Position numbers and translations under genes: made by a program
Shown here: positions 1 through 30,094 of the stretch, piece after piece
Position numbering within the stretch: position 1 is the first letter of the stretch
How the letters are laid out: each line of letters starts with the position of its first letter
The notes under the pieces: generated by a model
The model's input: the letters and a program-made list of their open reading frames with translations, nothing else
The model's database searches: none
What the model was told of the DNA's origin: nothing
Virus record (IMG/VR): IMGVR_UViG_3300008450_000300
Location: 1 to 30,094 of that record
Reading direction: 5' to 3' (one strand)
DNA from: a virus
Length of the DNA: 30,094 nucleotides

Positions 1-465
1 TTCTACAATACTCAAGGACAATGGTTCCAAACTATCGGAACTAAAATCCAAAAAGTATCTAACAAAATTCACCAAAAAACTTTAAGAGGTGGAGCTAACT
101 TCTTAGTATGTTCTCCTTCTGTAGCTACAATCTTAGAATCAATTCCTGGATATGCAGCAGATACAAACGGTGATAAAATGGATTTTGCAATGGGAGTTCA
201 AAAAGTTGGACAACTAAACTCAAGATTTAGAGTTTACAAAAACCCATACATGACTGAAAACATTATCTTAATGGGTTATAGAGGTTCTCAATTCTTGGAA
301 ACAGGTGCGGTTTACGCTCCATATATTCCATTAATGATGACTCCTCTAGTATACGATCCAGCTACCTTCACTCCAAGAAAAGGTATCATGACTCGTTATG
401 CTAAGAAAATGATAAGACCGGAATTTTATGGGAAAATCTTCGTATCAGACGTTGAAACAGTTTAA
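1..465 (+). CDS. Major capsid protein, C-terminal part (gp23-like)
   Basis: This open frame enters from the left edge, so only the last 154 residues are present and the true start lies outside. The protein forms the hexameric lattice of the head. The segment carries the block typical of T4 gp23-type capsid proteins: a FLVCSPSVA stretch, a RFRVYKNPY strand, MGYRGSQFLETGAVYAPY, then PLMMTPLVYDPATF and GIMTRYAKK near the end. In T4 the equivalent region is the HK97-fold A-domain and C-terminus. A strong terminator follows immediately, so the capsid gene probably ends its own transcription unit. Family assignment is firm; how it is processed by a prohead protease cannot be seen because the N-terminus is missing. 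Confidence 0.9.
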   Translation, partial: FYNTQGQWFQTIGTKIQKVSNKIHQKTLRGGANFLVCSPSVATILESIPGYAADTNGDKMDFAMGVQKVGQLNSRFRVYKNPYMTENIILMGYRGSQFLETGAVYAPYIPLMMTPLVYDPATFTPRKGIMTRYAKKMIRPEFYGKIFVSDVETV

Positions 466-486
466 TCGAAATAAGATTAAAAAACT

Positions 487-512
487 AAAGAGGACTTCGG
501 TCCTCTTTTTTT
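487..512 (+). terminator. Rho-independent terminator after capsid gene
   Basis: Perfect stem AAGAGGAC / GTCCTCTT (488-495 with 500-507) closed by a very stable C(TTCG)G tetraloop and followed by a run of T. It lies 22 bases after the capsid stop codon and separates it from the endonuclease gene. Confidence 0.93.
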
Positions 513-554
513 ATGTAAAATAATCTCGGTAGAAGTAGTTTTACGGAAAAGTAT

Positions 555-569
555 ACTATTTATAATAAA
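555..569 (+). promoter_or_regulatory. Putative late promoter motif
   Basis: ACTATTTATAATAAA, identical to copies at 17283 and 19786, ends 8 bases before the endonuclease start and directly after the capsid terminator. Position and repetition support a promoter; the assignment is inference. Confidence 0.5.
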
Positions 570-577
570 GATATATT

Positions 578-1153
578 ATGATAATTTATTTACTTTCTTT
601 TCCAAACGGAAAACATTATGTAGGAAGAACAAAAAACTCGTTAGAGCAAAGATTAATTGAACATAAAACTAGAGCTACAAAAAATTACCAACACCCTCTC
701 TATTACGCAATCAATAAGTACGGTTGGGATAATATAGGTAAAGATAAATTATGTACTATAAGCACAGAAGAAGAACTAGTATTAAAAGAATTAGAATTTA
801 TAAAAAAATATAATTCACTACAGAACGGATATAACCTGACATTAAATACCGAAATAGGGGGAGATAACTGGAAAGGAAGAAGGGATACAGAAGAATATCA
901 GCAATTTTTAAGCAAGATGAGAGAGTTGAGATTAGGGGAAGGTAATGGAATGTTTGGAAAAACCCATACACAGGAAGCCTCAGATAAAATGAAAGAAAAA
1001 GCAAAAGGTAGATTTTCTCTAGAATGGTTTCAACATAGAAACGGAATAGAAGAAGGAGAGAAACTATATAAAGCAAGATGCCTATCCTTAAAAAATCGAA
1101 AATATAAAGATATGAAAGATCCAGCTACCGGACAGTTTAAGAAGAAGGTATAA
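578..1153 (+). CDS. GIY-YIG homing endonuclease with NUMOD3 motif
   Basis: A 191-residue free-standing homing endonuclease. The N-terminal GIY-YIG nuclease domain (about 1-95) has the variant motifs IIY (2-4) and YVG (14-16), then Arg25 and His29, and a Glu-rich helix with E71/E73 before KKYNSLQNGYNLT, where the catalytic glutamate of this family sits. Residues about 121-142 (GNGMFGKTHTQEASDKMKEK) are a NUMOD3-type DNA-binding motif. The C-terminus is Lys-rich and ends in a DPATGQFKKK stretch. The gene is inserted between capsid and phoH with its own upstream promoter-like motif and terminator, as expected of a mobile gene beside a conserved target. The usual first Gly of GIY is missing, so activity is not certain. 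Confidence 0.85.
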   Translation: MIIYLLSFPNGKHYVGRTKNSLEQRLIEHKTRATKNYQHPLYYAINKYGWDNIGKDKLCTISTEEELVLKELEFIKKYNSLQNGYNLTLNTEIGGDNWKGRRDTEEYQQFLSKMRELRLGEGNGMFGKTHTQEASDKMKEKAKGRFSLEWFQHRNGIEEGEKLYKARCLSLKNRKYKDMKDPATGQFKKKV

Positions 1154-1158
1154 TTTCG

Positions 1159-1173
1159 TATATTTATATTAAA
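1159..1173 (+). promoter_or_regulatory. Putative late promoter motif
   Basis: TATATTTATATTAAA, a one- or two-base variant of the recurring motif, 18 bases before the PhoH-like gene and just after the endonuclease stop. Confidence 0.4.
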
Positions 1174-1191
1174 CGATAACGTTATAAAAAT

Positions 1192-1878
1192 ATGGGATCA
1201 AACCACCACACAGACCCGGTTTTTACACCAAAAAGAAAACCGAAGAATCCAATTAAGTTCCAACTACAACTTAATGAAGAACAAAAGCAAGCAAAAGCTC
1301 TTATTGTAGAGAATCCCGTAGTCGTCCTAAAAGGAATGGCAGGATCAGGAAAAACCTTAGTAGCAGTACAAGCAGCATTAGATATGCTATTCAGTAAAGA
1401 GGTAGAAAAGATTATTATAACACGACCCACTGTAGCTAAGGAAGAGTTAGGGTTCTTACCAGGAGATATTAAAGAAAAGATGGATCCTTGGTTAGCACCA
1501 ATATATCATAACTTATACATGCTATACGGTAAGGAGAAAGTAGATAGAGAATTAGAGCATGGTAATATTGAGATTGTTCCATTTGCTTTTATGAGAGGTA
1601 GGACATTTGTTAATTCATTTGTAATTGTAGATGAAGCTCAAAACGTTACTCATGATCAAATGGAAACTGTATTAGGAAGGTTAGGTAAAAATTCTAAAAT
1701 GGTAATTTGCGGGGATTTAGCTCAAATTGATCTTAAGATAAAAAAAGAAACTGGATTTTCTTTCCTATCTAGAATCGAAGAACAGGTAAAAGGATTTAAA
1801 GTATTTTCACTTTTAGCCAACCATAGACATGAGATTGTATCACCTATATTAAAAGTATACCAGGACTTTAGAGATTGA
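1192..1878 (+). CDS. phoH: PhoH-like P-loop ATPase
   Basis: A 228-residue P-loop ATPase/helicase-like protein of the PhoH family, common in T4-like and marine phages. Visible motifs are Walker A GMAGSGKT (48-55), the ITRPT segment (76-80) and the EELGFLPGD loop typical of PhoH, Walker B VIVDEAQN (144-151), the sensor CGDLAQID (173-180) and a C-terminal NHRHEIV with the arginine expected in this fold. Length agrees with short phage PhoH proteins, which lack extra RNA-binding domains. The family is linked to RNA metabolism and phosphate stress, but its role in phages is not settled. It lies between the endonuclease and the neck genes, with a promoter-like motif before it and another after it, so it may be a single-gene unit. 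Confidence 0.93.
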   Translation: MGSNHHTDPVFTPKRKPKNPIKFQLQLNEEQKQAKALIVENPVVVLKGMAGSGKTLVAVQAALDMLFSKEVEKIIITRPTVAKEELGFLPGDIKEKMDPWLAPIYHNLYMLYGKEKVDRELEHGNIEIVPFAFMRGRTFVNSFVIVDEAQNVTHDQMETVLGRLGKNSKMVICGDLAQIDLKIKKETGFSFLSRIEEQVKGFKVFSLLANHRHEIVSPILKVYQDFRD

Positions 1879-1888
1879 TATAAACTTG

Positions 1889-1903
1889 CTATTTATAAAT
1901 AAA
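1889..1903 (+). promoter_or_regulatory. Putative late promoter motif
   Basis: CTATTTATAAATAAA, a variant with one extra A. It also contains an exact T4-type TATAAATA on the + strand. It ends 9 bases before the first neck gene. Confidence 0.45.
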
Positions 1904-1912
1904 TTATAGTCA

Positions 1913-3076
1913 ATGGCAACAGTATCAATATGGAATGGTAGTTCTACATTCTCACCAGGCCAAACACCATTTGGATTTTACGATGCAGATCCTCAATTTT
2001 CAGGTTCAGCAGATAAGGTAGCAAAGTATTGCGCCATTAGACTGGGATATCCCCTAATGGATGTTGAGCTTAACTCAGGATCTTTCTATGCATGCTTTGA
2101 AGAAGCAGTAACTACTTATGGAAATGAAGTATACCAAGCACAGGTAGTACAGAACTACTTATCATTAGAAGGAGGTCCAACTGGATCTAATCTAAATAAC
2201 TCGGTAATTACTCCTTCCATTCAAAATTCAATCAGATTATCTGAAGCATATGGAACTGAAGCAGGAGTAGGGGGTAATGTTAGAATGTATACTGGATCAA
2301 TAGAAGTAACTCCAAATAGACAAGTATATGATTTAAAACAATGGGCAATCGATCAAGGAATAACAGGATCAATTGAGATAAGAAAAGTATACTACCAAGC
2401 ACCACCTGCTATCCTAAGATACTTTGATCCATATGCAGGTACAGGAACAGGTATTCAGTCACTTATGGATGCTTTTGATTTTGGTTCATACTCTCCAGGG
2501 GTTAACTTCTTATTAATGCCTATCTCTTATGATATACTAAAAGTACAGGCAATTGAATTTAATGATCAGGTAAGAAAATCGGCATACTCTTTTGAAGTAA
2601 TTGATAATCAATTAAGATTATTTCCAATTCCAACCAGAGCAGGGTATATGTGGTTTGAATATTATAAAGTAGCAGAGAAACAAGGATTAAGTGATAATGC
2701 AAATACAGCAGCAGCAGCTACAGGAGGAACACCAATTACAAATATATCAAATGTACCATATACAAATCCAACTTTCTCCCAAATAAATACACCTGGAAGA
2801 GAATGGATTTATAGGTACACTTTAGCTCTTGCAAAAGAACTTTTAGCTTATATTAGAGGAAAATATACAACAGTTCCTATTCCAGGTTCAGAAGCAACTT
2901 TAAATCAAGCAGATTTATTAGCAGATGCAAGAACAGAAAAAACAGCATTATTGGAAAAATTAAGAGGGGATTTAGATGCTACTTCAAAACAAGCACAATT
3001 GGAAAGAAAAGCAGCAGAAGTAGAGGCGTTAAGTAAAACCCTTAGCGAGGTACCAATGTTAATTTATATAGGATAA
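1913..3076 (+). CDS. Neck / head-tail connector protein (gp13-like)
   Basis: A 387-residue structural protein opening the neck operon. The N-terminal part has DKVAKYCAIRLGYPLMDVEL followed by a helix FYACFEEAVTTYGNEV, an adaptor-like start. The C-terminal part carries PGREWIYRYTLALAKELLAY, then IRGKYTTVPIPGSEATLN and a long charged helix (about 325-375). This arrangement resembles the neck proteins called gp13 in cyanophages and T4-like marine phages, which close the portal after DNA packaging. Its place straight before gp14-like and gp15-like genes agrees. The stop overlaps the next start by one base (TAATG), so translation is probably coupled. The exact T4 counterpart (gp13 rather than another connector) is inferred. 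Confidence 0.6.
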   Translation: MATVSIWNGSSTFSPGQTPFGFYDADPQFSGSADKVAKYCAIRLGYPLMDVELNSGSFYACFEEAVTTYGNEVYQAQVVQNYLSLEGGPTGSNLNNSVITPSIQNSIRLSEAYGTEAGVGGNVRMYTGSIEVTPNRQVYDLKQWAIDQGITGSIEIRKVYYQAPPAILRYFDPYAGTGTGIQSLMDAFDFGSYSPGVNFLLMPISYDILKVQAIEFNDQVRKSAYSFEVIDNQLRLFPIPTRAGYMWFEYYKVAEKQGLSDNANTAAAATGGTPITNISNVPYTNPTFSQINTPGREWIYRYTLALAKELLAYIRGKYTTVPIPGSEATLNQADLLADARTEKTALLEKLRGDLDATSKQAQLERKAAEVEALSKTLSEVPMLIYIG

Positions 3077-3387
3077 TGAAATTAAAAGGTATATTAACTG
3101 AAGCAAAAGAATTTAATCTTTACCAGGGATTAATGAGAGTGAGACATACAGATGAAATTACTGCCTCTCAAGTGGCTGATTTTATTAGAGCTATGCCTGG
3201 AGTTACAAGGGTAACTGCTATAGATTCTAATGAAGATACAAATATAGTGGTATTAAAAGTAAAAATACTTACCTCAAAACCGGCACAAGGGGTATATGAA
3301 AAAGTAAGAAAAGATGCTTTTAGATTAGTACCTAACATAAAAAAAGTAGAAGTAGCATCAAACACAATAGAAGCAACAAATAGATAA
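3076..3387 (+). CDS. Small conserved neck-region protein, function unknown
   Basis: A 103-residue protein with a predicted beta-alpha-beta-beta-alpha-beta order: a strand around YQGLMRVRHT, a helix ASQVADFIRAMPGV, strands VTRVTAID and TNIVVLKVKI, a helix QGVYEKVRKDAFRLV and a last strand KKVEVASNTI. This looks like a ferredoxin/ACT-like fold. Both ends are TAATG overlaps with the neighbouring neck genes, so it is made together with the connector proteins and is likely a minor structural or assembly factor. I do not recognise a named T4 counterpart. Confidence 0.7.
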   Translation: MKLKGILTEAKEFNLYQGLMRVRHTDEITASQVADFIRAMPGVTRVTAIDSNEDTNIVVLKVKILTSKPAQGVYEKVRKDAFRLVPNIKKVEVASNTIEATNR

Positions 3388-3875
3388 TGATATTCGGTAG
3401 CCAAAGAGATTTTAGATTATTTACAGGAATTAACAGAGAACTTCTCTCAGATGTAGTAGAACAGGAAATCCTATTCTACAAAATGTCTTTAGAACAAACT
3501 ACTGCAAATATTTACGGAGAGGGAATGGAAAAAGTATTCTGGTCTCCAATTAAATATAACTGTTTAATTCAAAGAGGAGATCAAAGATCAACTGTAGATG
3601 ATTTAGGAGTAGATATTGTAAGAGAGGTTAAATTCAATATGTTAAGACAGGATTTGATAGACACAAATGTTGAACCTGAGATAGGGGATATTGTAATGTG
3701 GTTAGAGAATTATTATGAAATAGATAACATTACAGAGAACCAGTTATTCCTAGGGAAAGACAATGCATATAGCTTGACCGATTACGGAAATAATTTTGGA
3801 GCATCTGTATCATTGATATTAGAATGTCACTTAACTAGATCAAGTAAATTAGGAATTGTAAAAGAAAGAATATAA
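3387..3875 (+). CDS. Neck protein, probably gp14-like head-completion protein
   Basis: A 162-residue protein with the segment ILFYKMSLEQTTANIYGEG, followed by FWSPIKYNCLIQRGD, GVDIVREVKFNMLRQDL, EIGDIVMWLENYYEIDNITE and NQLFLGKD. This mixed-beta pattern resembles the head-completion proteins annotated as gp14 in cyanophage-type T4 relatives. It is shorter than T4 gp14 (256 residues). Position between the gp13-like and gp15-like genes is the main support. Both ends overlap neighbours by one base. It might alternatively be a tail-terminator-like ring protein; the connector role is probable and the exact name is inferred. Confidence 0.55.
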   Translation: MIFGSQRDFRLFTGINRELLSDVVEQEILFYKMSLEQTTANIYGEGMEKVFWSPIKYNCLIQRGDQRSTVDDLGVDIVREVKFNMLRQDLIDTNVEPEIGDIVMWLENYYEIDNITENQLFLGKDNAYSLTDYGNNFGASVSLILECHLTRSSKLGIVKERI

Positions 3876-5116
3876 TGGCACAAACAAGAAAGCCTGTACC
3901 AAAATCACAAGTAGAATTGTCTCAAGAGACAATCACACCATATTTGAATAATGGTAAAGCTCCTGTGCCTTCAAATAAAAGAAGAGAAAACCAAAGAACA
4001 AGAAAAAATGATGATGTAAAAGATTTCTCAGTTGGATTAAAAGATATAGATTCAGCAATTGTTTACTATTTTCAAAATGTAATTAAACCATCCGTTTTAC
4101 AAAACGGAGTAAGAGTACCGGTTCCTTTTATTTATGGATCTCCAGAAAGATGGGCATCAGTTCAAAAAGACGGTTACTATAGAGATAAAGATGGTAAAAT
4201 GCAAGCACCATTAATTATGTTCAAAAGAGATTCTGTTGAGAAGAATAGATCTCTGGGTAATAAAATGGATGCAAATAATCCAATCCATTATGGTGTTTTT
4301 GAAAAGAAATACTCAGGAAAAAACATATACGATGCTTTTGGAATACTAACAAATAGAATTCCTGTAAAAGAATTTTACGGAGTTATTATTCCTGACTATA
4401 TAAATCTAGTTTATTCTTGTACAATCTTTACAGAATATGTAGAGCAAATGAATAAGATAGTTGAATCAATTAATTTTGCTTCTGATTCATATTGGGGAAA
4501 TCCAGAAAGATTCAAATTTAGAGCAGCAATTGATAATTATACAACAACAACAGAACTGGTAGAAGGAAATGATAGAACGGTAAAAACTACCTTCCAAATT
4601 AAAATGGCAGGATATGTAGTATCGGATGCAATAAATACCTCTGTAGCTAATCCAAGAAAATTCTTTTCAAAATCAGCTGTAAGCTTTAAAATAGAAACAG
4701 CAGGTAATGTAGAAGTTCTTAACGCAGCAGCAAGAAGTCCATTAAATCAAGCACCAACAAGATTCTACGATACAGCTTTTACAGGAGCACAAGCAGGAGG
4801 AACAGGAACAGGAGGAACAGGAATGACAGCAGAACAAATAGCATATGTAGGATTACAATCAACAGCATTGGCAGATACAGAAACAAGTAGTACTGCTACG
4901 TTCTTAAACAAAACAATAGCAACACCACCAGATGGATTCCCAGCCATAACAAAACAGGATTTCCAAGTATTCGTAAACGGAGTTGCAATACCATCAGACA
5001 ATATAACATCGATTATACAGTCAGGATTAAACATAGCAGTTACGTTTAGTGATTTAGGATTTACATTAGATTCAACAGATCAAGTAGTATTAGTAGGTAA
5101 ATTTAGTTCAATATAA
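3875..5116 (+). CDS. Tail completion / sheath-stabilising protein (gp15-like) with extra C-terminal domain
   Basis: Residues about 45-290 match the layout of T4 gp15, the ring that caps the tail and anchors the sheath: an IVYYFQNVI helix, GVRVPVPFIYGSPERWASVQ, LIMFKRDS, INLVYSCTIFTEYVEQMNK, IVESINFA and TFQIKMAGYVV, comparable with T4 segments IRVPITYAS, IFTRYEDDMFQIVE and SLTFEVNGWMYP. At 413 residues it is much longer than T4 gp15 (272). After a Gly/Thr linker at about 302-315 comes a separate beta-rich domain (about 360-413) with QVFVNGVAIP, a TSIIQSGLNIAVTF strand and DSTDQVVLVGKF, which looks like a surface decoration. Start and stop overlap the neighbours as TAATG. Confidence 0.75.
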   Translation: MAQTRKPVPKSQVELSQETITPYLNNGKAPVPSNKRRENQRTRKNDDVKDFSVGLKDIDSAIVYYFQNVIKPSVLQNGVRVPVPFIYGSPERWASVQKDGYYRDKDGKMQAPLIMFKRDSVEKNRSLGNKMDANNPIHYGVFEKKYSGKNIYDAFGILTNRIPVKEFYGVIIPDYINLVYSCTIFTEYVEQMNKIVESINFASDSYWGNPERFKFRAAIDNYTTTTELVEGNDRTVKTTFQIKMAGYVVSDAINTSVANPRKFFSKSAVSFKIETAGNVEVLNAAARSPLNQAPTRFYDTAFTGAQAGGTGTGGTGMTAEQIAYVGLQSTALADTETSSTATFLNKTIATPPDGFPAITKQDFQVFVNGVAIPSDNITSIIQSGLNIAVTFSDLGFTLDSTDQVVLVGKFSSI

Positions 5117-6810
5117 TGGCATTAAAGTTAATACAAGGTAAGCAAATAGCAACAGCATCGTGGGCAACTAATGCGATAAGTGCTTCTTATTCCTTATCAA
5201 GTTCATTTGCAATATCATCTTCAAGAGCAATATCAAGTTCATTTGCAACCAGTGCTTCTTGGGCACCAAACTTATCTCCTATAGCAGTAACAGGATCTAC
5301 CCTCTATTCTACAACACCAGTTGCAGGACCTGGATTTGGAGGATTTAATCAAGACTCTATATTCCTAGGTAGTGAATCAGGTCAAAATGCAACAAGTGCT
5401 GATAATTCAAACTTCTTAGGGAACAGAGCTGGTTATCAAGCAACAAGTGCAAGATACTCAAACTTTTTAGGTTATTTAGCTGGCACAAATGCAACCAACG
5501 CTAATAATTCAAACTTTTTAGGTTATTTAGCTGGCACAAATGCAACAAGTGCTAATAATTCAAACTTTTTAGGACGAGTGGCTGGTTATCAAGCAACAAG
5601 TGCTAACTACTCAAACTTTATAGGTTGGGTAACTGGTTATCGGGCAGTTAGTGCTTCTTTTTCAAATTTAGTAGGAAATATAGTGGGATCCTCAGATACA
5701 GCGGCAAATAGTATAGGTAGGAACAATATAATAATAGGAACTGGTATAACATTAGCCCCACAGCAAAAAGACTCAATCAATTTAGGAGGAATTATATTTG
5801 CAACAGGTTCCTATTTTTCTACAGCAACAGATCCAATTAGCACATTCTCAGGTTCAGTATCAAATGCTAAAGTGGGTATATGTACTTCAACACCTGAATA
5901 TACCTTAGATGTATCAGGATCTTTAAGAGTAACAAATGGAATAACAGGCTCTCTATTCGGTACTTCATCTTGGGCTGTAAGTGCATCATTTGCAACTAGC
6001 GCTTCATCTGCTACCAGTGCTTCATTTACATTAACAGCATCATATATATCACCTACCTTTATTTCAGCATCAGCTGCAGCATCTGGTTTTGGAAGTGGAG
6101 GAGGAACAGGAACTATCTCAGTAGCAGGTTCTACCCTATACTCAACATTACCTGCTGCAGGACCTGGGTTTAATACAGATAATAGTATATTGCTAGGTGA
6201 AGGTGCTGGTCAGAACGCAACAAATGCAAACAACTCAAACTTTTTAGGACAATATGCTGGAACTGAAGCAACCAATGCAAGCTATTCAAACTTTTTAGGT
6301 TATGGTGCTGGTGCTGGTGCAAACAGTGCTTCATATTCAACATTATTAGGATACCTTGTAGGATATGATGAAACATCCGCCAACAGTATTGGTTCAAACA
6401 ATATAATAATAGGAACTGGTATAACATTAGCCCCACAGCAAAAAGACTCAATCAATTTAGGAGGAATTATATTTGCAACAGGTTCATACTTTAACACACA
6501 AAATGAACCCTATTCAGGCTCACAATACGGAATAGGTATGGTAGGTATAAATGTAGTACATCCATCCTACACTTTAGAGGTAGGAGGAACAGTATCATTC
6601 CCAGATATAAATAATACAGCCTCCCCAGATGTGCTTTACCGTAATCAGATAACAGGTGAAATAACATATGCAGCAGCTCCAACAGCTACATCAGCAACTG
6701 TAAATGAAATAAATACACCAAATAATAGTAATGTTTTTATAAGACCCCTAGAACTAGAACAAAGTAAACATACAACAATTAATATTTATAATAATCTAAA
6801 CTTTATATAA
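5116..6810 (+). CDS. Repeat-rich tail fibre / adhesin protein with YadA-head-like repeats
   Basis: A 564-residue fibre-like protein. It starts with Ser/Ala-rich hexapeptide repeats of the type [LIT]S[SA]SxA (about 12-55). Then come 17-residue repeats of the form SNFLGxxAGxxATSAxx: an array at 5407-5712 (exactly 51 bases per unit) and a second array at 6235-6387. Such repeats recall the left-handed beta-roll of YadA-type trimeric adhesin heads. Each array ends in the same cap, IIIGTGITLAPQQKDSINLG, so the protein holds an internal duplication. Between the arrays lies a GSLFGTSSWA module that also occurs in the gene at 7285. A role in host binding or as a fibre shaft is likely from composition and place; no receptor-binding tip is identified. 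It overlaps the gene before and after by one base. Confidence 0.75.
   Translation: MALKLIQGKQIATASWATNAISASYSLSSSFAISSSRAISSSFATSASWAPNLSPIAVTGSTLYSTTPVAGPGFGGFNQDSIFLGSESGQNATSADNSNFLGNRAGYQATSARYSNFLGYLAGTNATNANNSNFLGYLAGTNATSANNSNFLGRVAGYQATSANYSNFIGWVTGYRAVSASFSNLVGNIVGSSDTAANSIGRNNIIIGTGITLAPQQKDSINLGGIIFATGSYFSTATDPISTFSGSVSNAKVGICTSTPEYTLDVSGSLRVTNGITGSLFGTSSWAVSASFATSASSATSASFTLTASYISPTFISASAAASGFGSGGGTGTISVAGSTLYSTLPAAGPGFNTDNSILLGEGAGQNATNANNSNFLGQYAGTEATNASYSNFLGYGAGAGANSASYSTLLGYLVGYDETSANSIGSNNIIIGTGITLAPQQKDSINLGGIIFATGSYFNTQNEPYSGSQYGIGMVGINVVHPSYTLEVGGTVSFPDINNTASPDVLYRNQITGEITYAAAPTATSATVNEINTPNNSNVFIRPLELEQSKHTTINIYNNLNFI
5407..5712 (+). repeat. 51-bp tandem coding repeats, array 1
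   Basis: Six consecutive 51-base units begin at 5407, 5458, 5509, 5560, 5611 and 5662, each starting with a TCAAA codon pair for Ser-Asn. The units at 5458 and 5509 differ at only a few bases, so this part was amplified recently. The last units diverge. Confidence 0.9.
5722..5810 (+). repeat. 89-bp exact direct repeat, copy 1
   Basis: These 89 bases recur without a change at 6397-6485, 675 bases downstream. They encode the cap that closes each array of 17-residue repeats. Exact identity next to diverged repeats points to recent duplication or gene conversion. Confidence 0.92.
6235..6387 (+). repeat. 51-bp tandem coding repeats, array 2
   Basis: Three further units of the same 51-base repeat, starting at 6235, 6286 and 6337, in frame with the same protein. 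A degenerate unit precedes them. Confidence 0.85.
6397..6485 (+). repeat. 89-bp exact direct repeat, copy 2
   Basis: Second copy of the sequence at 5722-5810, in the same reading frame. Recombination between the copies would delete exactly 225 codons and keep the frame open. Confidence 0.92.
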
Positions 6811-7274
6811 TGGCAGGAGAAATATTAAATAAGCAACCAATATTTACAGCAACACCAAAAATAGTAGCAGATAATCCAAATTGTCTTATACCTAATAATA
6901 GCTTAAATAATCCTGATAACTTAGGTACTTTTTATACAGATGATAGTACATATGGTTCACTAATTACAAAAATAACGGTAAACGGGGTATGTGACATAGG
7001 AGGGACTATTACAGAAAAAGCTATATTTCTATTTATAACTGTACCTCAAGGAAGAGTAATATTATACCAAACTCAAATAATGTCTGGACTGGTATCAAGA
7101 ACTGCACAAGATACCCTTCCTTCAGTATCATTTAATTTAGGAGGGGGTATAAGTATAGCTCCTGGTACTTCATTTTCTATAGGAACATCAACAAATAGTG
7201 ATAATACAAATGAGTCAGGAGATACTGTCATGGCATTAGTATTAGAAGGAGGAACATACGATCAACCAGCATAA
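6810..7274 (+). CDS. Small beta-rich virion protein, function unknown
   Basis: A 154-residue protein without recognisable catalytic motifs. It is rich in Asn, Thr, Ser and Gly, with alternating hydrophobic strands (LITKITVNGVC, KAIFLFITVPQGRVILYQTQI, VSFNLGGGISIAPGTSFSIG, TVMALVLEGG), as in jelly-roll or head-fibre-like modules. It follows the first fibre gene with a one-base stop-start overlap and precedes the second, so it is probably a virion or fibre-associated component. Its C-terminal pattern (APGTSFSIG near a final hydrophobic strand) resembles that of the 142-residue protein at 8939, which suggests related folds; this is weak evidence. Confidence 0.65.
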   Translation: MAGEILNKQPIFTATPKIVADNPNCLIPNNSLNNPDNLGTFYTDDSTYGSLITKITVNGVCDIGGTITEKAIFLFITVPQGRVILYQTQIMSGLVSRTAQDTLPSVSFNLGGGISIAPGTSFSIGTSTNSDNTNESGDTVMALVLEGGTYDQPA

Positions 7275-7284
7275 AATAAAATAG

Positions 7285-8916
7285 ATGAATAACGGATTCT
7301 ACGAATTTTCTCGAGGTAAACAAGAAACTGCTATAACTTCTTCGGTATTTCCATATACCGGATCAGCTATTATTTCCGGTAGTTTAAAGGTAATAGGAAG
7401 TATAACAGGGAGTTTATTCGGTACTTCATCTTGGGCTATCTCAAGTTCACAAGCAATAAGTTCATCCTATTCATTATCAAGCTCTAATGCTGTAAGTGCT
7501 TCTTACTCAGCAACAGCATCCTACTCTAAAAACCTACAAATTTCTGGTTCTATTAACAATGTAGATTACATTGATTTTAACACAGGATCTGCTATAACAC
7601 AACCCATATCAGGAAGATTAAGTTGGAACCACACAGATGGTACTTTAGATGTAGGATTAAAAGGAGATAATGTAACTCTACAAGTAGGGCAGGAACAAGT
7701 AATCAGGGTTGTAAATAAAACAGGAGGTAATTTATTAGAAGCTGATTACCGTGTTGTCCGTGTCAGATCAGTTGCCGAAGGAGGAGCTCAAGGTCAACGA
7801 CTGGCCGTAGTATTGGCACAAGCTGATAACGATGATAACTCGGCTACAACCTTAGGTATTGTTACTGAAAATATTACTGTAAATGAAGAAGGATTTATAA
7901 CAACTTCAGGCCAAGTACGAAAAATAAATACAACAGGTATCCTTCAAGGAGAGACATGGATAGATGGTGATATACTATACCTATCTCCAACCATACCAGG
8001 ATATCTTACAAAGGTAAAACCACAAGCTCCCCAACATACCGTTATTGTGGGATATGTTGAATACGCTCATCAAAACCAAGGTAAAATATTTGTTAAGGTA
8101 GATAATGGATATGAAATTGATGAATTACATAATGTTAGAATAAACACCGGATCCCTTACTTCAGGTCAATTATTAATAAGAAGTGGTAGTGTTTGGATTA
8201 ATTCAAGACAACTAACCGGTTCATATGGATTAACAGGATCTTTACAAGCAATATCATTTACTGGTTCTTTATTTGGTACTTCATCTTGGACTATTAATAG
8301 TATTAGTAGTTCCTTTACTTCAACAGCATCACTTGCATTAACCGGGAATGGTCCCTTCTCAGGTTCATTCTCAGGTTCGGGAGCAAATTTATTTGGAATT
8401 CCATCCACTGCTATAACAGGACTTAATCTTTTTCAAATAGCAACCGGAAGTGTAACTGCTTCGGTATCTCCTACTCAATTCTCAGTAGTAAGTGGAAGTT
8501 CAACAGAATTTCAAGTAACAGGAACAGGAGTTACTTTGGGAAATATTATTACAGATATTCATACAGTAACAGGATCTCTTAACATAACAGGATCTACTAC
8601 CTTAATAGGAAATACTAATATAACTGGTTCACTACTAAGTACAGGAACAACATTACTTAATACATTATCAGGAAATACATCAGTAGGTCTTCCAACTAAT
8701 ACAGCTACAGCAAGATTGCAAATAAGAGGAACAGGATCAACTTCTGCAACAACTACTTTACTTCTACAAAATAGTGCACTAACAGACTTACTTACAGTAA
8801 CAGATGATGGAACTACTACTATATCAGGTTCATTAACAGTAACAGGAAAAATAACAGGAACTCCATCAATAGGATTAACTCAAGCAATGGTAGTAGGATT
8901 ACAAAACATTTTTTAA
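7285..8916 (+). CDS. Tail fibre-like structural protein
   Basis: A 543-residue protein that begins with a short lead and a GSLFGTSSWA module followed by hexapeptide repeats (ISSSQA, ISSSYS, LSSSNA, VSASYS, ATASYS; about 50-85). The middle (about 100-290) is a non-repetitive domain with QPISGRLSWNHTDGTLDVGL, VTLQVGQEQVIRVVNKTG and TSGQVRKINTTGI, then GDILYLSPTIPGYLTKVKP, a pattern seen in many phage fibre or capsid-decoration proteins. A second FTGSLFGTSSW module follows at about residue 326, and the C-terminal third is a Thr/Ser/Gly-rich beta-helix-like stretch (GSLNITGSTTLIGNTNITG). A trimeric fibre is likely. Two modules shared with the 5116 gene suggest module shuffling. Confidence 0.72.
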   Translation: MNNGFYEFSRGKQETAITSSVFPYTGSAIISGSLKVIGSITGSLFGTSSWAISSSQAISSSYSLSSSNAVSASYSATASYSKNLQISGSINNVDYIDFNTGSAITQPISGRLSWNHTDGTLDVGLKGDNVTLQVGQEQVIRVVNKTGGNLLEADYRVVRVRSVAEGGAQGQRLAVVLAQADNDDNSATTLGIVTENITVNEEGFITTSGQVRKINTTGILQGETWIDGDILYLSPTIPGYLTKVKPQAPQHTVIVGYVEYAHQNQGKIFVKVDNGYEIDELHNVRINTGSLTSGQLLIRSGSVWINSRQLTGSYGLTGSLQAISFTGSLFGTSSWTINSISSSFTSTASLALTGNGPFSGSFSGSGANLFGIPSTAITGLNLFQIATGSVTASVSPTQFSVVSGSSTEFQVTGTGVTLGNIITDIHTVTGSLNITGSTTLIGNTNITGSLLSTGTTLLNTLSGNTSVGLPTNTATARLQIRGTGSTSATTTLLLQNSALTDLLTVTDDGTTTISGSLTVTGKITGTPSIGLTQAMVVGLQNIF

Positions 8917-8938
8917 TATATTAAAATAAAACAATAAT

Positions 8939-9367
8939 ATGGCAGCAAATACATTACCAATATTCTCATCAGTCGGAGATATTGAATGGACAACAGTACA
9001 GACAGTAGCAAATACAACCTACGATGGAACCACAGGTACATCAGCAATTGTATTTTCAGCTTCTCTAGATGGGGGATTTATTCAAAGAATAAGATTTAAA
9101 GCATCAGGATCCGCAACAGCAACTGTAGCTAGAATTTTTATTAATAATGGGCTATCAACAGGTTCAGCAGCAAATAATGTTCTTTTTGATGAAATTACGT
9201 TAGCAGCAACAACTGCAGTACAGAATGCTGCAACTGCAGTTTACGAATTACCATTAAATATTGCTCTTCCACCAGGATATAGAATATTAACAACTATAGG
9301 AACAGCCCAAGCTGCCGGAGGTGGATGGTATGCGGCAGCAATTGGAGGATCTTACGCATCAATCTAA
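8939..9367 (+). CDS. Small beta-rich virion protein, function unknown
   Basis: A 142-residue protein with a regular beta-sandwich-like pattern: AIVFSASLDGGFIQRIRFKA, SATATVARIFINNG, NNVLFDEITLAATT, VYELPLNIALPPGYRILTTI and a final GGWYAAAIGGSY. Proteins of this type accompany fibre genes in many marine and Bacteroidota phages, as head-fibre or fibre-tip accessories; I recall the pattern but cannot name a characterised member. It lies 22 bases after the fibre gene and 11 bases before the first glycine-rich gene. Confidence 0.68.
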   Translation: MAANTLPIFSSVGDIEWTTVQTVANTTYDGTTGTSAIVFSASLDGGFIQRIRFKASGSATATVARIFINNGLSTGSAANNVLFDEITLAATTAVQNAATAVYELPLNIALPPGYRILTTIGTAQAAGGGWYAAAIGGSYASI

Positions 9368-9378
9368 GGTAATAATAC

Positions 9379-10257
9379 ATGCTAGACTTATCTCATATAC
9401 CTTCTCAACAGCAACAAACCTTTACATTCTACGCTACAGGTAACTGGCAAACGTGGAATAAACCTCGTAATGCTAAACTAATAGAAATATTTTGTTTAGG
9501 AGGCGGAGGAGGAGGTGGTAATCCACAAATAGGAGCAGCAAGTGTTGTTGGAGGAGGAGGAGGTGGTTCTGCAGGAATTGTTAGGGGAATTATACCTGCA
9601 TTTTTATTACCTGATACAATATATATACAAGTAGGTAAAGGTGGTGCTGGTTCTCCTATAGTAACAACAGCAGGAGGTACTGGTGGAATTAGTTATGTAT
9701 CATTACAACCTTCAATATCAGAACAAACTTTAATATGTAAATCATCAACATTAGGAGCTGGAGGAGGTTCAGGAACTAATCCTACCGCAGGAGCAGCAGC
9801 AACAATATCAGTAGTATCGTTATCAGCATTCGGTAATTTAGGACTTTTTACAGCTATTGCAGGGGTAATAGGTAGTGCTGGTGGTAGTAATACTCCAACA
9901 GCAGGAGCAAGTCAAGCTGCTTTAAATACAAACTTAACTACAGGAGGTGCAGGCGGCGGTGGAAAAAATGCTTCTATATTTTCAGCAGGAGGTAATATAA
10001 CACCCGCATCAGCAATACTAACCACTCAAGTAAGTGGTGGAGTTACCACAGGGCAAAATGGAGCTGATGGATATGGGACATTGCAACCTTTTTGTGGAAC
10101 AGGGGGAGCAGGAGGTGCAGCAATAATTACAGGTATAGGTGGAAGTGGTGGAAATGGATTCTATGGATGTGGCGGTGGCGGAGTTGGAGGTGGTTCTATA
10201 GCTACTAAAGCAGGTGATGGTGGTGATGGATTAGTAATAATTACAGTGTTATGTTAG
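9379..10257 (+). CDS. Glycine-rich tail adhesin-like protein, paralog 1
   Basis: A 292-residue protein, first of three tandem paralogs. The N-terminus MLDLSHIPSQQQ is followed by WQTWNKPRNAKLIEIFCLGG, a small beta-domain that leads into repeated Gly-rich runs such as GGGGGGGN, VGGGGGGSAG and GAGGGGKN. It ends with GDGGDGLVIITVLC, a terminal strand seen in phage glycine-rich domains. Long Gly runs divided by hydrophobic segments resemble polyglycine-II adhesins such as gp38 of phage S16, which bind host outer-membrane proteins at the fibre tip; that parallel is inference. Its stop codon lies inside the start of the next gene (7-base overlap). Confidence 0.75.
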   Translation: MLDLSHIPSQQQQTFTFYATGNWQTWNKPRNAKLIEIFCLGGGGGGGNPQIGAASVVGGGGGGSAGIVRGIIPAFLLPDTIYIQVGKGGAGSPIVTTAGGTGGISYVSLQPSISEQTLICKSSTLGAGGGSGTNPTAGAAATISVVSLSAFGNLGLFTAIAGVIGSAGGSNTPTAGASQAALNTNLTTGGAGGGGKNASIFSAGGNITPASAILTTQVSGGVTTGQNGADGYGTLQPFCGTGGAGGAAIITGIGGSGGNGFYGCGGGGVGGGSIATKAGDGGDGLVIITVLC

Positions 10258-11126
10258 ATTTATCATATTTTCAAAATCAAAACTCAAATGTACAAGGTTT
10301 CTTCAATGGAGGATCTTGGCAAACTTGGATAAAACCAAGAAGTGCTAAATTTGTTAACATTATGTGTGTTGGATCAGGTGCTGGTGGTGGTGGTGGATTT
10401 CAATCTGCTTCTACACCAAGAGGAGGAGGAGCTGGTGGTGGTACAGGAGCTGTGACAAGATTAACCATAAATGCTAACTTATTACCTGACATACTTTATA
10501 TACTCCCTGGAATTGGAGGAACAGGAGGAACAGGAGGTACAACAGCAACACAAGGTTCCTCAGGACAAAATAGCTTTGTAACATTAATTCCTGATACTGG
10601 TTCAATATCAAATATAGTTTTACGTTCAGGAACTGTGGCAGCCGGAGGAGGTAATCCAGGAACTACATCAGGTGGAACAGGTGGGACAGCAGAAACTATT
10701 AATGTAATAGCAAATAATATTTTTGCTAATTTAGGAAATTTTACCTTTCAAGCAGGAGTTATAGGTTCGGCAGGTGGAACTATAGCAGGTGCTGCAGGTG
10801 CAACATCAAACTTTCTTGTAGCAGCAACAGGTGGAGGTGGAACAACTACAGGAGGTACTAATGCTGCTCAAGGTGTATTTCCAACCCAAGGAGCAACAGC
10901 AGTTAATACAAATGGTCAAAATGGAATCATCTTATATAAACCAACGTTAATATTATTTGGAGGTAGAGGTGGGGGAGGATCTACTGCAGGAAATGGAGGT
11001 AATGGAGGTAATGGAGCACCAGGAACAGGTGGCGGTGGCGGTGGAGCTTCTACTAACACAGGGGTAAATGCAGGCAATGGTGGTAGAGGAGGAGATGGTT
11101 TCATAATAATAACAACAAGTATATAG
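10251..11126 (+). CDS. Glycine-rich tail adhesin-like protein, paralog 2
   Basis: A 291-residue paralog of its neighbours. It opens with MLDLSYFQNQNSNVQGFFNG, then WQTWIKPRSAKFVNIMCVGS and GAGGGGG. The centre alternates Gly-rich turns with short strands (LLPDILYILPGIGGTGGTGG is shared in outline with the other copies) and the end is GGRGGDGFIIITTSI. The start overlaps the previous stop by 7 bases, and the next gene begins one base after its stop, so all three are translated from one message. The interior differs most from the other copies, while both ends are conserved, as expected if the interior carries the variable binding surface. Confidence 0.75.
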   Translation: MLDLSYFQNQNSNVQGFFNGGSWQTWIKPRSAKFVNIMCVGSGAGGGGGFQSASTPRGGGAGGGTGAVTRLTINANLLPDILYILPGIGGTGGTGGTTATQGSSGQNSFVTLIPDTGSISNIVLRSGTVAAGGGNPGTTSGGTGGTAETINVIANNIFANLGNFTFQAGVIGSAGGTIAGAAGATSNFLVAATGGGGTTTGGTNAAQGVFPTQGATAVNTNGQNGIILYKPTLILFGGRGGGGSTAGNGGNGGNGAPGTGGGGGGASTNTGVNAGNGGRGGDGFIIITTSI

Positions 11127-11127
11127 T

Positions 11128-12057
11128 ATGTTAGATTTATCACATATACCAAATAGTCAACAAGACATTCAAATATTCTATGCTAATCAAGGTAACTTTG
11201 GTTACCAAACTTGGAGAAAGCCTAGAAAATGTAATTTTGTATATATATTATCCATTGATGGTGGAGGTGGCGGAGCATCAGGTAGATCTACAACATTAAA
11301 CACTTCTACAAGTAATAACTGTGGGGGAGGAAGTGGAGGAGTTACTAGAGCATTAATAAATGCAAGTTTTGTTCCTGATATACTTTACATAAAAGTAGGT
11401 AAAGGTGGAACAGGTGGAATAGCAGGAGCAGGAGGAGGAGGTAGTTTTTCAAATGGAACTGCAGGAGAATCTTCAGGAGTATTTTGTTTGCCAAATGCAT
11501 CTTCACAAGCCAATAGTAATCAAGCAAGTAGTTTTTTGGGTGGTAGTACTAGTGCTCAAGGAGGAACAAATAATGGTAGCGTTAATGGGGCGTTAGTATC
11601 TACAATAGGAAATAACTTTTTAATAGGTTTAACAAACTTCATATCATTAGGAGGAGTTGACTCATCAGGAGGAAGTATTACAACACAACCTTCAAATATA
11701 GAAGTATTAACATCACAAATAGTTACAGCAGGATGCGCAGGAGCCCCTTATAATGGAACAGCTACAACATTTAATGGAGCAGGAATAAATACTTCAGCAA
11801 TATCTCCAATCATAGCAGGAGGTATAGGAGGAACTACATTAGGGGGTAATGGAGCAGATGGATATACATCTTGGAAACCTTTCTTTTCAACAGGAGGTGC
11901 AGGTGGTGGAAATGCTACCACATCAGGTGGTGTAGCAGGTAATGGTGGTAATGGTGGTATAGGTTCAGGTGGCGGTGCAGGAGGTAATGCAAATAATGGA
12001 ACAAGAGGAAAGGGTGGAGATGGTGGAGATGGAATAGTAATAATAATAAGTTTCTAA
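11128..12057 (+). CDS. Glycine-rich tail adhesin-like protein, paralog 3
   Basis: A 309-residue paralog, the longest of the three. The start MLDLSHIPNSQQDIQIFYAN repeats that of paralog 1 closely, followed by YQTWRKPRKCNFVYILSIDG, then GGGGGASG. The middle has SFVPDILYIKVGKGGTGGIA, as in paralog 1 (YIQVGKGGAG), and a Ser/Asn-rich insert around residues 110-165. The end is GKGGDGGDGIVIIISF. The similarity to paralog 1 at both ends points to gene duplication. Possible role: alternative or hetero-oligomeric receptor-binding tips. Confidence 0.75.
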   Translation: MLDLSHIPNSQQDIQIFYANQGNFGYQTWRKPRKCNFVYILSIDGGGGGASGRSTTLNTSTSNNCGGGSGGVTRALINASFVPDILYIKVGKGGTGGIAGAGGGGSFSNGTAGESSGVFCLPNASSQANSNQASSFLGGSTSAQGGTNNGSVNGALVSTIGNNFLIGLTNFISLGGVDSSGGSITTQPSNIEVLTSQIVTAGCAGAPYNGTATTFNGAGINTSAISPIIAGGIGGTTLGGNGADGYTSWKPFFSTGGAGGGNATTSGGVAGNGGNGGIGSGGGAGGNANNGTRGKGGDGGDGIVIIISF

Positions 12058-12070
12058 TATTTATTTAAAA
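12056..12070 (+). promoter_or_regulatory. Possible late promoter motif (weak variant)
   Basis: AATATTTATTTAAAA keeps the TATTTAT core but diverges downstream. It lies 8 bases before the start of the Pro/Glu-repeat gene. Confidence 0.3.
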
Positions 12071-12078
12071 TAAACAAT

Positions 12079-12723
12079 ATGATAGCAGTAGTAACAACAA
12101 CACCAAAGTATTATACACAAAATAATATTCACTGTAGATTAAGAACAACAATTAGTAGTTTTAAGTATGATATAAACATAGGAATAAATAATCTTATATT
12201 TGATCAAGCAATTGATGATAATGGAAATGTTTTAGAGATACTAAAAGAAAGAAATAGCTTTTACTCATTTAATGAAGTAAATGGACTATTCCAATACCTA
12301 CAACAGCCAATTTCCTTAGATGCTTCTTTTATGGATCAATTTTCTACATTAATAGCAACAGCGTTATTGATCGAAACCAAAAACAGACCACATAGAGGAA
12401 CTGTAGCTGACGATTGGGAATTGTACACAGAATCAGTTCCTGTAGTTGAAGAACCAGTAGTGGTTGATCCTACACCTGAGGAACCAGTAGTTGAAGAACC
12501 AGTAGTTGAGGAACCTGCACCGCAAGAACCTGTGACTGAAGAGCCTATAGTAGATCCTATTGCTGAAGAACCGGTAACTGAACAACCAGTAGTGGTTGAT
12601 CCTGCACCCGAAGAACCGGTAGTTGAAGAACCGGTAGTTGAAGAACCAGTAGTGGTAGTTCCCGAAGAGCCTATAGTAGATCCTATTGCTGAAGAACCAG
12701 CACCAGAAGATCCTATAGTTTAA
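12079..12723 (+). CDS. Protein with Pro/Glu/Val repeat tail, function unknown
   Basis: A 214-residue protein with two clear parts. Residues 1 to about 118 are an ordinary globular-looking region (RLRTTISSFKYDINIGINNL, GLFQYLQQPISLDASFMDQF, and a last TVADDWELYTE). From about 122 to the end the chain is a low-complexity repeat of EEPVV, DPAPEEP and EEPIVDPIAEEP units, strongly acidic and Pro-rich, which should form an extended flexible rod. Placement just after the adhesin paralogs suggests a virion or fibre-associated linker, but no function can be assigned. The tail is encoded by long internal DNA repeats with offsets of about 126 and 132 bases, so its length should vary between relatives. 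Confidence 0.65.
   Translation: MIAVVTTTPKYYTQNNIHCRLRTTISSFKYDINIGINNLIFDQAIDDNGNVLEILKERNSFYSFNEVNGLFQYLQQPISLDASFMDQFSTLIATALLIETKNRPHRGTVADDWELYTESVPVVEEPVVVDPTPEEPVVEEPVVEEPAPQEPVTEEPIVDPIAEEPVTEQPVVVDPAPEEPVVEEPVVEEPVVVVPEEPIVDPIAEEPAPEDPIV
12442..12720 (+). repeat. Imperfect in-frame repeats coding Pro/Glu tail
   Basis: A GAACCAGTAGT-like unit recurs many times. Longer matches exist: CCAGTAGTGGTTGATCCT at 12454 and 12586 (offset 132), and a 32-base segment starting GAGCCTATAGTAG at 12541 and 12667 (offset 126). All repeats keep frame. Confidence 0.88.
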
Positions 12724-12727
12724 TTGT

Positions 12728-13081
12728 ATGGAATTTTTACTATTTTTAATAGCTGTTATACTTTTTATACCACTAACTATACTAAACCTAATAGTAGTAA
12801 TATCAAAGTACTCTTTTAAATGGGAAGTAGTAAAAAACTACTTTTTAGAGACTGCACTAGATATTGATAGGTTTGGAAATAGAAATTTTAGAACACTATT
12901 AAATACAACCTTAATAACCAATGAAGGATATAAGTTTGGAGATTACAGAGAAACAATCTCGTCATCACTAGGAAAGAATAAATTAAAAAATACATTAACC
13001 AAGACAGGTAAAGTACTATGTGCTATTTTAGATTTTTTAGATGAAAATCACTGTATAAAATCAATTAGATATTATGAGTAA
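12728..13081 (+). CDS. Small single-pass membrane protein, function unknown
   Basis: A 117-residue protein with one strong N-terminal transmembrane segment (about 3-26, FLLFLIAVILFIPLTILNLI), followed by a basic/aromatic stretch and a soluble domain with LDIDRFGNRNFRTLLNTTLI, GYKFGDYRETISSSLGKNKL and HCIKSI near the end. Similar small TM proteins with a GDxxETISSxLGKN motif are familiar from Bacteroidota phages, where they are unassigned. It starts 4 bases after the Pro/Glu gene and overlaps the next membrane protein gene by 8 bases. Together the two may form a membrane unit (holin/spanin or superinfection control), which is speculation. Confidence 0.68.
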   Translation: MEFLLFLIAVILFIPLTILNLIVVISKYSFKWEVVKNYFLETALDIDRFGNRNFRTLLNTTLITNEGYKFGDYRETISSSLGKNKLKNTLTKTGKVLCAILDFLDENHCIKSIRYYE

Positions 13082-13451
13082 ATTTTATTTCGAATGCACA
13101 ATTTGCCCAATCATTAAACAAAACATCATTAACTACATCTCAGATACAAAGAAAGTATTTGCACCTGGATTTGTAAAACAAAACTATCACAAACATTTAG
13201 GATACTCAGTAGTGCTTACTTTTTTTGCAATTTGGTTTTTATTTGAATTTGCACATTTACAAGATACTGGGATTTTCTTCCAATTATTTTTAGGAGGATT
13301 TGGAGCTTATGGTGTTAATTGGGTTAGAGAGTGGTTCTACGGTAAGTTCTACGGAGCACCTTGGGATGATACTGATGTTAATATGGGTAGTTATGGAGGT
13401 ATAGTAGGAACTGCTATATTCTTAGCAACAATAGCACAGTTGATTTATTAA
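13074..13451 (+). CDS. Multi-pass membrane protein, holin candidate
   Basis: A 125-residue protein with two or three hydrophobic segments: about 44-62 (YSVVLTFFAIWFLFEFAHL), about 67-85 (GIFFQLFLGGFGAYGVNWV) and about 105-124 (GSYGGIVGTAIFLATIAQLI). The N-terminal about 40 residues are polar with two Cys. A loop with YGKFYGAPWDDTDVNMGSYGG (split here: WDDTDVN then MGSYGG) joins the last two segments. Size and topology would fit a class I or II holin, but many phages keep membrane proteins of this type with no lysis role. It is co-translated with the preceding membrane protein (8-base overlap). Confidence 0.65.
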   Translation: MSKFYFECTICPIIKQNIINYISDTKKVFAPGFVKQNYHKHLGYSVVLTFFAIWFLFEFAHLQDTGIFFQLFLGGFGAYGVNWVREWFYGKFYGAPWDDTDVNMGSYGGIVGTAIFLATIAQLIY

Positions 13452-13489
13452 AAAAAATTAACTAACTTAAAATAAAAAATAAAAATTTA

Positions 13490-13750
13490 ATGGAAACAAA
13501 AGAGTTATCACAAGAAGTTATTGATCAAATAAAGTCAATACAGCAAAAAAATCAAGCAGTAGAAATTGAACTAGGGCAAATAGAACTAGTAAAACTGGCA
13601 GTAAAACAAAGAAGAGCAGCAGCAGAACAATTCTTAGCTGAGCTAAAAGACGAAGAAGTAACACTAGGACAATTTCTACAAAACGAATACGGAAACGGAA
13701 CCATAGATATCGAACAAGGTGTTTTTGTTCCAAGCGAACCACAACAATAA
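13490..13750 (+). CDS. Short coiled-coil protein, function unknown
   Basis: An 86-residue protein. Residues about 5-55 form a long amphipathic helix (QEVIDQIKSIQQKNQAVEIE, then LGQIELVKLAVKQRRAAAEQ), probably a coiled-coil dimer, and the end has an NEYGNGTIDIEQGVFVP segment. Small proteins with a coiled coil plus a YGxGTxdxexGxFxP tail are common in phages of Bacteroidota, where they remain unnamed; an assembly-chaperone or scaffold role is possible. It sits directly ahead of the sheath gene after an A/T-rich spacer. Confidence 0.65.
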   Translation: METKELSQEVIDQIKSIQQKNQAVEIELGQIELVKLAVKQRRAAAEQFLAELKDEEVTLGQFLQNEYGNGTIDIEQGVFVPSEPQQ

Positions 13751-13797
13751 TAAAATAGTAATAGTGAAATAGTTAGGGAGGGTTTTGACTCTCCTTT

Positions 13798-13812
13798 CCT
13801 ATTTATTAAGGA
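13798..13812 (+). promoter_or_regulatory. Possible late promoter motif upstream of sheath
   Basis: CCTATTTATTAAGGA shares the CTATTTAT core. It is 78 bases from the sheath start, much farther than other copies. The intervening leader (13813-13890) holds small competing hairpins. Confidence 0.35.
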
Positions 13813-13890
13813 ATAAAAGACCTTCCTACATAGTTTAGGTTTTATCAATACACAGATTACTAAAAAATAACTAACACAATTTTTAAAAAC

Positions 13891-15666
13891 ATGGCAGAAT
13901 CAATTATCTCTCCAGGGGTATTTACAAGGGAAAATGATATTTCTTTTGTGCAACCAGCACCAGTTGCAGCAGGAGCAGCATTTATTGGACCAACAGTAAA
14001 AGGGCCTGACAATCAGCCAACTATCGTAACTTCGTATAACGACTATACAAGAAAGTTCGGTGAAACATTTACTTCAGCGTCCAGCAATTACGAATTCCTA
14101 ACTTCAGTTGCTGTAAAAAACTACTTTTCTCAAGGAGGTCAGACAGCATTGATTACAAAAGTTGTATCGGGATCGTATACTGCAGCAGCTAATACATGGA
14201 TCTCTGCATCTATAGGTCCAAAATCAGGCTCTCAACCATTTACTATAGCAACATTAGGAAAAGGAGTAACCTACAATAATGCAACATCTTCTTTGCATGC
14301 AATAATAGGAGGAGCTTCTTATGTTAATTCTGACGGATCTTTAGTATCTGGATCTGCTGACAACCTAAGATGGGAAATTGCAAACGTAAATAGTTCACTA
14401 GGTACATTTACACTACTTGTAAGACAAGGTGACGATAATACCAACAACCAAACAATCCTAGAGACATTTAATAATGTATCACTAGATCCAAGTTCACCTA
14501 ACTACATAGAAAGTGTAATTGGTAACCAATATGTAACAGTAGCAACAGATTCTTCAACAGGAACATCTTATAACTACTTCCAAGGTACTTTCCCTAACAG
14601 ATCAAACTACATCAGAGTATCTGCAGTAAATTTATCAACTCCAAATTACTTGAAGAACGATGGAATTACTGTTAACACAGATGCAACAAACACATCATAC
14701 TCAGCATCATTACCAATCAGCTGTTCAGGATCATTCTACAATGCAGAAGGAGCAGTAAAATCAGGAGCAAGTTATTTTGGAGTAATAGGAAATACATCAG
14801 GAGAGTCTCAAGGATTAGTACCAGGAAACTACGCAACAGCAATTTCTCTATTATCAAATAAAGATGACTACCAATTCAATATAGTTTCAACACCAGGATT
14901 ATTAAACAGTGCAGGATTCACATCAACAATTGCATCTTTTATCTCATTAGCAGAGTCAAGAGGAGATTGTATCGCAGTAGTTGACTTAGTAAAAACAGGA
15001 TCAATCTTAAGTGATGTAACAACACAAGCAGTGGCAATTAACTCATCATACGCAGCAACTTACTGGCCATGGGTACAAATTCAATCAGCCACAGGTAGAA
15101 ACGAATACGTACCAGCAGGAACAATTATTCCAGGAGTATATGCATTTACAGATGCAGCAGCAGCACCATGGTTTGCACCAGCAGGTTTAGTAAGAGGTGG
15201 TCTTCCAGGAGTAATTCAAGCTGAGAGAAAATTAACTAAAGGTGATAGAGATATTCTTTATGCAGCTAAAGTTAATCCAATCGCTACATTCCCAGGAACA
15301 GGTATTTCAGTATTCGGACAAAAAACTCTACAAACTAAAGCATCTGCATTAGATAGAGTAAACGTTAGACGTTTATTAATAGAACTTAAGAAGTTTATTG
15401 GTGACCAAGCTAAGAACTTAGTATTCGAACAAAATACTATAGCAACTAGAAATAGATTCTTAGCGACGGTAAATCCATACTTAGAATCAGTGGTACAAAG
15501 ACAAGGTCTTTATGCTTACAGAGTAGTAATGGATGATACAAACAACACAGCAGATGTTGTAGATAGAAATCAATTAGTAGGACAAATCTATATCCAACCA
15601 ACAAAAACTATCGAATTCGTAGTATTAGACTTCGTAGTTGAGCCAACTGGAGCTACATTTGCATAA
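13891..15666 (+). CDS. Tail sheath protein (gp18-like)
   Basis: A 591-residue contractile sheath subunit. The N-terminus SIISPGVFTRENDISFV is the typical start that hooks neighbouring subunits, followed by GAAFIGPTVKGPDNQPTIV, then YTRKFGE and AVKNYFSQGG. The variable middle (about 110-300) is the surface insertion, and the C-terminal domain (about 440-591) carries VNPIATFPGTGISVFGQKTL, LDRVNVRRLLIELKKFIGD, FEQNTIATRNRF and a last long strand region IYIQPTKTIEFVVLDFVVEP, all diagnostic of T4-type sheaths. Length is near T4 gp18 (659). It is preceded by a 140-base leader and followed by its partner tube gene, a very conserved pair. Confidence 0.95.
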   Translation: MAESIISPGVFTRENDISFVQPAPVAAGAAFIGPTVKGPDNQPTIVTSYNDYTRKFGETFTSASSNYEFLTSVAVKNYFSQGGQTALITKVVSGSYTAAANTWISASIGPKSGSQPFTIATLGKGVTYNNATSSLHAIIGGASYVNSDGSLVSGSADNLRWEIANVNSSLGTFTLLVRQGDDNTNNQTILETFNNVSLDPSSPNYIESVIGNQYVTVATDSSTGTSYNYFQGTFPNRSNYIRVSAVNLSTPNYLKNDGITVNTDATNTSYSASLPISCSGSFYNAEGAVKSGASYFGVIGNTSGESQGLVPGNYATAISLLSNKDDYQFNIVSTPGLLNSAGFTSTIASFISLAESRGDCIAVVDLVKTGSILSDVTTQAVAINSSYAATYWPWVQIQSATGRNEYVPAGTIIPGVYAFTDAAAAPWFAPAGLVRGGLPGVIQAERKLTKGDRDILYAAKVNPIATFPGTGISVFGQKTLQTKASALDRVNVRRLLIELKKFIGDQAKNLVFEQNTIATRNRFLATVNPYLESVVQRQGLYAYRVVMDDTNNTADVVDRNQLVGQIYIQPTKTIEFVVLDFVVEPTGATFA

Positions 15667-15679
15667 TTTATTAACAAGG

Positions 15680-15694
15680 TATATTTATAATAAA
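15680..15694 (+). promoter_or_regulatory. Putative late promoter motif
   Basis: TATATTTATAATAAA, matching the consensus at 13 of 15 positions, 14 bases before the tube start. It would give the tube gene its own high-level transcript. Confidence 0.48.
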
Positions 15695-15708
15695 GTAAAT
15701 AAAGAAAA

Positions 15709-16197
15709 ATGGCAGTATTAGATCCAAACGAAATAATGTTCAGAGCCTTTGAACCAATGGTTCAGCACAGGTTCGTAATGTATATAGACAACATCCCAGC
15801 ATTCATGATTAAAAACGTGAAAGCACCAAACTTCACAGATGCTGAGATTAAATTAGATCATATCAACACTTATAGAAAGATAAGAGGGAAAAGAAACTGG
15901 GAGAATATGGATATGACTTTATACTCACCAATTACACCTTCAGGAGCTCAAGCAGTAATGGAATGGGCACGTCTTTCTTACGAATCAGTAACAGGTAGAG
16001 CAGGTTACTCAGATTTCTATAAAAAAGATATAACATTAAACATCTTAGGTCCTGTAGGGGATATTGTAGGAGAGTGGATCATTAAAGGTGCATTCTTAAC
16101 AAAAGGAGATTTTGGTCAATTTGACTGGACTTCTCAAGATGGAATTGTAGAAATAGGGATTACAGTAGCAATGGATTACTGCGTTCTCAACTATTAA
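15709..16197 (+). CDS. Tail tube protein (gp19-like)
   Basis: A 162-residue subunit of the inner tail tube, the same length as T4 gp19 (163). Features are FEPMVQHRFVMYIDNIPAFM at the start, then VKAPNF, a HINTYRKIRGKRNWENMDM region, the PSGAQAVMEWARLSYE helix and a C-terminal GDFGQFDWTSQDGIVEIGIT with VAMDYCVLNY. These correspond to the two beta-sheets and helix of gp19/Hcp-like tube proteins. It lies 42 bases after the sheath gene with a promoter-like motif between, and is closed by a strong terminator. Confidence 0.95.
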   Translation: MAVLDPNEIMFRAFEPMVQHRFVMYIDNIPAFMIKNVKAPNFTDAEIKLDHINTYRKIRGKRNWENMDMTLYSPITPSGAQAVMEWARLSYESVTGRAGYSDFYKKDITLNILGPVGDIVGEWIIKGAFLTKGDFGQFDWTSQDGIVEIGITVAMDYCVLNY

Positions 16198-16220
16198 CAT
16201 ACATTACATAGAAATAAACA

Positions 16221-16245
16221 AGCCTGGCAAGTCCAGGCTTTTTTT
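16221..16245 (+). terminator. Rho-independent terminator after tube gene
   Basis: Perfect stem AGCCTGG / CCAGGCT (16221-16227 with 16233-16239), 5-base loop and a run of T. It ends the sheath-tube unit. Confidence 0.93.
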
Positions 16246-16261
16246 ATAAATTTTATTTTCA

Positions 16262-16276
16262 TATATTTATATATAG
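16262..16276 (+). promoter_or_regulatory. Putative late promoter motif
   Basis: TATATTTATATATAG retains the TATTTATA core, directly after a terminator and 25 bases before the chaperone start. Confidence 0.4.
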
Positions 16277-16301
16277 AACTAGTTACTAACAAATAAAATT
16301 T

Positions 16302-17042
16302 ATGGAACAAAAAATGAAATTTCCTACCGAAATGGTAGAACTTCCTTCAAAAGGTTTATTATATCCAAAAGGATCTCCTCTAGCAGAGGGTAAAATCGAA
16401 ATGAAATATATGACTGCTAAGGAAGAAGATATTTTAACAAATCAAAACTATATTCAATCAGGAGTAGTTATTGATAAACTACTACAATCACTTATTGTAA
16501 CTCCAATTAACTACGGAGATCTTTTAGTAGGAGATAAGAATGCAATCTTAATTGCTTCCCGTATTTTAGGATATGGAAAAGATTATGAGTTTGAATATGC
16601 AGGAGAAAGACAAGTAGTAGATTTATCTTTAATAGAACCTAAAGAATTAGATGAATCATTGTTTAAATCAGGAGAGAACAGATTTACTTTTGAAACTCCA
16701 AGTACAGGAGCAATATTAACTTTTAAATTACTTACTCATGCTGATGAGCAAGCAATTGACCAGGAAATAAAAGGTCTTAAAAAACTTAATAAAGATTCCT
16801 CAGCAGAATTATCAACAAGGTTGAAAAAAATGATTACCTCAGTAAATGGAGATGCAGAACCTAAGACTATTAGAGATTTTGTCGATAATCATTTCCTAGC
16901 AAGAGATTCAAGAGCATTTAGAGAATATATTAGACAAATCCAACCTGATGTAAACTTAAAGTTCTATCCTGAGAACGGACCAGACGGAGGGGTTGATATT
17001 CCAATTGGGGTTACCTTTCTTTGGCCTGACGCCGGAGTATAG
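16302..17042 (+). CDS. Tail assembly / baseplate hub protein (gp26-like), probable tape-measure chaperone
   Basis: A 246-residue protein of the T4 gp26 baseplate family. It carries MVELPSKGLLYPKGSPL at residues about 11-27, MKYMTAKEEDILTNQNYI (about 34-51) and VVIDKLLQSLIV, a GDLLVGDKNAILIASRILGY segment and a C-terminal helical region with KMITSVNG and HFLARDSRAFREYIR. Its place directly before the tape measure corresponds to the tail-assembly chaperone slot of other phages. The last residues VTFLWPDAGV end abruptly at 17042, while the +1 frame continues with a well-formed domain, so a portion of ribosomes probably makes a longer product (see the next entry). Confidence 0.75.
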   Translation: MEQKMKFPTEMVELPSKGLLYPKGSPLAEGKIEMKYMTAKEEDILTNQNYIQSGVVIDKLLQSLIVTPINYGDLLVGDKNAILIASRILGYGKDYEFEYAGERQVVDLSLIEPKELDESLFKSGENRFTFETPSTGAILTFKLLTHADEQAIDQEIKGLKKLNKDSSAELSTRLKKMITSVNGDAEPKTIRDFVDNHFLARDSRAFREYIRQIQPDVNLKFYPENGPDGGVDIPIGVTFLWPDAGV

Positions 17043-17271
17043 AGGATTACTCTTCACACACATACATGATATATGTTTCCACGGAAAAGGAGGATATATC
17101 TTCAGTGAAGTTTACGAATTTCCAATATGGTTGAGAAAGTTTATACACAGAAGTATGATTGAGTTTTATGAAAATGAAAATAAACAAGCACAAAAAGCTC
17201 AAGGTACCCAACCATTATTAGATAATGGACAAATAAAAACACCAGACTATAGTACAAAAGCTTCTAAATAA
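16993..17271 (+). CDS. Out-of-frame C-terminal extension of the chaperone (probable frameshift product)
   Basis: This frame is open from 16960 to the stop at 17271 but has no ATG before residue 55 of the segment; only a TTG at 16993 lies at the front. The downstream domain is well formed: FFGLTPEYRGLLFTHIHDIC, FHGKGGYIFSEVYEFPIWL and RKFIHRSMIEFYENE, followed by a polar tail. It lies +1 (equivalently -2) relative to the preceding gene and overlaps it by 83 bases, exactly where many tailed phages make a G/G-T type chaperone pair by frameshifting. I read it as the C-terminal extension joined near VTFLW/GLTPEY. An independent TTG-started protein is the alternative. Confidence 0.6.
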   Translation: MIFQLGLPFFGLTPEYRGLLFTHIHDICFHGKGGYIFSEVYEFPIWLRKFIHRSMIEFYENENKQAQKAQGTQPLLDNGQIKTPDYSTKASK

Positions 17272-17282
17272 TAGAGGCTTTT

Positions 17283-17297
17283 ACTATTTATAATAAA
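17283..17297 (+). promoter_or_regulatory. Putative late promoter motif
   Basis: ACTATTTATAATAAA, identical to the copies at 555 and 19786, ends 11 bases before the tape measure start. Confidence 0.5.
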
Positions 17298-17308
17298 CTA
17301 TTTAAAGA

Positions 17309-19771
17309 ATGGCTATAAATCCACAGAATAAGAGAGATGCAGAAGAAATTAGAGAACTAGTACAAGATACTCTAATCTCAATAAGTAAATCTATGTCAGA
17401 AGCTATTAGAGTTTCTGTTGAGGAAGCTATAGATGGTGTAGACGCAAAGATAAAAGAAACGCTAGGAAAGGATTTAGCAAGATCTATGAATAGTTTAGCT
17501 AAAGCATCTAAAGACTCTGCAAACAATATATATAGAATACAACAAGGACTATTAACATCAAAGGATATTAGTAAGCAAATACTAGCAGTAGATGAGAGGA
17601 GACTTACTCTAGAAAGGGAGGTTAACCTTGCAAAAAGAAATGGTATAGAGGTTGATGAAGAGCAGTTAAGAGCTGTTAACGAAGCACTTAGTCAAGAAAA
17701 AAGTATGCTATTACTAGAGAAACAGAGAGTCAAAGAAATAGAAAAACAAATAGGACTTACAGGAAAACTTGTAAACTCTCTTGCAAAGATACCAGGTATA
17801 GGGCAATTTCTTAAAGCAGGTGAAATTGACCAGGAAATGAGAAAGGCTGCTGCACAAGGAGCAGGAAGATTTCAAACTATGGGTATTGCTGCTAAAATGG
17901 TAGGTAAGCAACTATTAGACGGACTACTTGACCCATTAACTCTTATTACAGCTATCTGGAACGGCTTCATGAAGGTAGACGAAGCAGCAACAGAGTTTAC
18001 TAGATTAACGGGACAGAGTACTAGTGCAATAACTAGTATGAATAGTGAACTTGCTTCAACTGTTGATATATTAGAAGTAGCGAGTAACTTATCTAAAGAA
18101 ATTGGTATTGCAGGTAATAACTTTATCTCACCAAAACAATTAGCAGCAGTTGCAGAAGCTAAAAACTTACTAGGATTAACAGCTGAACAAGCCACAAGTC
18201 TAGCAATTCAAACCAAACTATCAGGACAAAATGTTGACACATTTAGAAAGAATGTGATGGCAGGAGTCAAGCAAAGCAATCTACAAAATAGATCAGGAGT
18301 AGAGAACGGAGTAATATTTAAAGATATTCTAGATACCTCAGAGGACATAACAATGTCTTTAGGAAATAATCCACTAAAGTTAGCAAAAGCAGCTACAGCA
18401 GCAAGAGCATTTGGACTTACTTTAGAAGATGTTGATAAGATAGCAGAAAGTATGTTGAATTTTGAAGATTCTATTTCAAATGAATTAGAAGCTCAACTAC
18501 TAACAGGGAAACAAATGAATCTTGCTAAAGCTAGGGAATATGCTTTAACAAATGATCTACAGGGATTATCGAACGAGTTACTAAGCAATGGATTAGATGC
18601 AGCAGAATATTCAAATATGAATAGACTGGGGCAAGAAAAATATGCTGCAGCATTAGGTATATCTAGAGAGCAGTTAGCAAAATCTGTATTAGCTCAAAAA
18701 GCAAGTGCCGATTTAACAGCAGAGCAGAGAGCTGATATAATGGGTATGAGTGAAGCAGACTATGAGAGAATGACAGTACAGGAAAGAATTCAGACTTCCC
18801 TTGATAAAATGGCCCAGGCTTTTGCACCTATTTTAGAAAAGTTTGTAGTCCCCTTGGTAGAAGTTCTAACTAAAATTATGAACTTACCATTAGTGCCGTA
18901 CATCTTATTAGCAGTAGTAGCAGTAAGAAGTTTAGGACTTTCAGTAATGGGAGTTGGTAAGGCTTTCGGTTCGATGTTTAATTTAGGTAAACAAGCCCTA
19001 ACAGGATTAGCAGGTTTAGTTAAAGGAGGTGGATTTAAAGAAGCATTAGGAGGATTAAAAGATAAATTAGTAGGAGGATTTAAACAAGGAGCTACAGGAG
19101 CAGCAACACCAGCTGTAGAAGGAGTAGGAGATAAAGTTGCCGCAGCAGCTGATAAAACTAAATCAATAGGAAAAGGTGCAGGAGCAGGTGTGAGAGATTT
19201 CTTAACAAACCTAGGTAAAGGATTAGCATCAATAGGTAAAAGTCTTGCAAATCCACAGGTACTTTTAGGACTAGCAGCACTAACCCTGGTTGTAATAGGA
19301 TTGGGATATGCTTTAAAATTAGCAGCACCCGGTATAGAGGCATTTGGGAAAGTTGTTACCGCGGCATTTAATGGATTAGCAGTAGTAATAACAGCAGTAG
19401 CAGACGGGTTTGTAAAAATATTAGGAGCAGTTACGTTACAGAATATAGGACCAATGTTACTTCTAGGGCCTGCTTTATTTGGAATTGCAGCAGGATTAAT
19501 GGCAGTGGGAGCAGCAGGCCTAATGTCACTACCTGGAATTGGAGCTCTAGCAATAGTATCTAAAATAGCTCCATCAATAGTTTCTGCAGGAGGAAAAACA
19601 GCAGGAGCAGCAAAAGGAAAAACAGAAGAAGAATCAACAGCTGCAATGATACAGAGATTAGATGTACTTATTGAACTAGCTAAGAAAGGAACAGTAGTTA
19701 AACTAGATGGAAAAGTTCTAGCTACTTCAAATGCACAGAATCAAAAACAAGTACTATCTAACCAGAGATAA
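17309..19771 (+). CDS. Tail tape measure protein
   Basis: An 820-residue protein that is helical and Ala/Leu/Lys-rich over most of its length. Residues 1-160 are charged coiled-coil helices (DAEEIRELVQDTLISISKSM, LEREVNLAKRNGIEVDEEQL). The central part (about 160-500) carries the modules AAKMVGKQLLDGLLDPLTLI, FTRLTGQSTSAITSMNSELA and LLTGKQMNLAKAREYALTND. Three hydrophobic stretches, at about 511-545, 650-675 and 712-755, are typical of tape measure proteins that insert into or open the host membrane. The end (KKGTVVKLDGKVLATSNAQN) is a short polar tail found in many Bacteroidota phage tape measures. It follows the chaperone gene as expected. Length would set a tail of roughly T4 scale or somewhat longer. 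Confidence 0.88.
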   Translation: MAINPQNKRDAEEIRELVQDTLISISKSMSEAIRVSVEEAIDGVDAKIKETLGKDLARSMNSLAKASKDSANNIYRIQQGLLTSKDISKQILAVDERRLTLEREVNLAKRNGIEVDEEQLRAVNEALSQEKSMLLLEKQRVKEIEKQIGLTGKLVNSLAKIPGIGQFLKAGEIDQEMRKAAAQGAGRFQTMGIAAKMVGKQLLDGLLDPLTLITAIWNGFMKVDEAATEFTRLTGQSTSAITSMNSELASTVDILEVASNLSKEIGIAGNNFISPKQLAAVAEAKNLLGLTAEQATSLAIQTKLSGQNVDTFRKNVMAGVKQSNLQNRSGVENGVIFKDILDTSEDITMSLGNNPLKLAKAATAARAFGLTLEDVDKIAESMLNFEDSISNELEAQLLTGKQMNLAKAREYALTNDLQGLSNELLSNGLDAAEYSNMNRLGQEKYAAALGISREQLAKSVLAQKASADLTAEQRADIMGMSEADYERMTVQERIQTSLDKMAQAFAPILEKFVVPLVEVLTKIMNLPLVPYILLAVVAVRSLGLSVMGVGKAFGSMFNLGKQALTGLAGLVKGGGFKEALGGLKDKLVGGFKQGATGAATPAVEGVGDKVAAAADKTKSIGKGAGAGVRDFLTNLGKGLASIGKSLANPQVLLGLAALTLVVIGLGYALKLAAPGIEAFGKVVTAAFNGLAVVITAVADGFVKILGAVTLQNIGPMLLLGPALFGIAAGLMAVGAAGLMSLPGIGALAIVSKIAPSIVSAGGKTAGAAKGKTEEESTAAMIQRLDVLIELAKKGTVVKLDGKVLATSNAQNQKQVLSNQR

Positions 19772-19785
19772 TAAAAGGATAATAA

Positions 19786-19800
19786 ACTATTTATAATAAA
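19786..19800 (+). promoter_or_regulatory. Putative late promoter motif for baseplate operon
   Basis: ACTATTTATAATAAA in the gap between tape measure and the 69-residue gene, 14 bases before its start. Next to it no other promoter-like sequence is seen until 25594, so it probably serves the whole baseplate operon. Confidence 0.5.
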
Positions 19801-19814
19801 TTAAAACAATACAA

Positions 19815-20024
19815 ATGGGACTACTAGACTTATTACCGACAAGTAACTTAGGACTGGATGGAATAACACCTTCACAAATACCAAGTGCTAATCCAAACTC
19901 GACTATGCATTACCAGTCATCAATCAACAACAATCCAAATCTACCAAACGGATATCCAGCTCCTTCTGTTTTAGATTTAGATGGAAATACACCACCAAAA
20001 TATTTAGATAATCCACCAGGATAA
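19815..20024 (+). CDS. Short baseplate-region protein, function unknown
   Basis: A 69-residue protein, rich in Pro, Asn, Leu and Asp, likely unstructured: MGLLDLLPTSNLGLDGITPS, then NSTMHYQSSINNNPNLPNGY, and a final VLDLDGNTPPKYLDNPPG. The LDGxTPS/LDLDGxTPP repeat at both ends is a pattern I recall from similarly placed short genes in Bacteroidota phages. A role as a linker peptide bound between baseplate subunits would fit, but is unproven. It lies 9 bases ahead of the next baseplate gene. Confidence 0.6.
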   Translation: MGLLDLLPTSNLGLDGITPSQIPSANPNSTMHYQSSINNNPNLPNGYPAPSVLDLDGNTPPKYLDNPPG

Positions 20025-20033
20025 TAGATAACT

Positions 20034-21869
20034 ATGGCAAACGGATTAATAAATCTCCAAACAGACTTAAAAAGTCTTCGTTATGGAAGCGATAAACCCT
20101 ACATCACTAAGAACATAGGTCAAGCACCTGGAAGTCAAATAGGATTAGAGGTTCAATCTCGTATAGACGATACTTCCCGTATTGCCCAAATGCTTATTGA
20201 TAAGCCTGGAATTAAGTATCTTTTACATGAAGCTCAACTACAACAAATAGGGGTAGGGCAAAGAATTAAAAAAGCACAACAGGAAGGAAAATCTGTAGCA
20301 GGAGCAGTATTAGGTCAGTTAGGAAATACCTTAGTAGGTACAGCCAAGATATTAGGATCAACTCTAGCTCAAGTTCCAGTAAATGGAACAGGACTTCATT
20401 TCTTAAAAGGATTTAGAACCGATACTTATCTTCAACCAACAAATGGAAACCAGGCTTCCGGTTTTGCTCAATTTTTTGGAGCAGGAGGAGTAGAAGGAGC
20501 ACCACTTGCTTTACAGGGAAAACCTATTGAAGGAAAAGTTGTATCTAATTTTGGAACAGTAGACCCTAGAGATATTAGTAAATTTACAGTTACTAGGAAT
20601 AGTGATTACGACTACAATGACTTCTATAACTCACCTATTCCGGAAGGTAGTGAAGGACATAAAGCATTAGCAGAAAGTGGTAAACCAATAACAATACCAG
20701 GTCCACAATATGAAACAACTGCTCAACCATATGAATTAGGGAGAAGCAATCAGATAAAAGAAGCTGACCAAGGAGAGTTACTTCCAAACAACGGTAACGA
20801 TGGAAACCAATTGTATACAGCAGATGACACATATACAGGAGTTTCACCAAAAGATGCAATAGCAGCAGCTACTAGCGGTAAAAAGATTATAGCTCATAAA
20901 AATCCTGCACAATATGAATACTTTAGTGCAGTTCAACAAGATTTTTCAACTGCCGGTGGTCGCGCTGGTGACGGAATCAGTACTAAAGGTGAAGAAAGTA
21001 TTCCAAAACCGGTAAAGCTTGCAGAGCTACAGGTACGAATTAACACAGGATCTGAAACAACAGTATCGGAGGATATCAATGTAAACACAACAATACAGGA
21101 TTTTAGACAAGGTAGTACCACTCAATACTCTTTTGATTATAATAATATTAAAATAAAAAGAGAAACAAGAGTTAATTTAGGAGATCAAGGTAGAAAAAAA
21201 GTTGAAGGGTTCTATACAAGCTATAGTAATATAGATTCAGAAGCTATCGATAAACTAAATGCATTAGATATACAAGATAACGAAAGAGCAGCAGGAAATG
21301 ATAAAGGAAGAGATTTAGCTAAATTTTATTTTGAAATAATTACACCGGAAGGATCTAAATTTCTACATTTTAGAGCATTTATTGACAGTATAGATGATAA
21401 TTATAATGCAGATTGGCAAGGAAATAAGTACGTAGGTAGAGCAGACAACTTTTATACCTATGGTGGATTTGAAAGAGATATAAATATTTCATTTAAGATA
21501 GCAGCAGCAACAAGATCTGAGATGAAACCACTATATAGAAAAATGGTGCTTTTAGCATCATCTACAGCACCAACTTATGGTGGACAGGGATTTATGAGAG
21601 GTACGCTTGCTAGAATAACAGTTGGTTCGTATTTTAGTCAAATACCAGGAGTATTAACTTCTGTAAAATTCAGTCTTATAGATGGAATGCCATGGGAAAT
21701 CGCAATGCAAAACCCAGAAGCAGGTACAGATGATGATGTTCAAGAATTACCAATGGGGTTACAGTGTAATATATCCTTTAAAGCGATTCATGACTTTACA
21801 CCACAGACAGGCTTGAAACATTATTTTACAAATCCAAAACCGGTTAATGGATCAAAACCTTTCTTTTAA
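20034..21869 (+). CDS. Baseplate / tail-tube initiator-like protein
   Basis: A 611-residue protein with an N-terminal region of helices and Gln-rich turns (about 1-150), a variable middle, and a conserved C-terminal domain of about 190 residues: KFYFEIITPEGSKFLHFRAF, IDSIDDNYNADWQGNKYVGR, DNFYTYGGFERDINISFKIA, MKPLYRKMVLLASSTAP, YGGQGFMRGTLARITVGSYF and GLQCNISFKAIHDFTP. The strand-rich tail with FYTYGGFERDI resembles tube-like baseplate proteins (the T4 gp48/gp54 position). It sits between the tape measure and the gp53/hub genes. I assign a baseplate tube-initiator role by place and pattern, not by direct match. Confidence 0.65.
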   Translation: MANGLINLQTDLKSLRYGSDKPYITKNIGQAPGSQIGLEVQSRIDDTSRIAQMLIDKPGIKYLLHEAQLQQIGVGQRIKKAQQEGKSVAGAVLGQLGNTLVGTAKILGSTLAQVPVNGTGLHFLKGFRTDTYLQPTNGNQASGFAQFFGAGGVEGAPLALQGKPIEGKVVSNFGTVDPRDISKFTVTRNSDYDYNDFYNSPIPEGSEGHKALAESGKPITIPGPQYETTAQPYELGRSNQIKEADQGELLPNNGNDGNQLYTADDTYTGVSPKDAIAAATSGKKIIAHKNPAQYEYFSAVQQDFSTAGGRAGDGISTKGEESIPKPVKLAELQVRINTGSETTVSEDINVNTTIQDFRQGSTTQYSFDYNNIKIKRETRVNLGDQGRKKVEGFYTSYSNIDSEAIDKLNALDIQDNERAAGNDKGRDLAKFYFEIITPEGSKFLHFRAFIDSIDDNYNADWQGNKYVGRADNFYTYGGFERDINISFKIAAATRSEMKPLYRKMVLLASSTAPTYGGQGFMRGTLARITVGSYFSQIPGVLTSVKFSLIDGMPWEIAMQNPEAGTDDDVQELPMGLQCNISFKAIHDFTPQTGLKHYFTNPKPVNGSKPFF

Positions 21870-21878
21870 TAGAAACAA

Positions 21879-22184
21879 ATGGCAAACAGGTACAGAGATA
21901 TAAAACAGTTTACAACAACTGATGGAATTACGTATAAAGCAAATAGTATTTATCCGGAGATTCCATTATCAGATAAGGATTATTATGTAATAACGACAGC
22001 AGGAGATCGATATGATACTTTAGCTTATCAATTTTATAACGATACATCCCTTTGGTGGATCATAGCATCAGCAAATAATTCACAACAAGCATCACTAGCA
22101 GTCGAACCAGGAGTTCAAATTAGAATTCCATATGATAAGACAATAGCACTAGACTTATATAATCAGGTAAATAAAACAAGGTAA
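21879..22184 (+). CDS. Baseplate wedge protein, LysM/gp53-like
   Basis: A 101-residue protein. Residues 35-85 form a LysM-like fold with YYVITTAGDRYDTLAYQFY, NDTSLWWIIASANN and a strand VEPGVQIRIPY. The GDRxDxLAyxFYxDxsLWWiIA pattern is characteristic of T4 gp53-type wedge proteins and their short relatives. T4 gp53 has 196 residues, so this is the compact form. It ends in a TAATG overlap with the hub gene. LysM folds can bind peptidoglycan, but in baseplates the domain is used as a structural clamp. Confidence 0.75.
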   Translation: MANRYRDIKQFTTTDGITYKANSIYPEIPLSDKDYYVITTAGDRYDTLAYQFYNDTSLWWIIASANNSQQASLAVEPGVQIRIPYDKTIALDLYNQVNKTR

Positions 22185-24919
22185 TGGCAGAGGGAGTAGG
22201 CTCAAAAATAAGTAACGAAGTAGCAGCCCAAATTGAAGCTAGAAAAGCAATCGTAGGTAAACAAACAGGAAGAACCTCCGACGATTTACTGTACCTTAAT
22301 AGTAAGACAGGATGGGTAAGACTATCCTCAGGAGTTAATACAATAACCGATGAAGAAGCAGATCAATTCCTAGAACAAGAAGGTAGAATTGAAATAATAG
22401 GAGATAACAGACTTGCCGGATATAACATACTACAGGGAGGATTATTAAATCCAAATAGAACTTTAAGAGAAGGTATAGATACCACTCCAACTACAACTGC
22501 TGAAGATACATCATTAGATAGTAAAGCTGCTTATCAAAATAGAATTAATAGCACAGGTATTCGACCTATGCCAGGGATTACAGGATTATCTGTAGAATCC
22601 AAAAATACATACGGTACTTTACGAGAGGCAGAAGTAAGGATAATGGTATGGACTTTAGAGGATTTTGAAATGGTAGAGAGAATCTACCTAAGGCCGGGAT
22701 TCACAATGTTACTGGAATGGGGACATACAATGTACGTAACTAACGGAGGATCGGTTGAAAAGAATATTAAAACTATAGGTAATAAATTCTTTACACCAGG
22801 AATTACAATGTCTCAAATATTAGATGAGATAGCAGAGTATAGAGCATCTACCGATTATAACTATGAAGGTATGATTGGCTATGTGAAGAATTTTTCTTGG
22901 AACTACAGGCCAGATGGAGGATATGAATGTTCAGTTAATATAATATCTACAGGAGAAATTTTAGATTCTCTAAAAATGAGAATAAATCCAAAATTAAAAA
23001 TAGATCCAATAGAATTTGCTGCAAAAGACACAGAAAGAGGGAAGGAACAGCAAAAATCTCCATTTCATTTTCTTTTCAGTAAATTAGAGTTACTATCATC
23101 AGCTAAATTTACAAGAGAGAATCTAAGCGGTGTTTCCCCAACTTTGTATGAAAATTTACAAGATTTTACAGGATACTATAAAGAAGTAGAATCAGAAGAT
23201 CATCCTGATGCTCCTTGGTATGGAGATAAGAACATTAAGCACTATTGGATGCCTCTAAGAGTATATTTAGAGATATTTAACAAGTTTATAGTACCGGTTG
23301 ATAATACAAAAAGTAAAACTGATCCAAATTACGGAATAACAAAGTTTAACGTAGATTATGAAAAATCAACTAAATTCCTAACAATACCGGAACATTTCTC
23401 AATAGATCCATCAGTTTGTGTATTAGCACAGAAACATAAAAAACCAGATGTAGTAGCAGGAGATGTATTTGGAGAGGTAGATGTAGTTATAAACAACTTA
23501 GTTAAACCGACAAATGACTATGATGATGTACTAAATATACTAGTTGCTTCACCGTATGTAAAAGGAATACTTGATGCCGCATTTGGAGAAGATTACGAAA
23601 GTGAAAAAGGATCCACAGAGATCATGCAGGAAATATTGGGTGGTATAAATACTGCATTAGGAGGAATAAATGATCTATCTATCTCATATGAAGAAGAAGT
23701 TGATGGAGGTACATTCTTTATTATAGACAGAAACAATACACCAAAAGATGAACCACCTACTTTAACTATAGCAGGAATAGACAGTATATTTACTAGTGTT
23801 AATATAAGTAGTAAAATATCAAATGAGATAGGAAGTAACATTGCTATTGCAGCTCAAGGATCAGCACAGAACTTTTCTGAAAATGTAGAGAATATCTTAA
23901 AATGGAATCCTAATGTAATCGATAGAGTTAGGCCAACAAAGGATGATAGAACCAAGAATAGTGAAGGAAAGGAAGAAGTAGCTAAAGATCAGGAAGAAGA
24001 TAAGAAAGAGTGGTACGAAGATGTAGTTAACTTCTTTAACGAGTTTAACGGAACAGGGTACGAAGATAGTGATATGCAAGCTGCTAAAACACAGCATAAA
24101 GATTATATAAAGTATTGGCTATATTACAATAATTATGAAAATGGAAGTCCACCACCGGGACTAGTACCTGTTGAACTATTTTTACAATTAGATGGAATCG
24201 GAGGAATGAAAGTTGGACAATCATTTAAGATAAAATCAGGAATACTTCCAGCAAAGTATCAAGATAAGTTCGGATACATTATAACTGGATTGGGGCATAG
24301 TATAGAAAATAACAGATGGTTAACAGATATTAAAACACAATTCTATCTAACTGAAGGAGGACAACCAAAAGGAATCCCAGCAGGACAGAGTAGAACAGGA
24401 AAAACAGTTGACTATGCTGAAGCTAAGCCAACCCCAATTTCAACATCAGGAGGAGGTACATCAAAAACAATTGAAGGAACTGTTTACAAAAACGGTGAGA
24501 TACCTGAGGATAAACTAAGGTATATTAACAACTGGAAAAAATATGTAGGAGCTATCCAAAGTGATGGAGGAAGAATTAGACTATATACAAAAGCTTCTAG
24601 AGCGTTAGATGATTTATTAGCAGCAGCAGAAGCAGCTAAAATAACCTTTAAGATAAACTCTGCATACAGAACATTACAAGATCAGCAAAGAGTACGCGCT
24701 AAGAATTGTACACCTGCCGGGGTTTGTAATCCACCAACAGCAAGAGCAGGTACTTCGAATCACGGATTTGGAATAGCAGTCGATTTTGCAAACAGAACAG
24801 GAAGTAAATTATCAGAGGGAATGGCTGAATATAAATGGTTAGCAGCAAACGGACCAAAATACGGCTTTAGAAGAATTAGAAGCGAGGCATGGCATTGGGA
24901 ATATCAAAATATAAGTTAA
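22184..24919 (+). CDS. Baseplate hub protein fused to M15-type peptidoglycan peptidase
   Basis: A 911-residue protein. The first about 760 residues form a hub-like part: GVGSKISNEVAAQIEARKAI, DDLLYLNSKTGWVRLSSGVN, GLSVESKNTYGTLREAEVRI, MLLEWGHTMYVTNGG, a section with ECSVNIISTGEILDSLKM, and KVGQSFKIKSGILP, which resembles the ring of gp27-type hubs. A Pro/Thr/Gly linker near 750-765 leads to a D-Ala-D-Ala carboxypeptidase-like domain (about 775-911). Its zinc/catalytic pattern is visible: SNHGFGIAVDF with H860 and D867, and EAWHWEY with E901 and H904, plus SAYR at 826-829. This is a tail-associated cell-wall hydrolase that would cut peptide stems during injection, in the place of the T4 gp5 lysozyme domain. 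Confidence 0.83.
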   Translation: MAEGVGSKISNEVAAQIEARKAIVGKQTGRTSDDLLYLNSKTGWVRLSSGVNTITDEEADQFLEQEGRIEIIGDNRLAGYNILQGGLLNPNRTLREGIDTTPTTTAEDTSLDSKAAYQNRINSTGIRPMPGITGLSVESKNTYGTLREAEVRIMVWTLEDFEMVERIYLRPGFTMLLEWGHTMYVTNGGSVEKNIKTIGNKFFTPGITMSQILDEIAEYRASTDYNYEGMIGYVKNFSWNYRPDGGYECSVNIISTGEILDSLKMRINPKLKIDPIEFAAKDTERGKEQQKSPFHFLFSKLELLSSAKFTRENLSGVSPTLYENLQDFTGYYKEVESEDHPDAPWYGDKNIKHYWMPLRVYLEIFNKFIVPVDNTKSKTDPNYGITKFNVDYEKSTKFLTIPEHFSIDPSVCVLAQKHKKPDVVAGDVFGEVDVVINNLVKPTNDYDDVLNILVASPYVKGILDAAFGEDYESEKGSTEIMQEILGGINTALGGINDLSISYEEEVDGGTFFIIDRNNTPKDEPPTLTIAGIDSIFTSVNISSKISNEIGSNIAIAAQGSAQNFSENVENILKWNPNVIDRVRPTKDDRTKNSEGKEEVAKDQEEDKKEWYEDVVNFFNEFNGTGYEDSDMQAAKTQHKDYIKYWLYYNNYENGSPPPGLVPVELFLQLDGIGGMKVGQSFKIKSGILPAKYQDKFGYIITGLGHSIENNRWLTDIKTQFYLTEGGQPKGIPAGQSRTGKTVDYAEAKPTPISTSGGGTSKTIEGTVYKNGEIPEDKLRYINNWKKYVGAIQSDGGRIRLYTKASRALDDLLAAAEAAKITFKINSAYRTLQDQQRVRAKNCTPAGVCNPPTARAGTSNHGFGIAVDFANRTGSKLSEGMAEYKWLAANGPKYGFRRIRSEAWHWEYQNIS

Positions 24920-24921
24920 TT

Positions 24922-25593
24922 ATGGCAAACAGTAAACAACCAAGATATATTCCGGGAACAAGATACGAAAAGCCAAAATCAACTAGAGGTGGAGAATTTA
25001 ATATAAAGAAAACCGGAGAAGATTATATAGGAAAGTATATTGAGACTTTTGATAAGAAATACTATGCAGGAAGTACACCTGAAGAAAATGGAGATGAATT
25101 AGAAAAAGTAAATGAGGAATTTCCAATAGGATTAGCTTTTAGTGCACTACCTACTCTTTTAGGATTGTTAAAAGGATTCTTTAAACCAAAATTAAAAAAA
25201 GGAGATAAAGAAAAAGGATTCACTAAAAGATTTTTTGCACAAGATAAAAAGAATAATAAGATACAGGAAATAGATCAAGAAACTTATTTACAGGCAAATG
25301 GATTACCTAATATGAATTTTGCAACAGTTGATTGGATTATAAAAGGACCAGCCGAAGATAAAAACTTTAATGGATATCCTTTTGAAGGAGCAGCATCAAA
25401 AAATAAAAAAGCAATTCAAGCATTAGAACCTCAGATGCCAGGAATTTCAACCTTTATAACAGATTATTCACTACTTGTTGAAACTCCAGCAGTAAATCAA
25501 AAACCAATACTCTCAACTACTACAGAAGTAGAAGAAGATCCGATAATAAAATTAGAGAATGATCGAAAAGCAAATTTCGATTTAAGAAAATAA
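24922..25593 (+). CDS. Baseplate-region structural protein, function unknown
   Basis: A 223-residue protein if it starts at the ATG at 24922 (MANSKQPRYIPGTRYEKPKS), two bases after the hub stop. An ATG at 24889 in the same frame lies inside the hub gene and would add 11 residues; I prefer the downstream one. It holds YIGKYIETFDKKYYAGSTPE, then a hydrophobic patch FPIGLAFSALPTLLGLLKGF, a strongly basic segment (KPKLKKGDKEKGF), DWIIKGPAED and an acidic tail. The first motif (YIGxYxxxxDxxYYaGxTP) occurs in short virion proteins next to hub genes of other Bacteroidota phages. It is closed by a terminator, so it ends the baseplate operon. Confidence 0.68.
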   Translation: MANSKQPRYIPGTRYEKPKSTRGGEFNIKKTGEDYIGKYIETFDKKYYAGSTPEENGDELEKVNEEFPIGLAFSALPTLLGLLKGFFKPKLKKGDKEKGFTKRFFAQDKKNNKIQEIDQETYLQANGLPNMNFATVDWIIKGPAEDKNFNGYPFEGAASKNKKAIQALEPQMPGISTFITDYSLLVETPAVNQKPILSTTTEVEEDPIIKLENDRKANFDLRK

Positions 25594-25598
25594 AATAG

Positions 25599-25622
25599 GG
25601 CTTGCTTTTGCAGGCCTTTTTT
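25599..25622 (+). terminator. Rho-independent terminator after baseplate operon
   Basis: Stem GGCTTGC / GCAGGCC (25599-25605 with 25610-25616), one G-T wobble, loop TTTT, then six T. It separates late structural genes from the replication genes. Confidence 0.9.
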
Positions 25623-25649
25623 CTTATATTAAAGAAAAGGTTATAATAA

Positions 25650-26975
25650 ATGTTTTATATAGTAGAATCAGATCAGCAATTAGAGATGCTGAAAAGTTAC
25701 AGTGAGGAAGGAGGATACGTAAAAGTAATTTCCTCAAATGATAACTATCATCCTATTCTAACAAAAACAGTAGCAGTTTATTTACGACCTTTAGAACAAG
25801 AAGAAGGTTATATCATTCCAATAAATCATGACGAAGGACTTAATGTAGATAAAGACCGTGTCTACGAGCTGTTAAAATCTTACAGGATACTTTATACTAT
25901 TGATAAGAAAGAACTGCTATACCACTTTATATTAAAGGATGTTCTAGATATATCACTACTTTATTCAATGACAAAGTATGATAGGTTAGAATTAGGTAAA
26001 AATAATCAAACATATAACTGGTTCTATAATAGATTACATGACTTTAAAGAAGTAAATGCATTAGTTCCTATCACAAAGTTATATGAAAAATGTGAAGAGG
26101 ATTTTAAAGCTATAGATTGCATATTGCAATATCCAATACCAAATGGATTTGATTTCTATAATAAGACAGCAACCACAGTATTTTATGTTATAGAGCATTC
26201 AGGATTAAGAACAATACATCAACCATATCTGGATTTATTTAAACCAAACAATCCTGTATTTAATATGCAGGATAGTATTGCTTATACATCGTACAATCTC
26301 TACAACACAACATCACGTCCAACAAATGCTTTTAATTCAGTAAATTATGCTGCTATTCCTAAAGCACCTGAGTTTAGAAAAGCAATTATACCTCAGAATG
26401 ACTTATTTGTAGAGTTTGATTTTGATGGATATCATTTAAGATTACTATGTGAGCAAATAGGATATGAATTAACTGAAGAATCAGCTCATATACAATTGGC
26501 AAGACTTTATTTCGGTAAAGATGAAATAGCAGAAGAAGATTATGCAAAAGCCAAGCAAATTAACTTTCATGCAATTTATGGAAAAATTCCACCAGAGTAT
26601 GCATTCCTAGAAGTATTTGAGAAGATACAAACACATATAGACAAGTTATGGAAACAATTTCAGACTGAAGGTTATATCGAAGATCCAATATCAGGAAAGA
26701 GATTCACAAATGAACTAAAAGATATGCACCCACAGAAGCTAATGAACTACATGATGCAGTCGTTGGAAACTTCAAGAAATATTCTTATATTAAAGGATCT
26801 AGCTATGTACTTACAAAATAAGAAAACAAAGATAGCACTTTATACCTACGATGCCATTGTATTTGACTTCGATAAAAGAGAAGGTAGAGAAATCTTAGAA
26901 GGAATAGAAAAAATAATGAATCAGGGAGGAAATTATCCCGTAAAGTTTAAATACAGTAATAATTTAGTTTTATAG
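25650..26975 (+). CDS. Compact family A (Pol I-like) DNA polymerase with degenerate exonuclease region
   Basis: A 441-residue protein whose C-terminal 230 residues hold the Pol I palm and fingers motifs: TSRPTNAF (221-228, as in Pol I TGRLSS), motif A DFDGYHLR (257-264), motif B KQINFHAIYG (302-311) with Lys302, Phe306 and Tyr310, a QSLETS segment (370-375) and motif C YDAIVFDF (400-407) with Asp401. The two metal-binding Asp are kept (257 and 401), so synthesis is plausible. The residue matching the Pol I steric gate Glu710 is His262, and the Arg of the O-helix is replaced by Tyr298. Residues 38-105 follow the shape of an exonuclease domain (YIIPINHDEGLN, YTIDKKELLYHF, DVLDISLLYS) but lack its DxE active site. 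No late motif precedes it; the upstream TTATATTAAAGAAAAGG is a different promoter candidate. Confidence 0.82.
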   Translation: MFYIVESDQQLEMLKSYSEEGGYVKVISSNDNYHPILTKTVAVYLRPLEQEEGYIIPINHDEGLNVDKDRVYELLKSYRILYTIDKKELLYHFILKDVLDISLLYSMTKYDRLELGKNNQTYNWFYNRLHDFKEVNALVPITKLYEKCEEDFKAIDCILQYPIPNGFDFYNKTATTVFYVIEHSGLRTIHQPYLDLFKPNNPVFNMQDSIAYTSYNLYNTTSRPTNAFNSVNYAAIPKAPEFRKAIIPQNDLFVEFDFDGYHLRLLCEQIGYELTEESAHIQLARLYFGKDEIAEEDYAKAKQINFHAIYGKIPPEYAFLEVFEKIQTHIDKLWKQFQTEGYIEDPISGKRFTNELKDMHPQKLMNYMMQSLETSRNILILKDLAMYLQNKKTKIALYTYDAIVFDFDKREGREILEGIEKIMNQGGNYPVKFKYSNNLVL

Positions 26976-26983
26976 AATAAAAT

Positions 26984-26998
26984 CATATTTATAAATGA
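26984..26998 (+). promoter_or_regulatory. Possible late promoter motif overlapping a start codon
   Basis: CATATTTATAAATGA has the TATTTATA core, but its end overlaps the ATG of the next gene. If it were a promoter the message would begin inside the gene, so it may be chance in AT-rich DNA. Confidence 0.2.
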
Positions 26999-27447
26999 TA
27001 ACAAATAACACAAGCCCCAAAACTTTCGATTATGATATCGAACAGTTAAGCAACTACTTAGACATGTCAAATAAATTATTTTGCACTTTCTCAACAGAAG
27101 ATGCTCTAGAGGAAACTCTACGAGTAATTCAAGAAAGGTATAAAATCATATATAATAAGATATTCATACTTCACGCTATTAATCAAGCGGAATATATATT
27201 CACTTATAATGTAGATTTAGGTAATGTAAATTTTCTACCTAACACAATTTTAGTACATAGAAAAAAAGAATCAAATACTCTATATACAATCAATTCTTTA
27301 AATCGATTAATTGAGTCACTCAATAATGGAGTGTTGGATACACAATTTAGAATAAACTGGACTGACTATAGAAACTGCATATTACTAACAAAAGGTCCAG
27401 AGCTAAAAAAGGTGGATACAAAGCTACATAAGATAGTAGATTTATAA
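26995..27447 (+). CDS. Conserved-looking protein of the replication region, function unknown
   Basis: A 150-residue protein of mixed alpha/beta composition: KLFCTFSTEDALEETLRVIQ, YKIIYNKIFILHAINQAEYI, FTYNVDLGNVN, NTILVHRKKESNTLYTINSL, NRLIESLNNGVLD and a basic end (NWTDYRNCILLTKGPELKKV). The HRKKESNTLYTINSLNRLI helix-turn and the WxxYRNxILL pair look strongly constrained, and I have the impression of related proteins in T4-like marine phages, without a known function. It lies between the polymerase and the 92-residue gene, so a role in replication or its control is possible. Confidence 0.68.
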   Translation: MITNNTSPKTFDYDIEQLSNYLDMSNKLFCTFSTEDALEETLRVIQERYKIIYNKIFILHAINQAEYIFTYNVDLGNVNFLPNTILVHRKKESNTLYTINSLNRLIESLNNGVLDTQFRINWTDYRNCILLTKGPELKKVDTKLHKIVDL

Positions 27448-27460
27448 AAATAAAAACACA

Positions 27461-27739
27461 ATGGAAAATTTTAATATAGCAGAATGGAAGAAAAACTTCC
27501 TAAACGAAAATACACAAGAAAAATATCAAGTAGTATTTCATGACTATAGTGGACAAGATGAACCATACACTGAGCAGTTTTTCGATAGTGAAAGTGATGC
27601 TGAGGATTTTGTAATAGCCAATGAATGGGAAGAGAATATACAGGATTGGGAAGGTAATTACAGTATAAGAACTCGATATTATAATCCTCAAGAAAATGAT
27701 AGTGCTTTTGGATATCACATAGAAAAAGTAGCGGTTTAG
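27461..27739 (+). CDS. Small acidic protein, function unknown
   Basis: A 92-residue, strongly acidic protein with many aromatic residues: IAEWKKNFLNENTQEKYQVV, FHDYSGQDEPYTEQFFDSES, DAEDFVIANEWEENIQDWEG and RYYNPQENDSAFGYHIEKVA. The predicted order is helix, strand, helix, strand. Such acidic proteins may act as DNA mimics or binding partners of basic enzymes, but nothing specific can be said. It follows the 150-residue gene by 13 bases and is the last gene before the structured region at 27771. Confidence 0.6.
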   Translation: MENFNIAEWKKNFLNENTQEKYQVVFHDYSGQDEPYTEQFFDSESDAEDFVIANEWEENIQDWEGNYSIRTRYYNPQENDSAFGYHIEKVAV

Positions 27740-27749
27740 TAAAAAAGTT

Positions 27750-27764
27750 ACTATTTATATTAAA
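27750..27764 (+). promoter_or_regulatory. Putative late promoter motif upstream of structured RNA
   Basis: ACTATTTATATTAAA, differing at one position from the commonest form. Transcription from it would begin close to 27770, almost exactly where the first hairpin begins. Confidence 0.48.
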
Positions 27765-27770
27765 TAAGAA

Positions 27771-27855
27771 GGTACTGGTCCTACCAATAAAAACATTATG
27801 GAGATTTTAAGAAGACACTACGGACCAGGTAGTTATTTTTAATTTCTCCTTTTTT
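27771..27855 (+). ncRNA. Candidate kissing-loop RNA / leader with terminator-like end
   Basis: Two short hairpins have perfectly complementary 7-base loops. Hairpin 1 is GGTA (27771-27774), loop CTGGTCC (27775-27781), TACC (27782-27785). Hairpin 2 is ACTAC (27817-27821), loop GGACCAG (27822-27828), GTAGT (27829-27833). Stems and loops are all perfect pairs, which favours an intramolecular kissing interaction. An outer stem GGAGA (27800-27804) / TCTCC (27845-27849), followed by six T, looks like a transcription end. A promoter-like motif lies just upstream. It may be a small phage RNA or an attenuator controlling the endonuclease gene that starts at 27863. This is seen directly in sequence, but function is inferred. 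Confidence 0.45.
27798..27842 (+). CDS. Possible 14-residue leader peptide
   Basis: A short frame MEILRRHYGPGSYF starts between the two hairpins and its codons 7-12 make hairpin 2. If it is translated, ribosomes would open hairpin 2 and the outer stem, as in attenuation leaders. No ribosome binding sequence is visible, which is usual here. It may equally be a chance frame. Confidence 0.25.
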   Translation: MEILRRHYGPGSYF

Positions 27856-27862
27856 ATTTAAT

Positions 27863-28495
27863 ATGATAGGGATTTACAAAATAACGAGTCCAAGTGGAAA
27901 AATTTATATTGGACAAAGTGTTCATATACAGAATAGATTTTCTGCATATAAAAGATTATCAAACTGTTCTGAGCAACATAAGTTATATAGATCTTTTGTA
28001 AAGTACGGTGTACAAAATCACATCTTTGAGATTATAGAAGAGTGTCAACTAGATACTTTAAATACAAGAGAAAGATACTGGCAAGAATTCTACGATACGA
28101 TCAGCAATGGTTTAAACTGCATGTTAACAAGAGATGCTGATAGAAGTGGAAAGCATTCTCAAGAAACAATCGAAAAAATGCGTATAGCAGCTAAAGGAAA
28201 GTCAAAATCCTCAGAACATGCTGAAAAAATTCGACAAATAAGAATAGGAACAAAACAATCAGAAGAAACAAAACGGAAAAGAAAACAAACTCTAAAAGCA
28301 ATTTGTAATACAGAAGAGTGGTTAGCAAAGGTTACAAGAAAGCCAGTAGTGCAGATAAAAGAGTCTAAGGTTGTAGCGGAATATCCATCAATATTAGCGG
28401 CAAAGCAGATCACTGGAATAACGACAGTGGGAGATTGTTTAGCAGGTAGGGTTAAAAAAGCAGGAGGATTTATCTGGAAATATAAAGATCAATAG
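27863..28495 (+). CDS. GIY-YIG homing endonuclease with NUMOD3 and NUMOD1-type motifs
   Basis: A 210-residue free-standing homing endonuclease. The nuclease domain has canonical GIY (3-5) and YIG (15-17), Arg25 and a TRERYWQEFYDT helix with Glu70 as probable catalytic residue. Two NUMOD3-like stretches (about 94-111 DRSGKHSQETIEKMRIAA and about 112-130 KGKSKSSEHAEKIRQIRIG) and a Lys-rich segment follow. The C-terminal part (about 160-208: KPVVQIKESKVVAEYPSIL, TTVGDCLAGRVKKAGGFIW) is a NUMOD1-like helix-turn-helix DNA-binding module. The gene lies immediately before gp32 with a structured leader at its 5' side. Unlike the endonuclease at 578, it keeps all GIY-YIG residues, so it is probably active. 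No intron was detected around it. Confidence 0.9.
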   Translation: MIGIYKITSPSGKIYIGQSVHIQNRFSAYKRLSNCSEQHKLYRSFVKYGVQNHIFEIIEECQLDTLNTRERYWQEFYDTISNGLNCMLTRDADRSGKHSQETIEKMRIAAKGKSKSSEHAEKIRQIRIGTKQSEETKRKRKQTLKAICNTEEWLAKVTRKPVVQIKESKVVAEYPSILAAKQITGITTVGDCLAGRVKKAGGFIWKYKDQ

Positions 28496-28540
28496 TTGGA
28501 AAATAGAAATAAAATTAATATATTATAGGAATAAAGCAAG

Positions 28541-28578
28541 TTAAAATTTTATGCAAGTTAAATTAAAGTTAAATTAAA
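28541..28578 (+). promoter_or_regulatory. Candidate gp32 autoregulatory operator (TTAAA repeats)
   Basis: Five TTAAA words occur in 38 bases at 28541, 28558, 28563, 28569 and 28574, 11 bases before the gp32 start, in an unstructured A/T leader. T4 gp32 represses its own translation by coating an unstructured A/U-rich leader; the same logic is inferred here. Confidence 0.45.
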
Positions 28579-28589
28579 AAAGTAAAAAA

Positions 28590-29417
28590 ATGAATTTAGA
28601 ACAAATTAAAGCTAAGTTAGCAGGATTAAACAACAACGGTAATGAAAAAGAAAAAGTTGACTACGAAAAGATATTTTGGAAACCAACAAACGGTAAACAC
28701 AATGTTAGAATCGTACCGTCAGCATACGATCCATCATTTCCATTCAAAGAGTTAAAATTTCACTACAATATAGGCCGTTTTCCAATGATCGCTTTATCAA
28801 ACTTTGGTAAGCAAGATCCAATCGAAGAATTTGTAAAAGAACTAAGAAAGACATCTGACAAAGAGAACTGGTCATTGTCTGGAAAAATCTCTCCAAAAAC
28901 TAGAGTATTTGCTCCTGTTATTGTAAGAGGTGAAGAAGATAAAGGAGTTCGTCTATGGTCATTCGGTACTAACATCTACAAAGCATTACTTGCTTTAGCA
29001 GAAGATGAAGATATCGGAGATTACACAGATGTAATGAACGGTTACGATATGGTAGTTGAACAAACTGCAGGAAATCCATATCCAACTACAACTGTTCGTA
29101 TCAAACCTAAAACTTCAGCTTTATCAACTGATAATGCAAAAGTAGATTTATGGTTAAAAGAACAACCAAATCCAGTTGATGCATTTACTCAATTTGATTA
29201 CGAGTACATTAAAAAACAACTTCAAGGATATCTAACTCCAGGAGAAGTAACTGAAGGACCAGCTGAACCAGCAGAATCAATTGCTCCAGTAACACCAACT
29301 GCAGAAGAGACTGATTTGGATAAAGCTTTAGGAAGTAACAAAACAGACTTCACTTTAGAGACTGCAACTGCAGGTAAACAAGATACTGTAAGTAAATTTG
29401 ACGACTTATTCAAATAA
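28590..29417 (+). CDS. Single-stranded DNA-binding protein (gp32-like)
   Basis: A 275-residue gp32-type protein that coats single-stranded DNA during replication and recombination. Visible are the N-terminal cooperative-binding segment (MNLEQIKAKLAGLNN), the KIFWKPTNGKHNVRIVP start of the OB-fold core, PFKELKFHYNI, VFAPVIVRGEEDKGVRLWSFG, then YDMVVEQTAGNPYPTTTVRI and the acidic tail ending SKFDDLFK. These correspond to T4 gp32 in order, and the length is close to T4 (301). T4 gp32 binds zinc through H64, C77, C87 and C90, whereas this protein has no cysteine at all, so it must be zinc-free. UvsX begins two bases after the stop, matching known functional partnership. Confidence 0.92.
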   Translation: MNLEQIKAKLAGLNNNGNEKEKVDYEKIFWKPTNGKHNVRIVPSAYDPSFPFKELKFHYNIGRFPMIALSNFGKQDPIEEFVKELRKTSDKENWSLSGKISPKTRVFAPVIVRGEEDKGVRLWSFGTNIYKALLALAEDEDIGDYTDVMNGYDMVVEQTAGNPYPTTTVRIKPKTSALSTDNAKVDLWLKEQPNPVDAFTQFDYEYIKKQLQGYLTPGEVTEGPAEPAESIAPVTPTAEETDLDKALGSNKTDFTLETATAGKQDTVSKFDDLFK

Positions 29418-29419
29418 GA

Positions 29420-30094
29420 ATGGCAGTAAAGAAAGATACAGCAAAAACCGCTAGCGATTTAGTCAAAGGCGGTTTTAGTTTGGATAAGTTCAAAAAGAAT
29501 AAGGGTTTTAGCTCACAATCTGTAAAATTTAAAAGTCAAGACTGGATTCCAGTATCAAAAGCTTTTCAAGAGATTGTATCACTACCAGGTATTCCAACAG
29601 GGCATATTACCTTACTAAGAGGGCATTCCGATACAGGGAAAACAACATTATTACTTGAAGCTGCTGTAAATGCACAAAAAGCAGGTATCCTACCAGTATT
29701 CATTATTACAGAGATGAAATGGTCTTGGCCACATGCTAAAACTATGGGACTTCAAGTTGAGGAAGTAGTAGATCCAGATACTGGAGAAATTACAGACTAC
29801 GAAGGATTTTTCTTATATGCTGATAGAGGTACGTTAAATACTATCGAAGATGTAGCAGCATACATTCTAGACTTAATCGACGAACAAAAGAAAGGAAACT
29901 TACCACACGATTTATGCTTCTTCTGGGATTCAGTAGGATCTGTTCCTTGTGACTTATCTGTTAGATCAAATAAGAATAACAACGAATGGAATGCAGGAGC
30001 AATGTCAACTCAATTCGGAAATAACTTGAATCAAAAGATTCTATTATCAAGAAAAGAAGGAAGCAAGTATACAAATACTTTAGTTGCAATCAAC
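29420..30094 (+). CDS. UvsX/RecA-like recombinase, truncated by window end
   Basis: Only the first 225 residues are in the window; the frame is open to the last base. It is a RecA-fold strand-exchange ATPase: DWIPVSKAFQEIVSLPGIPT (41-60), Walker A GHSDTGKTT (68-76), catalytic Glu98 in FIITEMKW (94-101), a Walker B-like LCFFWDSVGS (165-174) with Asp170, and a QFGNNLNQKI helix (199-208). It starts with a Lys-rich tail. The GHSDTGKTT loop and WDSxGS are characteristic of the T4 UvsX group. It is two bases downstream of gp32 and so translationally coupled. The C-terminal DNA-binding part is missing here. Confidence 0.9.
   Translation, partial: MAVKKDTAKTASDLVKGGFSLDKFKKNKGFSSQSVKFKSQDWIPVSKAFQEIVSLPGIPTGHITLLRGHSDTGKTTLLLEAAVNAQKAGILPVFIITEMKWSWPHAKTMGLQVEEVVDPDTGEITDYEGFFLYADRGTLNTIEDVAAYILDLIDEQKKGNLPHDLCFFWDSVGSVPCDLSVRSNKNNNEWNAGAMSTQFGNNLNQKILLSRKEGSKYTNTLVAIN

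Follow-up and report, generated by a model that had tools for sequence, protein, structure and literature searches.

The region immediately upstream of a homing endonuclease gene in the analysed window (the whole stretch of DNA under study, 30,094 nt, IMG/VR record IMGVR_UViG_3300008450_000300) carries two hairpins with exactly complementary loops, and elements of the same plan are found 5' of many homing genes carried by viruses that infect Bacteroidetes. Judging from sequence comparison, it is near certain that the two main types of this element, designated here as type I and type II, form a kissing-loop RNA structure. We consider it fairly probable (about 60%) that the element is a cis-acting 5' attenuator leader, combining a terminator braced by the kissing helix with, in type I, a lock on the start codon, and limiting and timing expression of the downstream gene. 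The leader RNA probably governs whether and when this gene is on.

The window derives from a T4-like phage: its tail sheath protein shares 72% identity with the one in Flavobacterium phage immuto, and genes for DNA polymerase A and a gp32-like ssb are also present. The endonuclease gene (27863–28495, plus strand) codes for a free-standing GIY-YIG homing endonuclease of 210 aa (Pfam GIY-YIG, E = 1.9e-6; PHROG homing endonuclease, E = 4.7e-28) and sits between p92 and ssb, within a pol-p150-p92-ssb operon. In L006, this junction is empty: the cassette is absent, and the gap between p92 and ssb is about 73 nt. The genes located 5' of cassette copies are co-oriented with them and mostly 13–42 nt away.

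The element lies on the plus strand, 5' of the endonuclease ATG at 27863. Hairpin P2 (27771–27785) consists of a GGTA/TACC stem (27771–27774 and 27782–27785) and the loop CTGGTCC (27775–27781), which forms the first kissing strand. An A-rich linker (27786–27799, from alignment A1, with roughly 14–22 nt in relatives; about 14–25 nt overall) leads to hairpin P3 (27800–27849), built from a base stem GGAGA/TCTCC (27800–27804/27845–27849), a middle stem (27807–27813/27836–27842), and a top stem ACTAC/GTAGT (27817–27821/27829–27833). The apical loop of P3, GGACCAG (27822–27828), is the second kissing strand and an exact complement of the P2 loop; in each copy both loops are on the same strand, with 40 nt between them. 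P3 is directly followed by a U-run (6–7 U; T6 at 27850–27855), a signature of intrinsic terminators. All parts described in the first-pass annotation were found in place, namely two perfect hairpins spaced 31 bases apart with 7-nt reverse-complementary loops, the outer GGAGA/TCTCC stem with its T run, and a promoter-like motif in front; a TATTTATA box with a putative promoter role lies at 27752–27759. The unit had been estimated at about 85 bases; its end 7 bases before the ATG stands, but the real unit is larger. Its 5' limit is the TATTTATA box, which also bounds the conserved cassette, and folding and covariation reveal an outer AU helix, P1, in which the 5' arm UAUAUUAAAU (27756–27765), overlapping the promoter box, pairs with the 3' arm AUUUAAUAUG (27856–27865) and thereby takes in the start codon (27863–27865).

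Such an arrangement had been considered unlikely to arise by chance, and the calculation bears this out: dinucleotide shuffling of the window (300 replicates) gave an expectation of 0.01 pairs of perfect hairpins with 4-bp stems and 7-nt loops, no more than 80 nt apart and with exactly complementary loops, while one, the pair described above, was seen. A chance origin is ruled out by these shuffles and by the relatives of the element. The fold in the window, calculated with programs that ignore the pseudoknot, has a z-score of -3.5, with no shuffle folding as well, and P3 has a fold energy of -16.8 kcal/mol, compared with values between -10 and -14 kcal/mol for three ordinary window terminators.

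Examination of relatives had been proposed at the outset as a check of the element, with loss of both loop complementarity and stems as the refuting outcome; instead, both are kept. Pattern scans of IMG/VR, together with one MAG contig, yielded 37 distinct copies of type I, the type present in the window, which were picked with a regular expression that specified the P3 base alone and ignored the loops; two more matches to the P3 base are unrelated chance matches outside this set. Complementary loops of 6 to 9 nt are present in 37/37 copies, maintained by compensatory changes across about a dozen loop sequences, including CTGGTCC, CTGCAAC, CTGCGAC, CTCGTCC, CTGGTAC, CTCGTAC, CTAGTCC, CTTGCC(C), ATGCAAC, CTGACC, and CTGGAAC, and loops swapped between copies match in only 2 of 1174 comparisons. 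In L298 and L303 both loops are shortened together to 6 nt. Across 35 aligned copies, 95.5% of the cells of the kissing helix are paired, with double changes at 5 of the 7 pairs, and misaligned rows have complementary loops when read one by one. P2, the P3 middle stem, and the P3 top stem covary as well, with P2 appearing as GGTA/TACC, AGAGT/ACTCT, GAGTA/TACTC, TAAGCA/TGCTTA, or GATG/CATC. The P3 base is invariant, partly since the search patterns required GGAGA/TCTCC, and it is therefore not counted as evidence. All five pairing measures exceed those of 500/500 shuffles and of all slid controls. The U-run of type I varies from T4 to T7.

The genes downstream of type I leaders encode GIY-YIG and NUMOD3/HNH homing endonucleases, endonuclease-VII-like HNH proteins, and a GIY-YIG/NUMOD3 protein. 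Several copies may reside in one genome, with four on one 102 kb contig and three on one 50 kb contig. None of the 11 pairs of co-resident copies have identical loops; the chance probability of this is 0.24, so avoidance of identical loops within a genome is suggestive and not significant. The element is patchy, since model R1 found no match in the cultured T4-like phages immuto and FL-1 and in several long T4-like contigs. A genome scan gave two matches, of which L313 is real and L312 a chance one; no copy was found in 192 bacterial genomes around the MAG of L313, which says little because this group is probably not Bacteroidota. The copy at L310:2380–2493 (minus strand) has lost the P1 3' arm together with the beginning of the nuclease gene, and appears to be a decaying cassette.

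The same GIY-YIG family is represented by 80 loci, 12 of which have type I leaders. Other leaders in this family, recognised by reading and then by computation, are unrelated to type I in sequence and yet identical in plan. In type II, P3 carries the inner motif AGUA-GAG-N-(7-nt kiss)-CUC-GAAA. The AGUA/GAAA internal loop is strictly kept beside the kissing loop (for example, in L397:1145–1195); its AGUA/GAA part resembles a sarcin-ricin internal loop, and it is possibly a contact for a protein or ligand. In an alignment of 32 type II copies, for which the kiss was required for entry, 95.5% of the cells of the kissing helix are paired, with double changes at 7 of 7 pairs; pairing of the inner stem reaches 100%. 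The fair test is a scan by the P3 inner motif alone, which returned 29 distinct matches: 26 complete copies, two chance occurrences in coding sequence, and one copy cut by a contig end. All 26 testable copies have the 7-nt complement in the loop of an upstream hairpin, with 22 different loop sequences, and swapping loops between copies gave a match in 0 of 1142 comparisons. Pair counts exceed 500/500 shuffles and all slid controls, and the kiss is the sole conserved long-range pairing evident in this type. G-U pairs are tolerated within the conserved pairings of both types. Type II leaders have a U-run of T6–T8 and are missing P1; T4-like copies have TATTTATA ahead of P2, and most non-T4-like copies have a box of the Bacteroidetes promoter motif, TAnnTTTG, just 5' of P2.

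Type II leaders precede genes for GIY-YIG and several HNH endonucleases, as well as replication operons. Downstream of the leader in L425 is a gene for a replication initiation protein, and model R2 detects the type II leader in two phages of cultured Flavobacteriia, Harreka_1 of Olleya (E = 8e-6) and elemoF of Flavobacterium (E = 1.6e-4), where it is followed by a small ORF and then by the gene for a replication protein. These occurrences at replication operons rule out an RNA specific to endonucleases: the initial description of a kissing-loop RNA in front of a homing endonuclease is confirmed at the window, but the architecture extends further. At the homologous site of phage elemoA (71% identity, a band within which 61 of 70 records fall) direct reading shows other stems and no AGUA/GAAA loop, yet the loops TGAGAGC and GCTCTCA are complementary. 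When all sequence analysed was scanned for the general architecture, 39 distinct cases emerged, versus 9 in shuffled sequence of equal total length. The leader type does not match the endonuclease tree cleanly, in a tree with few columns, open forks, and two mislabelled rows (L368 and L402, labelled N despite carrying type I leaders).

Six other loci (L383, L413, L419, L387, L345, and L392) have complementary hairpin and terminator loops of other sequences, and complementary-loop leaders lie ahead of non-endonuclease ORFs in L422 (minus strand, near 1195) and L369 (near 2743); these eight leaders are probably additional types. At L344, L350, L360, L373, L379, L386, L394, and L405, a simple terminator, such as GGGAGTAGT...ACTACTCCC TTTTTTT, ends at the ATG of the GIY-YIG gene with no kissing hairpin 5' of it. 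In L395:1–2002 an endonuclease gene is inserted in a tRNA gene array with at least eight members.

The TATTTATA box is the top enriched 8-mer within 60 nt upstream of the window genes, where 9 of its 11 sense copies lie (P ~9e-10), with occurrences at 557, 1161, 1890, 6783, 15682, 16264, 17285, 19788, 26986, and 27752. It is the reverse complement of T4's TATAAATA, lies on the sense strand ahead of late genes, and is invariant in alignment A1 except for the last base; it is the likely late promoter box for phages of this group. The end of the box is usually 13–30 nt from the ATG and 103 nt from it at the kissing-loop element. The second GIY-YIG homing endonuclease gene of the window (578–1153) has the same box (557–578 region) 13 nt from its ATG and no kissing leader. 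In T4, transcription starts about 6 nt downstream of the late box TATAAATA (PMC3014915), and by analogy with this spacing a late RNA start is predicted at approximately 27765–27768, placed near 27766, downstream of the P1 5' arm.

The late box at 27752–27759 thus overlaps the 5' arm of the putatively inhibitory helix P1 (27756–27765), as in leaders of the I-TevI type. In the 35 aligned type I copies, 95.4% of P1 cells are paired and two pairs show double changes, with some pairs broken (alignment pairs 9-118 and 14-113 in several copies); compensatory changes include C-G in L298 versus U-A in L303, A-U in L290, and C-G in L293. The mean predicted probability that the AUG is unpaired is 0.095 in the long RNA and 0.55 in the late-start RNA of these copies, with a mean of 0.42 for other window genes, so that folding models predict a type I AUG closed in the read-through RNA and open in RNA from the late promoter. 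Such a difference in accessibility and the compensatory changes in P1 would also be expected of a device acting on translation only, following the I-TevI/mobE principle known in T4 and Aeh1 (PMC2988022), here with a more elaborate fold in which the kiss between P2 and P3 would serve as a scaffold to hold the weak AU helix P1 shut in the read-through RNA and the U-run would be no terminator. We regard this explanation as unlikely: type II has the kiss, the hairpin, and the U-run and yet neither P1 nor AUG closure, its AUG being unpaired with predicted probabilities of 0.36 in the long and 0.40 in the short RNA, and the position of the U-run follows the hairpin rather than the AUG. The AUG lock as a general function is therefore ruled out.

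Type I, type II, and the elemoA leader have no sequence in common, yet all keep a hairpin with a U-run. The U-run stays at the hairpin, and its distance to the AUG varies between about 3 and 29 nt, suggesting a transcription terminator and making attenuation likely. P3 matches the ordinary terminators of the window in stability, and this stable hairpin and its U-run are located between a promoter and a gene. The intramolecular kiss looks feasible by estimate, because the A-rich linker seems long enough to span P3 and the kissing helix. No conserved antiterminator strand is evident by eye in alignments A1 or A3, and a working terminator within the operon could be polar on ssb, which could count against the attenuator reading.

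The comparison shows P2 and the terminator-like P3 joined by an intramolecular kissing helix of 6–8 bp, with the U-run and the start codon directly after them. If the element is an attenuator leader, as we favour, it would move together with its promoter as one unit. Read-through RNA that begins in the replication genes upstream would have a closed AUG because it contains P1, and early translation of the endonuclease would be blocked; in RNA started at the late box the AUG would be open because the P1 5' arm is missing. Finally, P3 and the U-run would act as an intrinsic terminator, braced or timed by the kiss, and only a fraction of transcripts would reach the coding sequence. This last step would be common to types I and II; promoter use, termination, and the direction of the kiss effect are what we infer from these sequence features. 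More tentatively, one could hypothesise a widespread and hitherto undescribed class of kissing-loop-controlled terminators in Bacteroidetes viruses, with a plan conserved between types of unrelated sequence, serving replication operons and several homing endonuclease families, in which some factor (a protein, the state of RNA polymerase, or a ligand) makes or breaks the kiss.

The first-pass annotation had suggested either a stand-alone RNA or an attenuator, and the latter fits better because the element is fixed before start codons rather than placed by arbitrary genes. A small RNA of about 85–95 nt ending at the U-run, acting in trans on other copies or host RNAs and now and then extended into the gene by read-through, would agree with the order of promoter, two hairpins, and terminator, and with the different loops of co-resident type I copies. 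We nevertheless find it distinctly improbable, since the element always lies directly ahead of a start codon, the type I AUG itself pairs with the leader, and the loops change freely as long as they match in cis, so that a trans target would have no conserved seed to pair with. Because the RNA adjoins a nuclease gene and complementary loops could pair between molecules, a partner RNA of the nuclease, comparable to omega RNA with IscB/TnpB, or a loop-mediated dimer could also be proposed; it is very improbable given that the same RNA types occur ahead of unrelated nuclease folds (GIY-YIG and several HNH) and replication genes, and that Rfam searches gave no match, to HEARO or otherwise. A signal at the DNA level (an operator, a cleavage or homing site, or mobile-element inverted repeats) with incidental RNA pairing is hardly credible, despite the outer arms being inverted repeats and T4 intron endonucleases binding operators that overlap their own promoters (PMC2988022), as drifting loops with retained complementarity and tolerated G-U pairs indicate RNA structure rather than a fixed protein site.

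Rfam searches of the window and related leaders at gathering and relaxed thresholds returned only chance matches and tRNAs, and no account of such an element was found in the literature searched, mainly open-access papers; within this scope the original statement that no equivalent had been described holds. Unusually clean compensatory evolution, absence from Rfam, and the occurrence of several types in many copies indicate a real new set of RNA families rather than one odd hairpin. As a cis leader or attenuator the element would belong to a known kind, while its RNA architecture appears to be new. If the terminator reading is true, an upstream hairpin in cis would play the part of the antisense RNA in plasmid attenuators, the entry of mobile endonucleases into replication operons without harm to the phage would be explained, and the regulatory logic of T4 would extend to Bacteroidetes viruses. 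The element is testable now in cultured carriers, the elemo phages on Flavobacterium sp. BAL314 and Olleya phage Harreka_1, and its natural orthogonal kissing pairs could find use as RNA parts.

Among known systems, HEARO and the IscB omega RNA are likewise structured RNAs adjoining an endonuclease gene; however, they are much larger and guide one nuclease family. The PeSL of T4-type phages are mobile cassettes of an early promoter and a single stem-loop that move between phage genes; the elements described here are similarly small, mobile promoter and stem-loop cassettes, but they have two kissing hairpins, and their promoters are late or host-type. The resemblance to ColE1 RNAI/RNAII noted in the first-pass annotation holds for the 7-nt fully complementary loops and is a geometric analogy only, because the pairing here is intramolecular, within one transcript. 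In ColE1 two opposed RNAs are produced from opposite strands, and such an antisense pair is ruled out here, both loops being on one strand. The succession of promoter, structured leader, terminator-like hairpin with U-run, and gene resembles that of intrinsic-terminator attenuators, with termination predicted in our case. Plasmids pT181 and pIP501 have rep leaders with antisense-controlled terminator attenuation, and the leaders of Harreka_1, elemoF, and L425 occupy the same control position at a replication gene or operon; the complement of the terminator loop is supplied here in cis by the upstream hairpin and not by a separate antisense RNA. The leaders of T4 I-TevI and segB and of Aeh1 mobE contain inhibitory hairpins with internal late promoters (PMC2988022; PMC3014915), and share with type I a phage homing endonuclease, a late promoter in the 5' arm, an early/middle operon setting, and an initiation region closed solely in read-through RNA, the latter being a model prediction in our case. 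Those leaders, however, form a simple local hairpin over the Shine-Dalgarno sequence, whereas here a long-range helix covers the AUG, two extra hairpins joined by a kissing helix are present along with a U-run, and one conserved cassette serves unrelated nuclease families.
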